From Pseudooceanicola lipolyticus (GTDB taxonomy: Bacteria; Pseudomonadota; Alphaproteobacteria; Rhodobacterales; Rhodobacteraceae): DNA of 64,000 bases. The DNA lies in the NCBI RefSeq assembly GCF_002786325.1, contig NZ_PGTB01000002.1:159178-223177 (forward strand), in the 5' to 3' direction. Below, piece after piece: positions 1-64,000 of the stretch (positions are counted from its first letter, which is position 1; each line of letters begins with the position of its first letter). Both the position numbers and the translations under genes were made by a program. The notes under the pieces are model-generated. The model worked only from the letters and a program-made list of their open reading frames with translations, did not search any database and was not told the origin of the DNA.

Positions 1-1910
1 AGTGCGCGTCCGCGGATCTCGTCGATCATCGCCAGCGCCTCGTCCCGCCCAAAGGGCGCGGCGCGGTGCGTGACGTCAGAAAGCGCCTCGACCATCACGC
101 CGCCGAGGCCGAAGCTCACCACCGGGCCGAACACCGGATCGCGGTGCAGTCCCGCCATCACCTCGACGCCCGGCCCCTGTTCCATGCGCTCAACCAGAGC
201 GCGCTCCAGCCTGTGCCCCTGTGCTGAAAGCGATGTCATCATCGCGCCCCAGGCCGCCGCCAGCGCCTGCTCATCCATCAGCCCGACGGCCACGGCCCCG
301 GCTTCGGTCTTGTGCAGAAGACCGGGCACCAGCGCCTTGAGCACCACCGGAAAGCCGATCCCGCGCGCCGCCTCGCCTGCCTGTCTGGCACTGGTCACGA
401 CCCGTCCTTCGGGCACGGTCAGACCCAGGTCGGCCAGCACCGCCTTGGCGGCAGCCTCGTCAAGCTCGCCGGGCGGAAATGCGGGTAGAGCAAGCGTGGA
501 GGTCCCCGAGGGGCTCCAGTCGCCGCGCCAGATCAGCCGCTTCAACGCCGTCACTGCCTTGCCGAGGCTGCGAAAAGGCGCCAGCCCTGCCGCGTTCAGC
601 GTGGCATAGCCAGCGGCGCGATGCCCGCTCATCCAGACCGGCAGGAGCAGAGCCGGGCTGTCCGGCGCCAGCGCGACCATGTCGTCGGCGGACCGGTCGG
701 TGATCGGGCCGTAGTCGGCGGGAATCGGCAGAAGCACAACATCGGTGGCCGGGTCCCGCGCCACCAGCGACAGGCAATCGCGGTTGAGCTTGTCTTGGGT
801 GAAGACCTGGGTGGTCAGGTCCACCGGGTTATCGACCGCCGCATAAGACGGGGCCAGCGCACGCAACCCCGCGCGGGTGCCGGGGGCCAGTTCGGACAGG
901 ATCAGCCCGGCGCTGCCCACCATATCGGCGGCCAGCGCCGCTGTGCCACCCGAGAAGGAATAGACGCAGATCCCCCGCCGCGGGGCGATGCCGACGCGCT
1001 CGAACAGCGCCACCGTATCGATCAATTCGTCCAGATCCTCCACCTCGACGATGCCATGCTGGCGAAACAGTGCCGAGGTGACCGCCGCCGATCCGGCAAG
1101 CGCGGCGGTGTGCGAACGGGTGGCAGCAACGCCATAGTCCGACTTGCCCACCTTCATCGCCACCACCGGCTTGCCGGCGCGAGCAGCGGCGCGGGCAGCT
1201 GCCAGAAAGCGCGGCCCGTCGCGGAAGCCTTCGGCGAGAAGGGCGATTACCTTTATGTCGGGATCGCCCACCATGTGGTACACGACATCGGCCATGGTCA
1301 GGTCGGCTTCGTTGCCGGTAGAGCACCACAGGCCAACGCCGATACCCCGTTCGCTTGCCTGGATGAAGGCGCGGCCAAGTCCGCCGCCCTGGGTGACAAG
1401 CCCAATGCCGCCGCCCAGCGTGTCGTTCTTGAATACCGGTGAAAAGGTCAGCCCAAGGCGGCGGTTGATGTTGCTCAGCCCTGGCGAGTTCGGCCCGTAG
1501 ATGCGCATCCCGCTTTGCCGGGCGATTTCAGCCATCTCGGCTTCGACGGCACGGCCCTCATCCCCGGTTTCGCCAAAGCCAGAGGTGAAGACCACCGCAA
1601 ACCCCGTTCCTGCTGCCGCGCAATCGCGCAAGGCGCCCACCACCGCATCGGCTGGAAGGCACACCACCGCCACATCGACGGGGCCAGGCAAGGCCGACAT
1701 TGCAGAATAGGCGCGCAAACCATGCACCCTTTCACGCCCGGGGTTGACCGGAAAGATCTGCCCATCGAAGTCGGAATGCTCGGCAAGGTTCAGCAAGGTG
1801 TCGCTGCCCACGCTACGGGGCCTTTCACTGGCGCCCAGGATCGCCACGCTGCGTGGCGACAAGAGCCGCGAAAGATCGGGAAAGTCGCGGGCGACCACCG
1901 GCTCAGCCAC
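1..1910 (-). CDS. ADP-forming acyl-CoA synthetase (acetate--CoA ligase family), fused subunits, 3' end outside window
   Basis: Makes acyl-CoA from a carboxylate, CoA and ATP, releasing ADP and phosphate, in the cytoplasm. The frame is open from a GTG at 1910 to the window edge (about 636 residues visible; the fused family is about 700, so roughly the last 60 are missing). The N-terminal Rossmann CoA-binding domain starts at SVAILGAS (about residue 20). The phosphohistidine loop RSHTAALAG lies near residue 260, and the ATP-grasp part (GFPVVLKA...HKTEAG, then FGLGGVMVEAL) is near the visible end. GTG is chosen because it overlaps the MaoC stop by 8 bases (GTGGCTGA). It is the last gene of the TRAP-SDR-ACAD-ligase-MaoC operon, so that operon has both AMP- and ADP-forming activators. 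Substrate unknown. Confidence 0.9.
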   Translation of the reverse strand, partial: MAEPVVARDFPDLSRLLSPRSVAILGASERPRSVGSDTLLNLAEHSDFDGQIFPVNPGRERVHGLRAYSAMSALPGPVDVAVVCLPADAVVGALRDCAAAGTGFAVVFTSGFGETGDEGRAVEAEMAEIARQSGMRIYGPNSPGLSNINRRLGLTFSPVFKNDTLGGGIGLVTQGGGLGRAFIQASERGIGVGLWCSTGNEADLTMADVVYHMVGDPDIKVIALLAEGFRDGPRFLAAARAAARAGKPVVAMKVGKSDYGVAATRSHTAALAGSAAVTSALFRQHGIVEVEDLDELIDTVALFERVGIAPRRGICVYSFSGGTAALAADMVGSAGLILSELAPGTRAGLRALAPSYAAVDNPVDLTTQVFTQDKLNRDCLSLVARDPATDVVLLPIPADYGPITDRSADDMVALAPDSPALLLPVWMSGHRAAGYATLNAAGLAPFRSLGKAVTALKRLIWRGDWSPSGTSTLALPAFPPGELDEAAAKAVLADLGLTVPEGRVVTSARQAGEAARGIGFPVVLKALVPGLLHKTEAGAVAVGLMDEQALAAAWGAMMTSLSAQGHRLERALVERMEQGPGVEVMAGLHRDPVFGPVVSFGLGGVMVEALSDVTHRAAPFGRDEALAMIDEIRGRA

Positions 1911-2394
1911 CTTGCGGCGCCCGCCGGACGAGCAGTTTCCAGACCCCTTCCACCACGGTTTCGCCACGCTGGTTGATGACCTCGCGCCGGAACGACAGGA
2001 TGCCGCGTTCGGGTTTCGAAGTCTCGCGCTTCTCGGCTACGGTAACGCGCACGCCAATCGTGTCGCCGATGAAGGTGGGGTTGGGAAAGCTGCACTGCAT
2101 GTCGAGCAACCCCAGAAGCGAGGGTTCCAGGAACGTGTTCATCAGCATCCGCGTGGTCAGCCCGGACATCACCGACACCACCAGAAGCCCGTGCGCGATA
2201 CGCTGGCCAAAGGCCGAATCGGCGGCATATTCGGCATCGACGTGCAGCCGGTTGAAGTCGCCTGACAGGCAGGCGAAATTAGCCACGTCGGCCTCGGTGA
2301 TGGTACGGGTGGGGCTATCGAACTGGTCGCCTTCGTTCAGGTCCTCCCAGTAGAGTTGCTGGCCCTTGAGGGCCGAAAGATCGGGCCGTGTCAT
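1903..2394 (-). CDS. MaoC-family hotdog (R)-enoyl-CoA hydratase
   Basis: 163 residues, the usual length for a single-hotdog MaoC protein. The hydratase signature is intact: LSGDFNRLH (Asp and His dyad) around residues 60-70, followed by an IAHGLL segment, so it probably adds water to a trans-2-enoyl-CoA. ATG overlaps the ligase stop by 4 bases (ATGA) and its own stop overlaps the next start, so it is translationally coupled between the AMP-forming ligase and the ADP-forming synthetase. It would act after the ACAD and before the SDR of the same operon. Confidence 0.85.
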   Translation of the reverse strand: MTRPDLSALKGQQLYWEDLNEGDQFDSPTRTITEADVANFACLSGDFNRLHVDAEYAADSAFGQRIAHGLLVVSVMSGLTTRMLMNTFLEPSLLGLLDMQCSFPNPTFIGDTIGVRVTVAEKRETSKPERGILSFRREVINQRGETVVEGVWKLLVRRAPQGG

Positions 2395-3905
2395 TGGGTT
2401 TCCTCCTCTGGCAGCGCTAGCACTGCCTCTTTCAGTTCAGCCTTGAGAACGCGGCCGGTCAGGTTGCGCGGCACCGCCGTCATAAAGACCACGCGCCGCG
2501 GGCGCTTGTATCGGTCAAGCCGGGTTTCGGCATGGGCGATCACATCGGCCGCTGTCAGCTGCGCGCCCGGCGCGGGCACGATCACTGCGCAGATCGCCTC
2601 GGTCCAGTGCGGATCGGGCAGGCCGATGCAATGCGCCTCGGCAATCGCCGGGTGGCCGGCCAGCGCCTCCTCGATCTCGGGGGCGTAGACATTGATGCCG
2701 CCGCTCTTGATGATGTCGCGCTTGCGACCCGTGAACCAGAGCAGCCCTTCGTCGTCGATCCGGCCCAGATCGCCCACGGTCAGATAGTCGCCGCGCCGGG
2801 TTTCAGCGGTCAGCGCCTCATCCTTGTAATACCCGTCGTAGCGGCTTTCGCTGCGGGTGCAGATCTCGCCGACCTCGCCCTGCGGCACCTCGTTTCCATC
2901 GTCGTCCAGCAGTTTGAGTTCCACCCCGAAGAAGGGGCGGCCGACGCAGTTGCCCGCAAGGTTGCGGCGCAGATCCCGAGCGGTCAGGTTGGCATAGGGT
3001 CCTGCTTCGCTGGAGGCGGCATAGATCATCAGCGCATCGCCGAACTTGTCGAGCGCGGCACGCTTGAGGTCGAGATACATCTCGCCGCCGCCAGATTGCA
3101 AAGTCCCCAGCGACGACAGATCGGCGCTCGCGAACCCCTCGGCCTCGACCATCCGCTGGAGCATGGCGGGCAGCAGCATGGTGGCGGTCAGCCGCTCGTC
3201 TTCGATCAGCCGTAGCGCGGCGGCCCCGTCGAAGCGGCGCATCAGATAGACGCTGGCACCCAGATAAAGCGGCAGCAGCGTATAGGTGCAGCCGGCCGAC
3301 AGGCAGATCGGCAGCGCCGACAGCGCCCGGTCGTCGGGGCGGAAACGCTGCTCGATGGCGCGTTCCTCCATGCCGAAGAGACTGCGCAGCGCGCCCTTGG
3401 GCTTGCCGGTGGTCCCCGACGTGTGCAGCATGATCGTGGTGCCGTCCTGCCCTTGCGGCGGATCGGGCGGTGTGTCTGCCAGAAGGTCCGACAGGCGCGG
3501 CAGTCCTTGCGGGGCCCCGTCGCCGATGGTGACGATGTCGTCCACCACGGTCCGGAACAGATCGGCATGATCCAGCGCCGCATCGCCCAGCAGCAGGGTT
3601 TTGCTGTCCGAGCGGGCAACCACATCGGCCATGACTTCGGGCGCGATGCGATAGTTGATCGGTGCGGGAATTGCGCCTAGCCCCGTCACCGCCACATAGG
3701 CGGCAAGGAAATCGGGATGATTTTCCGAGATCACCGCCACCTTGTCGCCCGGTCCGATGCCGCGCCGCGCCAGCACCGTCATCATCCGTTCCACCCGGTC
3801 AAGGAAATCCGTATAGGTCTGGCTCCTCCCCTCGAACACCACCGAGGGTTTCGTGGGGAACCGCCGCGCGTTCAACCTCAGGGCCTGGAGAAAGGTCATC
3901 GGCAT
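2391..3905 (-). CDS. AMP-forming acyl-CoA synthetase (class I adenylating enzyme)
   Basis: 504 residues. It activates a carboxylic acid to its CoA thioester through an acyl-adenylate. The P-loop motif (LHTSGTTGKPKGA, about residue 155) and the C-terminal hinge/lysine region (FTGRKRDIIKSGG, then PRNLTGRVLKAEL) are intact, so it looks catalytically complete. The start ATG follows GAGGAGG by five bases. It lies 10 bases after the ACAD stop and overlaps the MaoC gene by 4 bases. It resembles medium/long-chain or aromatic acid ligases; substrate not readable. Probable activator of whatever the upstream TRAP permease imports. Confidence 0.88.
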   Translation of the reverse strand: MPMTFLQALRLNARRFPTKPSVVFEGRSQTYTDFLDRVERMMTVLARRGIGPGDKVAVISENHPDFLAAYVAVTGLGAIPAPINYRIAPEVMADVVARSDSKTLLLGDAALDHADLFRTVVDDIVTIGDGAPQGLPRLSDLLADTPPDPPQGQDGTTIMLHTSGTTGKPKGALRSLFGMEERAIEQRFRPDDRALSALPICLSAGCTYTLLPLYLGASVYLMRRFDGAAALRLIEDERLTATMLLPAMLQRMVEAEGFASADLSSLGTLQSGGGEMYLDLKRAALDKFGDALMIYAASSEAGPYANLTARDLRRNLAGNCVGRPFFGVELKLLDDDGNEVPQGEVGEICTRSESRYDGYYKDEALTAETRRGDYLTVGDLGRIDDEGLLWFTGRKRDIIKSGGINVYAPEIEEALAGHPAIAEAHCIGLPDPHWTEAICAVIVPAPGAQLTAADVIAHAETRLDRYKRPRRVVFMTAVPRNLTGRVLKAELKEAVLALPEEETQ

Positions 3906-3915
3906 GGCCGCCTCC

Positions 3916-5088
3916 TCAGGTGAAGGCCGAGATCCCGAGAACCTCGCGCCCTATGATCAATGTCTGGATTTCCGATGTGCCTTCGGGGATCAGCCCGCCG
4001 CGCGTGTCGCGGAACAACCGTTCGACGGGGTAGTCGGTCGAATAGCCCAGCCCGCCGTGCGCCTGCAGCGCCATCGAGGCCACCTCATGCGCCGCCTCGC
4101 TGGCATAGAGCTTGGCAATCGAGCATTCCTTGCGCCCAGGCAGACCCGCGTCCAGCGCTTGGGCGGCACGGTCAGTCAACGCGCGCGCCGCTTCGGTGCG
4201 GATGGTCATGTCGACGATCAGCTTCTGCACCAGCTGATAGCTTCCGATCACGTTGCCGAACTGCTTGCGCGTCTTGACGTAATCGGTGGACAGGTCCAAC
4301 GACCGCTGCGCCGCGCCCACCGCGCCCGCCGCCACGTTGAGCCGGCCATAATTCAACCCCGTAAGGATCGCCTTGAGGCCCTTTCCCGCAGGACCCAACA
4401 GGTTTTCCTTTGGCACCTTTGCGTCTTGAAAGGCCAGCTGCGATGTCGCGGTGGCCTTGATGAACATCGTGCCCACCCGCGAAGCTTCGAAATCGGTCTC
4501 CTCGAGGTCCACGATGAACAGACTCAGATCGCCATCACAGCCTTCCGTGAATGTCCGTGCCACCAGGATTCCGACCCGGCCGTTGACGCCGTTCGTCGTC
4601 CACAGCTTGCCGCCATTGATCAGCCAGTGGTCGCCCTTGTCCTCGGCGCGGGTCTGCACCGAGGCAACATCAGAGCCGTGGTCGGGTTCGGTGATCCCCA
4701 CCCAGACCGGCATCTGGCCAGCCATGACGGGTTTCAGCCACTTTTCCTTCTGGCGCGCATCGCCCAGGTGGTGGAACAGTGCGATCACGATGTTCACGGT
4801 GTTGAGCAGAACCCGGAGTGAAAGCCAGCGGTATCCTGCTTCCTCCATCATCATCGCCCAGGTGCGATAGCTGAGGCCGTAGCCACCGGCCTCTTCCGAG
4901 AGAAGCCCGCCAAGATAGCCGAACTGGCGTAGCTCGCCCATTATCGCCCAGGGCAGATCGCCCGTCGCCTCGCATTGCGAGATGCGCTCTTCGGTCAGCT
5001 CGCGCGCCATGAAGCCCCGGATGCTGTCTCGCAGCATCCGCGTCTCTTGATCCTCGACACAGGCGGAGGCCGGGACATGTTTAGCCAT
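3916..5088 (-). CDS. acyl-CoA dehydrogenase (MCAD-type catalytic Glu present)
   Basis: 390 residues from the ATG at 5088; the open frame continues upstream into the SDR gene, but this ATG follows a GGGGGG stretch and overlaps the SDR stop by 8 bases. FAD/substrate motif ITEPDHGSD near residue 130. The C-terminal PEGTSEIQ carries the glutamate used as catalytic base in MCAD-type enzymes; it is the only one of the 12 ACADs here that has it. Oxidises an acyl-CoA to a 2-enoyl-CoA and passes electrons to ETF. Member of the operon with SDR, ligase, MaoC and synthetase. Chain specificity unknown. Confidence 0.9.
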   Translation of the reverse strand: MAKHVPASACVEDQETRMLRDSIRGFMARELTEERISQCEATGDLPWAIMGELRQFGYLGGLLSEEAGGYGLSYRTWAMMMEEAGYRWLSLRVLLNTVNIVIALFHHLGDARQKEKWLKPVMAGQMPVWVGITEPDHGSDVASVQTRAEDKGDHWLINGGKLWTTNGVNGRVGILVARTFTEGCDGDLSLFIVDLEETDFEASRVGTMFIKATATSQLAFQDAKVPKENLLGPAGKGLKAILTGLNYGRLNVAAGAVGAAQRSLDLSTDYVKTRKQFGNVIGSYQLVQKLIVDMTIRTEAARALTDRAAQALDAGLPGRKECSIAKLYASEAAHEVASMALQAHGGLGYSTDYPVERLFRDTRGGLIPEGTSEIQTLIIGREVLGISAFT

Positions 5089-5830
5089 ATCGCCCCCCGG
5101 TGATGTGAAGCGTCTCGCCCGAGATGTATTCCGCCGCATCCGAGGCGAGGAACACCACGCCGTTGGCGATGTCGCGTTCGTTGCCAAGGCGCTGCACGGT
5201 ATTCATTGCCAGAGCGCGCGACTTTATCCGGTCGTAGTTTGGAAGCGCCTCGATCATCTCGGTGGCGATGAACCCCGGCGCGATGGCATTTACGGTGACA
5301 TTGAAGCGCCCCTGTTCCATCCCCAGCGCCCGGGTGAAGCCGATGATGCCGGCCTTGGCGGCGGCATAGTTGGTCTGTCCCGGATTGCCGAGATAGGCGC
5401 GAGAGGAGATGTTGATCACCCGGCCCCACTTCTGTTCCATGAAGTACGGCACCACGGCGCGCGAGCAGGTATAGGCACCCTTCAGGATCACGCCCACAAC
5501 AGCGTCCCAGTCCTGTTCGGGCATCTTGGTGATGTAGTTGTCGCGCGGAAAGCCGGCATTGTTGACCAGGATGTGGACGGCGCCAAATGCTTCGATCGTG
5601 CGCGAGACGAGGGCTTCGACCTGTGCCTCGTTCGTGACATCGCAGACCACGCCGATCGCGTCGTATCCGTCGGCCTCAAGAGCGGCGCGGGTGGCTTCTG
5701 TGGTTTCGGGGTCGATATCGGTGATCACCACCTTCGCCCCCTCTTCGGCCAGCGCGCGGGCGGTCACTGCGCCGATCCCGCGACCCGATCCGGTGACGAT
5801 AGCCACCTTGTCCTTTAGTCCCAGTTCCAA
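5081..5830 (-). CDS. short-chain dehydrogenase/reductase (FabG-like)
   Basis: 249 residues. NAD(P)-binding TGSGRGIG at about residues 14-21, NNAG near 90, and catalytic Ser with YAAAK near 150, so a classical SDR; probably a 3-hydroxyacyl-CoA dehydrogenase or 3-oxoacyl reductase in this context. Translation starts at TTG (5830), six bases after AAGGAG; no better in-frame ATG precedes it. It follows the TRAP large permease by about 20 bases and overlaps the ACAD start. Confidence 0.88.
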   Translation of the reverse strand: MELGLKDKVAIVTGSGRGIGAVTARALAEEGAKVVITDIDPETTEATRAALEADGYDAIGVVCDVTNEAQVEALVSRTIEAFGAVHILVNNAGFPRDNYITKMPEQDWDAVVGVILKGAYTCSRAVVPYFMEQKWGRVINISSRAYLGNPGQTNYAAAKAGIIGFTRALGMEQGRFNVTVNAIAPGFIATEMIEALPNYDRIKSRALAMNTVQRLGNERDIANGVVFLASDAAEYISGETLHITGGRYG

Positions 5831-5849
5831 GTTACGCTCCTTCAGGTTG

Positions 5850-7139
5850 TCAGTATTCGCCCGAGAACACGGTTACGATCTCGGGAAAGAATGCGATCAG
5901 GGCCAAGACCGCGAACTCGGCCAGCACGAAAGGCAGCACCCCGACAAAGACCCGTTTAAGAGGTACGCCGGTGATCGAGCTGGCGACGAAAACGTTCATT
6001 CCGATTGGGGGGGTAATCAGCCCGATTTCGACCGTTTTGGTCACCAGGATGCCGAACCAGATCGGCGAATAGCCAAGCTCCATGACCATTGGAAAGACGA
6101 TCGGCATGGTCAGGATCAGGATCGCCAGCTGATCCATCACGCAGCCCAGCAGGATGTAGATCAGGATCAGGATTAAAATCACCACGCCCGGCCCGATCTC
6201 AAGCCCTTGCACGTACGAAACCAGCGCCTGCGGTGCCATGGTCAGGGTGACAAAATAGCCGAAAATGTGCGCCCCGATAATAATGGTGAAGATCATTGCA
6301 GTCGGGCGCGTTGTACGTTCGAGCGCCCCCATGAATTCGCGCCAGCCCATACGTCTGAGCAACACGGCGGCAATCATGATCGCGCCAAAGCAGCCGACCG
6401 CGGCGGCTTCGGTCACGGTGACAGCGCCAGAATAAATCCCGGCCACGACAAAGACGAACAGCAGAACCACCGGCCAGATGTCGCGCAGTGACGCGAAGCG
6501 CTCACGCCACCCATGGCTTTGCACTGGTGGCGCCAGATCGCGGTTCAGCGTCGCCCAGACCATCGTGATCCCGGCAAAGCTGAGCGCGGTAATGAGACCC
6601 GGCAGAATGCCGGCAATGAACAGCCCGCCGATCGAGGTTTCGGTGATGATACCGTAAACCATCAGCACAACCGAAGGCGGGATCATGATCGACAACGTCC
6701 CGGCGGCCGCAACCGTGCCTACGATCATGCCGCGGTCATAGCCATATTTCTCAGCCTCGGGCGCGACGGTGCGCGCCATCGTGGCCGTCGCCGCGGTGGA
6801 CGAGCCCGAAACCGCCCCGAAGCCTGCGCTGGTAAAGACCGTGGCCACGGCCAGTCCGCCGGGCAAATGGCCCACCCACCTGTTGGCGGCGCGGAACATG
6901 TCCGACGAAATCCGACTGGCCGACAGGATCTCGGCCATCAAGATGAACAAGGGAATGGCGGTCAACAGCCAAGAGGCGGTGTTGCGATACGGGGCCACCG
7001 ACAGGATGCCGAGCGCCAGATTGAGCCCGCCGATCAGATACAGGCCGACGGTGCCGGCGATGCCCATCGCGAAGCCTATCGGCATCCCGACGACGAGAAG
7101 CCCCGCCAGCAATAGCGACACAGGTGCAAGAAATTCCAT
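5850..7139 (-). CDS. TRAP transporter large permease (DctM family)
   Basis: 429 residues, about 12 hydrophobic segments, the usual size of a stand-alone DctM. It is the ion-coupled transport channel of a tripartite TRAP carboxylate importer in the inner membrane. Typical motifs are visible: SGSSTAATATMA near residue 115 and PPSVVLMVYGI near 155, and a C-terminal LITPPIGMNVFV. The ATG is two bases after the stop of the small-permease remnant. Because that partner is truncated and no binding protein is next to it, this transporter may no longer work. Confidence 0.92.
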   Translation of the reverse strand: MEFLAPVSLLLAGLLVVGMPIGFAMGIAGTVGLYLIGGLNLALGILSVAPYRNTASWLLTAIPLFILMAEILSASRISSDMFRAANRWVGHLPGGLAVATVFTSAGFGAVSGSSTAATATMARTVAPEAEKYGYDRGMIVGTVAAAGTLSIMIPPSVVLMVYGIITETSIGGLFIAGILPGLITALSFAGITMVWATLNRDLAPPVQSHGWRERFASLRDIWPVVLLFVFVVAGIYSGAVTVTEAAAVGCFGAIMIAAVLLRRMGWREFMGALERTTRPTAMIFTIIIGAHIFGYFVTLTMAPQALVSYVQGLEIGPGVVILILILIYILLGCVMDQLAILILTMPIVFPMVMELGYSPIWFGILVTKTVEIGLITPPIGMNVFVASSITGVPLKRVFVGVLPFVLAEFAVLALIAFFPEIVTVFSGEY

Positions 7140-7141
7140 AC

Positions 7142-7503
7142 TCAGCCAATCCGATCCGAAGCGCCGCGAAGGTGCTGAACGTCACCCGCCGCATTTACGA
7201 GAAGGCGCAGAACGATCAGCACGCAGCCAATCGGCGCAATCACAAGCGTGGTGACGAGAGGCGCGTCGATGTCGCCGGATGTGCGATATCCGAAGTCCCA
7301 CGCCTTAAGCGCCTCGCGCGAGGCACCGTAACAGATCAGCGCAAAAAACGCGGCCGCTGCCAATCGCAAGACGACATTGAAACCGGCCCGCAGCCCTTCG
7401 GGCAGAGCATCAAACACTATCCCCACTCGCACGTGGCCATCATACATTTCCAGATAGCTCAGGCTTCCGAACACGATGATGGGCATCAGATATAGCTGTC
7501 TGA
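7142..7503 (-). pseudogene. TRAP small permease (DctQ family), 5' part lost to IS insertion
   Basis: About 120 codons remain, coding for the C-terminal two thirds of a DctQ-type four-helix subunit (membrane segments at LYLMPIIVFGSL, a middle FFALICYGA segment and a C-terminal VTTLVIAPIGCVLIVL). DctQ proteins usually have 150-180 residues, so the first helix and its start are missing. The frame runs on into the left end of the IS3-family element, where a chance GTG (7516) could start a hybrid. The binding-protein gene expected next to it is absent. Confidence 0.8.
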
Positions 7504-7581
7504 CGTCAGCGCCCACCGGACAGAATTAGGGGTTTGAGCAACGGAGGATTTCTGGTTCATCGAAGCCATTATGGAGCGAAG

Positions 7582-7956
7582 ATGATCAAGAAATCCGGAA
7601 CATCGAAGGACGCCGCTGACAAGTTGGTCAGGGGTATCAAGCGGAAAACTCGCAAGCACTATTCTGCCGAGGAGAAGATCAGGATTGTCCTTGCCGGCTT
7701 GCGCGGCGAGGAGAGCATTTCAGCGCTGTGCCGGCGCGAGGGCATCGCTGAGAGCTTGTACTATTCCTGGTCCAAGGAGTTCCTGGAAGCCGGGAAAGCT
7801 CGGCTTTCGGGGGATACAGCCAGGCAGGCGACCGCGCCTGAGGTGAAGGAACTGAGATCGGAGTCGGCGACCCTGAAGGAGGTCGTGGCCGAGCTGACCC
7901 TGGAAAACCGATTGCTTAAAAAAAGCATGATCGGGGATGGGGGAGACGACGAATGA
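7582..7956 (+). CDS. IS3-family transposase OrfA
   Basis: 124 residues from the ATG at 7582 (after GGAGCGAAG); an upstream TTG at 7534 is in frame but unlikely. It has the helix-turn-helix of IS3 OrfA proteins (YSAEEKIRIVLAGL...ISALCRREGI) and a C-terminal leucine-zipper-like segment ending in ENRLLKKSM. A run of seven A (7918-7924, A AAA AAG) lies near the end, a typical -1 frameshift site that would fuse OrfA to OrfB without an intervening stop. OrfA stop and OrfB start overlap by 4 bases. Confidence 0.9.
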   Translation: MIKKSGTSKDAADKLVRGIKRKTRKHYSAEEKIRIVLAGLRGEESISALCRREGIAESLYYSWSKEFLEAGKARLSGDTARQATAPEVKELRSESATLKEVVAELTLENRLLKKSMIGDGGDDE

Positions 7957-8933
7957 GGTACTCTGCATCCGAGAAACTCGAGATCATCCGCACGATCGAG
8001 GCGTCGCATCTGCCGACCCGGCAAACCCTGAAGATGCTCGGCATCCCAAGCAGCACGTACTACGACTGGTACGCGCGCTGGTGTGACGGTGGCATCGACG
8101 CCCTGGCTGATCGCTCCCCACGGCCCGGGGCGGTCTGGAACCGCATCCCGGACAAGGTGCGCGACGATGTCGTCGACTTTGCCCTGGAACACGAAGACCT
8201 GACGCCACGCGAGCTGGCAGTCAAGTACACCGACGAGAAGCGCTACTTCGTCTCGGAATCATCGGTCTACCGCATTCTCAGCGTCGAGGATCTGATCACC
8301 GCGCCAGCCCATGTGGTGATCCGCGCGGCGGATGAGTTCCGGGACAAAACAAGCTGCCCGAACGAGCTCTGGCAGACCGACTTCACCTATCTCAAGGTGA
8401 TCGGCTGGGGCTGGTTCTATCTCAGCACGATCCTCGACGACTACAGCCGCTACATCATCGCCTGGAAGCTCTGCACCACGATGAAGGCTGCCGATGTCAC
8501 CGACACGCTGGAACTGGCACTGCAGGTCTCGGGCTGCGATCAGGCCACGGTCATGCACAAGCCCAGGCTGCTCAGCGACAATGGCTCGTCTTACGTCGCT
8601 ACCGATCTAGCCGATTATCTTGAGGACAAGGGCATGGACCATGTTCGTGGCGCCCCGCATCACCCGCAGACCCAAGGCAAGATCGAGCGCTGGCATCAAA
8701 CCATGAAGAACCGGGTTCTGCTGGAAAACTACTTCCTGCCCGGCGACCTGGAACGGAAGATCGGCGCCTTCGTCGACCACTACAACAACCGCCGCTATCA
8801 CGAGAGCCTGGCCAACCTGACGCCCGCCGACGTCTATCACGGCCGCGGCGCGAAAATCCTGAAAATGAGAGAGGAGATCAAGAAGCAGACAATCAGGCAC
8901 CGCCGCTTGCAGCACCAAGCCGCTGCCGCCTAA
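7953..8933 (+). CDS. IS3-family transposase OrfB (DDE integrase domain)
   Basis: 326 residues. N-terminal HTH_21-like region (ASHLPTRQTLKMLGI, STYYDWY), then an rve integrase core with the three acidic residues in place: WQTDFTYLKV, LLSDNGSSY and QTQGKIERWHQ. No stop or frameshift is seen, so the transposase is probably active, alone or as an OrfAB fusion. It has its own ATG at 7953. Confidence 0.92.
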   Translation: MRYSASEKLEIIRTIEASHLPTRQTLKMLGIPSSTYYDWYARWCDGGIDALADRSPRPGAVWNRIPDKVRDDVVDFALEHEDLTPRELAVKYTDEKRYFVSESSVYRILSVEDLITAPAHVVIRAADEFRDKTSCPNELWQTDFTYLKVIGWGWFYLSTILDDYSRYIIAWKLCTTMKAADVTDTLELALQVSGCDQATVMHKPRLLSDNGSSYVATDLADYLEDKGMDHVRGAPHHPQTQGKIERWHQTMKNRVLLENYFLPGDLERKIGAFVDHYNNRRYHESLANLTPADVYHGRGAKILKMREEIKKQTIRHRRLQHQAAAA

Positions 8934-9001
8934 ACTTGAACAGAAACCGAACCAGAGCCTCCGTTACAAATCGGCCCGAGAAGTCCGAAAAACTCTGACG
9001 A

Positions 9002-9301
9002 CGGACACGGCAGTGGGACGGGCTACAGACCTTCCTGCAGGACGGACGCGTCGAGATCGACTCCAATGCCGTGGAGAATCTCATCAGGCCGATCGCCCTG
9101 ACGCGGAAGAACGCACTCTTCGCCGGCCACGACGAAGGTGGTCGGACCTGGGGCCGCATCGCCTCGCTCATCGCCACAGCAAAGATCAACGAAATCGTAC
9201 CCTTTGTCTATCTCAAGGCGACGCTCGAGGCGATCGCGGCAGGGCATCCCGCGAACCGGATCGACGAGTTGCTACCCTGGAACTTCAAGCCGTCGAGCTG
9301 A
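9002..9301 (+). pseudogene. IS66-family transposase (TnpC), C-terminal remnant
   Basis: About 99 codons in one frame, starting abruptly beside the IS3 end. The reading RQWDGLQTFLQDGRVEID, NLIRPIALTRKNALFAGHDE and DELLPWNF is the hallmark C-terminus of IS66 TnpC transposases, which are normally over 500 residues. Everything upstream of this segment is missing. The stop is followed by the IS66 terminal repeat at 9321-9329, so the right end of the element is preserved. Confidence 0.85.
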
Positions 9302-9320
9302 ACTCCGGTGGGGCGTAGAC

Positions 9321-9329
9321 GCCGCTTAC
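9321..9329. repeat. right terminal repeat of the IS66 remnant
   Basis: GCCGCTTAC, the complement of GTAAGCGGC, matches the GTAAGCG terminus typical of IS66-family elements and lies 20 bases after the TnpC stop. No left partner exists in the window. Confidence 0.6.
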
Positions 9330-9632
9330 GATCAACACGATGATGGTCGGCCTCTTTCGCGGCGCCTCTCTTCAAGCCGGTATTCTTGGGGCGGGCCGAA
9401 ACCGTGGTCGCACTGCTCTGGGCAGCGCATCCTACACCGCCCGGCCTTCGGGGATGCCGGTGCTAACGACGCCCCGCCGGTCAGGCTCAACCTTGAGCCT
9501 GACGCGAAGAGGCTATTTCCGCCGCCTGAAAACGGACCCTGACATTGGCAAGTGGCGCGTTTCGTCCGCGCCCCCCAAGTCCCGTCTTCGTCAAGCCGGG
9601 CCATTTTTTACGGCGCTGGCTGATCCAGGCGG
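9330..9632. other. geneless scar between IS66 end and IclR gene
   Basis: No protein-coding frame with a recognisable family. It contains a perfect 24-base palindrome at 9480-9503 (GTCAGGCTCAA, two-base loop, complement). A segment at about 9515-9545 reads on the minus strand TGTCAGGGTCCGTTTTCAG and looks like the end of another insertion sequence. Probably a stack of IS leftovers. Confidence 0.4.
9480..9503. repeat. perfect inverted repeat, 11-base arms
   Basis: GTCAGGCTCAA CC TTGAGCCTGAC. The loop is too short for a good terminator and no T run follows; more likely part of an IS scar. Confidence 0.6.
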
Positions 9633-10436
9633 TCAGGCGGTCAGGGACTGTTGACCCATCTTCTTCAGATTTCGAACGATTTCTTCGTGCATGATCCCTA
9701 CGATCTCTTTTTCGGATCTCAAGATAACATCAGTTGGAGCGCCAACCCCGACAGCGAAAAGCCGCGAGTTCAGATGGTTAGGAAACGGCATGGAAATCAA
9801 GCCGCTCCCTTGAACCACCTGATCGGTTGAGAGGTAATAGCCCTTGGCACGGGTTTCTGCCAACGAGGCCACGAAAGCTTTCACATCCACTGCCGGTTTG
9901 TCGGGCGCGCGATAGGCGTTGATCCTGCGGAACAGACTGCGCACTTCGTCGTCACTGAAACGACTCATCAGAACGCGCCCGACACCTGAGTTACCCAGCG
10001 GACGACGTGTCCCGAGCGATATGTGGTGGATCGGCGAATCTTTCGGGCGGACAACTTGCACGTACTCGGCTTCGTCCCCATTCTTGGTTGCCAGAACCAC
10101 CACATGCCGTGTGCGTTCCGAAATTGCCTTGAGCAGCCGGTGGATGGTGCCTTCGCCGAACAGATCTGGATTCATCCACGACCCTAAAAGCGGAACGCGC
10201 TCGGTGGGAAAATAACTCTTCTTTCGGGCATCGTGGGTCAGAAATCCAAGCTTCACCAAGCTTTTGAGCAGCGCCGAGGTACTTGACTGCGGGTACCCCA
10301 GTTCCTTGGACACTTCCACGACCGAAAGCGGTCGCTGAACTTCATCGAAATACACCAAAGTCTGACAGGTGCGCGCCACCGATTTCACAATTTGATCGCC
10401 GCCTGTTCTTGCTGAAGTCTGATGCGCGGTTTCCAT
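9633..10436 (-). CDS. IclR-family transcriptional regulator
   Basis: 267 residues. N-terminal winged HTH (RPLSVVEVSKELGYPQSS, about residues 35-65) and a C-terminal effector-binding IclR domain (around TRRPLGNSGVGRVLM and KGYYLSTDQVVQGS). The start at 10436 follows GGAGGAGA; an upstream in-frame ATG (10478) has no such site. It is oriented like the CaiB-ACAD-synthetase operon that ends 145 bases upstream and sits beside the IS scar. A TGTGCA-N6-TGCACA palindrome 16 bases before its start suggests autoregulation. Confidence 0.9.
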   Translation of the reverse strand: METAHQTSARTGGDQIVKSVARTCQTLVYFDEVQRPLSVVEVSKELGYPQSSTSALLKSLVKLGFLTHDARKKSYFPTERVPLLGSWMNPDLFGEGTIHRLLKAISERTRHVVVLATKNGDEAEYVQVVRPKDSPIHHISLGTRRPLGNSGVGRVLMSRFSDDEVRSLFRRINAYRAPDKPAVDVKAFVASLAETRAKGYYLSTDQVVQGSGLISMPFPNHLNSRLFAVGVGAPTDVILRSEKEIVGIMHEEIVRNLKKMGQQSLTA

Positions 10437-10451
10437 GATCTCCTCCCTTCG

Positions 10452-10469
10452 TGTGCAGTTATATGCACA
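10452..10469. promoter_or_regulatory. palindrome upstream of iclR gene, candidate IclR operator
   Basis: TGTGCA GTTATA TGCACA, perfect 6-base arms, directly before the ribosome-binding site of the IclR gene. IclR regulators commonly bind short palindromes at their own promoter. Assignment is inferred. Confidence 0.45.
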
Positions 10470-10504
10470 GCGTTCCATACGGAAGGATGGCCGCGCTTGT
10501 AAAT

Positions 10505-10520
10505 TCTGTCAACTGTTAGA
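10505..10520. promoter_or_regulatory. degenerate copy of the TCTAAC..GTTAGA palindrome
   Basis: TCTGTCAACTGTTAGA matches the perfect site at 59933 in 13 of 16 positions. It lies about 70 bases upstream of the IclR start. May be chance. Confidence 0.3.
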
Positions 10521-10580
10521 AAACTGCCGGGGGCACGCCGCAAGCGGCTTGGGGATCAGGAAAGATTTCGGGTTCGGTTG

Positions 10581-12695
10581 TCAGTGGCCTCCTCGATTGG
10601 CGGGTATGATCACACCGTCAGCGGCGACGGCTCCCTGCCCGCTTGCTCCGACGATCAATGGATTGACATCAATGGTCTCAAGCGCGGCCCCGTGATGGGC
10701 GGCAAAAGCAGACAGTCGGGCAAGGGCGCCGGCGAGGGCGTCGATGTCGCGTTCGGGCGCGCCCCGGAATGCGTCCAGCAGTTTGCGGCTGCGGATTTCG
10801 TCAATCATACGGCGCGCTTCGACAGGTCCGAATGGTGCGACGCGGAAAGACACGTCTTCGAGGGCCTCGACAAACACCCCGCCCAGACCGAACATGACCA
10901 CCGGGCCGAAAGCCGGGTCCTGGGTCACGCCGAGTATAGCCTCCAGTCCAGGTGCTGCCTGTTCCGCCACGACCAGCCCGTCGATCCGCGCACCGGGCAT
11001 CTTCTCGGACGCCAATTCCAAGATTCGTGCCCCGGCAGAGCGGACATCTTCGGCCGAACGCAGATCAAGCGCGACGCCCCCGATGTCGGATTTGTGCAAG
11101 ATGTCGGGCGAGGCAATCTTCAGCACGACCGGGAATCCCATTTCTTGCGCTGCCTGAGCTGCCGCTTCGGGGGTGGTGGCCAGGGTTTCGCGCACGATCC
11201 CGATTCCGGCCTCTGCAAGCAGGGCCTTGGCCTCGATCTCGTTCACAATTCCGTCCGGCAACGGCGACAGGTTGGAGAGTTCGGGTATCGGGTCCTTTTC
11301 GCCTGCCCGCGCGAAGGAACGGGCAAAATAGCGCAATGCGGCCATCGCCCGGACTGCACGGGTCGGTTCCTCGAACACGATGAACCCCGACTTTTCGTAC
11401 GCGGCGCGCCCCTCTGGCTCTGTCAGCGAACAGAACAGCATTGGCCGATCGGGATATTTCTCGCGAATGCGCTCCAGTCCGCGCCGAATGGCTTCGTTCA
11501 GGTCGGCGACAAGTCCGACCGTCGACATGAAGATGATGGCCCCATCGATCTCGCCGTCACCAAACAACACATCCATGTTGGTTTCCAGAAGATCGATCTG
11601 GTTGACCAGCTGCGCCGTCACATCGACCGGGTTTCGGACACCGGCAAATGGCAGCACCTCTTTCAGCTTTTTCTGTGCATGATCGGGAAGCGCAGGCACG
11701 TCCAGTTTCAGCTTTTCGGCTTCGTCGGCCATCAGCACCCCGACCCCGCCCGAGACTGTCACAAGGCCCAGCCGGTCGCCCTGCATCATCGACGCGGATT
11801 CGGCACAGGCATAAGTCACATCGAACATTTCATCGACCGATTGCGCCCGGTAAACGCCGTACTGCCGGAACGCCGCGTCATAAACCGCGTCTGCCCCAGC
11901 CAATGAGGCGGTATGCGACTGCGCGGCCTCTGCTCCGACCGCGCTGCGCCCGACCTTCATCATGACCACCGGCTTTCCCCGGGCCCGCGCCAGCTCAAGT
12001 GCCTCGACCAGCCTGTCGCGATCGGTTGCCCCTTCGAGATATCCCATGATGACGCGGGTATCGTCATCCTGCGCGCAATAGGCCACGGCATCGGCAAAAT
12101 CGACATCGCAGGAATTGCCCGTCGTCGCCCAGATATTGACCCCAAGTCCGCGCATTCGAACGAGCGTCATGCAATACGAGCCGAACGCGCCGCTTTGACT
12201 GACGATCGACACGCCGCCGGGTTTTGGCAGGTGTTTTTCGACCCCGGGCGTGAATGTCGCATAGAGGTTGTGGCGCACATTCGCGATGCCAAGGCAGTTC
12301 GGCCCCACAAGCCGCATGCCGCCCTCGCGCGCGATGTCGACCATGCGCGCCTGAAGGGCGGCCCCGTCGGCATCGACCTCCGAGAACCCCGAACTGAAGA
12401 TCACCGCCCCCCGCACACCTTGGGCCGCGCACTGTTCGACCGCCTGAACGGCCAGCGGCGCGGGCAGCGCGATCACGGCCAGGTCCGGTGTCGTGGGTGC
12501 CTCCGAGATCGACGGATACGCCGTCAGGCCCTGCACCTCTGGCGATTTCGGGTTGATAGGCAGGATCGGGCCGTCGAAACCGTGCCGCTTGAGAAAATCC
12601 ACCGGCCTTCCGCCGATGCGCTTGGGATCGCTTGAGGCGCCAATCACCGCTACCGAGCGAGGGTTGAAAATGGCATCCATTCCATGAATTCGCAT
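10581..12695 (-). CDS. ADP-forming acyl-CoA synthetase, fused subunits, complete
   Basis: 704 residues, full length for the fused acetate--CoA ligase (ADP-forming) family. CoA-binding Rossmann domain from SVAVIGASSDPKRIGG (residue about 14), phosphohistidine loop AQSHTASLAG near 260, ATP-grasp domain from about 480 with GFPVVLKIASPDILHKSD, and FGLGGVFVEALEDV. ATG at 12695 follows AAGGAAG. It is the third gene of the CaiB-ACAD-synthetase operon; 23 bases separate it from the ACAD. It shares the end of its ATP-grasp domain closely with the partial copy at 1-1910, so these two are paralogues. Confidence 0.92.
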   Translation of the reverse strand: MRIHGMDAIFNPRSVAVIGASSDPKRIGGRPVDFLKRHGFDGPILPINPKSPEVQGLTAYPSISEAPTTPDLAVIALPAPLAVQAVEQCAAQGVRGAVIFSSGFSEVDADGAALQARMVDIAREGGMRLVGPNCLGIANVRHNLYATFTPGVEKHLPKPGGVSIVSQSGAFGSYCMTLVRMRGLGVNIWATTGNSCDVDFADAVAYCAQDDDTRVIMGYLEGATDRDRLVEALELARARGKPVVMMKVGRSAVGAEAAQSHTASLAGADAVYDAAFRQYGVYRAQSVDEMFDVTYACAESASMMQGDRLGLVTVSGGVGVLMADEAEKLKLDVPALPDHAQKKLKEVLPFAGVRNPVDVTAQLVNQIDLLETNMDVLFGDGEIDGAIIFMSTVGLVADLNEAIRRGLERIREKYPDRPMLFCSLTEPEGRAAYEKSGFIVFEEPTRAVRAMAALRYFARSFARAGEKDPIPELSNLSPLPDGIVNEIEAKALLAEAGIGIVRETLATTPEAAAQAAQEMGFPVVLKIASPDILHKSDIGGVALDLRSAEDVRSAGARILELASEKMPGARIDGLVVAEQAAPGLEAILGVTQDPAFGPVVMFGLGGVFVEALEDVSFRVAPFGPVEARRMIDEIRSRKLLDAFRGAPERDIDALAGALARLSAFAAHHGAALETIDVNPLIVGASGQGAVAADGVIIPANRGGH

Positions 12696-12718
12696 GGGAC
12701 TTCCTTTGATGTTCGTAA

Positions 12719-13885
12719 CTAGTAGGATTTTGGCAGGCCGAGGGCATGTTCCGCGATAAACGAAAGCACCAGCTGCGGGGTGACCGGCGCGATGCGGAAC
12801 AGGATGGCCTCGCGAACAAGACGCTCGACATGGTATTCCTTGGCGTATCCGAACCCCCCGAAGGTCAGCTGCGCGGTCTGTGTCGCCTTCACCGCCGCTT
12901 CGGCGGCCAGATATTTTCCTGCGTTGGCTTCATTTCCGCAGGGCTTGCCCGCGTCGTAGAGCGCGCCGGCGTGCATCGCCATCAGGTTGGCCGCCTCCAG
13001 TTCCGCCCAGCTGGCGGCCAGGGGGTGCTGTACACCCTGATTCTGACCGATTGGTCTGCCAAAAACGACGCGCTCATTGGCGTAATCCGCGGCGCGCCGA
13101 AGCGCATTCCGCCCGATTCCGACTGCTTCAGCGGCAATTAGAACCCGTTCGGGGTTCAGCCCGTGCAGGATCTGACGAAAGCCCTGGCCTTCTTCGCCGA
13201 TCAGATCCCCGGCGGGGATCGGAAGCCCGTCGATGAACAGTTCGTTCGAGTCGACACATTTGCGGCCCATCTTTTCGATCTCGCGCACGGTGACGAAAGA
13301 TCGGTCCAGATCGGTGTAAAAAAGGCTTAATCCTTCTGTCGGTTTCTTGACGTCCTCAAGCGGGGTCGTGCGCGCCAGCAACAGGATCTTGTCGGCCTCC
13401 TGGGCGGTTGAAATCCAGACCTTCTGGCCGTGCACCACATATCGGTCACCCTGTCGCACGGCGCGTGTTTTCAGTTTGGTGGTGTCCAGACCGGTTGTCG
13501 GCTCGGTCACCCCGAAACACGCACGTTCATCGCCTGCCACCAAAGGCGGAAGGTATTTCTTTTTCTGGTCATCGGTGCCGAATTTCACGACTGGGTTCAG
13601 ACCGAAGATATTCATGTGAATCGCCGATGCGGCGCTGTTGCCGCCGCCGGATTCCGCAATGGCCTGCATCATGATCGCGGCATCGACGATGCCAAGACCG
13701 GCACCTCCGTACTCTTCGGGGATTGCAATCCCCAGCCAGCCATCGCGGGCCAGCTTTTGATGCAGCTCTCGCGGGAAACCGCCTACGCGATCGCGTGTCA
13801 GCCAGAATTCGTCGTCGAATTCTTCGCAGATCCGCAGGATCGCATCGCGGATTCCCTGCTGTTCGGATGTCATCTGATAGGTCAT
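12719..13885 (-). CDS. acyl-CoA dehydrogenase (C-terminal EGT motif replaced)
   Basis: 388 residues. FAD/substrate motif GVTEPTTGLD near 130. At the C-terminus, where MCAD-type enzymes have EGTxxIQ, this one reads APVTPQLVLSFIAE, so the usual Glu is absent; a Glu is present at the IVD-like position on helix G (LNPERVLIA). Start ATG at 13885 follows GAGGAGA. It lies between CaiB and the ADP-forming synthetase, presumably oxidising the thioester they form. Confidence 0.88.
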   Translation of the reverse strand: MTYQMTSEQQGIRDAILRICEEFDDEFWLTRDRVGGFPRELHQKLARDGWLGIAIPEEYGGAGLGIVDAAIMMQAIAESGGGNSAASAIHMNIFGLNPVVKFGTDDQKKKYLPPLVAGDERACFGVTEPTTGLDTTKLKTRAVRQGDRYVVHGQKVWISTAQEADKILLLARTTPLEDVKKPTEGLSLFYTDLDRSFVTVREIEKMGRKCVDSNELFIDGLPIPAGDLIGEEGQGFRQILHGLNPERVLIAAEAVGIGRNALRRAADYANERVVFGRPIGQNQGVQHPLAASWAELEAANLMAMHAGALYDAGKPCGNEANAGKYLAAEAAVKATQTAQLTFGGFGYAKEYHVERLVREAILFRIAPVTPQLVLSFIAEHALGLPKSY

Positions 13886-13915
13886 GATTTTCTCCTCACG
13901 TCTTGCAGACCCGGC

Positions 13916-15130
13916 TCAGCGGCCCGGTTCGGCCACAGTGCCTTGTTCGATTAGGGTGTCGATTTGCCCGGTGTCGTACGCGAGCTCTTGTAAAATCGCC
14001 CGGGTGTCAGCACCCAGTTCGCGGCGCCCAAGCCAGCGCAGCCGTCCCGGCGTCTTGTCCAGCTTTGGCACGGGTCCGACGACCTTGGTGTCGTCGCCCT
14101 CCACCCCAACAATGTCCCTTCGCGCGGCGATCTGCGGATCGGCCAGGATGTCATCGACGTCATAGACCATCGCAGCCACGGCATCGTGGGCCTGGAAGAT
14201 GTCAATCGCCTTCTGCGCGTCATGCTGTGCCACAAATGCGCCGAGACGGTCCACAATCTCGTCCATGTGCTCCGCGAAGCCATCGAGGCTTTGGAATTGC
14301 GGCTGTTCCGCCCATTCCTTTCCGCCCGCGGCTTCCAGAAGCCGCCGCCCGGTCGCGGCACTGCCTGCGCTGATTGTGACCCATTTCCCGTCGCGGGCGC
14401 GAAACACCCCCGCCGGGGCGTAGGAATTGGGCGCCTGGAGCCCGTTTCGGTCAACCGGCAGCCCCGCGCCGGTTCGCGTCGGAACGTGATAGTCGATCAG
14501 GCGCAACAGCGGCTCGAAAATAGCCAGGTCCACCACTTGCCCCCGGGCGCGGCCGTTCTGCACCGCATGCAGCGCCATCATCGCGCCGTAGGCCGCCATC
14601 AGGCCTGTGGTCGAATCCGCAGCGGGAAAGCCGGGGTGCATCGGCGCGTTGTCGGCAAAGCCGGTGATGTGCGCCAGTCCGCTCATGGCCTCGCCGGCCC
14701 GACCGAAACCCGGCCACGAGGCGCGCGGCCCCGTCTGGCCATAGCCCGAGATCCGCACGATCACCAGATCGGGGTTCCACTCATGCAGGACCTCTGGGGC
14801 CAACCCTGCCCGTTCCAGAACACCGGGTCGAAAGTTCTCGATAAGCACATGGGCGTTTTCGACCAGCCGGCGCAGAATGGCGCGGCCGTCTTCACTCTTC
14901 CAATCCAGCGCCATCAGACGCTTGTTTCGTGCCAGGGTCTTCCACCAGGCGCCAACGCCATCACTGGCCCGCGCGCTCAGTACCCGCAGCATGTCACCCT
15001 GCCCCGGACGCTCGATCTTGACCACGTCGGCGCCAAAATCGGACAGCAATGCGCCGCACATCGGTGCTGCGATCACATGCCCCAGTTCAATCACCCTGAC
15101 ATCGCTCAGTGGCCCATTTTCCATTTTCAC
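13916..15130 (-). CDS. CaiB/BaiF family (class III) CoA-transferase
   Basis: 404 residues. N-terminal VRVIELGHVIAAPMCG and DVVKIERPGQGD, the family's CoA-binding region, and the catalytic Asp in PAADSTTGLMAAY (about residue 170). Transfers CoA between carboxylates. GTG at 15130 is favoured because GAGG lies seven bases upstream; ATG at 15124 is an alternative. First gene of its operon, with a 156-base divergent promoter region shared with the plus operon at 15287. Confidence 0.9.
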   Translation of the reverse strand: MKMENGPLSDVRVIELGHVIAAPMCGALLSDFGADVVKIERPGQGDMLRVLSARASDGVGAWWKTLARNKRLMALDWKSEDGRAILRRLVENAHVLIENFRPGVLERAGLAPEVLHEWNPDLVIVRISGYGQTGPRASWPGFGRAGEAMSGLAHITGFADNAPMHPGFPAADSTTGLMAAYGAMMALHAVQNGRARGQVVDLAIFEPLLRLIDYHVPTRTGAGLPVDRNGLQAPNSYAPAGVFRARDGKWVTISAGSAATGRRLLEAAGGKEWAEQPQFQSLDGFAEHMDEIVDRLGAFVAQHDAQKAIDIFQAHDAVAAMVYDVDDILADPQIAARRDIVGVEGDDTKVVGPVPKLDKTPGRLRWLGRRELGADTRAILQELAYDTGQIDTLIEQGTVAEPGR

Positions 15131-15227
15131 GTGTCTGCCTCGTTCTGCGAATTTTCCGACGTCAAGCCCTAGTTTGCGGCTCTGAAAGCCTCATTCTGCT
15201 CGGAACTAGAATCCATTGCGAGAACAA

Positions 15228-15243
15228 TCGAACAACCGTTAGA
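15228..15243. promoter_or_regulatory. degenerate copy of the TCTAAC..GTTAGA palindrome
   Basis: TCGAACAACCGTTAGA, 13 of 16 positions shared with the perfect palindrome at 59933. It lies in the divergent promoter region, 44 bases before the plus-strand start at 15287. Confidence 0.4.
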
Positions 15244-15286
15244 TCGCCGAAACGAGCCGATGTTTTTTCACTTGACGGAGGAAAGA

Positions 15287-16702
15287 ATGGCAGAGCCAAA
15301 CACGAATCGAATGACGGCATGCCGGCCCACGGTAGCCGACGCACTGGACGGGTTGTTCGACCCTCGCACCATTGCGGTGGTCGGCGCGTCCCGCACCAAG
15401 GGCAAGTTGGGGCAGGCCGTCATGGCCCTGCTGAAGAGCAACGGTTACAGCGGCACGATTATCCCCGTGAACCCTTCGGGCGGCGAGATCGAAGGCCTTC
15501 CGGCTGTGCGCAGTCTGGACGAGATTGACAGCCCGATCGACGTGGTTGTGCTGGCAACGCCGGTCGGGGTCGCGCTGGACGCTCTGGAGACCTGCACCAG
15601 GCTCGATGTAAAGGTCGTGGTCGGGGTCACCTCGGGCTTTTCCGAAGCCGGGGAAGAAGGGCATGACAACGAAGAGCGCTTGCGCCGGATCATGCAAGAC
15701 GCGCCCTTCAGACTGGTCGGACCGAACTGCGAAGGCGTGGTGCGCCCCGCGGCGGACCTGCAACTGACCTTCAGCCCGATGTTCAACGATCTTCGGCCTG
15801 GTCCCGTGGCCATGATTTCCCAGTCCGGCGCGCTTGCGGGCCTTATGGCGTTGCGCCTGGGCGAACGCGGCGTGGGCATCAACGCCATCGTTTCCAGCGG
15901 CAACGAAACCGACCTGACCGCAGCGGACCTGCTGGATTATCTGGGCAACGACCCCCAGACGCGGGTGGTTCTTTGCTACGTCGAGGAACTGCGCGACGGA
16001 CGCCGTTTTTCCGAAGCGGCCCAGCGGCTGACACAGGCGGGGAAGCATATTGTCGCGGTCAAGGGTGGGCGCAGCCGCGCCGGGTCACGCGCGGTCCAGT
16101 CGCATACCGGCGCCATGGCCGGGGACGACCGGGTGATCAGCGCGGTCTTTCGCGAAACCGGTGTCATCCGCGCCCGTGAATCCGTCGCCGCCGTCGATGC
16201 CGTGACGGCGCTCGCCGCGGGTCGACGACCTGCCGGAAACAGGGTCGGGATCATTTCTGTCACCGGCGGGCTTGGCGTCGAAATGACCGACTTGGCCGAA
16301 AGCGCCGGCTTCGAGGTTCCGGTGCTGGATGAAACGACGCAGACGGCGCTGTCGCGCTATGTGCCCTTTTATGGGTCGGTGACAAACCCGGTCGATCTGA
16401 CCGGTGTGGTTTTGGCGAATCCCACATATGTCGGACGCTGTCTGGAGGCCGTTGCCGCCGATCCGGGCGTGGATATTGCCATCGCAATTATCACATTTGT
16501 GCCAGATCAGCAGTTCATCGAGGCCTTGGCCGAGGCGTTCGACAGCACAGACAAGCCGATTCTGATCGTCTGGACCGGTTCGGCACGCAGCAATGCCTCG
16601 GGCGAGGCGCTGCGCGAACGAGCCGTTCCTGTCTATGATTCGCCCGCTCGGGCGGCATCGGGCCTCGCCGCACTCGCGGTCGCGACAGGAGAAGTGGCAT
16701 GA
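15287..16702 (+). CDS. ADP-forming acyl-CoA synthetase, alpha (CoA-binding) subunit
   Basis: 471 residues from the ATG that follows GGAGGAAAG (an earlier in-frame ATG at 15260 lacks this). CoA-binding Rossmann domain (TIAVVGASRTKGKLGQ), ligase-CoA domains, and phosphohistidine loop VQSHTGAMAGDD near residue 280. It ends where the fused homologues in this window continue into ATP-grasp; that part is the next gene. Stop and next start overlap (ATGA), so the two subunits are made together. Confidence 0.9.
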   Translation: MAEPNTNRMTACRPTVADALDGLFDPRTIAVVGASRTKGKLGQAVMALLKSNGYSGTIIPVNPSGGEIEGLPAVRSLDEIDSPIDVVVLATPVGVALDALETCTRLDVKVVVGVTSGFSEAGEEGHDNEERLRRIMQDAPFRLVGPNCEGVVRPAADLQLTFSPMFNDLRPGPVAMISQSGALAGLMALRLGERGVGINAIVSSGNETDLTAADLLDYLGNDPQTRVVLCYVEELRDGRRFSEAAQRLTQAGKHIVAVKGGRSRAGSRAVQSHTGAMAGDDRVISAVFRETGVIRARESVAAVDAVTALAAGRRPAGNRVGIISVTGGLGVEMTDLAESAGFEVPVLDETTQTALSRYVPFYGSVTNPVDLTGVVLANPTYVGRCLEAVAADPGVDIAIAIITFVPDQQFIEALAEAFDSTDKPILIVWTGSARSNASGEALRERAVPVYDSPARAASGLAALAVATGEVA

Positions 16703-17370
16703 CCCAAAGAGAAACGCTGGAAAACTGGCAGCGTGCCGGGCGCACGGTTATCCACGAGGCCGATGCGAAGGATCTGCTGCAACGGATTGGAATCCCGGTG
16801 CCCCGACGTGACCCCGACCACGGGCGCTGTGTCGCCAAGCTGTGTCACGATGACTATCCGCATAAGTCCGATCACGGGCTCGTCCGTTTGGGTCTTTCCC
16901 CCGACGAGGCGAAACAGGCCGCCGCGGAAATGGCGGAACGTTTTGCGGGCGGCACGGCGCTGATCGAGGAAATGGAAGAAGGGTCCGTGGCCGAATGGAT
17001 TATCGGCTGCAAACGCGACGACACCTTTGGTCCGATCGTTCTGGCCGGTCCTGGCGGCATCCTTGTAGAACTGATTGATGCCGCCGAAATCAGGCTTGCG
17101 CCCGCCACCCCGCAAACTGCCGCGGCCATGCTGCGATCGGGTCCGGGGGCGCGGTTGCTGACTGGACTACGCGGCGCAGAACCGGCCGACAAAGATGCCC
17201 TGGCAGACCTGATTTCACGCATATCTGTTTTCTTTGCCGAGAACGCCGATCTGATCTCGGAAATTGAAATCAACCCTGTGATGGTTCGGGCCGACGGGAA
17301 GGGATTGGTCGCCGCCGATGCCTTGATCGTTTTGTCATCAAAGGCGGACGGACAGGAGAAATCAACGTGA
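16699..17370 (+). CDS. ADP-forming acyl-CoA synthetase, beta (ATP-grasp) subunit
   Basis: 223 residues, matching the ATP-grasp half of the fused enzymes. Recognisable blocks are PHKSDHGLVRLGL, FGPIVLAGPGGILVEL and ISEIEINPVMV. It has a 4-base overlap with the alpha subunit upstream and with the MaoC gene downstream. Together with the alpha subunit it should form a heteromeric synthetase like archaeal ACD. Confidence 0.88.
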   Translation: MTQRETLENWQRAGRTVIHEADAKDLLQRIGIPVPRRDPDHGRCVAKLCHDDYPHKSDHGLVRLGLSPDEAKQAAAEMAERFAGGTALIEEMEEGSVAEWIIGCKRDDTFGPIVLAGPGGILVELIDAAEIRLAPATPQTAAAMLRSGPGARLLTGLRGAEPADKDALADLISRISVFFAENADLISEIEINPVMVRADGKGLVAADALIVLSSKADGQEKST

Positions 17371-17867
17371 TACGTCACCCTTTTGGAGAGTTGTCACTTG
17401 GCCAGACCGGCATTTCGAGCGGTCGGACGATGACCGAAACCGATGTCGTCAATTTCTGCATGTTGACCGGGAACTGGCTGGAACTTCACTCCAACGTCGA
17501 GCACGCCAAATCGTCTCTGTATGGCCAGCGCCTCGTGCAGGGCAGCCTCGTGTTCTCGATCGTCAATGCGATGATCCCCTTCGACAGTTCCGTGCTGGCC
17601 GCTTTCTATGGCTGTGACAAGCTACGCTTTTTGCGGCCCACTTTTATCAACGACACCCTTTGGGCCCGCACCGAAATCATCGACCTGAAGGACCATGACG
17701 AAAGGCACGGCGTCGTGACCAGCAAACTGGAAGGCATCAACCAGCGGGACGAAACGGTCCTGCGCTGCGAGTTCAGCCTGCTGATCCGCAAGTCGCGTCT
17801 GGATCGCCCCGGAGAACCGGCCAAAATCCGTGCGGCGCACGACAAGACACAAGGACAGAGCGCATGA
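17367..17867 (+). CDS. MaoC-like hotdog protein with altered catalytic dyad
   Basis: 166 residues starting at GTG, overlapping the previous stop (GTGA). It aligns with the hydratase at 1903-2394 (GRTMTETDVVNFC...; YGQRLVQG), but the Asp of the GDxNxxH motif is Asn (LTGNWLELH), while the His remains; the following IAHG is LVQG. It may be a weak or inactive hydratase, a structural partner, or act on a different thioester. It overlaps the ACAD start by 4 bases. Confidence 0.78.
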   Translation: MIRHPFGELSLGQTGISSGRTMTETDVVNFCMLTGNWLELHSNVEHAKSSLYGQRLVQGSLVFSIVNAMIPFDSSVLAAFYGCDKLRFLRPTFINDTLWARTEIIDLKDHDERHGVVTSKLEGINQRDETVLRCEFSLLIRKSRLDRPGEPAKIRAAHDKTQGQSA

Positions 17868-19006
17868 ACTTTCTGACACCCGAGCAAGAGATGTGGCGCG
17901 CCACCGTCGAGCGTTTCGTCGACGAAGAGATCGGCCGCGATTATATCCGCAATTGCGACCGCGAGCGCAAATACCCCTACGAAGCCTATGAAAAAGTGGC
18001 CAAGCAGGGCTGGCTCGGCATCCTGTTTTCAGAAGAGAGCGGCGGTCTTGGCGGTGACATCATGGATTATGCCCTGATGTGCGAAGGGTTGGCCAAATAC
18101 GGCTTTGACTTCTCGACCGGGTTGATGGTGGCGACGTTCACCGCGATGAATGTCGAGAAATTCGGCACGCCCGAGCAAAAAGAGCGGTACATCCAGCCCT
18201 TCCTCAATGGCGACATCCGCTTTTCGATCTCGATTTCCGAACCGGGCGCGGGGTCGGATGCGGCATCGACAAAGACCCGCGCGCGGCGCGACGGCAACGG
18301 CTGGGTCGTCAACGGGCAGAAACTGTGGTGCTCGGGCGCTGCGGCCGATAACGCAATCCTTGCAATGCTGACCCGGACCGACCCCGACGCGCCCAAACAC
18401 AAGGGGCTGTCGGTTTTCCTGATCCCCAATGACACCGAAGGTCTGGACATCCGCAAGCTGCCGACCATGGCGCGCCGCGCAACCGGCACCACCGAGATTT
18501 TCGTGGACGACGTGAAACTGCCGGCCGATGCGCTGCTGGGCACGGAAAACGATGGCTGGAAGATCATCACCGACCATCTGGAACTGGAACGCGTGGCCGT
18601 GGCCGCCGCCTATGTGGGCAATGCCCAGACAGCCGTAGACGATGCTCTGCGCTACGCCCACGAACGGATTCAGTTCGACAAGCCGATCTTCGACTTTCAG
18701 GTGATCCGCCACATGCTGGCCGACATGCAGACCCAGGTCGATGCCGCCCGGCTGTTGGTTTATCGCGCCGCCAGCCTGGCCGCAGCCAAGACGCCCTGCA
18801 CGCGAGAGGTCTCGATGGCAAAGCTCTATGCCTCCGAGACGCTGCAGACGGTGACGCGCAACGGAATGCAGATCCTGGGTGGCCACTCGATGCTGCCCGA
18901 AGCAGATATGGAGCGGTATTTCCGCGAAGGGATGCAAAGCACCATCGGCGGCGGAACCTCGCAGATTCAGCGTACGCTCATCGCCAAGACCATGCGCCCG
19001 GGCTAA
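17864..19006 (+). CDS. acyl-CoA dehydrogenase (helix-G Glu type)
   Basis: 380 residues. FAD/substrate motif SISEPGAGSDAAS near 125. The C-terminal motif is GGGTSQIQ, Gly in place of the MCAD base, whereas helix G has LELERVAVAA with a Glu as in isovaleryl-CoA dehydrogenase. It belongs to the plus operon with the split synthetase, MaoC, thiolase-like and DUF35 genes. ATGA overlap with the MaoC gene. Confidence 0.9.
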   Translation: MNFLTPEQEMWRATVERFVDEEIGRDYIRNCDRERKYPYEAYEKVAKQGWLGILFSEESGGLGGDIMDYALMCEGLAKYGFDFSTGLMVATFTAMNVEKFGTPEQKERYIQPFLNGDIRFSISISEPGAGSDAASTKTRARRDGNGWVVNGQKLWCSGAAADNAILAMLTRTDPDAPKHKGLSVFLIPNDTEGLDIRKLPTMARRATGTTEIFVDDVKLPADALLGTENDGWKIITDHLELERVAVAAAYVGNAQTAVDDALRYAHERIQFDKPIFDFQVIRHMLADMQTQVDAARLLVYRAASLAAAKTPCTREVSMAKLYASETLQTVTRNGMQILGGHSMLPEADMERYFREGMQSTIGGGTSQIQRTLIAKTMRPG

Positions 19007-19053
19007 CAGTTCGGGGCGCACCGGGACAGCCCGACAAGAAGGAGAAAGAGCAT

Positions 19054-20226
19054 ATGAAGAACGGACGAGAACCGGTGGTCGTCGGCATCGCCGACGCGCC
19101 GCTGAAGGACGGCAAGTTCGTCACCAAGGCTTCGGTCCTTGGTCATGCCGCATTTGTGGCAAAAGCCGCCGTCGAAGAAGCAGGACTGAAGTTGAGCGAT
19201 GTCGACGGTCTTCTGACGGCCGGCATGTGGGGGGTCCCCGGCCCCGGCCAACTGGCCACGGTGACGCTGGGCGAATATCTGGGCATCATGCCGACATTCG
19301 TCGATGGCACGAATATTGGCGGTTCGGCATTCGAGGCCCATATCGCACATGCCGCCATGGCTCTTCGCGAAGGCTATTGCGAGGTTGCGCTGATTGTCTA
19401 CAGCTCGGACCAGAAATCCCTGCGCAGCCGCAATCTAGGGGGTCGGCCCTCAGTCCTGTCCATGCAGCATGAAACGCCTTACGGAATGCCCACGCCTGTG
19501 GGCGGCTATGCGATGGCCGCACAGCGCCATATGCATGAATTTGGCACCACGTCCGAGAATCTGGCCGAAATCGCCGTCGCGACGCGGAAATGGGCACAGT
19601 TGAACCCCGAGGCGACGCGTCGCGATCCGCTGTCCATTGACGACGTGCTGTCCAGCACGATGATCTCGGAGCCGCTGCATCTGCTCGATTGCTGTCTCGT
19701 CACCGACGGGGCCGGCGCCCTCGTCATGACCACCGCCGAGCGGGCCAAGGACCTCAACACCCGTCCCGTCGCGGTCAAGGGCTATGGCGAGGCGCATACC
19801 CACTGGGCCATCGGCGAAATGCCGGACCTCGCCCGCCTGCTTCCCGCGCAAAAGGCCGGGGAACGCGCAATAAAAATGGCCGGGGTGAGCCATTCGGATA
19901 TCGACCTGGTCGAGATCTATGACAGCTTTACCATCACCGTGCTGCTCTCGCTCGAGGCTCTCGGCTTCTGCAAGATCGGCGAAGGCGGGGATTTCGTGTC
20001 GGGCCAGCGCACGGCACCAGGCGGGGCGTTCCCAATGAACACCAGCGGCGGCGGCCTCTCGGCGCTGCATCCGGGCATGTTCGGAATGTTCCTGCTGATC
20101 GAGGCCGTCCGGCAGCTTCGCGGCGAAGGCGGCGAGCGCCAGGTCAAGGGCGCCGAGACCGCTCTGGTGCATGGTACCGGGGGTACGCTTTCCTCAGGTG
20201 CGACCGTGATTTTGCAGAAGGGCTAA
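19054..20226 (+). CDS. thiolase-superfamily protein lacking the nucleophilic Cys (SCP-x/Ltp2-like)
   Basis: 390 residues. Thiolase fold blocks are clear, including LVTDGAGALVMTTAE, SGGGLSALHPGMFG (active-site His) and HGTGGTLSSGATVIL. Where thiolases have the nucleophilic Cys, it reads TNIGGSAF, and the C-terminal CxG Cys is also absent. A Tyr in EIYDSFTI is shared with the two paralogues here. In steroid-degrading actinobacteria such Cys-less proteins (Ltp2) cleave CoA esters by retro-aldol reaction in a complex with a DUF35 protein; the next gene encodes one. Start ATG follows GAAGGAGAAAGAG. Confidence 0.85.
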   Translation: MKNGREPVVVGIADAPLKDGKFVTKASVLGHAAFVAKAAVEEAGLKLSDVDGLLTAGMWGVPGPGQLATVTLGEYLGIMPTFVDGTNIGGSAFEAHIAHAAMALREGYCEVALIVYSSDQKSLRSRNLGGRPSVLSMQHETPYGMPTPVGGYAMAAQRHMHEFGTTSENLAEIAVATRKWAQLNPEATRRDPLSIDDVLSSTMISEPLHLLDCCLVTDGAGALVMTTAERAKDLNTRPVAVKGYGEAHTHWAIGEMPDLARLLPAQKAGERAIKMAGVSHSDIDLVEIYDSFTITVLLSLEALGFCKIGEGGDFVSGQRTAPGGAFPMNTSGGGLSALHPGMFGMFLLIEAVRQLRGEGGERQVKGAETALVHGTGGTLSSGATVILQKG

Positions 20227-20230
20227 GACG

Positions 20231-20635
20231 ATGAGCATTGAAAAACCGCTTCCGGTGATCGACCATGACAGTGCCCCCTATTGGGAGGCCACGCGCGAGG
20301 GCCGCCTCGACATCCCGCTTTGCGGCGATTGCGGCAAACATCATTTCTATCCCCGCTCTATTTGCCCGTATTGCCATTCCGACAATCTGCGCTTCAACAC
20401 CGTGAGCGGACGCGGCAAGGTGCATACCTTCACCATCGCGCGCCGTCCGGCAGGGCCGACTTTCGCGGATGACGTGCCATATGTCGTGGCATTGATCGAG
20501 CTGGAGGAAGGCCCCCGGATGATGAGCCGGATCCAGACCGGCGACCCCGAGAAGGTTCATATCGGGGCCAAGGTGGAAGTGACGTTCGTCAAGGCAACCG
20601 ACGAAGTGACTTTTCCCTACTTCAAAATGACCTGA
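20231..20635 (+). CDS. DUF35 OB-fold / zinc-ribbon acyl-CoA-associated protein
   Basis: 134 residues. N-terminal rubredoxin-like zinc ribbon with four Cys (CGDCGKHHFYPRSICPYC, about residues 27-44) and a C-terminal OB-fold. Four bases after the thiolase-like gene, the standard partner arrangement. Proposed to bind the thiolase-like protein and form or stabilise its active site. Ends the plus operon; a hairpin terminator follows. Confidence 0.88.
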   Translation: MSIEKPLPVIDHDSAPYWEATREGRLDIPLCGDCGKHHFYPRSICPYCHSDNLRFNTVSGRGKVHTFTIARRPAGPTFADDVPYVVALIELEEGPRMMSRIQTGDPEKVHIGAKVEVTFVKATDEVTFPYFKMT

Positions 20636-20670
20636 GGCCAGAGGCACCGCCACTTCGGGGCCGAATGTGG

Positions 20671-20705
20671 AAGAGCCGTCGCAGAGGTTGTCTGCGGTGG
20701 CTCTT
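20671..20705. terminator. hairpin between convergent operons
   Basis: AAGAGCC-GT-CGCAGA, five-base loop, TCTGCG-GT-GGCTCTT, followed by CGCTTTT. It serves the DUF35 end (plus) and probably the TRAP permease end (minus). Confidence 0.7.
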
Positions 20706-20718
20706 CGCTTTTCGGAGG

Positions 20719-22662
20719 TCACCCGGCGCGGCCGGGCTGCGGTGCTCCGCGCAAAAACCGCCACGCCAAGAGCCCGGCCAGCGCCAGCCCACCAACGATG
20801 TCGGCCGCAGGCGCGGCGTAAAACAGCAAGCCGGCAGCCGACAGGAACAGCAACCGGCCGATGACCGGCACCTTTCCACGAAACCAGCCGCTTGTGCCGA
20901 CGCTGACGGCAAAAACCGCGGCGCAGGCCACGCCCATATCCAGTAGGATTTGCACCGTGCCGCCCTGGGCCAGTATGCCCGGCCGGAACACAAAGAGAAA
21001 CGGCACCACATAGATCGCTCCGGCCAACATCAGCGCGCGACCCGCCACCCGCCAGAAATTGGCCCCTGCCAGGGCGGCGGCGGCATAGACACTGGCGCAG
21101 ACCGGTGGCGTGATGGCCGACAGGATCGCATAGTAGAAGACAAAAAGATGAGCCGTCAGTTCGGGTAGGCCAAGCCGCACGAGACTGGGCGCGGCGATTG
21201 CCGCCGCCAGCACATAGGAGGCCGTCGTCGGCACGTCCATACCCAGCAAGATCGCCAGCACCGCCGCCAGCAACAGGGCCACGATCAACCCCTGACCGGA
21301 CACAGAGAACAACAGGTTCGAGACTTTGACCCCGGCACCCGTCGCCGTCAGAACCTTGACGACGATGGCGGCGCAGGCTAGCAGCGCGGCGATCATCACC
21401 AACGCCCGCCCTGCTTCGATCATCCCCTCATAGAGGTCGCGCGCCAGCTTGGCCCAAGAGGCCAGCACGCCCTGCTCTCTTCCGTCACGCGCGAACGGGC
21501 GCACCACCACACAGGCCAAAACCAGTATGATAACAGCACCGGCACCTGCAAAGCTCGGCGTGTAGCCGTTGAACAGGAAGTAGACCATCGCCGCGATGGG
21601 AAGAAACAAGGGAATTGACTTGTCCGGTGCGAGGAATTCCGCCGGTTCGGGCATTTCGCTCCTCGGTGTCGGTTGCAACCCTGTGCGACGCGCATAGAGA
21701 TCCACCCCGAGCCATACCGCCAGGTAGTAGAGAAATGCCGGACCGATCGCCGCAACGACAATGTCGGTATAGGGAATGTTCAGGAACTCAGCCATGATGA
21801 AGGCCGCTGCCCCCATCACCGGCGGCGTAAGCTGGCCGGCGGAGGAGGCAACGGCCTCGACCGCCCCGGCAAAGGCCGGTGGATAGCGCAGCCGCTTCAT
21901 CGTGGGAATGGTGATCGAGCCGGTCGCCATGACGTTGGCCACTGCCGAACCGGTCACCGTCCCGAACATCGCCGAAGACAGGGCACAGACCTTTGCCGGG
22001 CCGCCATACGTTCGACCGGCGATCCACGTTGCCATTTTCATGAAAGCATCCGTTGCCCCGGTCGACAGCAGGAGCGCCCCCAGAAGCACATAGATCACGA
22101 TGACCCGTGCCCCGATATCCGCAAGGTAGCCGAACAGGCCGGTGGTCGAGCTGTAAAATGTCTCGACAGCGGTACGTGCCGAAACGCGCGGCGGGCGCCA
22201 GGCGCCGTCGATCAGGTCATAGCCGAAATAGAAATAGATCACGGTGCAAAGGGCCAGCAGCGGCAGGAACCATCCGATCACCCGGCGCGCGGCCTCGAGG
22301 GTCAGCAGAACAGCTATCAGACCTGCCGCCTTGTCGATCGGCCCATAGCGCACCATGATATCCGAAAAGCGATCCCGGTTCAGGATCACGTAGAGGCAAA
22401 CCGCGAACGCCAGTAGTCCCAGCATGATGTCCACAGCCCGTTCAATCCCGCTTCGCGCACCGGTCCGCGAGGCGCGTGCCGCATAAAGAAAGAACGCGCC
22501 GCCGATACCGAAACCGATAAAGATCGGCCGCTGAACCAGCGGTTCGAACTGCCCGAATAAGGCATTGTAGAAATGCAGAGCGACGAATGCCGCCAACAAT
22601 ACTCCAAGCGCCTGCCCTCCGCGCCGTTCCCAATTGGGTATTGCGGTCGATGTCTGCGTCAT
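20719..22662 (-). CDS. TRAP transporter fused permease (DctQ-DctM, TAXI type)
   Basis: 647 residues. The N-terminal four-helix part (about residues 20-140) corresponds to the small permease and the rest to the large permease (TGSAVANVMATGS, SAGQLTPPVMGAAAF). Fused 4TM/12TM permeases go with TAXI-type binding proteins, and one lies directly upstream. Imports an anionic substrate across the inner membrane using an ion gradient. Start ATG follows GGAGAGA. Expression may be lowered relative to the binding protein by the stem at 22686-22706. Confidence 0.9.
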   Translation of the reverse strand: MTQTSTAIPNWERRGGQALGVLLAAFVALHFYNALFGQFEPLVQRPIFIGFGIGGAFFLYAARASRTGARSGIERAVDIMLGLLAFAVCLYVILNRDRFSDIMVRYGPIDKAAGLIAVLLTLEAARRVIGWFLPLLALCTVIYFYFGYDLIDGAWRPPRVSARTAVETFYSSTTGLFGYLADIGARVIVIYVLLGALLLSTGATDAFMKMATWIAGRTYGGPAKVCALSSAMFGTVTGSAVANVMATGSITIPTMKRLRYPPAFAGAVEAVASSAGQLTPPVMGAAAFIMAEFLNIPYTDIVVAAIGPAFLYYLAVWLGVDLYARRTGLQPTPRSEMPEPAEFLAPDKSIPLFLPIAAMVYFLFNGYTPSFAGAGAVIILVLACVVVRPFARDGREQGVLASWAKLARDLYEGMIEAGRALVMIAALLACAAIVVKVLTATGAGVKVSNLLFSVSGQGLIVALLLAAVLAILLGMDVPTTASYVLAAAIAAPSLVRLGLPELTAHLFVFYYAILSAITPPVCASVYAAAALAGANFWRVAGRALMLAGAIYVVPFLFVFRPGILAQGGTVQILLDMGVACAAVFAVSVGTSGWFRGKVPVIGRLLFLSAAGLLFYAAPAADIVGGLALAGLLAWRFLRGAPQPGRAG

Positions 22663-22685
22663 GTTCTCTCCGAGAGCGGTAACGG

Positions 22686-22706
22686 CGGGGTGCCCGCAGC
22701 ACCCCG
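22686..22706. promoter_or_regulatory. intergenic stem between TAXI binding-protein and permease genes
   Basis: CGGGGTGC, five-base loop, GCACCCCG, with no U run on the transcript strand. This is the usual position for an attenuator or RNA-stabilising stem that keeps binding protein in excess over permease. Confidence 0.5.
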
Positions 22707-22751
22707 TCTGGATCAGCCTATGGCCGCCGTCGTGACGGCCCGCGATTCCGG

Positions 22752-23723
22752 TCAGCTTCCGGCCGCCTCTCTCCAGTAACGTTCCGCACCTGGATGATAG
22801 GGTATACCGGTCTCGATTGTGGCGACGGCATCGGCGGCGATGTCGTAATCCGCAAGCTGCGGCCAGGCTTCGACCAGCAGGTCCATGTTCTGGTGGATGC
22901 TGCGAGCGATGTCATAGGCGCTCTGGTCATCCATGACGCCGGTGCGGGTCAGGAAGAAGACGTTGAGCTTGGGTACCCGCATTTCCTCGGATCCCGGAAT
23001 AAGCCCTGCGGGAAGAGTCGTGAAACCGACGCCCTCCATGGCTTCTGTCGCCGCTTTCTCCTGCTCTTCGGTGAAGCCGATCAACCGCATCTTGGTGCTT
23101 GTCATCAACTCTTGCAGGGTTGCATCGACAGAGTTTGCGGCCCCGTATTTGCTATAACCGATGATCTGGCGGTTCTTGATGCCTTCCACCGCGTCGCCAA
23201 CGGCGCCATGCACCAGGTCCGCGTTGATATCGAACATGGACAGGACACCGGTCGTCAACGTCTCGGCCGCCGATCCGCGGATGCCGGGATTGAACTTCTT
23301 TCCGTCCAGTTCGTCCAGCGTCGTCACACCAGACTCTTCGGTGACCGCGATCAGCAGGATCGAGGCGCTGTAAGGATAAAGCGCAACCGTATCTGGGATT
23401 GCGTTACCTTCGAACTTGCCGGTCCCGTTTCTGGCGGAGATCAGAATGTCGGTGGTGGCAAGCCCAAGGTCGATCTCGTCGCGCGCCAGCCGCAGCACAT
23501 TGTCCACGCTGGCCCCGGTTTCGATCACGCTGACATTGGTGCCTTCCATGCCGGTCTCGATCGCCTTGCTCATCGCAACCGAAATGGTGAAATGGCTCGA
23601 CGTCGGGCTGGTCGTGCCCATCGTGAGATCCTTGGCAGATGCCGCGCCGCCAAGGGCTATCGCGCCCATGGCCGCGATAGCACCCACCGCCGCCCGGTAT
23701 CCGGTCAACTTGCGTTGGATCAT
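22752..23723 (-). CDS. TAXI-family TRAP solute-binding protein
   Basis: 323 residues with a Sec signal peptide (basic start, hydrophobic AAVGAIAAMGAIALGG, cleavage near ASA-KD). Mature part begins with LTMGTTSPTSSHFT, typical of TAXI (TRAP-associated extracytoplasmic immunogenic) proteins. It is periplasmic and hands the ligand to the fused permease encoded next. ATG follows GGGAGGATAAA. It lies 45 bases after the CoA-transferase beta gene, so uptake and CoA-transfer are likely co-transcribed. Confidence 0.9.
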   Translation of the reverse strand: MIQRKLTGYRAAVGAIAAMGAIALGGAASAKDLTMGTTSPTSSHFTISVAMSKAIETGMEGTNVSVIETGASVDNVLRLARDEIDLGLATTDILISARNGTGKFEGNAIPDTVALYPYSASILLIAVTEESGVTTLDELDGKKFNPGIRGSAAETLTTGVLSMFDINADLVHGAVGDAVEGIKNRQIIGYSKYGAANSVDATLQELMTSTKMRLIGFTEEQEKAATEAMEGVGFTTLPAGLIPGSEEMRVPKLNVFFLTRTGVMDDQSAYDIARSIHQNMDLLVEAWPQLADYDIAADAVATIETGIPYHPGAERYWREAAGS

Positions 23724-23768
23724 TTTATCCTCCCGTTTTTGCCTTTAAAGTAACGTCAGCCCGGTCGC

Positions 23769-24536
23769 TTAAGCACGCAGGGCCCCCGATGTATCGATCC
23801 GCTCTCTCAGAACGCGCAATTCTTCCTCCGTTGGTGGCCGCGTTTGCGGCACCTCGCCTCTGATCGCCAGATCGAACCCCGTATGACGCTGGACCTCTTC
23901 GGGCGTATTTCCCGCATGCACCGATTTCAGTCGCATTCGCAGCGTCGTCTTGTCGAAATCCATAACCGCTCGCGGTGTCACCACCAGGCGCGGTCCTTCA
24001 TTGACCAGCCCGGCGTCGCGTTTCGCGGCAGGCCCGGACAGATGTCCGGGTATTGTGATGAAATCGACCGTTTCCACAAAGTTTCGCGCCGTATGCACGG
24101 TGGGGCAAATGTAATACCGCGACGAGGTGTGGCAGTATGACAGGTTTGCTGCCCCCGGCCCGCGCATCTTTGGTGCGTGCAGCGTGCCGCCGACGTGGTG
24201 CAGGTTGATGTTGCCGTACACATCGTGCTGCAAGCCACTGTGAAAGAAAAAATCCAGCCCGTGATGGCTGTGGCCGAACAACTCGATAAAGGTCTCGGCG
24301 GCCTCGCAGCGGCCGAGCGCACGATCGTCCAGCATCGACGGATACAAACGCCCCGGCTCGGGGTTGAAGAACATCTCGCCGCCGACCGTCAGGTTCGGTG
24401 CATGCAGCTCGCGGGCTAGCGCAATGGCCGCCATCGGCACCAACGCGGCTGCACCCGCCGCACCCAGTTCTCCGTCGGCCAGATCGCGGGCCAACACGAC
24501 GACCATCTGTTCAATTGGGGAAACCGCTGCACTCAT
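23769..24536 (-). CDS. class I CoA-transferase beta subunit (IpdB / glutaconate CoA-transferase B-like)
   Basis: 255 residues. Resembles the small subunit of family I CoA-transferases, with the VGGEMFFNPEP segment around residues 50-60 at the site of the subunit's active-site acidic residue. Of the family members I know, it looks closest to IpdB, which with IpdA opens the last carbocycle in bacterial steroid degradation as a CoA-ester hydrolase. ATGA overlap with the alpha subunit gene. Transferase versus hydrolase cannot be decided here. Confidence 0.75.
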   Translation of the reverse strand: MSAAVSPIEQMVVVLARDLADGELGAAGAAALVPMAAIALARELHAPNLTVGGEMFFNPEPGRLYPSMLDDRALGRCEAAETFIELFGHSHHGLDFFFHSGLQHDVYGNINLHHVGGTLHAPKMRGPGAANLSYCHTSSRYYICPTVHTARNFVETVDFITIPGHLSGPAAKRDAGLVNEGPRLVVTPRAVMDFDKTTLRMRLKSVHAGNTPEEVQRHTGFDLAIRGEVPQTRPPTEEELRVLRERIDTSGALRA

Positions 24537-25471
24537 TCGTTCCGTGCCTCGGCTTCGAGCACGGCGAAATACCCGGCTCCCCCGACCGCTTCGATGTAGT
24601 CGCTCTGGTTTTTCGGTCCGGTCACATGGCGGGCGATATAGGTGTCCAGCCCCGTGCTGTCGCCGGTCCGGGCGGCATCCCCCAGATCGGCGTAGGCGTC
24701 GATATGGTCCTCGTCCATCGCATAGTTGGGAAAGCTCGCGGTTGGGTGCGCGCCATAGGGCACCTCGACCACGGCATCGACATAATAAGACGGCACGGTA
24801 ACCCGCGAGGGATCGTCCAGAACGACCTCGTCCGGCACGATCCGGTCCACGCTGGCAATGACCATGTCAGACGCGCGTGCCATCAGCTGATCGGCGTAGA
24901 CCATCGTGCTGAGATGGCGCAGGTTTCCCCAACGGTCGGCTTCCTGCGCGTGCAAGAACGTCACTCTGGGGCGGATCGGCCCGACGGCGTGAATACGGCG
25001 GCCGGAGAACGGGCAGTCGATTTCGTGCAAAAGCGGGTTGTGCTTCAGAACGTCCGATCCGCGCAGCGCGTCGATTGGCTGGAACGGCACGCCATGAGCC
25101 GACGCCATCAGCCCGCCCACCACGGTCAGCGCATCCAGCGCGTGCGCGGTCACCTGCCCTGCCTCGACCGCGCGGCGGAAATTGGGGCAAAGCCGGTTTT
25201 CCAGCGTAACGCCGGGAATAAAGACCTGTGCGACCGCGCCTGCCGCAATCATCAGGTCGACATCATACCCCGCGCCCGGCGAGGAATACACATGCAGACC
25301 ATCTGCGCCCGCGGCCAGCAACGCGCGCACCAGTGCGACAGGGCGGCTTTGCTTGAACAGACCACCGAGACAAAGCTCGGGGCGTTCTTCCAAAGCGCCT
25401 CGTGCCAGCCGGGCTGCGTCTTGCAGGCCTGTGACCTTGCTGCGACGTGTGGGTTTCGCTTGGCCTTCCAT
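24533..25471 (-). CDS. class I CoA-transferase alpha subunit (IpdA / glutaconate CoA-transferase A-like)
   Basis: 312 residues from ATG 25471; a GTG at 25486 is in frame and the ribosome-binding site (CGGAG) is ambiguous. Contains RSKVTGLQDAARL at the N-terminus, the family segment YSSPGAGYDVDLMIAAG, and FLHAQEADRWGNL. First gene of a minus operon alpha-beta-TAXI-permease. A CACATATGTG palindrome lies about 95 bases upstream. Confidence 0.75.
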   Translation of the reverse strand: MEGQAKPTRRSKVTGLQDAARLARGALEERPELCLGGLFKQSRPVALVRALLAAGADGLHVYSSPGAGYDVDLMIAAGAVAQVFIPGVTLENRLCPNFRRAVEAGQVTAHALDALTVVGGLMASAHGVPFQPIDALRGSDVLKHNPLLHEIDCPFSGRRIHAVGPIRPRVTFLHAQEADRWGNLRHLSTMVYADQLMARASDMVIASVDRIVPDEVVLDDPSRVTVPSYYVDAVVEVPYGAHPTASFPNYAMDEDHIDAYADLGDAARTGDSTGLDTYIARHVTGPKNQSDYIEAVGGAGYFAVLEAEARNE

Positions 25472-25566
25472 CGTTGGGCGTGCCACTCCGATAGTGATTG
25501 CGCTGACCCATCCTAGTTGACGCTATGGGGTCCATCACCTTCCGACTAGCGCAAAGCCTGATCGAA

Positions 25567-25576
25567 CACATATGTG
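25567..25576. promoter_or_regulatory. CACATATGTG palindrome, copy 1 (upstream of ipdA-like operon)
   Basis: Perfect 10-base palindrome in the 146-base gap before the IpdA-like gene. Same sequence at 27474 and 32775, each also upstream of an operon. Candidate operator of the IclR protein at 31230-32048. Confidence 0.6.
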
Positions 25577-25617
25577 GAAATGCTTGCGCCCGGTTCCTGA
25601 CAGGCAATTGAGACCGG

Positions 25618-27045
25618 TCAGAACCACCCTGCCGCGACACCGCCGCCAACGATGAGCGTGATGAGGAGGATGCTCGCAACACCGAAGATCCCGTTCCACC
25701 GCAAGCCGATGGTCAGCGGCCGCTCGCCCACGATGGAGGAGGCGTAGACCACCGCCGTGATGGCCGGTCCCATGCAGATGATGCTGCTCCAGCCACCAGC
25801 CAGTGCAAGGCCCAGAGCAAGCGGCGACAAACCTTCCACGCCGACGCGGTTGACCACCTCTGCCAGCAGGACCACCGAGATCATCGGATGCACGCCCAGC
25901 AGCCCCGTCAGAAACACCGTCATGATCAACAGCACGACGGTCAGCACAGGCCGCGTTGCGATCCAGCCAAGATGGTCGGCAATCCATTCGACCGGAACGA
26001 CCTCCAGCGCGACGAGGCCGATGAACCCCGCCGACGCGATGACGCTCATTTCGGTCGCGAAACCCGGTGCCTGGGTCACAAACCGGCGCGATATACCGGC
26101 AAGGCTGCCACTGCCGCTGCGCATAACCGACCAGAGCAGCGCATAGATCGGCACGATGGTGATCAGGACGGTCTGGAAACTGTACTGGGTCAACCGGTCC
26201 AGCGTGACCACGGCGGCGCCCAAAAAAAGCACATGCCCGGACACGATCAGGACGGCCCAGGGGCTCCAGTCCGGCAAGTCACCGCTCAGGGCCGGTGCCC
26301 GGCCGCGCGCCGAGGGCGGGCGCCACCATTCCACCGTGTCGAACAGCCATCCCAGAAGAAACAGAATCCCGGCCAGAGCAATCCCGTAAGGCGCCAGGGT
26401 CGTCCATTCGAGCCCCGGTATTGTGAGAATCATCAGATTGAGAGCGATTCCGAACGGCGTCCAGAACGCGATCGAGGAAAACCCCCGCATACAGGCGCTC
26501 ACCATCCTGCGCTTGCGAGCCTGGAACACGAATTCGTCCATCTCGTGCCGATGCGCCGCCAGCCCTTTCATTATGATCTCCAGCATCACCCCAAGCCCGC
26601 CGAGATTTAGAAGCACCCCGAACAGATGCCCGCCCGCACCCAGAGAGGCGTAGCGACGGGTCGGCGGCTGCAGTGTCAGGAATTCACCGGCAACCTCGAC
26701 AATCGGGTCTTGGGTGGCCGCGATGCGCAGGAAGGCGACAGCCGTCAGCAGAGCGGACAGGAACACGACGCGCCCCGCCGCCTGGACGAAGATGCCGGGG
26801 TCGATTCCATTGGCCAGCGCCAGAAGGGCGATCGCGAGCGAGAAGAAAAGCAGCACCCATCCGACACGGGCGATGTAGCGGGACGAAATGGCAAGATAGA
26901 TGCAGAAAAACGGCGCGGCAGCGATGGACGCGACGGCGGAGGGCAAGACACCCTGAATGATGGCAGCGCCAAGACAAATCAGCAGACAAATGGCCGTAAA
27001 CCTGTTGCGCTTGCCGGAACGTTTCAGGCGCTCGACAGGCGACAT
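25618..27045 (-). CDS. polytopic membrane protein, putative transporter
   Basis: 475 residues from ATG 27045 (after AAGGGGGGGG); the open frame extends 86 codons further upstream but without hydrophobic character. About 10-12 membrane segments, with short charged loops such as QARKRRMV near residue 165 and a glycine-rich C-terminus (ALAGGWSSIICMGPAIT). Two halves each carry a helix with a Pro in a polar break (FWTPFGIALN; GVHPMISVV), reminiscent of ion-transporter-superfamily permeases. I do not recognise the family with certainty. Placed between the CoA-transferase operon and the PrpD operon. Confidence 0.65.
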   Translation of the reverse strand: MSPVERLKRSGKRNRFTAICLLICLGAAIIQGVLPSAVASIAAAPFFCIYLAISSRYIARVGWVLLFFSLAIALLALANGIDPGIFVQAAGRVVFLSALLTAVAFLRIAATQDPIVEVAGEFLTLQPPTRRYASLGAGGHLFGVLLNLGGLGVMLEIIMKGLAAHRHEMDEFVFQARKRRMVSACMRGFSSIAFWTPFGIALNLMILTIPGLEWTTLAPYGIALAGILFLLGWLFDTVEWWRPPSARGRAPALSGDLPDWSPWAVLIVSGHVLFLGAAVVTLDRLTQYSFQTVLITIVPIYALLWSVMRSGSGSLAGISRRFVTQAPGFATEMSVIASAGFIGLVALEVVPVEWIADHLGWIATRPVLTVVLLIMTVFLTGLLGVHPMISVVLLAEVVNRVGVEGLSPLALGLALAGGWSSIICMGPAITAVVYASSIVGERPLTIGLRWNGIFGVASILLITLIVGGGVAAGWF

Positions 27046-27555
27046 CTGCCCCCCCCTTTTCCGAAGGCGCTCGTTGTGTCTGTGACGCAACGGCAGATGC
27101 GGTCTTTCATGGCACGACGGCGGAAATGCGATGCCGACAATTTCCCATTCACAGGCAAGGACACACAAGGTGCTCATCTTGTCGGCGCAGGGCGGACTAG
27201 CCCGGATTTGTGGTGGCACTGACCGCCTTGGTTCCGGGCCTCCGAGGATACATCGTCTGGCGGTCAATGACACAACGATGCCTCGAAATGTCTCTCCGCA
27301 CATGCGTGCTTGTCTGCCCGACTTTTCACGCCGATACCCTCAACCACGTCTGTTCTTCTTTCCGAAGTTCTACGGTCACGTCCAACGCCCGATCCTGCAC
27401 GGAAACAGAGGAAGGATGAGCACCCAGAATATCCAACGGCAGCAAGGATCACAACGCAAGCATCCCGCTCCAACACATATGTGCGAAAGAGTGGGGCCGA
27501 GAGTTGATAGCGCCCGCCTTGATGAGGCAATATGCAGTGTCAGAGAAAGAAGTGG
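27046..27555. other. 510-base intergenic region between divergent genes
   Basis: No convincing gene. It should hold the promoters of the orphan permease (minus) and the PrpD operon (plus) and contains copy 2 of CACATATGTG at 27474-27483. Confidence 0.5.
27474..27483. promoter_or_regulatory. CACATATGTG palindrome, copy 2 (upstream of PrpD-like operon)
   Basis: Located 72 bases before the ATG of the PrpD-like gene. Identical to copies at 25567 and 32775. Confidence 0.6.
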
Positions 27556-28986
27556 ATGATCAGCGATTTCACCATCCGTTTGTCGCGGTTCGTCGCCGCG
27601 CCGCACCGGCTGAGCGTTGCAGACGCCGAGCAGGCCGCGCTTTGCGTTGAGGATACCATAGCCGCCATCTATGGCGGGTGGCATGAACCGGTGGTTCGCC
27701 GGCTGGCGGCGCTTGACGCGGGCGGACCGGCAGTCCCGGCAGGAGCTGCTGAAGGTGGCAGTCCCGAACAGGCCGCGTTCCTGAACGCGGTTGCCGGTCA
27801 TGCGCTCGATTTCGACGATGTCCATACGGTCAGCGTCACCCATCCCAGTGTTGTAATCGTGTCGGCGCTGCTGGCCACCGTGGATGTCCGGCCGGACACG
27901 GCCGGCCGCATTGCCCCCGCGCTTGCGGTCGGAACAGCCGTCAATGTCGCGCTCGGTCAGATCCTGGGTTTTGGCCACTACAACAAGGGCTGGCACGCAA
28001 CGTCGACCATCGGGGTTCTGGCATCGGCGGCAGCGGTCGCGCATCAGCTTGGGCTCGACGACGACGCAGTCCGCAACGCCCTGTCCCTGGCCGCGTCGCT
28101 GGCCGGGGGAATGCAGATCAATTTCGGCGCCATGGCGAAACCGATCCAGGCCGGAAACGCCGCCCTTGTCGGATTGCGGGCCACCCGGATGGCCGAGGCC
28201 GGCATCACGGGCGCCCCGGACATCTTCGCGGCGCGCGGCTTCTTCGACCTTTATGCCGGCCCGGACGGGATTGCGGCCGACCCCGCAGCGGTGGAACCGC
28301 GGATCGATCTGGGCACGGTGTCCCGCAAGCTGTATCCCTGCTGCTACCTCACCCACAGGATGATCGCCGCCGGGCGGCACCTTCACGCCGAACGCGGCGG
28401 CGAGGCGGTGCCCGAAGGATCGGTGATTGAAATGACAGTGCCCGAAAGCGTCATGGTCCCGTTGCATGTCACCGACCCCAAAGATGGAATGCAGGCCAAG
28501 TTCTGTGCCGCCTATACGCTCGCCGTGGCCCTGCAGCAGGGCCAGGTCGGGCTGGTGGATTTCGAAGGGGACAGCCCCCATCGCCCCGCGGTGCGCCGGC
28601 TTATGGACATGGTGCATATCCAAACCATGCCGGAAGCGGGGCGGGATCACGCTGGCGTGGACCATGGGACGGTCCATGTCCGCCTGCGCAAAGGGAACGT
28701 AACCCTGGCCGAAACCTCGGTCGCGGCGCACCCCGGCTCTCCCTCGGATCCGGCAACCCCTGCCGCGATCGGCGACAAAATCGCCGATTGCCTCGGAAAA
28801 TATCGCAGGGACGGGGGCGCGGCGCCCTCTGCCAGTGCGTTCCGCCGGGATCTGCGCACGCGGCTGCATCTGCCGCCACTGCGAGAGGCGTCGGCCCCCG
28901 ACGGGCAAAAAAACCATGCGCGGCAGGACAAGCCCGTGAAGGAAATGTCCAGCGCCGATCAAACACCGTCTGAAAGGACCGTCTGA
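27556..28986 (+). CDS. MmgE/PrpD family protein (2-methylcitrate dehydratase-like)
   Basis: 476 residues from ATG 27556, preceded by AGAAAGAAG. Helical MmgE/PrpD fold blocks are visible: GHALDFDDVH near residue 90, YNKGWHATSTIGVLASA near 145 and NFGAMAKPIQAG near 190. Family members dehydrate 2-methylcitrate or isomerise related acids; since it heads an operon with two ACADs rather than the methylcitrate cycle genes, it probably acts on a pathway hydroxy acid. The last 50 residues are a polar tail. Stop overlaps the ACAD start (TGATG). Confidence 0.85.
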   Translation: MISDFTIRLSRFVAAPHRLSVADAEQAALCVEDTIAAIYGGWHEPVVRRLAALDAGGPAVPAGAAEGGSPEQAAFLNAVAGHALDFDDVHTVSVTHPSVVIVSALLATVDVRPDTAGRIAPALAVGTAVNVALGQILGFGHYNKGWHATSTIGVLASAAAVAHQLGLDDDAVRNALSLAASLAGGMQINFGAMAKPIQAGNAALVGLRATRMAEAGITGAPDIFAARGFFDLYAGPDGIAADPAAVEPRIDLGTVSRKLYPCCYLTHRMIAAGRHLHAERGGEAVPEGSVIEMTVPESVMVPLHVTDPKDGMQAKFCAAYTLAVALQQGQVGLVDFEGDSPHRPAVRRLMDMVHIQTMPEAGRDHAGVDHGTVHVRLRKGNVTLAETSVAAHPGSPSDPATPAAIGDKIADCLGKYRRDGGAAPSASAFRRDLRTRLHLPPLREASAPDGQKNHARQDKPVKEMSSADQTPSERTV

Positions 28987-30044
28987 TGGAATCGATGATT
29001 CATGACATGGCAGAGCGACTGTTCCGCGACCATGTCACCCACCGCATGCGCGAAGACGCCGCCTCGGGACAATGCCCCGAGGCGCTCTGGACGCAGATCG
29101 AGGAGGCAGGGTTAACCATGGCGCTGGTGCCAGAGGACGCAGGCGGTTTCGGCGTGCCACCGGCCGAGGCGCTCGGTCTTGTGCGTATTGTCGGGGCGCA
29201 TGGCCTGCCCTTGCCTCTGGCTGAAACCCTGATCGCAAACGCCGTTCTGGCGGCCGCGAATATGGCCCTTCCCGGTGGCAGGCTGACCATCGCCGAAGGC
29301 GAAGCGCTGCGGTTGGAACGGCGCGGCAAGAAGATCCATGCGAGCGGGCATCTGACACTGGTGCCCTTTGCCCGCTGGGCGAACCGGATCGTGACCATTG
29401 GCGTCCTGGACGGTGTCGATCACGTCCTGTCCCTGCCGGTGCAGGATCTGATCGTTGACCCGGCGCAGGATTTTGCCGGGATGCCACGCGACGACATCGA
29501 ACTCGATTATACCCTGACAGAGACCGATGTCACCCCCTTGCCACGACCCGTGGGAGGGATGCGCGGGCTTGGTGCACTTATCCGCAGTCTTGCCACCACC
29601 GGGGCGATGGAGACCATCCTGAAGATGAGCGTTCAATACGCCAACGACCGGGTGCAGTTCGGACGGCCAATCGGCAGGTTCCAGGCGATCCAGCACAATC
29701 TTGCGACAATGGCCGGAGAAACCGCAGCCTCGCGCACGGCCGCCGAGATGGCGGCCGGCAGCTATGACACACCGGCCTTTGCGCTGGCCGTTGCCGCCGC
29801 CAAGGCCCGCGCCGGAGAAGCGGCCGAGAAGGTCGGGGCCCTGGCCCACCAGATTCACGGGGCCATCGGTTATACCCAGGAACACGCGCTTCACCATTTC
29901 ACCAAACGGATTTGGGGCTGGCGTGACGAGTTCGGCACCGAGCTTGACTGGACCAGGGAACTTGGGCGGGCCGCCCTGTCGAGCCCCCACGACACCTTCT
30001 GGCATTTCATCACAGACAGCGCTGCAAAAGGGACCCAGGCATGA
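28986..30044 (+). CDS. acyl-CoA dehydrogenase, non-catalytic-type partner subunit
   Basis: 352 residues, shorter than usual. It retains the C-terminal helical-bundle signature (RVQFGRPIGRFQAIQHNLATM; GAIGYTQEHALHHF) but the TEPGxGSD FAD motif is not recognisable. Neither the C-terminal EGT Glu nor the helix-G Glu is present (GALIRSLATTGAMETI). This fits the partner subunit of heterotetrameric ACADs known from steroid catabolism. ATGA overlap with the next ACAD supports a complex. Confidence 0.82.
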   Translation: MESMIHDMAERLFRDHVTHRMREDAASGQCPEALWTQIEEAGLTMALVPEDAGGFGVPPAEALGLVRIVGAHGLPLPLAETLIANAVLAAANMALPGGRLTIAEGEALRLERRGKKIHASGHLTLVPFARWANRIVTIGVLDGVDHVLSLPVQDLIVDPAQDFAGMPRDDIELDYTLTETDVTPLPRPVGGMRGLGALIRSLATTGAMETILKMSVQYANDRVQFGRPIGRFQAIQHNLATMAGETAASRTAAEMAAGSYDTPAFALAVAAAKARAGEAAEKVGALAHQIHGAIGYTQEHALHHFTKRIWGWRDEFGTELDWTRELGRAALSSPHDTFWHFITDSAAKGTQA

Positions 30045-31189
30045 CCCTCACCGCTTTTTCTCCCCCCCCGCCCGGCGCCGACTATGACGACCTCCGGCAA
30101 GAGGTCCGCGCGTTCCTGGCCGACGAACTGGCCGATTTCCCGCCCATAAAACGCGCGCAGTCGTGGAATGGGTTCAGCCGTGATTTTTCACGAAAGCTGG
30201 CGCAGCGCGGCTGGGTCGGCATGACCTTCCCAAAGGAATACGGCGGCCACGCGCGCAGCGCGCTTGAGCGGTATGTCGTGTCCGAAGAGCTACTGGCCGC
30301 CGGTGCCCCGGTGATTTCGCACTGGATCGCAGATCGGCAGAGCGGTCCGCTCATACTTGCCAAGGGCACCGACGATCAGAAACGCCGGATCGTGCCGCGC
30401 ATCGCCGCGGGCGAACTGTGTTTCTGCATCGGGATGAGCGAGCCGGATTCCGGCTCGGACCTGGCGGCGACGCGCACGATGGCCACCGAGGTCGACGGGG
30501 GGTTCCGGATCAACGGCACGAAGGTCTGGACGACCTATGCGCATGTCGCCGATTACATGATCCTGTTCTGCCGCACCGGCAAGAGCGACGACCGCCACGG
30601 CGGGATGAGCCAATTTCTGGTCGATCTCAAGGCCACCGACAACATTCAGATCACCCCGATCATCGACTTGGGCGGTGAGCATCATTTCAACCAGGTGGTA
30701 TTCGACGATACCTTTTTGCCCTCCGATGCGCTGCTGGGCGAAAAGGGCGAGGGCTGGTCGCAGGTCATGAGCGAACTGGCGTTCGAGCGCAGCGGCCCCG
30801 AGCGGTTCCTGTCGTCGTTTGCCCTGATCGAGGAACTGATCCGATTGCTGCGCGACGACGCAACCGAAGCGCAGCAGGCCGAGATTGGCCGTTTGTCCGC
30901 GCATCTGATGGTGCTGCGGCAGATGTCACGATCGGTGGCCGGAATGTTGAACGAAGGAGAGAACCCGTCACTTCAGGCTGCCATTGTCAAGGATCTGGGA
31001 GCGCTTTTCGAACAGGACATTCCGCGCCTGGCCCGAAGTCTTGTGTCGCGCCCGGCGGTGCCTGGCGGGAGCGATAGCTATGCGGCTGTTCTGGCGTATA
31101 CCGAACTCGCCGTTCCGTCGTTTTCGTTGCGCGGCGGCACACGCGAAATTCTTCGCGGTATCATTGCGCGGGGACTCGGACTGAGATGA
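30041..31189 (+). CDS. acyl-CoA dehydrogenase, catalytic-type subunit of a pair
   Basis: 382 residues. FAD motif GMSEPDSGSDLAA near residue 135. C-terminal motif is LRGGTREIL (Gly for the MCAD Glu), while helix G carries Glu in LAFERSGPERF. Translationally coupled to the preceding short ACAD; together they probably form an alpha2beta2 enzyme. Converges with the IclR gene, 40 bases away. Confidence 0.88.
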   Translation: MTLTAFSPPPPGADYDDLRQEVRAFLADELADFPPIKRAQSWNGFSRDFSRKLAQRGWVGMTFPKEYGGHARSALERYVVSEELLAAGAPVISHWIADRQSGPLILAKGTDDQKRRIVPRIAAGELCFCIGMSEPDSGSDLAATRTMATEVDGGFRINGTKVWTTYAHVADYMILFCRTGKSDDRHGGMSQFLVDLKATDNIQITPIIDLGGEHHFNQVVFDDTFLPSDALLGEKGEGWSQVMSELAFERSGPERFLSSFALIEELIRLLRDDATEAQQAEIGRLSAHLMVLRQMSRSVAGMLNEGENPSLQAAIVKDLGALFEQDIPRLARSLVSRPAVPGGSDSYAAVLAYTELAVPSFSLRGGTREILRGIIARGLGLR

Positions 31190-31229
31190 TCCCGCCTGCG
31201 GAATGACAACAACGGCGGGCGGCACACGT

Positions 31230-32048
31230 CTAGTGCCGGCCGGTTTCCCCAACCTCCGAACGATAGCCGAGTGCTCGGGAGAGCTGTTCAGCGGCCGTTT
31301 TGGCAGCGGCAACATATCGCTTCTTGTTACGCTTGGCGCGCTCCAGAGGAGCACCAATCACCAATGCTCCTGCCAAGTGTCCGTCGGCGCGAAAGACCGG
31401 AACCCCGAACCCCGCTGCATCTACATGCGCGGTTCCAGCTGTACTGGAATACCCGGTTTTGCGAATCTCCGAAATTAACCCGCGCAGTTCATTTTCATCG
31501 GTGATCGAATTAGGCGTCAGCGGCTTTAATTCAGTGCGCCGAAAATAATCGTCCAGTTCCTGCTGCGTGTCAAAGGCCAGCATGACCAGCCCCGATGCCG
31601 AACAGAACAATGGCCGGTTGATCCCCTGTTGGGCGACATACCGAACGGGCTGGGGGCTTTCGATGACCGACGAATAAATGACTTTCTCGCCGTCCCGGAC
31701 AGCAAACAGGATGGTTTCACCGGTCTGGTTAACCACATCATTCATCACCCCGCGCAGGACCGATTCGAACGGGTGGTTGGTCAGAATTGACTGGGCGAAC
31801 TGAAAAATCCTCGGACCCAGAAAGTAATTGTCTTCCTCGCGCATCAGATACCCCTTCTCGGTGAGGGGCCGAAGCAGCACCAGCAAACTGCTCTTGGGGC
31901 AATCAATCGCGATGCTGAGTTCCGAAAGAGACATGTGACGTTTGCAGCGCGCCAAAAGATCGAACAACGCAAGGATACGCGTCAAGGACCGGGGCCCTTC
32001 CGATGTGCGCCCGGCGGCTTCGGCTGGGCCAGATTGCGCGGTTTTCAT
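31230..32048 (-). CDS. IclR-family transcriptional regulator
   Basis: 272 residues. Winged HTH at about residues 30-75 (HMSLSELSIAIDCPKSS) and a C-terminal ligand domain (AQQGINRPLFCSASGLVM; GYSSTAGTAHVDAAGFG). ATG 32048 lies eight bases after GGAG; an ATG two codons earlier is too close to it. Co-oriented with the MaoC-like gene 34 bases upstream. The three CACATATGTG palindromes surround this gene's neighbourhood, so it is the best candidate to bind them. Confidence 0.9.
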   Translation of the reverse strand: MKTAQSGPAEAAGRTSEGPRSLTRILALFDLLARCKRHMSLSELSIAIDCPKSSLLVLLRPLTEKGYLMREEDNYFLGPRIFQFAQSILTNHPFESVLRGVMNDVVNQTGETILFAVRDGEKVIYSSVIESPQPVRYVAQQGINRPLFCSASGLVMLAFDTQQELDDYFRRTELKPLTPNSITDENELRGLISEIRKTGYSSTAGTAHVDAAGFGVPVFRADGHLAGALVIGAPLERAKRNKKRYVAAAKTAAEQLSRALGYRSEVGETGRH

Positions 32049-32082
32049 AGTCATGTCTCCAGTGCCGCTATCCGGAACAGGC

Positions 32083-32565
32083 CTATGCCTTTCCTGGCTC
32101 TTTATCCGTCATGCGGGCCTTGATCATCCGCAACGGCGTATACTCCAATACCTGTTCTCCGGTTTGCTTGAACACCTTGTTTCGCGTCCGCACCAATCCG
32201 CGGTTCGGACGGCTCTTCGACCGGCGCGATTCTGTTACCTCGACCTCACAATGGATGGTGTCCCCGGCAAATGTGGGCCCCATGACCTTCAGTTCCATGT
32301 CCAGAAAGGCAAAGCCGGTATGTTGCATTGTGGATTGGGTCAAGAGCCCTTCCATAAAGGTATAGACCAGCGCACCGGGCGCGGCGAAACCGGGGATATT
32401 GGATTCCTTCTCTCGGAAGTCACGATTGATGAACAAGACCTCAAGCATGCCGGTAACACTTACAAAATTCGTGATATCGGTTTCGGTGACGGTGCGGCCA
32501 ATGGTCCGAAACCTGCGCCCCACTGGCAAATCTTCATAACAAAACCCGAGTCCTACAGTTTCCAT
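32083..32565 (-). CDS. MaoC-like hotdog protein lacking the catalytic dyad
   Basis: 160 residues from ATG 32565, ten bases after AAGGGA (a TTG three codons earlier is too close). Hotdog fold is recognisable (GRTVTETDITNFVSVTG; SRPNRGLVRTRNKV), but the GDxNxxH motif reads TGMLEVLF, so both Asp and His are gone, and the HG motif is AAPG. Probably a non-catalytic hotdog, either a partner of an active hydratase or a ligand-binding protein. Directly upstream of the IclR gene and divergent from an ACAD pair. Confidence 0.75.
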   Translation of the reverse strand: METVGLGFCYEDLPVGRRFRTIGRTVTETDITNFVSVTGMLEVLFINRDFREKESNIPGFAAPGALVYTFMEGLLTQSTMQHTGFAFLDMELKVMGPTFAGDTIHCEVEVTESRRSKSRPNRGLVRTRNKVFKQTGEQVLEYTPLRMIKARMTDKEPGKA

Positions 32566-32885
32566 TTCGCACAATTCCCTTGATCAGTTCCATTTTCTGA
32601 GAGGGTTCGGCCACATCTGTCCTGCGCCCGGAACACGCCCCGGTTCCTTCACGTTAGGCGGCAAGCTCCGCAGCAATCAATCGACTGCCTCGTTTTTGCG
32701 GCTTTCACGTCGATTGAGCACATTCTTGATGAATCGCATTCTTCGCTCCAGTGGCCCCTTTTTCCACGCCACAGCACATATGTGGTTTTACGCGGCTGGT
32801 GCCGGATAGCGTTTGGGACATACCGAACGCGTACCTTACCTTTTTGTGAACAGGCGCCAAATGCCATGACCCGAAGAGGACCAGC
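32566..32885. other. 320-base divergent intergenic region
   Basis: No gene supported. Promoters for the MaoC-IclR unit (minus) and the ACAD pair (plus) must lie here; CACATATGTG copy 3 is at 32775-32784. Confidence 0.5.
32775..32784. promoter_or_regulatory. CACATATGTG palindrome, copy 3 (between MaoC-IclR and ACAD pair)
   Basis: 101 bases before the ACAD start at 32886 and 209 bases before the MaoC-like start. Identical to copies at 25567 and 27474. Confidence 0.6.
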
Positions 32886-33998
32886 ATGAATTTCGGCTTT
32901 TCCGACGAACACGATGCCATACGCGACACGCTGGCACGAATGCTGAGCGATCACGCCACTCTCGCGGTGGCGCATGACTGTCTTGAGGCTGCCGACGGGT
33001 TCGATTCCGCAACCTGGACCGCCTTGGCGGACGGCGGATGGCTGGGCCTTGCAATTGCCGAAGACTACGGGGGGGCGGCGATGGGGGCGATCGAACTGGC
33101 CATTGTCGCCGAAGAGATCGGCCGTAGCCTGGCCGCCATACCTTTTGGCCCGGTTCTTGGCCTGGCGATCCCCGCGATTCAGGACTTGGGCACGCAAAGC
33201 CAAAGGGAAAATCTGCTTCCCCGGATCGCCGAAGGCCGCATGATCGTTACCGTCGCGCTTGCCGAGGATGGAGGGTCTGCACCGGAACGGGTCTCGGCAA
33301 AAGTGCTGCAGGATCGCCTTTCGGGACGGAAATCGCCAGTTTCGTTCGCATCCGATGCGTCATTCGCGATCGTCGCCGCCCTGGACGAAGGCGGCACCGC
33401 GCGCCTTTATCTGGCGGATCTTTCGGACCCCTCGGTGTCGATCAGCGCGCTGGATGCGATCGACCGCACCCGTCCGACGTCCGAGATCGTCTTTCACGAC
33501 ACGCCGGTTGAACTGCTTCCCGGGTCCGATCCCGCAGCGATCCGGACTCTTCTGGACGGCGCCGCAGTGTTGGCCGCCTTCGAACAGATCGGCCTGGCCG
33601 AGCGGGCGCTTTTCCTGACCAGAGACTATGCCTGCGAGCGGCAGGCGTTCGGACGCCAGATCGGCAGTTTTCAGGCGGTCAAGCACCGGCTCGCGGACAT
33701 GTTCGCCAAGATCGAGCTGGCACGGTCCAATGCTTTTTTCGGCGCCTGGGCGCTGGCGAGCGGGGATGAACGGCTGTCCGAAGCGGCGGCGGTAGCACGC
33801 CTCGCGGCTCTCGATGCAGTGCAATTCACCACTGAGGAATCGGTGCAGCTTCACGGTGGGATCGGGTTCACCTGGGCGGCCGACCCGCATTTGTTTCTGC
33901 GGCGAGGATGGCAGTTGAAGGCCGAACTCGGCCTGGCCGATTTGTGGCGCGAGCGGCTGCTTTGCAATCTGGCGGACGGCCAAAGGGCCGCGAACTGA
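32886..33998 (+). CDS. acyl-CoA dehydrogenase, non-catalytic-type partner subunit
   Basis: 370 residues. ACAD fold with CERQAFGRQIGSFQAVKHRLADM and the C-terminal GGIGFTWAADPHLFL typical of short partner subunits. It lacks a C-terminal EGT motif, and helix G has no Glu at the IVD position. The FAD/substrate loop is LAEDGGSAPE, far from TEPGxGSD. ATG follows AGAGGACCAGC. Next gene is the likely catalytic partner, 16 bases downstream. Confidence 0.82.
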   Translation: MNFGFSDEHDAIRDTLARMLSDHATLAVAHDCLEAADGFDSATWTALADGGWLGLAIAEDYGGAAMGAIELAIVAEEIGRSLAAIPFGPVLGLAIPAIQDLGTQSQRENLLPRIAEGRMIVTVALAEDGGSAPERVSAKVLQDRLSGRKSPVSFASDASFAIVAALDEGGTARLYLADLSDPSVSISALDAIDRTRPTSEIVFHDTPVELLPGSDPAAIRTLLDGAAVLAAFEQIGLAERALFLTRDYACERQAFGRQIGSFQAVKHRLADMFAKIELARSNAFFGAWALASGDERLSEAAAVARLAALDAVQFTTEESVQLHGGIGFTWAADPHLFLRRGWQLKAELGLADLWRERLLCNLADGQRAAN

Positions 33999-34014
33999 CA
34001 AGGACAAAGTGCAG

Positions 34015-35241
34015 ATGGATTTCAGCGACAGCCCGGAAGAAGCCGCGTTCCGCGCCAAGGCGCGCGACTGGCTTGATGCCACCGCGACCCGCCGCAATGG
34101 AAGCGAAAAGGCCCAGGACCATTTCATGGCCCGCGACGCCGACGAAGTTGCCCGTGCGCGCGACTGGCAGGCACGAAAGGCCGACGCAGGCTGGGCGGGG
34201 CTGACATGGCCCCGTGCTTTCGGTGGGCGTGACGCCACTCCGATCGAGCAAGTGATCTGGAATCAAGAGGAAGGGCGCTACGCCGTCCCGCCCAACGTCT
34301 TTCTGATCGGGATCGGGCTGGTCGGGCCTACGGTCATGATCCACGGCACCGAAGACCAGAAAACAAGATTCCTGCCCCGGGCTCTCACGGGCGAAGACAT
34401 CTGGTGCCAACTTTTTTCCGAACCCGCCGCCGGGTCCGATTTGGCCGGTATCCGCACCCGTGCACGCCGCGAAGACGACGAATGGGTGATCTCCGGTCAG
34501 AAGGTTTGGACCTCGGGGGCGCATTATTCCACTCACGGCATCCTGCTGGCGCGCACCGATCCACAGGTGCCCAAGCACAAGGGAATGACCATGTTCCTTG
34601 TGGACATGTCCGACCCGGCCATCGAAACCCGTCCTATTCGCCAGATTTCGGGCAGCTCCAGTTTCAACGAAGTGTTCATCGACAACCTGCGCGTGCCAGA
34701 CAGCGCCCGCTTGGGCGGTGTATCCGAAGGGTGGAAAGTGGCGCTGACCACACTCATGAACGAACGGTTCAGTATTTCCGTCGGCCGGGCCAGTGGCGGT
34801 GCGCGGGCCGAGGAATTGATTGATCTGGCTACCCGTGTCGAACGGAACGGTCGCCCGGCCATCGAGGACGACGAGGTGCGCGCGCGCATTGCCGATTTCA
34901 TCGCGCGTCAACGCGGACTGGAATTCACCTCTTACCGGGTCATGACGTCGCTTTCGCGCGGCCAGGCACCGGGTGAAGAGGGCTCGATCGGCAAGCTGTT
35001 GCTGGGCAAGCTGCGGCAGGAAATGGGCGCTTTCGGGATGGATCTGGCGGGAACTTCGGCGGGCATATCAGCCAAGGTCGGGGATGACGTGGCGCGCTGG
35101 CGAAACGAATACCTGACCGCGCCGGGCAACCGGATCGCGGGGGGATCGGACGAGATCCAGCGCACGATCATTGGCGAACGCATTCTCGGGCTGCCGCCTG
35201 AAATACGCGTCGACAAGGATGTCGCGTTTTCAGAGCTTTGA
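34015..35241 (+). CDS. acyl-CoA dehydrogenase, catalytic-type subunit of a pair
   Basis: 408 residues from ATG 34015; GTG at 34009 is an alternative start, but AAGGA is ten bases before the ATG. FAD motif FSEPAAGSDLAGI near residue 140. C-terminal NRIAGGSDEIQRTI (Gly for MCAD Glu); helix G has LMNERFSISVG with Glu. Likely alpha2beta2 complex with the previous gene. Confidence 0.88.
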   Translation: MDFSDSPEEAAFRAKARDWLDATATRRNGSEKAQDHFMARDADEVARARDWQARKADAGWAGLTWPRAFGGRDATPIEQVIWNQEEGRYAVPPNVFLIGIGLVGPTVMIHGTEDQKTRFLPRALTGEDIWCQLFSEPAAGSDLAGIRTRARREDDEWVISGQKVWTSGAHYSTHGILLARTDPQVPKHKGMTMFLVDMSDPAIETRPIRQISGSSSFNEVFIDNLRVPDSARLGGVSEGWKVALTTLMNERFSISVGRASGGARAEELIDLATRVERNGRPAIEDDEVRARIADFIARQRGLEFTSYRVMTSLSRGQAPGEEGSIGKLLLGKLRQEMGAFGMDLAGTSAGISAKVGDDVARWRNEYLTAPGNRIAGGSDEIQRTIIGERILGLPPEIRVDKDVAFSEL

Positions 35242-35290
35242 TCTGAATGGGCGCCACCCGGGACCAACGACCAACAAGGAGGAGAATATC

Positions 35291-36436
35291 ATGAAGTTCA
35301 AGATAACCGGGATCGCTGCCGCATGCCTGGCAATGGCCACCTCGGCTGGCGCGCAAGACATCGATCTGCCTGACGTGATCGCTTGGTCGGCCTATGACAC
35401 GGGATCGGCCGGTCATGCGCATTCCATAGCCATCGGCAACATGATGCGCAGCAAATACGGATCGACGGTCCGCGTGCTTCCGGGGCGAAACGACGTCTCG
35501 CGGATGACGCCGCTCAAAAACGGGACGGTCGATTATTGCCTGTGCGGCATCGCCTCCTATTTCGCTGCCGAAGGGGTTTTCCTTTTTGCTGCGCCTGAAT
35601 GGGGCCCGCAGCCGATCCGCGCGGTGCTTCAGGCTGTCGGCGACTACGGTCTGGGTGTCGCCGTCGCGGCCGATGCCGGCATCGAGACGATTACGGACCT
35701 CAAGGGCAAACGGGTCGGTCGCGCCGTCAGTTCGCCGGCGATCGATGTCAACATGGAGGGGCTGCTGGCCTTTGCGGACCTGACATGGGACGACGTGGAG
35801 GCAGTGGAATTCTCGGGCTATGTGAACACGCTCCAGGGCATTCTCGAAGACCGTGTGGATGCCGCCTTTGCACTGACGACGACCACCGTAAACTACCAGA
35901 TCGAGTCAAGCCCGCGCGGCCTGAAATGGCTTGAAACACCCGCGGACCAGACAGAAGCATGGGAACGCTACACCAGCGTAACGCCCTTCGTGACACCGCA
36001 TATGGTGTCTGTGGGGCCGGGCATCGACCCTGCCTCCCCACTGCCCATGGCGCAGTACCCCTATCCGATCCTGGTCACTAACTCCGATCAGGATTCCACC
36101 GAGGTGCGCAACATCGTAGCCGCGCTTGACGCAGGGTTCGACGATTACAAGGATGCCGCCCCCGGTGCCAATGCGTATGCGATTGATCGCCAGATCCTGT
36201 CTTGGGTGATGCCATGGAGCGATGGCAGCGTTGCCTACTTCAAGGAAAAGGGTCTGTGGACACCGGAAGCCCAGGCAAACCAGGACAAATTGGTGGAACG
36301 GCAAGAGGTGCTCTTGCGGGCCTGGGGCACATTTGTCGGGGACGCTCCAGAGGGTGAAGAAGAATTTGCCGCTGCATGGATGAAAGCCCGTGCCGACGCA
36401 CTGGAAGCGGCCGGCCACGAAGTCTTTTTCCGCTGA
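35291..36436 (+). CDS. TAXI-family TRAP solute-binding protein
   Basis: 381 residues from ATG 35291, which follows AAGGAGGAGA; the frame is open upstream into the ACAD gene. Sec signal peptide (KFKITGIAAACLAMATSAGA-QD). TAXI-type blocks include AYDTGSAGHAHSIAIGNMM and DLKGKRVGRAVSSPA. It is longer than the copy at 22752. Periplasmic receptor for the fused permease that follows. Confidence 0.88.
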   Translation: MKFKITGIAAACLAMATSAGAQDIDLPDVIAWSAYDTGSAGHAHSIAIGNMMRSKYGSTVRVLPGRNDVSRMTPLKNGTVDYCLCGIASYFAAEGVFLFAAPEWGPQPIRAVLQAVGDYGLGVAVAADAGIETITDLKGKRVGRAVSSPAIDVNMEGLLAFADLTWDDVEAVEFSGYVNTLQGILEDRVDAAFALTTTTVNYQIESSPRGLKWLETPADQTEAWERYTSVTPFVTPHMVSVGPGIDPASPLPMAQYPYPILVTNSDQDSTEVRNIVAALDAGFDDYKDAAPGANAYAIDRQILSWVMPWSDGSVAYFKEKGLWTPEAQANQDKLVERQEVLLRAWGTFVGDAPEGEEEFAAAWMKARADALEAAGHEVFFR

Positions 36437-36504
36437 TGCGACACAGCGCGGCGCCCCACAGGCGCCTTGCACAAAGCAACGCAGCACAAAACTGGAATAC
36501 GGGC

Positions 36505-38472
36505 ATGGCACAGGAAACACAGGAAGCGCCGGCGCAACCGACCGGTATGGGCACCCTGCCCGCGTTTGTTCGCTGGTCGCTCGTCGTCTCGGCGCTGCTT
36601 TTGACCGCGGCGTCGGTCAACCATCTGTTCAATCTGAGCTTCTTCATGAACGTCCGGTTGCTTGAAATTCACTACCTCTACGTGATGCTTCTGCTGACGC
36701 TGCCACTGGTGTTCCTTGTCTTTCCCTGTTCAAAGTCAGATCCTTACGGATCGACGCGATGGTGGGATTACTTTCTGGCCCTGCTGGCCCTGATCACCTG
36801 CGCCTTCTTTGCCTACTACGGGCGCAGCGTGGTGAACAAAGGGTGGGATTTCGCCGCTCCTCTTAATGCCGTGATCGCCAGCTTCGCCTTCTGGTTCCTG
36901 CTGCTCGTGGCCGCGCGCCGCACCGGCGGCTGGACGCTGTTCGCGGTAATCCTGGTATTTTCCATCTACCCCATGATCGCCAACTATGCGCCCGGCCCGA
37001 TCCAGGGCTTCCAGCGCTCGCCCGTCGAAACGGCGATCTTCCACGCGATGAGCGGCGAAAGTGTGCTGGGCATACCGATGCGCAGCTTTGTCAATCTTGT
37101 CGTGGGGTTCATGATCTTCGGCGTTGCGATGCAACATACCGGCGCAGGTCCGTTTTTTATCGACATCGCCTTTGCCGCGCTCGGAAATGTCCGGGGCGGG
37201 CCGGCCAAGGTAGGAGTTCTGACCAGCGGGCTGACCGGTTCGATGAGCGGCAGCGTGATCACCAATGTGCTGACGACCGGATCAATTACCATTCCAGCGA
37301 TGAAAAAGGTGGGGTTCAGGCCCACTTATGCGGCGGGGATCGAAGCGGCGGCGTCGACGGGGGCGGTGCTGATGCCCCCTATCATGGGCGCCACGGCCTT
37401 TGTCATGGCGACATTCCTGGCGACCGACTACACCAACATCGTTGTGGCGGCGGTGCTTCCTTCGCTGTTCTACTTTTTCGGCCTGTTCGCACAAATCGAC
37501 GCATACTCGGCGCGCAACGGACTGAAAGGCGTTCCGCGCGCCGACCTTCCCAGGATCGGCAAGGTGCTGCGCGAAGGCTGGTACTTTCTCGCCGTCTTCG
37601 GGCTGCTGATCTGGATGTTGCTCTACCTCAAGCGCGAGGCGATCGCTCCATTCTATGCGACCGCGCTGCTTCTTGTCCTGAACCAGCTGCTCTCAAAATC
37701 ACGCTGGGGGCGAAAGGAGCTGATGAATTTTCTGATCGCCACGGGACAGTTGTTCGTCGAACTTGTTGCCATTCTTGCGGCGGTCGGGCTGATCGTCGGC
37801 GGACTGGCGGTGACCGGGATGTCCGGGACGATCTCGAACGATCTGCTGTTCATCGCGGGCGGCAACATCTTTCTGCTTCTGCTGCTGGGGGCTTTGACCA
37901 GTTTCATTCTTGGAATGGGCATGACCGTGACCGCCGCCTATGTGATTCTGGCGGTGTCGCTGGCACCCGCCCTGGTCGCCGGCGGGCTCGATCCGATCGG
38001 CGTCCATTTATTTATCCTTTACTGGAGCATGCTGAGCTATATCACCCCCCCCGTCGCGCTCGCGGCTTTCGCCGCGGCGGCCATCGCCCAGGCCAAACCC
38101 TTTGCGACGGCCTTCGAAGCGATGAAGCTTGGAAGCATCGTCTATATAATTCCCTTCTTCTTCGTCCTTGATCCGGCGTTCATCCTGCAAGCCGGTCCAC
38201 TCGAAAGCCTGCTTACGGTTCTGCGCGCCGGTCTCGGCATTCTGCTGATCTGCGCCGGTATTCAGGGGTATCTGTTTGGCGTCGGGCGGATCGAAACCGG
38301 ACTGCCAGGAACAATCGCCCGCGTCCTTCTTGGTATTGCCGGTCTGGCCTTCGCCTTTCCCTCGAACGCGGGTCTGGCGGTTCCGATCCTCGGCGCGGTG
38401 GGCGCAGGTGCCGCTATGGCGGCAGTGGCTGTCGCTTTGGTGATGGTCTCGGCCAAGCAGGAGACAGCGTAA
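36505..38472 (+). CDS. TRAP transporter fused permease (DctQ-DctM, TAXI type)
   Basis: 655 residues from ATG 36505 (68 bases after the binding-protein stop); upstream in-frame starts lie inside that gene. N-terminal small-permease part and large-permease part with SGSVITNVLTTGSIT and STGAVLMPPIMGATAF. Second complete TAXI transporter of the window, here within the ACAD-thioesterase-SDR operon. Confidence 0.9.
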   Translation: MAQETQEAPAQPTGMGTLPAFVRWSLVVSALLLTAASVNHLFNLSFFMNVRLLEIHYLYVMLLLTLPLVFLVFPCSKSDPYGSTRWWDYFLALLALITCAFFAYYGRSVVNKGWDFAAPLNAVIASFAFWFLLLVAARRTGGWTLFAVILVFSIYPMIANYAPGPIQGFQRSPVETAIFHAMSGESVLGIPMRSFVNLVVGFMIFGVAMQHTGAGPFFIDIAFAALGNVRGGPAKVGVLTSGLTGSMSGSVITNVLTTGSITIPAMKKVGFRPTYAAGIEAAASTGAVLMPPIMGATAFVMATFLATDYTNIVVAAVLPSLFYFFGLFAQIDAYSARNGLKGVPRADLPRIGKVLREGWYFLAVFGLLIWMLLYLKREAIAPFYATALLLVLNQLLSKSRWGRKELMNFLIATGQLFVELVAILAAVGLIVGGLAVTGMSGTISNDLLFIAGGNIFLLLLLGALTSFILGMGMTVTAAYVILAVSLAPALVAGGLDPIGVHLFILYWSMLSYITPPVALAAFAAAAIAQAKPFATAFEAMKLGSIVYIIPFFFVLDPAFILQAGPLESLLTVLRAGLGILLICAGIQGYLFGVGRIETGLPGTIARVLLGIAGLAFAFPSNAGLAVPILGAVGAGAAMAAVAVALVMVSAKQETA

Positions 38473-38473
38473 T

Positions 38474-38887
38474 ATGAGCGCACAAGACGGCAGACCGGAC
38501 ATCCCCGCCCCGTTCAACGCATTGCTCGGCGTGCGCTTCGTCTCGTGGTCCGATGGCAAAGCCGAGCTGCGGTTGGCCATCGGACGCGATCACCTGAACG
38601 GCGCTTTTTCGGTGCATGGCGGTGTCTACGCGACCATGCTGGACAACGCGGTCACCTTTTGCGCGGCCTACGCGGGGGATGGCCGCCCAGGTCATCGCTG
38701 CCTTACGCTTTCGCTTACCACCAGTTTCGTCGCCCCGGCGACCGAAGGAGACACGCTGACGGCCCGCGCGCGCATTGTCGGGGGCGGACGCAAACTGGTT
38801 TTTGTACAGGGCGAGATCTTCAATCAGGACGGGCACCATCTGGCCCATGGCGATGCCGTGATCAAGCGGCTCGCACCACCGTCGTGA
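38474..38887 (+). CDS. PaaI-type hotdog thioesterase
   Basis: 137 residues. Hotdog with the HGGVYATMLDNAVTF motif (about residues 48-62), in which the HGG and the acidic residue of PaaI-type thioesterases are present. Probably hydrolyses stalled CoA thioesters to recycle CoA. One base after the permease stop, with AGGAGA before the ATG. Confidence 0.85.
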   Translation: MSAQDGRPDIPAPFNALLGVRFVSWSDGKAELRLAIGRDHLNGAFSVHGGVYATMLDNAVTFCAAYAGDGRPGHRCLTLSLTTSFVAPATEGDTLTARARIVGGGRKLVFVQGEIFNQDGHHLAHGDAVIKRLAPPS

Positions 38888-38947
38888 CCACCTGAGTGAA
38901 CCGATGGTGAGCGAGACCAAACAAACGAAGGACAAAAGGAGACAGAA

Positions 38948-39724
38948 ATGATCAACCCGATGGCATTGGACAATCAAGTGGTTATCGTCACAGGCGCCGG
39001 ACAGGGTATCGGCCGCGGTGTGGCGGCGCTGTCGGCAGAGCTGGGCGCCAAGGTCGTGGTGAACGATCTGAACGAGGACGGCGTCAAGGAAACCGCCGAA
39101 CAGATCGGTGGCAATGCCCGCGCCATCGTGGGGAATGTGGCCGACCCGGACTTTCCCGGGAAGCTCGTGAAATTCGCCTTCGACGAATTCGGCGACATCA
39201 ACGGGCTTGTGAACAACGCCGGGATCGTGCGCGCCGCGATGATCCACAAGATGGACCGGGCCACCTGGCAACAGGTCATCGACGTGAACCTCACCGGTGT
39301 CTTCGCCTGCCTTCAGGCCGTGGGGACCTATTACAAGGACCGGGTCGAAAAAGACCCCGAAAGCGCCGCGCGCCGTGCCATCGTGAATATCTCATCCGAT
39401 GCCGGGCGTCGCGGCACCATCGGTCAGATCAATTATGGCGCGGCAAAATCCGGGGTTCTGGGCCTGACAATGAGCGCCGCGCGTGAATGGGGCCGTTACC
39501 GCATCAACGTCAATTCAGTCTGTTTCGGAATGGTCGAGACACCAATGACTGAGACCATCCGCTCTGAAAAATTCGCCGACAGGTATATGGCGCAGATTCC
39601 GATGGGACGGATGAGCACCCCTGAAGAAGTCGCGCAGCCCGTCTGTTTCCTGTTGTCCAACGCGGCATCCTATATCACCGGCCAGCACCTGAGCGTGAAC
39701 GGTGGCTTCCACATCGGGTTCTGA
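38948..39724 (+). CDS. short-chain dehydrogenase/reductase
   Basis: 258 residues. TGAGQGIG (about residues 16-23), NNAG and catalytic Ser with NYGAAKSG near 160. ATG follows AAAGGAGACAGAA. Classical SDR, probable 3-hydroxyacyl-CoA dehydrogenase for the operon. It has a distinctive insertion (YYKDRVEKDPESAARRA) before the catalytic serine strand, as in multifunctional-enzyme type SDRs. Confidence 0.88.
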   Translation: MINPMALDNQVVIVTGAGQGIGRGVAALSAELGAKVVVNDLNEDGVKETAEQIGGNARAIVGNVADPDFPGKLVKFAFDEFGDINGLVNNAGIVRAAMIHKMDRATWQQVIDVNLTGVFACLQAVGTYYKDRVEKDPESAARRAIVNISSDAGRRGTIGQINYGAAKSGVLGLTMSAAREWGRYRINVNSVCFGMVETPMTETIRSEKFADRYMAQIPMGRMSTPEEVAQPVCFLLSNAASYITGQHLSVNGGFHIGF

Positions 39725-39725
39725 G

Positions 39726-40121
39726 ATGGCCGGCATTGGACAAGGCCCAGGGCCGGACGCCGTCTTCGCCGCGAAGCTGGCCGAGGGCGTCTTCGAGATT
39801 CAGAAATGTGGCGGCTGCGGCACCCATGTATTCCATCCGCGCGTGATCTGTCCGGCCTGCGGCAGCGCGGATCTGGGATGGTTCGCGCCAACCGGGAGGG
39901 GCACCGTCTATGCGCGAACGGTCGTGCGCCGAAAACCGGAACGAGGCGGCGATTACAACGTGGTTCTGGTGGACCTGGAGGAAGGGGTACGAATGATGTC
40001 GCGCATCGACGGTATCGCGCATGACCAGATTGTCGCCGGGCTGAAAGTAACCGCGTCGATCGGCGAAGGCGCCGAAGGTGACCCCGCCGTGGTTTTCCGG
40101 CCAGAAGGAGAAGCAAATTGA
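39726..40121 (+). CDS. DUF35 OB-fold / zinc-ribbon protein
   Basis: 131 residues from ATG 39726, one base after the SDR stop; GTG 39702 is an alternative inside the SDR gene. Zinc ribbon CGGCGTHVFHPRVICPAC, then an OB-fold. RRKPERGGDYNV is identical in the copy at 59503, a close paralogue. Partner of the thiolase-like gene it overlaps (TTGA). Confidence 0.86.
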   Translation: MAGIGQGPGPDAVFAAKLAEGVFEIQKCGGCGTHVFHPRVICPACGSADLGWFAPTGRGTVYARTVVRRKPERGGDYNVVLVDLEEGVRMMSRIDGIAHDQIVAGLKVTASIGEGAEGDPAVVFRPEGEAN

Positions 40122-41263
40122 GTTTACGGGGAAAAGCCGCCATCGTCGGTGCAGCGCTGGCAGGCTGCGGCGAGGCCCATGGCAAAAGCTCGATGGAGAT
40201 CACAATCGAGGGGGTGCACGGCGCGCTTGCCGATGCGGGGATCGCACTTGGCGAGGTCGATGCCGTTGCCACCTGCCAGCCGCTGGATATGCTGTCGGGT
40301 CTTACACTGGCGCAGGAATTGGGCTTGAACCCCAGGTTCACGATGAACAACCGCATGGGCGGCTCGTCGTTCCTGTCGCACACGCTCTGGGCCGCGATGC
40401 TGCTCGAATTGCGGCTCGCTGATACCGTGTTGATCTGCTACGGATCGAACCAGCGCACCGCCTCGGGCAAGCTGATGACTGCGCTTGGCCTGCCGACCTA
40501 CGAGGCCCCCTACCGACCGTTGTTCCCGCTGTCGTCCTATGCGCTGGCCACAGACCGTCACATGACGCAATTCGGCACAACGCGCGAACAGCTGGCCGAC
40601 GTGGCGGTGGCGGCCCGGGCCTGGGCCCAAAAGAACCCCGACGCTTTCATGCGCGATCCTCTGACGCGCGAGGATGTCATCGCCTCGCGGCCGGTTTCCG
40701 ACCCTCTGCGGGTGCGCGACTGCTGCCTTGTGACCGATGGCGGTGGCGCGATTGTGATGCGCCGGGCCGAGACGGCCAAGGATCACCCCAGACCTCCGGT
40801 GTATTTGCTGGGCGGCGGCGAGGGCACGACGCACCGCGACATCTCCGAAATGGCGGACCTGACCGTGACCGGCGCTGCGCAATCAGGGCGAACGGCCATG
40901 GACATGGCGGGTGTCAAACCCGCGGACATCGACGTGGTCCAGCTCTACGACGCGTTCACCATCAATGTGATCCTTTTTCTAGAAGATCTGGGCTTTTGCA
41001 AGAAAGGCGAAGGCGGTGCGTTTGTGGCGAACGGCGGCATCGCGCCTGGCGGCCACCTGCCGGTCAATACCAATGGTGGCGGCCTGTCATGCGTGCATCC
41101 CGGGATGTACGGCATCTTCACGCTGGTCGAGGCGGTGCGGCAACTGCGCGGCGATGCTGGCGATCGCCAGATCGGCAGTGCCGAACTGGCCCTGGCCCAC
41201 GGCAACGGCGGTGTCCTGTCCAGCCAGGTGACGAATATCCTGGGCACCGAAGCCACCCTCTGA
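40118..41263 (+). CDS. thiolase-superfamily protein lacking the nucleophilic Cys (SCP-x/Ltp2-like)
   Basis: 381 residues starting at TTG (40118), six bases after AAGGAG, overlapping the DUF35 stop by 4 bases. Nucleophile position reads NRMGGSSF, no Cys. His retained in NGGGLSCVHPGMYG; the CxG loop is NGGVLSSQ. Tyr in QLYDAFTI is conserved. Closely similar to 58348-59499 throughout the C-terminal half. Likely retro-aldolase or acyl-CoA-binding partner with DUF35. Confidence 0.85.
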   Translation: MSLRGKAAIVGAALAGCGEAHGKSSMEITIEGVHGALADAGIALGEVDAVATCQPLDMLSGLTLAQELGLNPRFTMNNRMGGSSFLSHTLWAAMLLELRLADTVLICYGSNQRTASGKLMTALGLPTYEAPYRPLFPLSSYALATDRHMTQFGTTREQLADVAVAARAWAQKNPDAFMRDPLTREDVIASRPVSDPLRVRDCCLVTDGGGAIVMRRAETAKDHPRPPVYLLGGGEGTTHRDISEMADLTVTGAAQSGRTAMDMAGVKPADIDVVQLYDAFTINVILFLEDLGFCKKGEGGAFVANGGIAPGGHLPVNTNGGGLSCVHPGMYGIFTLVEAVRQLRGDAGDRQIGSAELALAHGNGGVLSSQVTNILGTEATL

Positions 41264-41283
41264 ACAGACGAAGGAAGCAATGA

Positions 41284-41309
41284 AGCGGCCCTTCTTGCGA
41301 AGGGCCGCT
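41284..41309. terminator. hairpin between convergent operons
   Basis: AGCGGCCCTTC TTGC GAAGGGCCGCT, perfect 11-base arms, between the thiolase-like gene (plus) and the DctP gene (minus). Weak T content follows, so possibly bidirectional. Confidence 0.7.
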
Positions 41310-41331
41310 GTGTATTCAGGCCTGAAACGGC

Positions 41332-42465
41332 TCAGTTCGGGTAGGTTGCGAAGTCGATCTTGGAATAAATCTCCTGACGCAGAAGGTCTGCATAAGGCTG
41401 ATGATTGTCCCGGATCGGTTGCAGCGGCTCAACCAGACCGTGCCATTTCTCGATCAGCTCGCGATAGGTTGCGATCAGCGGTTCCGGATCTTCGATGCCG
41501 CGTTCCTCGCGCGAGATGCGGGCGATCTCTTCAAGATCGGCGGTGCGGAAATCAATGAGATCCTGAAGAAACTCAGGCGACGGCTGGTGTACCTGCAGGC
41601 CAAGCCCACCCGCCTCTTTCAGCACGTCGAGATCGTCGGTTTCGTAGTACACCTCGGTCTGCGCCACGGCCTCGGGTATGTTCTTGACGAATTGCTCGCG
41701 TTGCTCCGGCGAAAGTGAGATCCAGAATTTCGGGCCGGCGGCAAAGATCGAACCGGAATGATAGGTGCCCAACGGCAACTCCGTCAGGTGCTTGGCAACC
41801 TCGATCAGACTGTGCCCCTTGAGCGCACCGACCGGCTGCACCGCAGCGGTGACGACACCGTGGCTCATCGTGTCGTACATCTCGCTCGACGGCACGTTTA
41901 CCGGCTCTGCCCCAAGGCGTGTCGCCCAGCGGTCCCAGACCGACCCGCCCGTGCGCAGCTTGACCCCTTGCATATCGCTGATTTCGACGATCGGCTTGGT
42001 GGTCAGCAATACATAAGGCGCAGTGCTGATCCCGCTCAGCGCCACCATGCCGTTCTTTGCGAACTCGTCCTTGCACGGCTGGCAGTGCAGCATCACGAAT
42101 TCGCTGGTCGCGCCGGCCATGGCATAGTGGTCCTCGCCCAAAAGAGCGAGATCGGCGACGAGCTGCGCATAGGGCATTTCCGACCTGAAATAGGTCAACG
42201 CCAGCAGACCTACATCGGCGACGCCGTCGCGCAGGCCGGACAGTGTTGGCTTGGGGCCAAGCAAGGCGCCGCCGGCAAACAGCTTGAAGTCGAAGGCATC
42301 CGGAAATTCAGATTCGGTCATTTCGGCAAAGGCGGCATGGCCACGCGATGTCGCGTGATTGGGTGACGTCCAGTTGGATATAGTCACCCGCTTTTCGGCC
42401 AGGGCCGGTGTCGCCGCTAGAACGGTCGTCGCCGCCAGCGCGGCAAACGCATTGGTCAGTTTCAT
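41332..42465 (-). CDS. TRAP transporter solute-binding protein (DctP family)
   Basis: 377 residues. Signal peptide MKLTNAFAALAATTVLAATPALA, cleaved near ALA-EK. DctP-type blocks FKLFAGGALLGPKPT and MQGVKLRTGGSVW (containing the substrate-binding Arg region near residue 170). Periplasmic receptor of the DctQM pair encoded just upstream. Placed last in the operon, unlike the common P-Q-M order. ATG follows GAGGAGGAGACCAC. Confidence 0.92.
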   Translation of the reverse strand: MKLTNAFAALAATTVLAATPALAEKRVTISNWTSPNHATSRGHAAFAEMTESEFPDAFDFKLFAGGALLGPKPTLSGLRDGVADVGLLALTYFRSEMPYAQLVADLALLGEDHYAMAGATSEFVMLHCQPCKDEFAKNGMVALSGISTAPYVLLTTKPIVEISDMQGVKLRTGGSVWDRWATRLGAEPVNVPSSEMYDTMSHGVVTAAVQPVGALKGHSLIEVAKHLTELPLGTYHSGSIFAAGPKFWISLSPEQREQFVKNIPEAVAQTEVYYETDDLDVLKEAGGLGLQVHQPSPEFLQDLIDFRTADLEEIARISREERGIEDPEPLIATYRELIEKWHGLVEPLQPIRDNHQPYADLLRQEIYSKIDFATYPN

Positions 42466-42488
42466 GTGGTCTCCTCCTCTTTTTCAAG

Positions 42489-42508
42489 ACCCCGCTATTG
42501 CGCGGGGT
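42489..42508. promoter_or_regulatory. stem between dctM and dctP genes
   Basis: ACCCCGC, six-base loop, GCGGGGT in the 66-base gap. No U run, so more likely an RNA-stabilising or attenuating stem than a terminator. Confidence 0.45.
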
Positions 42509-42531
42509 TCGTCACGGCCGGGATGGCCAAA

Positions 42532-43839
42532 TCAGTTGCCGAGCTCTGGCAGGAACATGATCAGTTCGGGAAAGGCGACCATGATGATCAGGACCACCAC
42601 ATCCGCAGCCAAAAACCACAAAACACCCTTGAAAATCAGTGAAATCGGGACCGCATCACCGACGATGCCCTTGATCACGAACACGTTCAGCCCCACCGGT
42701 GGGGTGATCAGAGCCATCTCGACCAGCTTGGTTGCAAGCACGCCCAGCCAGATCAGGCTGATATGGTTCGCCTCGTAGATCGGCAGAAGGATCGGCAGCG
42801 TCAGCAGCAGGATGCCCAGCGGATCGAGGATCATGCCCAGCAGACAAAAGATCACGGCCGTGCCGAAAACCAGCATCACATAGCTGGCCCCCATATCAAT
42901 CACCAGGTCGGTCATCGCTTCGGGGATACCGCTGATCGCCAGAAACCTCGAAAACAGGTTGGCACCGACCGCGATGATGAAGATCGCCGCAGTCATTTTT
43001 GCAGTGTCCATCAGCGCGATCCTGGAAACTTTCCAGTTCAGGGTGCCGCGCGCCGCCGCAATCACGAAGGACAACGCCGCCCCGACAGCCCCGGCCTGCG
43101 TGGGTGTGAATATCCCGGTGAACAGACCGCCGAAAACGCCCACCACCAGCAAGATCACGGGCCATGTCTCGCTCAGGGCCTCCAGCCGTTCGGACCATGT
43201 CGCGCTTTCGTCGAGCGACGGCGCGAGCGCGGGATTGATCCACACACGAACGATGATCACGGCCCAGTACCCCAGCATCGTCAGTACGCCCGGCACGATC
43301 GCGGCCAGAAACAGCTTGCTGATCGCGACCTCGGCAAAAATACCGTAGATGATCAGAAGGATGCTCGGCGGGATGAGCGACCCCATGGTGCCGGCTGCGG
43401 CAACCACGGCGGTACTCAGCCCGGGATCGTAGTCGCGCTTCAGCATTTCCGGCACCGCGATCCGGCCCATTGCCGCGGCGCAGGCCAGGCTGGAGCCGGC
43501 CGCCGCCGAAAACAGCGCCGCGCCGCCCACGCTGGCGACCGCCAGCCCGCCCGGCAGGAATGACAGCCAGACCCGGGCGGCCTTGAAGATCCCGCGCGTG
43601 ATGTCGGTCTGGTAACAGACGTATCCCATCAACAGGAACATCGGGATCGAACTGAGGGTCCAGTGCGCGGCAAAATCATAGGGCACCGCCGTCAGCAGGC
43701 CGAAAGCCGCGCCGCTTCCCAGCATCGCCCAGAACCCGAAGAAGGACACGATACCCAGCGCGACCGCGATCGGAACGCGCAGCAAGACCAGCAGGATGAC
43801 AGAAACGATGCCGCAAAGGCCGATCTGGAAAAAGCTCAC
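42532..43839 (-). CDS. TRAP transporter large permease (DctM family)
   Basis: 435 residues starting at GTG 43839, seven bases after GGAG. About 12 membrane segments, AGSSLACAAAMGRIA near 115 and PPSILLIIYGIF near 155, C-terminal ALITPPVGLNVFVI. It pairs with the small permease 10 bases upstream and the binding protein downstream; this three-gene TRAP set is complete. Confidence 0.92.
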   Translation of the reverse strand: MSFFQIGLCGIVSVILLVLLRVPIAVALGIVSFFGFWAMLGSGAAFGLLTAVPYDFAAHWTLSSIPMFLLMGYVCYQTDITRGIFKAARVWLSFLPGGLAVASVGGAALFSAAAGSSLACAAAMGRIAVPEMLKRDYDPGLSTAVVAAAGTMGSLIPPSILLIIYGIFAEVAISKLFLAAIVPGVLTMLGYWAVIIVRVWINPALAPSLDESATWSERLEALSETWPVILLVVGVFGGLFTGIFTPTQAGAVGAALSFVIAAARGTLNWKVSRIALMDTAKMTAAIFIIAVGANLFSRFLAISGIPEAMTDLVIDMGASYVMLVFGTAVIFCLLGMILDPLGILLLTLPILLPIYEANHISLIWLGVLATKLVEMALITPPVGLNVFVIKGIVGDAVPISLIFKGVLWFLAADVVVLIIMVAFPELIMFLPELGN

Positions 43840-43849
43840 CGTTCCACTC

Positions 43850-44371
43850 CTATTCGTACATGTCGTGATTGGGGCCGGCCATGCCAGCGTCGGTGAAAGG
43901 CCTCTGGATCAGCTTGGCCAGCAAGAGCAGAACCATCAGCCCCGCACCAAGAGGCAGACAGAAGCGACCGGGCCAGACGGTCACCGCCGCCATGCCCATG
44001 GATTGCTCGCCGATGAGGTATTTTTCGACGGCATCGATCCAGGTCTGCCAGGTGAGCAGCCCGTAGAACACCGCAGACAGCGCCAGAGCCAGCATGTCGA
44101 GAGCGGTCCTCGCCCCCGTCGGGAGCAGATCGTGGATCAGGTCGACCTTGATGTGCTCGTTGGTGTATTCGACGAAGGGAAGCGGCAGAAAGACCAGCCC
44201 GACCATGTAATAATACGACACGTAATCCACCGTGCCCGGCAGGGGCTCGGCGATGAACTGGCTCAGGATGACATCGAGCGTGACGTGGACCATCATCAGG
44301 GCCGCCAGGGCAGTCGCAATATAGGTGATAATCCGCGACACCCTGCCAAGTCGTGCAATGACTGTTTCCAT
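43850..44371 (-). CDS. TRAP transporter small permease (DctQ family)
   Basis: 173 residues from ATG 44371 (after AGGGAAGAG); an upstream in-frame start would overlap the crotonase gene. Four membrane segments, with LPGTVDYVSYYYMVGLVF and an NEHIKVDL segment typical of DctQ. Usual full length. Confidence 0.88.
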   Translation of the reverse strand: METVIARLGRVSRIITYIATALAALMMVHVTLDVILSQFIAEPLPGTVDYVSYYYMVGLVFLPLPFVEYTNEHIKVDLIHDLLPTGARTALDMLALALSAVFYGLLTWQTWIDAVEKYLIGEQSMGMAAVTVWPGRFCLPLGAGLMVLLLLAKLIQRPFTDAGMAGPNHDMYE

Positions 44372-44412
44372 CACTATCTCTTCCCTGTCGTAAAAAGGGC
44401 CAATCCGCTTGG

Positions 44413-45189
44413 TCATACGCCACGGAAAACCGGTTTTCTCTTGCTCAGAAAGGCGTCGATGCCTTCGGCGTGATCCGCGCTCTTGATGATTTGCCCCTGA
44501 ATGATGGCTTCTGTTTCAAGAAAGCTCTCCAGAGACGGTTGCATCGCGGCGCGCATCAGCCGCTTGGTACCGGCCAGGGCAAAGGTTGGCCCCGCGGCCA
44601 GGTCTGTCGCATAGTCCAGGGCCGCCCGGTCGAGGGCATCATCGGGATGAACCTGGCTTGCCAATCCCAGGCTCAGGGCTTCATCCGCCGGCACCATCCG
44701 CGCTGAGAAGGCAAGGTCCGTCGCACGTTGCCGACCGATCAGATTCTGAAGGAAAAACGCCGCGCCGCCATCGGGGGCCAGCCCGATCTTGCGAAAAACC
44801 TGACCGAATCTTGCCGTCTCGGAGAGCAGGATAACGTCGCAGGCGAGCGCCATGCTCAGACCGATCCCGACCGCCGGACCGCGCACCGCGGCAACCACAG
44901 GCTTCTCGCAATTGAATATGGAAAGGATCATCTGGTGCGCCCTGTACAAGCGCGCCCGATCACCCCAGACATCGTCCTTGCCCATGGTCGAAATATCCGC
45001 ACCCGCACAAAAAGCGCGGCCCTCGGCCCGCAGTAATACGGCGCGAATCCGCGGGTCAGTTTGGATATCGCGAAACGCGTCCAGGAGTTCGACGCGCATG
45101 TCGAGGGTCAGCGCATTCAGCTTGTCGGGCCGGTTCAACGACACGACGGCCAGACCTTCTGAGTGTTCCACAGTGATATCGCTTGTCAT
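44413..45189 (-). CDS. crotonase-family protein (PaaG-type enoyl-CoA hydratase/isomerase)
   Basis: 258 residues from ATG 45189 after GGGAGGGG. Oxyanion-hole segments AFCAGADIS (about 65) and GPAVGIGLSMAL. The first catalytic Glu of classical hydratases is not present; the segment reads FRKIGLAPDGG, typical of PaaG-like isomerases. Either an isomerase of 3-/2-enoyl-CoA or a ring-type hydratase. First metabolic gene after the ACAD pair; followed by the DctQMP genes. Confidence 0.85.
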   Translation of the reverse strand: MTSDITVEHSEGLAVVSLNRPDKLNALTLDMRVELLDAFRDIQTDPRIRAVLLRAEGRAFCAGADISTMGKDDVWGDRARLYRAHQMILSIFNCEKPVVAAVRGPAVGIGLSMALACDVILLSETARFGQVFRKIGLAPDGGAAFFLQNLIGRQRATDLAFSARMVPADEALSLGLASQVHPDDALDRAALDYATDLAAGPTFALAGTKRLMRAAMQPSLESFLETEAIIQGQIIKSADHAEGIDAFLSKRKPVFRGV

Positions 45190-45217
45190 GACCACCCCTC
45201 CCTTTGGCGAAGATTCG

Positions 45218-46372
45218 TCAGTCAGTGAACAGCGCCCGAGCAATCCCGTTCTTATGTATCTGGGTCGTTCCCCCGGTGATCGTCAGCATCCGCACATCCC
45301 TCACCATCCGCTCCAACGGAAGCGAACCGAAATAGCCGTAGCCACCGAACATCTGCATGGCGTCATGGGTGACGCGCTGTGCCATTTCGGTGGCCTGAAC
45401 CTTGGCGATCGAAGACAATGTTGGATCGGGCTGGCCGCGGTCGATCAGCGACAGCGCCGTATAACACAACGACCGCGCGGCCTCGATCTGCACCTTCATG
45501 TCCGACATCATCCATTGCAGCCCCTGCATCTCGGACAGCGCCTTGCCGAATTGCCGGCGGGTCTTCATGTAGTCGCGTGCAAGGTCGAACGCCCCCTCGG
45601 CGACACCAAGCGCCAGTATCCCCATGCCGACGCGCGTGGCGTTATAGACACCCAGCGGGCGGACAAAGCCGCTGGAGTTGCCGGCCAGCCCTTCGGTCAC
45701 GACGTTTTCGGACGGCACCCGCACATCGTCGAAATGGATCTCGCATTCGTTGCAGCCGCGCGCGCCCATCTTCTGTTCAAGAATATGGACCGAAACGCCG
45801 GGGCTTTTGCGGTGCACCAAAACGGTTCCGATGCCTCGCGCGCCTTTGCTTTCGCAGAACCGAGCATAGACCAGAAGGTAATCGGCCCTGTCGCCGAAAG
45901 TGGTAAAGATCTTGCCGCCGTTCAGCACAAACCCGTCCCCGTCCGGGCGCAGCGATGTCGTCACCGCGGTGGCGTCCGACCCGGCCTCGGGCTCGGACCA
46001 GGAGATCGCGCATTCGATCTCGCCCGCGGCGAAGCGGGGCAGGAAAGCCTGCTTCAACGCCTCGCTGCCGCAGGTGGCGATGATCCGGGGCGAGACGTTC
46101 TGATCGTGAACGATCAGCGCGGTATTGAAATCCACCTTGGCCAGTTCTTCGATCACGAGATAGCAATCCACCAGCGGCGTACCGCCACCGCCGTATTCTT
46201 CGGGAATGGTCATGCCCAGATAGCCAAGCGCGCCCAGGCGATGGTGGTTTTCCTCGGGGTAGATGCCGTCGCGGTCCCAGCGTGCGGCGCGGTCCCGGAA
46301 TTCCCCGAGCGCCAGTTTGCGCGCGGCATCCTTGAGAGCGACCTGTTCTGTCGTTAGCAACGAGGGATGCAT
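45218..46372 (-). CDS. acyl-CoA dehydrogenase without either classical catalytic Glu
   Basis: 384 residues. FAD motif SWSEPEAGSDATA near 125 is intact. C-terminus reads TITGGTTQIH (no EGT Glu), and helix G is VYNATRVGMG, so the IVD-type Glu is also missing. It may use another base, or be the partner subunit of the neighbouring ACAD at 46378, which has a helix-G Glu; five bases separate them. The start follows GGTAGGGCGG. Confidence 0.85.
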   Translation of the reverse strand: MHPSLLTTEQVALKDAARKLALGEFRDRAARWDRDGIYPEENHHRLGALGYLGMTIPEEYGGGGTPLVDCYLVIEELAKVDFNTALIVHDQNVSPRIIATCGSEALKQAFLPRFAAGEIECAISWSEPEAGSDATAVTTSLRPDGDGFVLNGGKIFTTFGDRADYLLVYARFCESKGARGIGTVLVHRKSPGVSVHILEQKMGARGCNECEIHFDDVRVPSENVVTEGLAGNSSGFVRPLGVYNATRVGMGILALGVAEGAFDLARDYMKTRRQFGKALSEMQGLQWMMSDMKVQIEAARSLCYTALSLIDRGQPDPTLSSIAKVQATEMAQRVTHDAMQMFGGYGYFGSLPLERMVRDVRMLTITGGTTQIHKNGIARALFTD

Positions 46373-46377
46373 CCGCC

Positions 46378-47553
46378 CTACCCCCGCCGCTGGTCGAAGC
46401 TGTGGCCGTAGACCATGGCGGCGATCGTATTGCGCAGGATTTCGACGGTGCCACCGCCAAGCGCGAAGCCGCGCGCGTCACGCACCATACGTTCCAGCGG
46501 GTATTCGCGCGTGTAACCATTGTGACCGTGGATCTGCAGCGCTTCGTTCGTGACCCTCTGCGCCATTTCGTTGGCGTAAAGCTTGGCCATGGTCGCATCC
46601 ATCGGATCGGGAAAGCCGTTCGGCGCGGGGTTGGTCGCGGCCCGATAGACCATCAGACGCGCAGCATGGATCTGTGTGGCCATGTCGGCGATTTTCCATT
46701 GCAGGCCCTGGAATTCCTTGATCGGGCGCCCGAACTGATGGCGAATCTCGGAATACGACTTTGCAGCATCGAAAGCGCCCTGCGCCAGCCCCACGCACAT
46801 CGCTGCGTTGCCCACCCGCTCGGGTCCGAAACTGCTCATCAACAGCGCGAAGGAGCGCGAGCTTTCCGGGTCCCCTTCGACCAGCACATCCTCGGGACCG
46901 GCCTTGTAGTTTTCAAGGATAATCTCGGCCTCGGTCAGCCCCCGGCCACCCATCTTCAGCGATATGTGGCCGATCCGCGCGCCCGGCTTCTTCAGATCGA
47001 CGACAAAGGCACCAATCCCCTTCGCCCCGCTGGCCTTGCCGAAACGGCAGAAGACCAGCGCATAATCGGCCACATGGGCGCCCGTGGACCAGCATTTGTT
47101 GCCATTCAGCACCCATCCGTCGCCGTCCCTTGTGGCCGTGGTGCGCAGGTCTGTCACCGCCGACCCCGCCTCTGGCTCGCTGATGGCGATTGCGATGAAT
47201 TTCTTGCCGGCCGCCATGTCTGGCAGGAACCGCTTTTTCTGCTCGTCGCTGCCCAGAACGCTGATTGCCCGGGATGGGCCGTTCAGGTAGAGTTGCGAGA
47301 CCAGCGCCGTGTTGAAACAGACCCGCGCCATTTCTTCCAGAAACACCGTGCCCTGGATCACTGGCGCGCCGGAGCCGCCGTATTCTTCAGGGATGAACAT
47401 TCCCAGATAGCCAAGTTCGGCCAGCTTGTCGCGGTTCGCGGCTGGAAACTCTTCGGCTTCGTCCCAATGGGCGGCCCTGGGAGCAAACTCGCGCTCAGCC
47501 AGCTTGCGTGCCTCGTTGCGAAAATCCTCCAATTCCGGATCGAGCTTGAACAT
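46378..47553 (-). CDS. acyl-CoA dehydrogenase (helix-G Glu type)
   Basis: 391 residues. FAD motif AISEPEAGSAVTD near 130, in which the usual Asp of GSD is Ala. C-terminal LGGGTVEILRN (Gly for Glu), helix G FGPERVGNAA with Glu. One base after the CaiB stop and five bases before the next ACAD, forming the third adjacent ACAD pair. ATG after AAAGGACACC. Confidence 0.88.
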   Translation of the reverse strand: MFKLDPELEDFRNEARKLAEREFAPRAAHWDEAEEFPAANRDKLAELGYLGMFIPEEYGGSGAPVIQGTVFLEEMARVCFNTALVSQLYLNGPSRAISVLGSDEQKKRFLPDMAAGKKFIAIAISEPEAGSAVTDLRTTATRDGDGWVLNGNKCWSTGAHVADYALVFCRFGKASGAKGIGAFVVDLKKPGARIGHISLKMGGRGLTEAEIILENYKAGPEDVLVEGDPESSRSFALLMSSFGPERVGNAAMCVGLAQGAFDAAKSYSEIRHQFGRPIKEFQGLQWKIADMATQIHAARLMVYRAATNPAPNGFPDPMDATMAKLYANEMAQRVTNEALQIHGHNGYTREYPLERMVRDARGFALGGGTVEILRNTIAAMVYGHSFDQRRG

Positions 47554-47554
47554 G

Positions 47555-48745
47555 TCAGTAGGTGTCCTTTGATTGAGCAGAGGGCAGGTCCTGTTCCAGC
47601 GCGGCCAGGATGCGCGCCGTATCGGCGCCTACGGTTGGTGCGGGGATAGGGGCGACCTGTGGGTGAGCCGCGAAACGCATCGGCAGCCCTGGAACAGGGA
47701 CCGTGCCCAGGTCTGGATGCGGAAGGTCATGGATCATGCCGCGGGCGCGCATGTCATCGTCCGACACCACCTCAGCGAGCGTGCGCACCGGGGCGCCCGG
47801 CACATGTGCGCTGCTCAGGGCCGCGAAAATCTCGGCGCGGGTCTGACTTGAGGTCCACGCCGTCACCCAGCCATCGACTTGGGCACGCCGCGCGCAGCGC
47901 GCGGGTCCCGCGGCCAGTTCGGGATCTTCGGCCAGATCAGGGCGACCCATGGCCCGGGTCAGCTGCTGCCAGTGGCGATCATTCAGGCACATGATGGCCA
48001 CCTGCCCGTCGCGCGCCGGAAACAGGTCGTAGGGTGCGACCTTGAGCACGGCCTGACTGTTGCCGGCCCGGTCGGCGAACCCGTCAGGCGCCAGCAGATA
48101 GCTTGCGATATTCGACGCCAGCGCGTGGTGCGTGACGTCCTGCATCGCGATCTGGACAAAGTCCCCGCGCCCTGTCGCGCCGCGCGCATGCAACGCCGCC
48201 ATAATGCCACCAAAAAGGTGGATACCGCCCAGAAAATCGGTGATCGCTGCGCCGCATTTCACCGGCGGACCATCGGGAAACCCGGTCACCGACATCAGCC
48301 CGGTCAGGGCCTGAATAGGAAAATCCATCGCCGGCGCATCGCGATAGACGGAATCGGCCGCGTAACCCTTTCCTGACCCCATGACCAGGCGCGGATTGCG
48401 GGCACAGAGTGTTTCCCACCCCAGCCCCAGTTTCTCCATCGTACCGGGACGGAAATTCTCGATTAGAACATCGGCCGAATCTGCCAGCGCCAGCAGGGCG
48501 CTGCGCCCGCCCTCGGACCCCAGATCAAGCGTCACGCTCTGTTTGCTGGAATTGAGCATCATCGCTGCGGGGTTCTCGCGCCCGCCCGCGATGCCGCGGA
48601 TACTGTCGCCGCCGGGCGGCTCGACCTTGATGACCTCGGCCCCCATGAGCGCGAACATCAGACCGCAATAGGGCCCAAGGTAGACCTGCCCGAGGTCGAT
48701 CACCCGAAGACCGGCCAGCGGGCCACAATCGGGCGCCGCGTTCAT
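47555..48745 (-). CDS. CaiB/BaiF family (class III) CoA-transferase
   Basis: 396 residues from ATG 48745; the frame is open further upstream but there it only shadows the crotonase gene. Signatures are LRVIDLGQVYLGPYCG, EVIKVEPPGGDSIR, and catalytic Asp in AAITDFLGGIH (about residue 165). ATGA overlap with the crotonase gene. Probably activates the operon's substrate by transferring CoA from an intermediate. Confidence 0.9.
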   Translation of the reverse strand: MNAAPDCGPLAGLRVIDLGQVYLGPYCGLMFALMGAEVIKVEPPGGDSIRGIAGGRENPAAMMLNSSKQSVTLDLGSEGGRSALLALADSADVLIENFRPGTMEKLGLGWETLCARNPRLVMGSGKGYAADSVYRDAPAMDFPIQALTGLMSVTGFPDGPPVKCGAAITDFLGGIHLFGGIMAALHARGATGRGDFVQIAMQDVTHHALASNIASYLLAPDGFADRAGNSQAVLKVAPYDLFPARDGQVAIMCLNDRHWQQLTRAMGRPDLAEDPELAAGPARCARRAQVDGWVTAWTSSQTRAEIFAALSSAHVPGAPVRTLAEVVSDDDMRARGMIHDLPHPDLGTVPVPGLPMRFAAHPQVAPIPAPTVGADTARILAALEQDLPSAQSKDTY

Positions 48746-49512
48746 GATCCGACAAAGCCCGGCGGGCGCTTTTCCTTGAAAGAGGCGACCGCCTCGCGGT
48801 GATCTGCGGTCTGCATGATATGGGCTTCGGCGGTTGCCTCGATCTCGAGATAGGTCGCGAAATCGCAATCCATGCCACGGTTCAGCATCGACTTGCCCAG
48901 CCCAAAGGCTCGGGTCGGCCCTTCGGCCAGACGCACGGCCAGCGCATCGGCCTCTGCGTCGAGCGCGTCTTCTTCGTGGATTGCGTGGACGATCCCAAGG
49001 TCGTGCGCCTCTTGGGCATCGATCACCTGGGCCGTCAGGAACATCGCCTTCGCCCGCTGCGTCCCGACCGTCCGCGCCAGCAAGTAAAGCCCGCCACCGT
49101 CGGGCACGATCGCCACGCGCGCATAGGCCTGGCAAAAGCGGGCCGAGGGCGCGGCCAGGATCACGTCAGCCAGAAGCGCAATGTTGAACCCCACGCCAAA
49201 GGCCGGCCCGGCAACCGCCGCGACGACCGGCTTTTCAAGATCATATAGCATCCGGGTTACGCGGTGCTGTTGTTTCATGCGGTCCCGCATGGCCACAGGC
49301 GAAGAACCGGCGAAGGTGCTGATATCGCCTCCGGCGCAAAACGCGCCCCCGGCACCCGTGATCAACAGCGCGCGCACGCGGTCATCGTCGCGCACCTGGG
49401 TGACGATGCGTTCCATCTCTTTGCGTGCGTCTTGATCAAGGGCATTCTTCTTCTCGGGAAAATCGAAAGTCATCCGACCAACGCTTTCCGAGCGGCTGTA
49501 GAGCAATGGCAC
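48742..49512 (-). CDS. crotonase-family protein (PaaG-type)
   Basis: 256 residues starting at GTG 49512, which follows GGGAGGAGG; this places the start 30 codons inside the open frame. AFCAGGDIS and GPAFGVGFNIAL form the oxyanion hole; ARVAIVPDGG replaces the hydratase Glu segment, as in the copy at 44413. First gene of a minus operon crotonase-CaiB-ACAD-ACAD-crotonase-TRAP. Divergent from the nitronate-monooxygenase-like gene with 223 bases between. Confidence 0.87.
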   Translation of the reverse strand: MPLLYSRSESVGRMTFDFPEKKNALDQDARKEMERIVTQVRDDDRVRALLITGAGGAFCAGGDISTFAGSSPVAMRDRMKQQHRVTRMLYDLEKPVVAAVAGPAFGVGFNIALLADVILAAPSARFCQAYARVAIVPDGGGLYLLARTVGTQRAKAMFLTAQVIDAQEAHDLGIVHAIHEEDALDAEADALAVRLAEGPTRAFGLGKSMLNRGMDCDFATYLEIEATAEAHIMQTADHREAVASFKEKRPPGFVGS

Positions 49513-49735
49513 CGCTTCCTCCTCCCAGGAATGGGCTAGCATGGAACACGATAGGAGTGGCATTGAGCGACGGGCAATAGTCCGGTGCGGAAAATCAGAC
49601 ATGTGTAAAATTCACCCGTTCTGTGTATTTCCTTGCGGTCTGCTGGCACGTTTTTTCGGCTTCCCTTCCCATGCGCGCCCGTCACGGCTACGGGCCTCGG
49701 CACCCCCTGTTGAAACAGCAAAGAAGAAATAGACA

Positions 49736-50701
49736 ATGTACTCCGACACCCCTCTCGGCCGCTTGCGCCTGCCTGTGATCTGCTCGCCCATGTTCCTGGT
49801 GTCCGGGCCGGATCTTGTCGTCGCCCAGTGCAAAGCCGGCGTCATCGGCAGCTTTCCGGCGCTGAACGCACGCGAGTCCGAAGGTGAACCGCCGCTGCTT
49901 GAAGCCTGGCTCAAGCGCATCACTGAAGAGCTTGACGCGCACAATCAGGCCAATCCCGATCGGCCCGCCGCGCCATTCGCGGTCAACCAGATCGTCCATC
50001 GATCGAATGATCGGATTGAGCGGGACGTCGAAATATGTGCGCGCTGGAAAGTGCCTGTCTGGATCACATCAATGGGCGCACGGGAAGACGTCAACCAGGC
50101 GGCACATGAGTGCGGCGGCACTGTACTGCACGATGTAATCAACAACAAATACGCCAGGAAAGCGATCGACAAGGGCGCCGACGGCCTGATCGCGGTCTGC
50201 GCCGGCGCTGGCGGCCACGCCGGGGCCTTGTCACCCTTTGCGCTGGTTCAGGAAATCCGGGAATGGTTCGATGGTCCGCTTGCCCTGTCCGGGTCCATCG
50301 CGACCGGGCGCTCAATTCTGGCGGCGCAGGCCATGGGTGCGGATTTTGGGTATATCGGATCCCCCTTCATTGCCATGACCGAGGCGGTCGCGTCGGAGGA
50401 GTACAAGCAAATGATCGTCGAAGGCGGGGCCGATGATATTGTCTATACCGACTATTTCAGCGGCGTGCATGCCAACTATCTGAAACCGTCGGTGCGGGCG
50501 GTCGGTCTCGATCCGGACAACCTGGCCGGGATCGGCAACAAACTCGATCTGGCCACCGGCGACATTCGCCCCAAGGCCTGGCGTGACATCTGGGGCAGCG
50601 GTCAGGGGATCGGAGCGGTGAAAGAGGTGATGACCACGGCGGACTACGTCGACCGTCTCGACCGGGAATACCAGGTCGCCAAAGATGCGCTCTGTTCCTG
50701 A
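49736..50701 (+). CDS. nitronate monooxygenase / 2-nitropropane dioxygenase-like flavoprotein
   Basis: 321 residues, FMN-binding TIM barrel. Recognisable blocks are LPVICSPMFLVSG at the N-terminus, CAGAGGHAG near 155 (the flavin/active-site His loop of the family), and LSGSIATGRSILAAQAMGAD near 185. Family members oxidise nitronates, but several relatives are enoyl reductases or quinone reductases. In a CoA pathway without nitro chemistry, an enoyl-reductase-like role is possible. Monocistronic, ends at a strong hairpin. Confidence 0.8.
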   Translation: MYSDTPLGRLRLPVICSPMFLVSGPDLVVAQCKAGVIGSFPALNARESEGEPPLLEAWLKRITEELDAHNQANPDRPAAPFAVNQIVHRSNDRIERDVEICARWKVPVWITSMGAREDVNQAAHECGGTVLHDVINNKYARKAIDKGADGLIAVCAGAGGHAGALSPFALVQEIREWFDGPLALSGSIATGRSILAAQAMGADFGYIGSPFIAMTEAVASEEYKQMIVEGGADDIVYTDYFSGVHANYLKPSVRAVGLDPDNLAGIGNKLDLATGDIRPKAWRDIWGSGQGIGAVKEVMTTADYVDRLDREYQVAKDALCS

Positions 50702-50708
50702 CGAAAGA

Positions 50709-50732
50709 GGGCGGCCGGTTGCCCGGCCGCCC
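50709..50732. terminator. hairpin between convergent genes
   Basis: GGGCGGCCGG TTGC CCGGCCGCCC, perfect 10-base arms, followed by ATCTGTTTCTG. It follows the flavoprotein gene and also the end of the minus-strand PaaK-like gene. Confidence 0.75.
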
Positions 50733-50772
50733 ATCTGTTTCTGCGGTTGTCGCGAATGATCGAGACCCGATC

Positions 50773-51969
50773 TTAGCGGTCCTTTTGGTTGACGATCAGT
50801 TCTGCATTTTCGGGTAGTTCCGAAACAATGTTCACTTCGTCGACACGAATTCGTGTATGCAGTTTGAAGTTTTTGGCGGCGGCTGCTTCCGCAGCAGAAG
50901 CGTCGGCACCGTCTTCCAGCACAAGCGAGAGGCGGATCATGTCGCGATCGTTCTCGCGCGTTACCACGGCCTGCGCGGCCTTTGCGCCCGGCGTGCCGAT
51001 GACAACTTCTTCAACCACGCGCGGATAAACGAAAATCTCGCGCACTTTGACCGCTGCCCCGACCCGTCCCTGCAATGCTGAAATCCGGCTGACGGTGCCA
51101 TCCGCGTTGCTTTCCAGGGCAAAGGCGCTGTCGCCGGTGCCGAACCGGATCATCGGCCAGGTGGCATCGCGCGCGGTCACGACAACCTCGCCCGGTTCGC
51201 CATGGGCGACCTGTTCGCCGCTGACCGGATCGCAGATCTGCACCACGCGGTCGGGATGAACCAGATAGCCTTCGCCGCCATCCTCATAGGCGACAAGGCC
51301 TAGATCGGCGGTGGCATAGGCGGCCCAGGTGGACACGCCGTATTCGGCCTCGATCCGGCGGCGCTTGGCCATCCAGTCGCCCATCTCACCGCCGAGGAAG
51401 GCTGTCTTCACCTTCCATGCGTCGCGGCCATAGGTTTCGATCACCTTGTCCGCCAGCGTCAGGAAAAACGCGGTCGAGGCGCAGATCGAAGTCACGCCGG
51501 TTTCGACGATGATCTGCGCCTGAAGCTCGGTATTGCCCACGCCGCCGGGAATCACCGTGGCACCTGCGGCCTGTGCCGCTTCGTCGAACAGCAAGCCTGC
51601 GGGCACAAGATGATACATCCAGGTGTTCAGGATGATATCCCCCGGCCCCACGCCTGCCGCCTTGAAAAGCAGGTCCAGGCCATGACCTCCCTCGCCCGAA
51701 AGGGCCGGCTCGAAAATTGGGCCAGGGGACACGTAGATCCGTCCAATATCCTTCAGATCCGAGGCAAGGAATCCGCCGAAAGGCGGGTTCTCGCGCTGGA
51801 TCTTCAGAAGCTCTTCTTTTTTCATCACTGGAAGTCGCGAGAGGTCCGCCACCGATGTGACGGCTGCCGGATCGAATCCGGCAGCCGTAAATCGCGATTT
51901 CAGGCCAGGAGCTTTTTCGGCCGCAGCGGCATAGGCTTGCGCTATATCTTTGTAGATATCATCAGACAT
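50773..51969 (-). CDS. PaaK-like AMP-binding protein with non-canonical P-loop
   Basis: 398 residues from ATG 51969, seven bases after AGGAGG (ATG 51975 is too close). Overall like phenylacetate-CoA ligase, including LPVMKKEELLKIQRE, the middle GATVIPGG...TELQ block and RFGTGDSAF followed by RVGAAVKVREIFVYP. Where PaaK has SSGTTGKP, it reads YVSPGPIFEPALSG, so the phosphate-binding loop is altered. It may be a divergent ligase subfamily or a CoA-ester-binding protein. Last gene of the operon beginning with the transglutaminase-like protein. Confidence 0.75.
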   Translation of the reverse strand: MSDDIYKDIAQAYAAAAEKAPGLKSRFTAAGFDPAAVTSVADLSRLPVMKKEELLKIQRENPPFGGFLASDLKDIGRIYVSPGPIFEPALSGEGGHGLDLLFKAAGVGPGDIILNTWMYHLVPAGLLFDEAAQAAGATVIPGGVGNTELQAQIIVETGVTSICASTAFFLTLADKVIETYGRDAWKVKTAFLGGEMGDWMAKRRRIEAEYGVSTWAAYATADLGLVAYEDGGEGYLVHPDRVVQICDPVSGEQVAHGEPGEVVVTARDATWPMIRFGTGDSAFALESNADGTVSRISALQGRVGAAVKVREIFVYPRVVEEVVIGTPGAKAAQAVVTRENDRDMIRLSLVLEDGADASAAEAAAAKNFKLHTRIRVDEVNIVSELPENAELIVNQKDR

Positions 51970-51996
51970 TTCCATGCCTCCTCGTCCAATCGGGCG

Positions 51997-52806
51997 TTAA
52001 AGCGGGCAGTCCTTGCGGAAGTTTGGCGCGCGCTTCTCGCGGTGCGACAACACACCTTCCTTGACGTCCTCGCTCATAAAACCAAGCATCTCCAGCGCGG
52101 TCGACGCATCAAAGATCGGCCCGGCCTGGCGCAGCCAGTTGTTCAGCGAATACTTGGTCCAGCGGATCGCGCTTTGCGAGCCGTTGGCCAGTTCGACAGC
52201 CGTGTCCAAAGCGATCTGCTGAAGCTCGTCATCCTCGACGCACATTGACACCAGACCGATGCGCTCGGCCTCTTCGCCCGACACCGGCTTGCAGGTCATC
52301 AGATAGTATTTCGCCTTGGCCATCGAGGTCAGCAGCGGCCAGATAATCGCCGCGACATCGCCAGCGGCAACGCCCAGACGCGGATGACCATCGACAATCT
52401 TTGCCCGTTTCCCGGCGATCGAGATGTCGGCCAGGATGGCAACCACAAGGCCCGCGCCTGCCGCAGGGCCATTGATCGCGGAAATGATCGGCTTGTTGCA
52501 GTTGATGATGTTGTAGACGAGATCCTTGGCTTCTTTCCACGTCTTCATGATCTCGTGCGAGTCGCCGATCATCTTCTCAATCAGGCTGAAATCGCCGCCC
52601 GCCGAAAACGCCTTGCCCGCGCCGGTCACGATGACCGCGTTGATGTCGGGGTCGCGGTCGATGTCGATCCACATGTCCGTCATCTGGGTGTGGGTTTCGG
52701 CATCGACCGAGTTGAATGTCTCGGGCCGGTCGAACGTGATGCGCAGGACGCGATCCGCCGGGTAGTCAAATTTCAGTTTGTCGTACTTTGCGTAACGCTC
52801 CGACAT
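51997..52806 (-). CDS. crotonase-family enoyl-CoA hydratase-like protein
   Basis: 269 residues. Oxyanion-hole segments AFSAGGDFS (about 65) and GPAAGAGLVVAI. The catalytic segment reads GHPRLGVAAGDVAAIIW, without the two hydratase Glu in their usual places, so it may be a divergent hydratase, isomerase or hydrolase. ATG after GAGGAGGAAAAG. Sits between the fourth ACAD pair and the PaaK-like gene. Confidence 0.85.
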   Translation of the reverse strand: MSERYAKYDKLKFDYPADRVLRITFDRPETFNSVDAETHTQMTDMWIDIDRDPDINAVIVTGAGKAFSAGGDFSLIEKMIGDSHEIMKTWKEAKDLVYNIINCNKPIISAINGPAAGAGLVVAILADISIAGKRAKIVDGHPRLGVAAGDVAAIIWPLLTSMAKAKYYLMTCKPVSGEEAERIGLVSMCVEDDELQQIALDTAVELANGSQSAIRWTKYSLNNWLRQAGPIFDASTALEMLGFMSEDVKEGVLSHREKRAPNFRKDCPL

Positions 52807-52833
52807 AGGTCTTTTCCTCCTCAGGGTATGGGT

Positions 52834-53985
52834 TCAGCCAGGCAGTCCCAGGACGGCCTTGGACAGGATGTTTCTTTGGATTTCGTTCGATCCACCGTAG
52901 ATCGTGGTAGGTCTGGCCTTGTAGAAGCTCGACAAAACGTCGACGCTAACATTGCCAACCTGAAGCGGCCCGATGGAGCCGCCATCGGGACCGGCTGCTT
53001 CGATCATCAGCTCGGTGATGCGCTGGAAGCATTCAGTCACCCAGATCTTCAGCATGGACACATCCGCACCGAGCGTCTCGCCACGTTTGAGCTGATCTGC
53101 AAAACGGGCATAAAGCGCGGCATGATCTTCCACATCCAGTGCCGCTTGGGCAAAGCGGTCACGGAACACCGGATCGTCAAACGCGCCACGGCCACGGGCA
53201 AAGCTTTCAAGCTGTCCCAGAGCGTTCTGGGCCAGACTTGGCGAGCCGATGAAGATGCGCTCGAAGCTCAAAAGCGCCTTGGCCATCGTCCAGCCCTTGT
53301 TCAGTTCGCCGACCAGGTTTTCCCGGGGAGTGCGGGCATTGTCGAAGAACACCTCGCAAAATTCGGTCTCACCCGAAAGGGTGGTGATCGTGCGCACCTC
53401 GATCCCCGGCTGATCCATCGGAGCAAGAAGGAAACTGATGCCCTGCTGTTTCTTCGGCGCATCGGGATCGGTGCGCACCAGCATGAAGATGTGCGTGGCA
53501 TCATGCGCCATCGTCGTCCAGATCTTCTGGCCGTTAATGACGAAATCGTCGCCGTCAATTTCCGCGCGTGTGCGCAGGTTCGCCAGATCGGACCCGGCGC
53601 CGGGTTCCGAATAGCCCTGACACCAGATATCTTCGCAACTCAGGATACGCGGCAGCCAGTAATCTTTTTGTTCCTGGGTGCCGAATTTGATGATCAGCGG
53701 CCCGACCATCTGCACGCCCATGTCGCGGCCGCGATTGACGCCCCAGCGCTGCTGCTCTTCGTAAAAGATCAGCAACTTGGCGGCGTTCAGCCCCATACCG
53801 CCGAATTCAGCGGGCCAGGCTGGCGCGACCCAGCCCTTGGCGTGAAGCTTGCGGTGCCAATGTTCGATCTCGGCGAACTTCGGTCGGTGCGGCAGGTGAC
53901 GCAGCTCCTCGGGATATTCCGCCTCGAAGAACTGGCGCACTTCTTTGCGGAACTCTGCATCGGTCATAGCGTTCCAGTCGGTCAT
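52834..53985 (-). CDS. acyl-CoA dehydrogenase, catalytic-type subunit of a pair
   Basis: 383 residues from ATG 53985, which overlaps the preceding ACAD stop by 4 bases. FAD motif YSEPGAGSDLANL near 125; C-terminal TIYGGSNEIQRNI (Gly for Glu); helix G LLSFERIFIG with Glu. It resembles the FadE-type enzymes of steroid side-chain catabolism. Likely alpha2beta2 with the next upstream gene. Confidence 0.88.
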   Translation of the reverse strand: MTDWNAMTDAEFRKEVRQFFEAEYPEELRHLPHRPKFAEIEHWHRKLHAKGWVAPAWPAEFGGMGLNAAKLLIFYEEQQRWGVNRGRDMGVQMVGPLIIKFGTQEQKDYWLPRILSCEDIWCQGYSEPGAGSDLANLRTRAEIDGDDFVINGQKIWTTMAHDATHIFMLVRTDPDAPKKQQGISFLLAPMDQPGIEVRTITTLSGETEFCEVFFDNARTPRENLVGELNKGWTMAKALLSFERIFIGSPSLAQNALGQLESFARGRGAFDDPVFRDRFAQAALDVEDHAALYARFADQLKRGETLGADVSMLKIWVTECFQRITELMIEAAGPDGGSIGPLQVGNVSVDVLSSFYKARPTTIYGGSNEIQRNILSKAVLGLPG

Positions 53986-55106
53986 TGTGCTGCCCCCTCT
54001 GCTTCGCGTGCCTCGAACCATATCCGCCTGTGATAGGCATCGTCGCCCAACCAGGCCGACAGCACCAGCGCCCGGTTCAGGTAGAGCCCGATATCGAACT
54101 CATCCGTGTACCCGACGGCCCCGTGCAGCTGGATGGCGTCGCGCGTGATCTTCTTGGCGGCGGTGACCGCGCGAGCCTTGGCCCGGCTGGCAAGCCGCGC
54201 CCGGACTTTTGGATCGGTTTCGCTGTCCATCTGCGCAAGCGCCTCCCGCACTCCGGCCTGCGCGACCTCGCACATCACGTTGAGGTCGACGGCACGGTGC
54301 TGGATGACCTGGAATGATCCGATCGGCTTGTCGAACTGCTCCCGCGTCTTGATGTAGTCGAGCGTGATCTCGAAGGCGCGCTCGCTCACGCCGACAAGCT
54401 CGGCCGCGGCAAGCGCCGTTGCATCGGCGACAGCCTCGGCCAGTGCAGTGAGAACCGCACCGCTGCTGGCCAATTCCGCGGCCGGAGTTCCCGAAAACGA
54501 AAGCTCGCCCAGAGAGCTGCCATCCGCCTGCGTCCGCTTGTCGATGACAAGCCCCTGCGCGTCTGCCTCAGCCAGAACCAGAACCGGACCATCATCCTGT
54601 TCGGCCACGACAAGGAACCCGTGCGAACCGATCGCACCGACGACCCAGGCCTTGCCACCGGTCAGCTTTCCGTCCGCGTATCGGCAGGTCGCATCGGCAG
54701 GCGCCCCGTCGGGGCCGCGTTCCTGCCAGGCAACCGCCAATGAAATTTCGCCGCCGATGAGCTGTGCCATCTTCGGATGATCCGGACAAAGGCGGCGCAG
54801 AAGGCCGAGGCTCAGACCTATCGTCGACACGACCGGTTCCGGGGCAAACACACGGCCGACTTCCTCGGCGATGACACCCCCGGCGGCTAGGCCCATGCCA
54901 AGCCCGCCCTGATCTTCGGGCACCGCCACGCCGAAAACACCGGCCTCGGCCAGTTCCCGGACCATCTCCGGATCGAAACCGCCCCCGGCATCACGGAGTT
55001 GTCGGGCTCTGTCACTTCCGCCCGCCCGTTCAAACAACGTGCGCACGCTCTCGCGCAACAGGCGAAGGTCTTCTTGTTCGCTGGAAAGGAACTCAGTTTG
55101 TGTCAT
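53982..55106 (-). CDS. acyl-CoA dehydrogenase, non-catalytic-type partner subunit
   Basis: 374 residues. C-terminal half has TREQFDKPIGSFQVIQHRAVD and GAVGYTDEFDIGLYLNRAL. No EGT Glu, no helix-G Glu (LTALAEAVADATALA) and a degraded FAD loop (AWQERGPDGAPAD). Overlaps the MaoC gene by 14 bases and its partner by 4. Fits the partner subunit of a heterotetrameric ACAD. Confidence 0.83.
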   Translation of the reverse strand: MTQTEFLSSEQEDLRLLRESVRTLFERAGGSDRARQLRDAGGGFDPEMVRELAEAGVFGVAVPEDQGGLGMGLAAGGVIAEEVGRVFAPEPVVSTIGLSLGLLRRLCPDHPKMAQLIGGEISLAVAWQERGPDGAPADATCRYADGKLTGGKAWVVGAIGSHGFLVVAEQDDGPVLVLAEADAQGLVIDKRTQADGSSLGELSFSGTPAAELASSGAVLTALAEAVADATALAAAELVGVSERAFEITLDYIKTREQFDKPIGSFQVIQHRAVDLNVMCEVAQAGVREALAQMDSETDPKVRARLASRAKARAVTAAKKITRDAIQLHGAVGYTDEFDIGLYLNRALVLSAWLGDDAYHRRIWFEAREAEGAAQ

Positions 55107-55542
55107 TTTGTTTTCGCTGGATCATCACAGGGGTGTCGGTCGAAAAAACGACCTCGCCCTCGGGGTTTTTGGCGCTGAGCGTATAGTGCAAAACACCTCT
55201 GTCGGGCTTGCTTTTTGACGGCGTGACCGCGTTGACCGTCAGTTCGACATCAAGGGGTTCGTTCGGGTGCACAGGCCGCAGCCAGCGCAAATTGTCAAAG
55301 CCCATGCCGCCGATATTGGCAACATCGACCATCATCTCGGTCATGACCGGCTTGAACACCTCAAGCATGGTCTGAAAGCCCGAGGCGATCAGGCTGCCAT
55401 GTATGGCGGTTGCATAGTCTTCATCGGTGTGCAGCCGCTGCGGATCCCATTCCTTGGCAAAGGCCTTTATCGAATCCGCGCTCATCGGAGCGCTGCGAAA
55501 GCGATAGACTTGGCCCGGCGAGAAGTCTTCCAGATACCTCAA
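55093..55542 (-). CDS. MaoC-family hotdog hydratase
   Basis: 149 residues starting at TTG 55542 (after GGAGGG), overlapping the transglutaminase-like stop. The dyad is kept (FAKEWDPQRLHTDEDYA, about residues 29-43), followed by GSLIASGFQ. Probably hydrates the enoyl-CoA made by the ACAD pair directly downstream. Confidence 0.85.
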   Translation of the reverse strand: MRYLEDFSPGQVYRFRSAPMSADSIKAFAKEWDPQRLHTDEDYATAIHGSLIASGFQTMLEVFKPVMTEMMVDVANIGGMGFDNLRWLRPVHPNEPLDVELTVNAVTPSKSKPDRGVLHYTLSAKNPEGEVVFSTDTPVMIQRKQNDTN

Positions 55543-56258
55543 GAGGCACCCTCCTTTGCGAAACCGTCATCGTATCCGCTCGCATCCTTGGATATCCGGA
55601 TGCGGTTGAATTCTTCCAGCTTCGGATAGGTTTCCTTGAACGCCATCAGGAACTCACCCATCGGCGCGTCGAAATAGAGACCACGGTCGTTCACATATTC
55701 CATGTGCCGGTGATTCTGTTCGTCGAACTCATGAAAGAGCGCGTCGTGATAGCCGTCGAAGACCAGGGGTTTGACCCCGAATCTTTCACACAGTTCCATG
55801 TTGAATGCAGGTGTCACCTTGTAGGCCTCATTCCCCAACCACAGCTGAACATAGCCGTGGTAGATAAAGAGATCGGTCCCCATCAACTCCTGCAACTTGG
55901 GTGTATTCAGGTGGTTGCGCACATCCGCGAACCCCAGAGCGGCGGGGATACCCACAGCACGCAAACAAGCCGCCAGAAGAATTGCCTTGGGAACGCAAAA
56001 CGCCGCTTCCGCGCCAGCGATACGGCTGGCACGGTAAGAGTCCTCATCCAGCGCAAAACAATAGGGATCATAGCGAATATCGTCGCGCACCGCTTCGAAC
56101 AGGCGGATCGCCTTGTCTCGATTGGTTGCGTCCACAGGAAGATCACGCAAAGCCGATGTCACGAAACCCTGCACTTCCACGCTATCGCTTTCCACAAAGC
56201 GCGATGGCATGACATAACGCTCAGCTTCAGTCGGCAGGTCATCGTCAGACTTGTCCAT
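55539..56258 (-). CDS. transglutaminase-like (papain-fold) domain protein
   Basis: 239 residues from ATG 56258 (after AAGGGGGG). Catalytic-type Cys in AAFCVPKAILLAACLRA (about residue 88) and His in YHGYVQLW (about 134); the third position reads KVTPAFN, without the usual Asp. No signal peptide, so cytoplasmic. Such domains act as proteases, peptide N-glycanases or amide hydrolases; in a CoA operon it could cleave an amide or thioester bond of the substrate. First gene of the operon, 13 bases after a palindromic operator. Function not known. Confidence 0.75.
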   Translation of the reverse strand: MDKSDDDLPTEAERYVMPSRFVESDSVEVQGFVTSALRDLPVDATNRDKAIRLFEAVRDDIRYDPYCFALDEDSYRASRIAGAEAAFCVPKAILLAACLRAVGIPAALGFADVRNHLNTPKLQELMGTDLFIYHGYVQLWLGNEAYKVTPAFNMELCERFGVKPLVFDGYHDALFHEFDEQNHRHMEYVNDRGLYFDAPMGEFLMAFKETYPKLEEFNRIRISKDASGYDDGFAKEGAS

Positions 56259-56271
56259 TGGCCCCCCTTTT

Positions 56272-56287
56272 TCTAACAAATGTTAGA
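56272..56287. promoter_or_regulatory. TCTAACAAATGTTAGA palindrome, candidate repressor operator
   Basis: 16 bases, one mismatch from perfect symmetry, 13 bases upstream of the ATG of the transglutaminase-like gene. Near-identical to the site at 59933. Length and symmetry suit a TetR-family repressor; none is encoded in the window. Confidence 0.65.
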
Positions 56288-56319
56288 TTACCGATTCAAA
56301 TCCTGCCCGTCAACGGGAT

Positions 56320-57456
56320 TTACTCTGTTTTCGGTTGGTCCACGCCATAACGCGGATTGTCTTCGCCCAGAGTGGCTGCAACTCCGACCGAATTTCCGGA
56401 AGAACGGAACTCCGGGGCAATTGGCAGCGGCAAAGCGGGCGCGTCCCGGCCGGAGATTTTTACGGTCCGCCCGAACACGTCACGCGCTTTGAAATGCGGG
56501 TCACGCGCCGCCTCGGCGGGCGTCTTCACGACCGAACAGCAGCAATCTGCCGCAGCCAGCAAAGGCTCCCAATGGGTCGAGGGGTGTTCCCTCAGACGAC
56601 GTGCAACCTCTGCGGCACAGGCATTTGGATCGGACCAGTCATCGCGAAGGGCCACAGGCAAACCAATGACATCGCAGAACGACTGCCAGAACTTTTCTTC
56701 CAACGCGCCGACGGCGATCTGACGCCCGTCCGCAGCCGTATAAAGCCGATACCGGGCCAGGCCACCCGTCAGACGGCTGCCACCGCTTTCGATGTTCTGC
56801 CCGGCAATCACACCTTCGGCATGGGCCCAATAGGCAAAGGCGAACGCCCCCTCGGCCATTGCGATATCCAGATGCGTCCCCTGCCCGCTTGCCTGCCGCG
56901 CAATCAGGGCCAGCAGGATATTCATCACCGCAGGATAGGTTCCGCCTCCGATATCGGCGACCAGCCCGAACGGGGCTGTTGGCTGGTCATCCGGTCCGCG
57001 ACTGAGCGACAGGATACCCGCATCACCGACGTAGTTGAGATCGTGGCCGGCGGCGCTGGCCTTTGGTCCGGTCTGGCCATAGCCGGTGATCGAACAATAG
57101 ATGAGACCGGGATTGATCTTTCGCACCGCTTCATAACCAAGCCCCAGCCGGTCCATCACGCCGGGACGAAACTGCTCTACCAGAACATCGGCCTTCTCGA
57201 TCAAGGGGCGCAGACGTTCCACTGCGCCCCTTGACTTGAGGTCGATGGCCACCGATCGCTTGCCGTGGTTCAACACAGCAAATCCGATGCTCTCTCCGTC
57301 GATCTTTGGCTCCGTGTGGCGCGCGTCCTCGCCGGCTCCGGGCCGTTCGAACTTGATCACTTCGGCGCCAGCCTCGGACAGCATGAGCGTCGCCATCGGA
57401 CCGGGAAGAAGTGTGCTGAAATCCAGCACCAGGATATCCTTGAGCGGTTGAGCCAT
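56320..57456 (-). CDS. CaiB/BaiF family, alpha-methylacyl-CoA racemase-like
   Basis: 378 residues from ATG 57456 (eight bases after GAGG); a TTG six codons earlier is in frame. The racemase His motif AGHDLNYVGDAG (about 125) and the Asp motif LVADIGGGTY (about 155) match alpha-methylacyl-CoA racemase better than the formyl-CoA transferases. It would interconvert (2R)- and (2S)-methylacyl-CoA so ACADs can use both. Overlap with the upstream hydratase is absent (10-base gap). Supports a branched-chain substrate. Confidence 0.8.
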   Translation of the reverse strand: MAQPLKDILVLDFSTLLPGPMATLMLSEAGAEVIKFERPGAGEDARHTEPKIDGESIGFAVLNHGKRSVAIDLKSRGAVERLRPLIEKADVLVEQFRPGVMDRLGLGYEAVRKINPGLIYCSITGYGQTGPKASAAGHDLNYVGDAGILSLSRGPDDQPTAPFGLVADIGGGTYPAVMNILLALIARQASGQGTHLDIAMAEGAFAFAYWAHAEGVIAGQNIESGGSRLTGGLARYRLYTAADGRQIAVGALEEKFWQSFCDVIGLPVALRDDWSDPNACAAEVARRLREHPSTHWEPLLAAADCCCSVVKTPAEAARDPHFKARDVFGRTVKISGRDAPALPLPIAPEFRSSGNSVGVAATLGEDNPRYGVDQPKTE

Positions 57457-57466
57457 CTTCACTGCC

Positions 57467-58324
57467 TCAGGCAAAGCGCGCCGCGCCGTTGTTCAGAACA
57501 ACCACGTCGCGTGCAGGAATAGACGCTCGAAACCGGGCCTCGCCGTCCTCTTCCCAGATTTCGAACCGCACGGTTTCGCCGGGATAGACCGGAGCCGAGA
57601 ACCGAACATCCAGACCGACAAGCCGGGCAGAATCATAGTCCAGCAACGTCTTGAGAATCGCCCGGGCGGCCAGACCATAGGTCGCCAAACCGTGCAGGAT
57701 CGGGCGGTCGAACCCGACCGACCGCGCGACATCGGGGTCGGCATGCAGCGGGTTCATGTCGCCGCTGAGCCGGTAGATCAGCGCCTGGCGCGGAAGCGTC
57801 TCGATATCACATATGTGATCGGGCACCCGGTCCGGCAGCACCGCCGGCGTCGGGCCGGGCCTGTTCTCGCCGCCGAATCCGCCGTCGCCCCGGGCGAAGG
57901 CCGACATCGCGACGCGTGCCAGCTTGTCGCCGCTGTCCGCGTCGATGATCTCGCGGCTTTGATAGATCACAGCGCCCTTGCCCTCGCCCTTGTCCGAGAT
58001 GAAGTCGATCTGGCTGCGGCCGACAATCCGGCCATGTGTCGGCAGCGGCTTGTAGATGTCGAGCCACTGTTCGCCGTGCAGCACTTTTTGCCAGTTTACG
58101 CCGGTCTTGGGATCGCGCAGCCAGAAGCCGGGATACCCCAAAATGACCGCCATCGAGGGAACCGCCTTCAGACCGTCCTCATAGACAAAGGCCAGTTCTT
58201 TCTTGTCTGTCGGATCTTCGCCGAACCCCAGCCCGAGTGCGTAAAGGATGGTATCCCGCTCGGTCAGAGTCTGCTTGATCTCTTCGAAATCCCAATTCGA
58301 AAGTGCTTCGAAATCCAGTGGCAT
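57467..58324 (-). CDS. double-hotdog MaoC hydratase (hydratase-2 type)
   Basis: 285 residues. N-terminal degenerate hotdog (to about 150) and C-terminal catalytic hotdog with the full hydratase-2 motif YRLSGDMNPLHADPDVA followed by ILHGLATYG (residues about 185-215). It resembles the hydratase part of peroxisomal multifunctional enzyme 2, producing (3R)-hydroxyacyl-CoA. ATG after AAGGGAGGAAAG. In an operon with DUF35, thiolase-like and racemase-like genes. Confidence 0.88.
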   Translation of the reverse strand: MPLDFEALSNWDFEEIKQTLTERDTILYALGLGFGEDPTDKKELAFVYEDGLKAVPSMAVILGYPGFWLRDPKTGVNWQKVLHGEQWLDIYKPLPTHGRIVGRSQIDFISDKGEGKGAVIYQSREIIDADSGDKLARVAMSAFARGDGGFGGENRPGPTPAVLPDRVPDHICDIETLPRQALIYRLSGDMNPLHADPDVARSVGFDRPILHGLATYGLAARAILKTLLDYDSARLVGLDVRFSAPVYPGETVRFEIWEEDGEARFRASIPARDVVVLNNGAARFA

Positions 58325-58347
58325 GATCTTTCCTCCCTTAGTTGCCG

Positions 58348-59499
58348 TCAGAGCGTGTTTTGCGATCCAAGTATGGCCGTGACCTGACTGGACAGCACAC
58401 CGCCGTTGCCATGCGCCAGCGCCAGATCAATATCCTTCAACTGAATGCCCGGCGCGTCGCCACGGATCTGACGAGCAGCCTCGATCACTGTGAAGATACC
58501 GTACATCCCGGGGTGCACACAGGACAGGCCTCCGCCATTCGTGTTCACCGGCAAGGCCCCGCCAGGCGCGATGCGCCCGCCCTGGACAAAGGCCCCGCCA
58601 TCGCCCTTGGCGCAGAACCCCAGATCTTCAAGAAACAGGATGGTATTGATGGTGAAGGCATCATAAAGCTCGACCGCCTGGATGTCCGCAGGGGTCACGC
58701 CGGCCGCCGCAAAAGCGCGCGCGCCCGAGTCGCGGGCTGCGGTCACGGTGAAATCCTTCATCTGCGAAATCTGCCGGTGCGAGCTTGCCGCAGCACTGCC
58801 CAGCACATAGACAGGCGCCTTCGGGAAATCCCGGGCGCGGTCCGCGCGGACCATTACGATCGCGCCGCCGCCGTCGGTGACAAGACAACAGTCGCGCACG
58901 GTCAATGGATCGCCCACCATGCGCGCACCCAACACGTCCTCGCGGGTCAGCGGGCCGCGCTCGAACGCTTCGGGGTTGTGCTGCGCCCAGGCCCGCGCAG
59001 CAACGGCCACGTCGGCCAGCTGTTCGCGGGTGGTGCCATATTCATGCATGTGCCGCGCCGCCGCCATCGCATAGGCCGAGATCGGATAGCGCGGATTATA
59101 CGGCGCCTCGTAGGCCGGCGGACGTGAAGCGGTCACGAGTCTGCCCGACGCGGTGCGCTGGTTGGAGCCATAAACAATCAGCGCGACATCACACAGACCG
59201 GCGTCCAGCGCCATGGTCGCGGACGTCAGGTAGTTTACGAAAGACGAACCGCCCGACATCGTGCCATCAATGAAACGGGGCTGGATGCCCAGATACTCCG
59301 CCGCCATAAGCGCCGGCATGCTGTCTTCCATCATGGTGCAAAACAGCCCGTCGACGTCGGACAGGTTCAGCCCGGCATCGCCAAGCGCCGCAAGCGCGGA
59401 TTGCGCCATGACATCATAGGCCGTCAGGCCATGGGCTTCTCCGAAACCGGCATGACCGGTTCCCACGATGGCGGATTTTCCCCGAAGTTCAGTGGTCAT
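58348..59499 (-). CDS. thiolase-superfamily protein lacking the nucleophilic Cys (SCP-x/Ltp2-like)
   Basis: 383 residues. Nucleophile site TMSGGSSF (no Cys); His in NGGGLSCVHPGMYG; Tyr in ELYDAFTI; NGGVLSSQ at the CxG position. Strongly similar to 40118-41263. Three bases after the DUF35 gene, with AGGGAT before the ATG. Third such pair in the window. Confidence 0.85.
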   Translation of the reverse strand: MTTELRGKSAIVGTGHAGFGEAHGLTAYDVMAQSALAALGDAGLNLSDVDGLFCTMMEDSMPALMAAEYLGIQPRFIDGTMSGGSSFVNYLTSATMALDAGLCDVALIVYGSNQRTASGRLVTASRPPAYEAPYNPRYPISAYAMAAARHMHEYGTTREQLADVAVAARAWAQHNPEAFERGPLTREDVLGARMVGDPLTVRDCCLVTDGGGAIVMVRADRARDFPKAPVYVLGSAAASSHRQISQMKDFTVTAARDSGARAFAAAGVTPADIQAVELYDAFTINTILFLEDLGFCAKGDGGAFVQGGRIAPGGALPVNTNGGGLSCVHPGMYGIFTVIEAARQIRGDAPGIQLKDIDLALAHGNGGVLSSQVTAILGSQNTL

Positions 59500-59502
59500 G
59501 GC

Positions 59503-59880
59503 CTATCCCTCCGACGGTTTGAAAAGCACGGCCGGAACACCCTCAGCCTCGCCCACGAATGCGGTTACAGGCATGTCGATGACGACCTCACCTGGGGCAA
59601 TGCCCTCGACCCGGCTCATCATCCGGACACCCTCGTCCAGCTCGACGACGCATACGTTGTAATCGCCGCCCCGTTCGGGCTTTCGGCGCACAACTGTTGT
59701 GGTGTGGACCCGTCCCTTGCCGCTAGCCTTCTTCCAAGAAATCGCGCTGCCATGACAATGGGGACACAGGACTCTCGGGAAAAAGTGATATGCCCCGCAG
59801 TCATCGCACTTGGGCAGCAGGATCTCTCCCTCTGCCAGCGCGCGTTGGAAAAACTGGTCTGGTCGTTTGGCGTCCTGCAC
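59503..59880 (-). CDS. DUF35 OB-fold / zinc-ribbon protein
   Basis: 125 residues starting at GTG 59880, seven bases after AAGGAG. Zinc ribbon CDDCGAYHFFPRVLCPHC (about residues 25-42), then OB-fold with RRKPERGGDYNV. First gene of the minus operon DUF35-thiolase-hydratase-racemase; shares the 104-base divergent promoter region with the CaiB gene at 59985. Confidence 0.87.
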   Translation of the reverse strand: MQDAKRPDQFFQRALAEGEILLPKCDDCGAYHFFPRVLCPHCHGSAISWKKASGKGRVHTTTVVRRKPERGGDYNVCVVELDEGVRMMSRVEGIAPGEVVIDMPVTAFVGEAEGVPAVLFKPSEG

Positions 59881-59932
59881 CGGCGTTCTCCTTCAAGCGA
59901 TCCAGTCTTTGTCTAATCGTATTGATTATGTT

Positions 59933-59948
59933 TCTAACAATTGTTAGA
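59933..59948. promoter_or_regulatory. TCTAACAATTGTTAGA perfect palindrome, candidate operator
   Basis: Perfect 16-base palindrome between the divergent DUF35 operon (start 59880) and CaiB operon (start 59985), so it could control both. Same motif, one base different, at 56272. Confidence 0.7.
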
Positions 59949-59984
59949 TTTAGTCAACCTTTCAGGATCAATTGAGAGAAACTC

Positions 59985-61130
59985 ATGTCAGGTTCAGACT
60001 TAGCCCCCCTTTCCGGCAAACTCGTCGTTGCGTTGGAACAGGCAGTCGCCGCGCCTTTTTGCTCCTCGCGGCTGGCCGATGCCGGCGCGCGTGTGATTAA
60101 GATCGAACGCAAGGGAGCCGGCGATTTCGCCCGCGCCTACGATACCGCCGCCAACGGCGAAAGCGCCTATTTCACATGGTTGAACCGGGGAAAGGAATCG
60201 GTGGCGCTGGACATTAAAGCCGACGAAGACCGTGAAATCCTGCTCAGGATGCTGGAAAACGCGGATGTGTTTATTCAGAACCTGCTGCCGGGCGCGCTGG
60301 CCAAGCTCGGGCTCGATTCCGCAAGTCTGCGAGAGAGGTTCCCGCGTCTCGTGACCTGCGACATCACCGGATATGGCGAAGACGGCCCGATGCGCAACGC
60401 CAAGGCCTATGACCTTCTGGTGCAATGCGAGAGCGGTCTGGCATCAGTGACCGGCACTGCGGACGGACCGGGACGGGTTGGAGTGTCGGTCTGCGATATC
60501 GCAACCGGTATGACAGCCCATGCCGGAATCTGCGAAGCACTGGTCGGGCGAGATAGCACCGGCAAGGGCAGCGGCGTTTCCGTGGCAATGTTTGATGTGA
60601 TGGCCGACTGGATGTCGGTTCCGCTGCTATATCACGATTACCTTGGCAAGCCGACACCCCGTGTCGGACTGAACCACACGGTCATCTGCCCGTACGGGGC
60701 CTATGAATGCAAGGACGGTCAGCTTGTCGTCATTACCGTGCAGCACAGCGGCGAATGGCAAAGGTTCTGTGAACACATACTGGGCGACGCGGCTCTGGCA
60801 ACCGACCCCCGTTTTCACGACAACACATCGCGCATCAACAACAAACCCGCGCTCGAAGTGCTCATCAAGGCCGTGTTCGCCTCGCATGACCGCGCCGAGA
60901 TGCTGAAGCGGCTTGACGCTGCGGGCATTGCCTCGGGCGCGGTGAACGACGTGGCGACCCTGTCCGGTCACCCCCAGCTTGACCGATCCGTGATAGGCAC
61001 ACCCTCGGGCGAGATCAACGTCCCGACACCCCCGATCCGGCGCAGCGTCGGCGAAACGACACTGCGCCCCTGCCCGGCCTTCGATGCGCAAGGTAAAGCC
61101 ATTCGCGCCGAATTCGGACCCCGTTCATGA
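59985..61130 (+). CDS. CaiB/BaiF family (class III) CoA-transferase
   Basis: 381 residues. LVVALEQAVAAPFCSSRLADAG at the N-terminus, RVIKIERKGAGDFAR, and catalytic Asp in SVCDIATGMTAH (about 170). The C-terminal half (LNHTVICPYGAYECKDG) resembles transferases for branched dicarboxylic acids such as mesaconyl/itaconyl-type; that is a loose resemblance. Followed 33 bases later by another CaiB gene. Confidence 0.88.
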   Translation: MSGSDLAPLSGKLVVALEQAVAAPFCSSRLADAGARVIKIERKGAGDFARAYDTAANGESAYFTWLNRGKESVALDIKADEDREILLRMLENADVFIQNLLPGALAKLGLDSASLRERFPRLVTCDITGYGEDGPMRNAKAYDLLVQCESGLASVTGTADGPGRVGVSVCDIATGMTAHAGICEALVGRDSTGKGSGVSVAMFDVMADWMSVPLLYHDYLGKPTPRVGLNHTVICPYGAYECKDGQLVVITVQHSGEWQRFCEHILGDAALATDPRFHDNTSRINNKPALEVLIKAVFASHDRAEMLKRLDAAGIASGAVNDVATLSGHPQLDRSVIGTPSGEINVPTPPIRRSVGETTLRPCPAFDAQGKAIRAEFGPRS

Positions 61131-61163
61131 AAACGGTGGACAACCAAAAGGGTGGACAATCAA

Positions 61164-62330
61164 ATGACCGCTGAGAACAAACCGGCGATCCTTCAAGGCG
61201 TGAAGATCGTCGATCTGACTTCTGTGGTTTTCGGACCTTTGGCGACGCAGATGCTGGGCGATCTGGGGGCCGATGTGATCAAGGTGGAAGGCCCCGAGGG
61301 CGATCTTCTTCGCCAGGTCCAGCCATCGCGCAACAAGCTGATGGGGGCCGCTTTTCTGGGGACCAACCGTAACAAGCGCAGTGTCGTACTCGACCTCAAA
61401 ACACAAACTGGTCGCGATCAGTTGCGCAAACTGCTCATCGATGCCGATGTGATGATTTCGAGCATCCGGCCTGCGGCGCTGGCCAGATTGTCTTTGGATC
61501 CCGAAACTCTACGCCAGGAAAACCCGAACCTGATCACGGTATCCGCCACCGGTTTCGGGCAGGACGGGCCCTATGCCGCCAAGCCTGCATTCGACGATTC
61601 CGTCCAGTCGGTGTCGGGATTGGCCAGCCTGGCGACCCTTCGCGACCCCGAGGCACCGCCCGCCTATGCCCCGACAATTCTCGCCGACAAGCTTGGCGGG
61701 GTCACCGCTGCCTATGCCGTGATGGGTGCCCTATTCCACCGCGAGCGTACGGGAGAGGCTCAGCATGTTGAGGTTCCGATGTTTGAGACGCTCGCCGCCT
61801 TCCTGTTGGCCGAACATATGGATGGTGCCACCTTTGAAGAGCTTCCGCAGGATTTCGGCTATGCCCGCATGCTGGTTCCGCACCGGCGTCCAGTTCAGAC
61901 CGCTGATGGCTACATCACAATTCTGCCTTACACCAACGTACAATGGGCGCGATTCTTCAAGACGGTTGGGCGCAATGACATGATCGACCATGTCTGGGTC
62001 ACGGACATGGACGCCCGTAGCCGCAACATCGGCGCAGTATACGATATGGTGGCGCACATTGCGCTGACCCGGACCACAGATGAGTGGCTTGACCTCATGG
62101 AGCAGGCCGACATACCCGCCATGCCAGTGCGCAACCTTTCAGATTTGCCGAACGATCCCCATCTTGCCGCAACCGGGTTCTTTCAACGGATTGATCACCC
62201 GACCGAAGGTGCGATCTGGACGACACGCCCGCCGGTTCGCTTTTCGGCGACCCCTTCGCGACATGATCATCGCCCGGCCCCGCGACTTGGGGAACACAGC
62301 GACGAAATTCTGGGGCCGGGCAGGGAATAG
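61164..62330 (+). CDS. CaiB/BaiF family (class III) CoA-transferase
   Basis: 388 residues from ATG 61164 (after AAGGGTGG); GTG 61152 is an alternative. KIVDLTSVVFGPLATQ, DVIKVEGPEGDLLR, and catalytic Asp in TILADKLGGVTAAY (about 175). Tandem with 59985 but clearly different in sequence, so the two may act on different acids or form a hetero-oligomer. Converges with the truncated ACAD, 21 bases away. Confidence 0.88.
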   Translation: MTAENKPAILQGVKIVDLTSVVFGPLATQMLGDLGADVIKVEGPEGDLLRQVQPSRNKLMGAAFLGTNRNKRSVVLDLKTQTGRDQLRKLLIDADVMISSIRPAALARLSLDPETLRQENPNLITVSATGFGQDGPYAAKPAFDDSVQSVSGLASLATLRDPEAPPAYAPTILADKLGGVTAAYAVMGALFHRERTGEAQHVEVPMFETLAAFLLAEHMDGATFEELPQDFGYARMLVPHRRPVQTADGYITILPYTNVQWARFFKTVGRNDMIDHVWVTDMDARSRNIGAVYDMVAHIALTRTTDEWLDLMEQADIPAMPVRNLSDLPNDPHLAATGFFQRIDHPTEGAIWTTRPPVRFSATPSRHDHRPAPRLGEHSDEILGPGRE

Positions 62331-62351
62331 CCCCACCCGGCACCGGACGGA

Positions 62352-63341
62352 TCAAACATCCATCGAGCGTGCGATCAGTTCCTTCATGATCTCGTTGGTG
62401 CCGCCATAGATCATCTGGACCCTGCTGTCGGCATAAAGTCGCGCGATGGGGTATTCCATCATGAAACCGTAACCGCCGTGCAGTTGCAGGCATTCATGCA
62501 TGACCTCGTTCTGCGTCTGGCTGCCCCACCATTTCGCCATCGAAGCCGTGGCCGCATCAAGTTCGCCCGCTTCAAGACGCGCGAGCCCGTCATTTACGAA
62601 GGAACGTAGCAATTCGGCCTTGGTTTTGCATTCCGCCAGTTTGAAGCGTGTATTCTGGAAGTCCATGATCCGGCTTCCAAATGCCTTGCGGTCCTGAACA
62701 TATTTCACAGTTTCATCGATCGCAAAATCAATAAAGCCGAGCGCGGTAATGCCGATCATCAGCCGCTCCCAAGGCAGCTGCTTCATCAGCTGGTAGAACC
62801 CCTGCCCCTCTTCCGGACCAAGCAGGTTCGCCGTAGGCACGCGCACATCCTCGAAGAACAGCTCAGCAGTATCCGAACCTTTCATACCCAGTTTCTTCAG
62901 GTTCCGTCCCCGGCGAAAGCCCTCGGCACCCTCGGTTTCCAGAACGATCAGCGAAACGCCCTTGGCGCCGGCATTGCGGTCGGTCTTTGCCACGATCACA
63001 ACCAGATCCGCCGTGTGCCCGTTGGTGATAAAGATCTTCGAACCGTAGATCTTGTAGTGGTTGCCATCCTTTTCGGCATGGGTCTGGACGTTCTGAAGGT
63101 TTGACCCCGTTCCAGGTTCGGTCATGGCAATCGCCGCAACGCTGTCGCCGCTGACCAGTTTCGGCAACCACTTTTTCTTCTGTTCCTCACTGCCATATGC
63201 GTTGAGATAATGGATTACGATGGATTGGATCCCATAACCCCAACCTGTATCACCGGTGCGCCCCTGCTCGTAGACGGTAATCGCGTCGAACCCGATGCCG
63301 CCACCGAACCCACCATATTCTTCGGCAATCGAGCCACCCAT
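62352..63341 (-). pseudogene. acyl-CoA dehydrogenase, N-terminus lost to IS481 insertion
   Basis: 329 codons remain. FAD motif AMTEPGTGSNLQN, helix-G Glu LPWERLMIG, C-terminal IYGGTNEIMKEL, so the catalytic core survives. The homologous start of ACADs (about 50 residues of the N-terminal helical domain) is missing: the frame begins at GGSIAEEYGG, and the sequence before it belongs to an IS481-type element. An ATG at 63341 could start a shortened protein, but it would lack part of the substrate-binding domain. Confidence 0.8.
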
Positions 63342-63890
63342 GACAGAGGTGGTCCTAGATTTTCGACCAGTTTGCAGCCCTCAATCCCGCACCTGACGCG
63401 ATCTTCATTGCATCGTTGTCTGCGGCGGCATGGGAGATCCCGTTTGCCAGAGGCCGAAGGTGAAAAGCCGAAGCGGCAGAATTTCAAACGCGACCCGATT
63501 GGCTATTTTCCTATCGACATCGCCGAAGTCAAGACAGCGTAAGGAAAGCTTTATCTCTTTGAGGCCATTAACCGGATCAGCAAGTTTGCTTTCGCGCAAC
63601 TGGTCGCGCATGTCAATCGCAAGTCGGATTGGGAGTTTCTTCAACACCTTCTCGAATCCGTTCCGTACAAGATCCACACGAACCCGACGGATAACGGCAT
63701 CCAGTTCGCTGAACAGGCTCGGAGCCGTGACAGCGTGACGTTCCGCAAGATGCGGTTTGATCTGATCTGTGAGGCAAATGATATCAAGCATCGACTAGCG
63801 AAACCCAACCACCCGTGGAGTGAGGAGGGTCAGGCAATGGTCCGAGGGACCATTGCCCCGACGAACGGCCAGGTCGAAGGTTTGAACTGA
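63342..63890 (+). pseudogene. IS481-family transposase, decayed
   Basis: In one plus-strand frame from about 63366: LTRSSLHRCLRRHG, PKRQNFKRDPIGYFPIDIAE, then an in-frame TAA at 63540-63542 where relatives have Glu, then GKLYLFEAINRISKFAF, TDNGIQFAE and KHRLAKPNHPW. A 42-base in-frame insert (63820-63861) containing a perfect hairpin interrupts the normal PW-TNGQVE, and the frame stops three codons after NGQVE. Nonsense mutation, insert and 3' truncation make it inactive. Confidence 0.8.
63833..63857. repeat. 25-base perfect hairpin inside the IS481 remnant
   Basis: GGCAATGGTCC GAG GGACCATTGCC, 11-base arms. It forms the core of a 42-base in-frame insertion in the transposase; it looks like a small mobile or REP-like palindrome. 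Confidence 0.65.
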
Positions 63891-63939
63891 ACCGCGCCGG
63901 GTTTTCCGGAGGCTCCAACTCTTGAGTAGCAACTGTGTT

Positions 63940-64000
63940 TCAAACAATGGCGTCTCGGTAGGCCGTTCCAGTTTTGATCATTGCGTTGAGAACGGTCAGT
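63940..64000 (-). CDS. C-terminus of a transposase, possibly IS110 family (partial)
   Basis: Minus-strand frame running in from the right edge: LTVLNAMIKTGTAYRDAIV then stop. The LTVLNAM segment resembles the end of IS110-type transposases. The following 50 bases (to about 63890) would be the element's end, inserted in the IS481 copy. Only about 20 residues are visible. Confidence 0.35.
   Translation of the reverse strand, partial: LTVLNAMIKTGTAYRDAIV

Follow-up and report, generated by a model that had tools for sequence, protein, structure and literature searches.

The window, which is the whole stretch of 64,000 nucleotides analysed here (C219:159178-223177), belongs to a 223-kb contig (C219) that carries conjugation genes. 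Its features are given in Table 1 together with two TetR genes of the same contig. A sequence-only reading of this DNA had described two near-identical palindromes, and both were confirmed. Compared with the conserved plasmid site TCTAACANNTGTTAGA, the palindrome at 59933 has no mismatch and the one at 56272 has a single mismatch, at a central base. The former falls between two divergent genes, and the latter sits within a ten-gene co-directional run, 13 bases upstream of the ATG (56258) of the transglutaminase-like gene, as had been stated. The gene names proposed in that reading match Pfam and the annotation of related plasmids; NCBIfam names for carboxylases scored below their cut-offs. So far, the pathway genes have been annotated mostly with generic beta-oxidation names.

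Table 1. Features of the window and TetR genes of its contig (positions are those of the window unless preceded by C219).
Feature	Position	Strand	Remark
Operator B (putative)	59933..59948	.	TCTAACAATTGTTAGA; between divergent operons
Operator A (putative)	56272..56287	.	TCTAACAAATGTTAGA; upstream of transglutaminase-like gene
Weaker conserved copy	10505..10520	.	TCTGTCAACTGTTAGA; between IclR gene (Pfam) and acyl-CoA synthetase-like gene (by eye)
Weaker copy	15228..15243	.	TCGAACAACCGTTAGA; between divergent genes
DUF35-type OB-fold/zinc-ribbon protein, first gene of left operon	59503..59880	-	PF01796, PF12172
Thiolase	58348..59499	-	PF22691
MaoC/hydratase-2 type hydratase	57467..58324	-	PF01575, PF22622
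CoA-transferase family III (CaiB / methylacyl-CoA racemase type)	56320..57456	-	PF02515
Transglutaminase-like protein, first gene past operator A	55539..56258	-	PF01841
MaoC dehydratase	55093..55542	-	PF01575
Two acyl-CoA dehydrogenases, enoyl-CoA hydratase, PaaK-like CoA ligase	50773..55106	-	annotation of orthologous plasmid genes
CaiB-type CoA-transferase, right operon	59985..61130	+	PF02515
CaiB-type CoA-transferase, right operon	61164..62330	+	PF02515
P0001, 454-aa double TetR	C219:105596-106960	-	two TetR_N (PF00440), two TetR_C_24
P0002, single TetR of P0001's subfamily	C219:90470-91099		

Four sites with up to three mismatches to TCTAACANNTGTTAGA were observed in the window, compared with 0.04 in the shuffled window, which agrees with the earlier claim that the similarity is beyond chance. 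The two additional sites, at 10505 and 15228, carry three mismatches each, the centre included. Five (W02-W06) of the six plasmids among the matches listed carry the 10505 copy letter for letter, as does genome G044; it was not found in the sixth plasmid, W01. For both main sites, all 14 outer positions are invariant in 15 of 15 related sequences and only the two central bases vary; the consensus of the palindrome is WWTCTAACANNTGTTAGAWW. The half-sites are equally conserved (14/168 and 13/168 mismatches), and the arms are mutually complementary. A half-site asymmetry that would match an asymmetric protein was looked for, and none was seen in these counts. Loss of the palindrome in relatives that keep the operons, which the sequence-only reading had raised as a possible counter-indication, was not seen either: all 15 keep both sites, as does the Frigidibacter plasmid pcai42C.

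In the 5.23-Mb source genome, all nine places with at most three mismatches lie on the window's own contig, and the reversed control gave two places. Eight of the nine are intergenic, while the ninth (C219:100574) overlaps only a start codon called too early. Many unrelated intergenic copies, the other counter-indication raised, are thus absent. The operon leading away from the C219:100574 site contains AtuA (PF07287, 9.8e-145) and may be controlled by that site, in which case an AtuA-type terpene operon would be among the targets of a regulon with about nine predicted operators. On this sequence evidence, the window palindromes are most likely operators controlling operons for branched-lipid breakdown, carried by a transferable plasmid of marine bacteria.

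No TetR gene had been seen in the window, and the three TetR_N matches on the contig (C219:90896, 106097 and 106754) indeed all lie outside it. PF00440 was over the cut-off twice in one open reading frame, P0001, which combines two complete TetR units in a single chain and is encoded 52 kb outside the window. A genome scan with the motif had been suggested as a way to find a self-regulated regulator, and it pointed to this gene: its own promoter carries the palindrome (C219:107006), and the gene on the other side of the site, transcribed divergently, encodes an SDR protein. Upstream regions of P0001 relatives were surveyed for the best 80 of 172 related loci, 79 of which had upstream sequence, from 150 bp upstream of the match to 60 bp into the match. 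The palindrome was present at 78 of these 79 loci (45 exact, 27 with one and 6 with two core mismatches; 54 at -61), compared with 23 of 1454 control windows. The sole exception among the 79 was locus L146 (Acidocella), in which no palindrome was found in the double TetR promoter.

Palindrome and regulator also co-occurred across the family. Among 295 genomes, eight of the nine with the double TetR (E<=1e-80) hold four to five exact copies each (33 in total), and five of the 286 without it hold one exact copy each (Fisher p 9e-12). Two of these counts speak against P0001. The five singletons in the non-carriers (TCTAACATATGTTAGA) equal in number the five single matches of the reversed control, and one carrier genome (G101, 54% identity) contains no exact copy, only one-mismatch copies. 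Since four of the five singletons adjoin a gene that by eye looks like a TetR of a different type (YHHGDLR), the palindrome alone cannot identify its reader. Taken computationally, the results support the earlier suggestion that several transcription units are under one TetR-type regulator.

The N-half clade and the C-half clade of the double TetRs (100/96 and 100/99) unite as one clade (100/99). The P0001 clade arose by internal duplication, its halves being sister groups, and represents an example of TetR fusion by this route. The recognition helices, AGSIYYHF/AGSVYYHF, are nearly invariant across 37 proteins. Against the ScbR family NF041196 (cut-off 150), whole P0001 scored 157.9 bits over two matched stretches and the single-domain P0002 scored 70.2. 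Identity of P0001 as KstR was rejected, with 51.1 bits for the NCBIfam KstR model against a cut-off of 280.

We propose that the palindrome is the operator of a plasmid regulon for the degradation of acyclic methyl-branched acyl compounds of a terpenoid-like kind, and that P0001 is most likely its repressor, a reading to which we assign a probability of roughly 0.7. The two halves of P0001 would pair intramolecularly, each contributing one DNA-binding unit, and together recognise the identical half-sites CTAAC...GTTAG. Because the known sites overlap the -35 to -10 region of a sigma-70-like promoter in at least one third of cases, bound P0001 would be expected to keep RNA polymerase from its own gene and from the catabolic operons, and an acyl-CoA of the pathway may release it from the DNA. 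At 51 of 154 distinct sites with at most one core mismatch, at least five of the six bases of TTGACA were found 16-18 bases from a -10 element embedded in the palindrome, whereas shuffled flanks gave 4.9 with a maximum of 13, a comparison of related sites to which no probability is attached. On the other hand, a clear -35 is missing from the expected position at about two thirds of the sites.

A more tentative idea, possible but doubtful, is that internal duplication turned the repressor into a covalently closed TetR dimer, and that the plasmid retained beside it a paralogous single TetR sharing the half-site CTAAC. The fusion would bar mixed dimers between the paralogues, so that a private, self-contained repressor could read the symmetric operator. 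If this is true, a self-contained double-TetR repressor moves between genera together with its regulon.

Alternatively, the palindrome could be read chiefly by P0002 or jointly by both TetRs, with the double TetR acting as a co-regulator or partial reader. The recognition helix of P0002 is almost identical to that of P0001, a CTAAC-N4-GTTAG site is located at C219:91126, about 27 bases upstream of the P0002 start, and a gene pair upstream of P0002 has the putative operator 93374 at its head. The eight genomes that hold the double TetR with four to five exact copies also have P0002 orthologues (>=75%), and therefore co-occurrence alone cannot separate P0001 from P0002. Plasmid pcai42C keeps both sites with P0002 (82%) and without a double TetR on that plasmid. 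However, among the plasmids searched, at least 22 with the double TetR (H142-H163) have no separate P0002 at E<=1e-15, and the two of these examined for operators each keep both window sites. In addition, the outer bases of the sites in P0002's own promoters (ACTAACGCCTGTTAGG, CCTAACAAGTGTTAGT and CCTAACAGGTGTTAGT) differ from the T...A type of the window. We consider this alternative, whether P0002 leads or shares the sites, unlikely.

It is very improbable that the palindrome is a transcript feature or a plasmid recombination or replication site rather than a protein operator. As a perfect inverted repeat that in several carriers occurs only on plasmid-type contigs it could be taken for one, but the sites are intergenic and often have a -35-like element at the matching distance, the arms are fixed and only the central pair of bases is free to vary, and the palindrome also accompanies the regulator gene on a 3.1-Mb contig of genome G244. 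Chance likeness of two AT-rich intergenic stretches, for which no evidence was found, is rejected in view of the shuffle counts and the confinement to a single contig, and the copies are conserved in relatives.

KstR and KstR2 are mycobacterial steroid regulators, TetR repressors of lipid-degradation genes whose operator motifs have arms or spacing unlike TCTAACANNTGTTAGA, and AtuR is a single-domain protein, unlike P0001 with its two TetR units in one chain. KstR2 structures were among the P0001 matches in a sequence search of solved structures, as was Mce3R. AtuR and RdmA are described in PMC9973270 as TetR repressors of the Pseudomonas atu/dmg clusters with inverted repeats near the -10; the likeness lies in such repeats and in a TetR repressor, here a predicted one, that is encoded close to AtuA-type genes for acyclic terpenes, and the AtuR site given there is AGCAAGCGCTTGG / CCAAGCGCTTGCT, compared with TCTAACANNTGTTAGA here. 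Mce3R of Mycobacterium tuberculosis (PDB 9b7y) is a double TetR that regulates lipid catabolism (PMC11667970), and it shares with P0001 two TetR units per chain and a link to lipid catabolism. According to the same text its operator is non-palindromic and its halves come from distinct TetR subgroups, whereas the palindrome associated with P0001 is symmetric with equally conserved arms and the P0001 halves form one clade (100/99). Double TetRs are therefore already known, and the P0001 clade differs by its internal duplication and symmetric site.

In the open-licence literature, searches on tandem, fused or double TetR yielded no proteobacterial double TetR among the matches listed, and nothing was found for acyclic terpene with Roseobacter and plasmid. 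TCTAACA with TetR gave nothing relevant, and pMaD1/Marinovum no pathway paper, among the matches listed. The proposed regulator, operator and regulon concern a conjugative-plasmid pathway in the Roseobacter group and other alphaproteobacteria, would establish, outside actinobacteria, a double TetR type with symmetric DNA binding, and provide an operator sequence usable as a tag to find more pathway genes.

One further double TetR (L180), with about 30% identity to P0001, is encoded on the Rhodococcus oxybenzonivorans plasmid pRB98 near genes for HMG-CoA lyase, acyl-CoA dehydrogenase and CaiB. Upstream of it only a two-mismatch CTAAC-N4-GTTAG copy was found, about 280 bp away, with a one-mismatch copy past the 3' end of the gene; the whole pRB98 record holds four copies at one mismatch or less versus 18 for the reversed control. 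In the tree its two halves cluster together, separately from the alphaproteobacterial halves (97/99, long branches), and the fusion in Rhodococcus seems to have arisen separately. If true, a separate fusion beside a similar gene set would suggest a recurrent answer to interference between paralogues.

The sequence-only reading had described two near-identical palindromes at two promoter regions. Both were found in their positions, with a perfect copy, TCTAACAATTGTTAGA (site B), and a copy with one central base changed (site A). The window contains four copies at ≤3 mismatches, compared with 0.04 in shuffles, which confirms that the similarity is beyond chance; the two further copies are both weaker. 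The window is the terminal part of contig C219 (223,177 bp) of the 5.23 Mb draft genome. A scan of the whole genome at ≤3 mismatches found nine places, every one in the stretch of C219 from 93 kb to 219 kb, and a reversed control pattern gave two. As judged with a simple gene caller, eight of the nine are intergenic, and the site at 100574 touches only a start codon placed too early, with an alternative ATG downstream of the site. A search of C219 for the core CTAAC-N4-GTTAG with ≤1 mismatch added two sites, near 91126 and 93456, lost the weak site 169682 and gave one match outside the catabolic region. The sites at 93374 and 93456 share one promoter region with 82 bp between them, are both present in at least five plasmids (W01, W02, W03, W05 and W06), and are a possible double operator.

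Coordinates of sites and regulator genes, with the genes facing the sites; gene names are from Pfam, from the annotation of orthologous plasmid genes or by eye, and operons are from gene spacing
Position	Feature	Genes
C219:4950	core match
C219:90470-91099	P0002
C219:91126	P0002-type site	P0002; third carboxylase operon behind
C219:93374	site	lipid-transfer thiolase, SDR
C219:93456	core site
C219:100574	site	operon with AtuA (PF07287, E 9.8e-145), biotin carboxylase, carboxyl transferase; divergent acyl-CoA dehydrogenases
C219:105596-106960 (minus)	P0001
C219:107006	site	double TetR; divergent SDR, AMP-ligase
C219:120010	site	dienoyl-CoA reductase; divergent eleven-gene operon with carboxylase subunits, HMG-CoA lyase, citryl-CoA lyase
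C219:132980	site	operon headed by ABC-transporter ATPase gene (by eye)
window 9633-10436	IclR-type regulator gene (Pfam)
window 10505 (C219:169682)	weak site
window 15228	weaker site
window 31230-32048	IclR-type regulator gene (orthologous annotation)
window 56272-56287	site A
window 59933-59948	site B
window	window sites together	DUF35-thiolase-hydratase-CaiB operon; transglutaminase-MaoC-dehydrogenase-crotonase-ligase genes; two CaiB genes

A TetR_N profile search of the genome gave 33 matches, of which C219 has three, all outside the window, in agreement with the earlier remark that the window has no TetR gene. Two of the three share one open frame, P0001, a double TetR of 454 amino acids from the ATG at 106960 (selected from several candidate start codons) with two TetR_N and two TetR_C_24 domains. 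The third match corresponds to P0002, a 209-residue single TetR. A palindrome lies between the P0001 gene and the divergent SDR gene. The double TetR gene has the motif in its own promoter, the feature named in the suggested genome search for the regulator, and we propose the double TetR as the probable reader of the palindrome.

Related loci were collected from one genome per species, and the best 80 of 172 (52-99% identity) were kept, from many Roseobacter-group genera as well as Paracoccus, Hoeflea, Bradyrhizobium, Acidocella and others. Across these best 80, the core palindrome (≤3 mismatches) was matched 197 times, and the reversed control 27 times. In the interval from 150 bp ahead of the match to 60 bp inside it, a palindrome with ≤2 core mismatches was present at the regulator start in 78 of the 79 loci with upstream sequence (one of the 80 had none), and in 54 of these 78 it sits at -61; many of the 79 are near copies, their best promoter 16-mers being 24 distinct sequences, the non-site of L146 included. 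L146 (Acidocella) was the only locus with no palindrome in this interval; there the core is found without mismatch 2.5 kb away. Control windows from the same loci reached this level in 23 of 1454 cases, part of which may be genuine operators.

The double TetR (E≤1e-80) was found in nine of 295 family genomes, eight of which carry four to five exact copies of TCTAACANNTGTTAGA each (33 in total). The ninth, G101, with a double TetR at 54% identity, has no exact copy and has one-mismatch copies, one of them before its double TetR. Five of the remaining 286 genomes have an exact copy, one apiece, and the reversed control likewise gave single matches in 5 of 295. The spacing of the site pair, 3661 bp in the window, is 3660-3661 bp in six of the seven non-source carrier genomes and 3663 bp in the seventh (G044). 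All 14 outer positions of sites A and B are invariant in 15 of 15 sequences (our own, seven plasmids and seven genomes; 13 distinct for site A and 12 for site B), and the two central positions vary. Flanking identity goes down to 73%: of the 14 relatives, nine exceed 90% identity in the surroundings of the sites and five are clearly diverged. Both sites are also retained on a Frigidibacter plasmid; the palindrome is kept in the examined relatives that keep the operons.

The main doubt about the double TetR as the reader comes from P0002, and joint control of the sites by the two proteins is possible. P0002 is related to both halves of the double TetR, its own promoter contains a site, its orthologues occur in the same eight genomes as the exact copies, and in one plasmid it accompanies both window-type sites without the double TetR. 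However, at least 22 plasmids, counted from 60 of 67 records listed, have the double TetR without a separate P0002 at E≤1e-15, the best P0002 match falling inside the double TetR gene, and the two examined keep the window sites. The site at the P0002 promoter, conserved at orthologous plasmid positions, has the core with other outer bases (ACTAACGCCTGTTAGG). Among seven single-TetR loci from other genomes (L171-L175, L178 and L179), the core adjoins the start in three (L171, L173 and L174, the last a P0002 orthologue), L175 has a three-mismatch copy, and the remaining three have no core site close by; the CTAAC half-site could thus date back to an ancestor of some members of this TetR subfamily. 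L148, L150 and L178 contain a second double TetR type (~55% identity) followed by a downstream single TetR of a different branch. In L166-L169, an exact palindrome TCTAACATATGTTAGA has as its neighbour a TetR-like gene that belongs to another type (by eye), and in three of these four loci a possible efflux-component gene (by eye) stands in divergent orientation, possibly a convergent use of the identical sequence.

For the double TetR itself, the N- and C-terminal halves of P0001 are 43% identical (88/206), and in a tree of halves from 11 alphaproteobacterial proteins they form an N and a C clade, jointly one clade (100/99). Both recognition helices are nearly invariant across 37 aligned proteins, and the two arms of the operator are conserved to the same degree (14 versus 13 mismatches, each of 168). 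Taken together, these features suggest that the double TetR may act on its symmetric site in the manner of a TetR dimer, yet as one chain. In contrast, PMC11667970 reports that the double TetR Mce3R has halves belonging to distinct subgroups and binds as an M1-M2 unit to an operator that is non-palindromic, and cites 204 predicted double TetRs in actinomycetes; in PMC4482099, too, the motif of Mce3R is said not to form a classical palindrome. The halves of a Rhodococcus double TetR group together elsewhere in the tree (97/99, to be read with caution given the long branches). This protein, from Rhodococcus oxybenzonivorans plasmid pRB98 (L180), is encoded close to genes for HMG-CoA lyase, acyl-CoA dehydrogenase and CaiB and is seemingly a separate duplication. 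AtuR, which is known to regulate the use of acyclic terpenes in Pseudomonas, has the site AGCAAGCGCTTGG (PMC9973270), which differs from the C219 palindrome. No description of the regulator, operator or regulon was found in the open-licence literature among the matches listed.

In 51 of 154 distinct sites (≤1 core mismatch), the palindrome end supplies a -10-like hexamer, TAGA plus two bases, and at least five of the six letters of TTGACA stand 16-18 bases ahead of it; the other two thirds have no such element at this spacing. Shuffled flanks gave a mean of 4.9 and a maximum of 13, a comparison that is descriptive and carries no probability because the sites share ancestry. Judging from this arrangement, repression by steric block would be the natural reading.

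Several units were expected under one palindrome, and the three named window gene sets do face sites, as do units of C219 outside the window. The gene content facing the sites suggests that the proposed regulon serves the breakdown of acyclic methyl-branched (terpenoid-like) acyl-CoAs to HMG-CoA. The two IclR-type genes in the window may encode local regulators that act on other operons. An additional site, TCTAACGNNTGTTAGA, precedes an SDR-ABC transporter gene set at 233640 of plasmid CP010856, and similar sites occur in other plasmids; the counterpart of this region was not seen on C219, which ends short of that region.

C219 also has genes for conjugation, encoding a VirD2-type relaxase, a coupling protein and relatives of VirB4 and VirB6. 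Eight annotated plasmids carry the cluster, and seven of these are typed conjugative; double TetR loci are 97-99% identical across genera, which together point to spread by horizontal transfer. In G244 the cluster lies within a 3.1-Mb contig (C10, about 2498045-2621973) that is probably a chromosome, and hence this often plasmid-borne regulon can be integrated.
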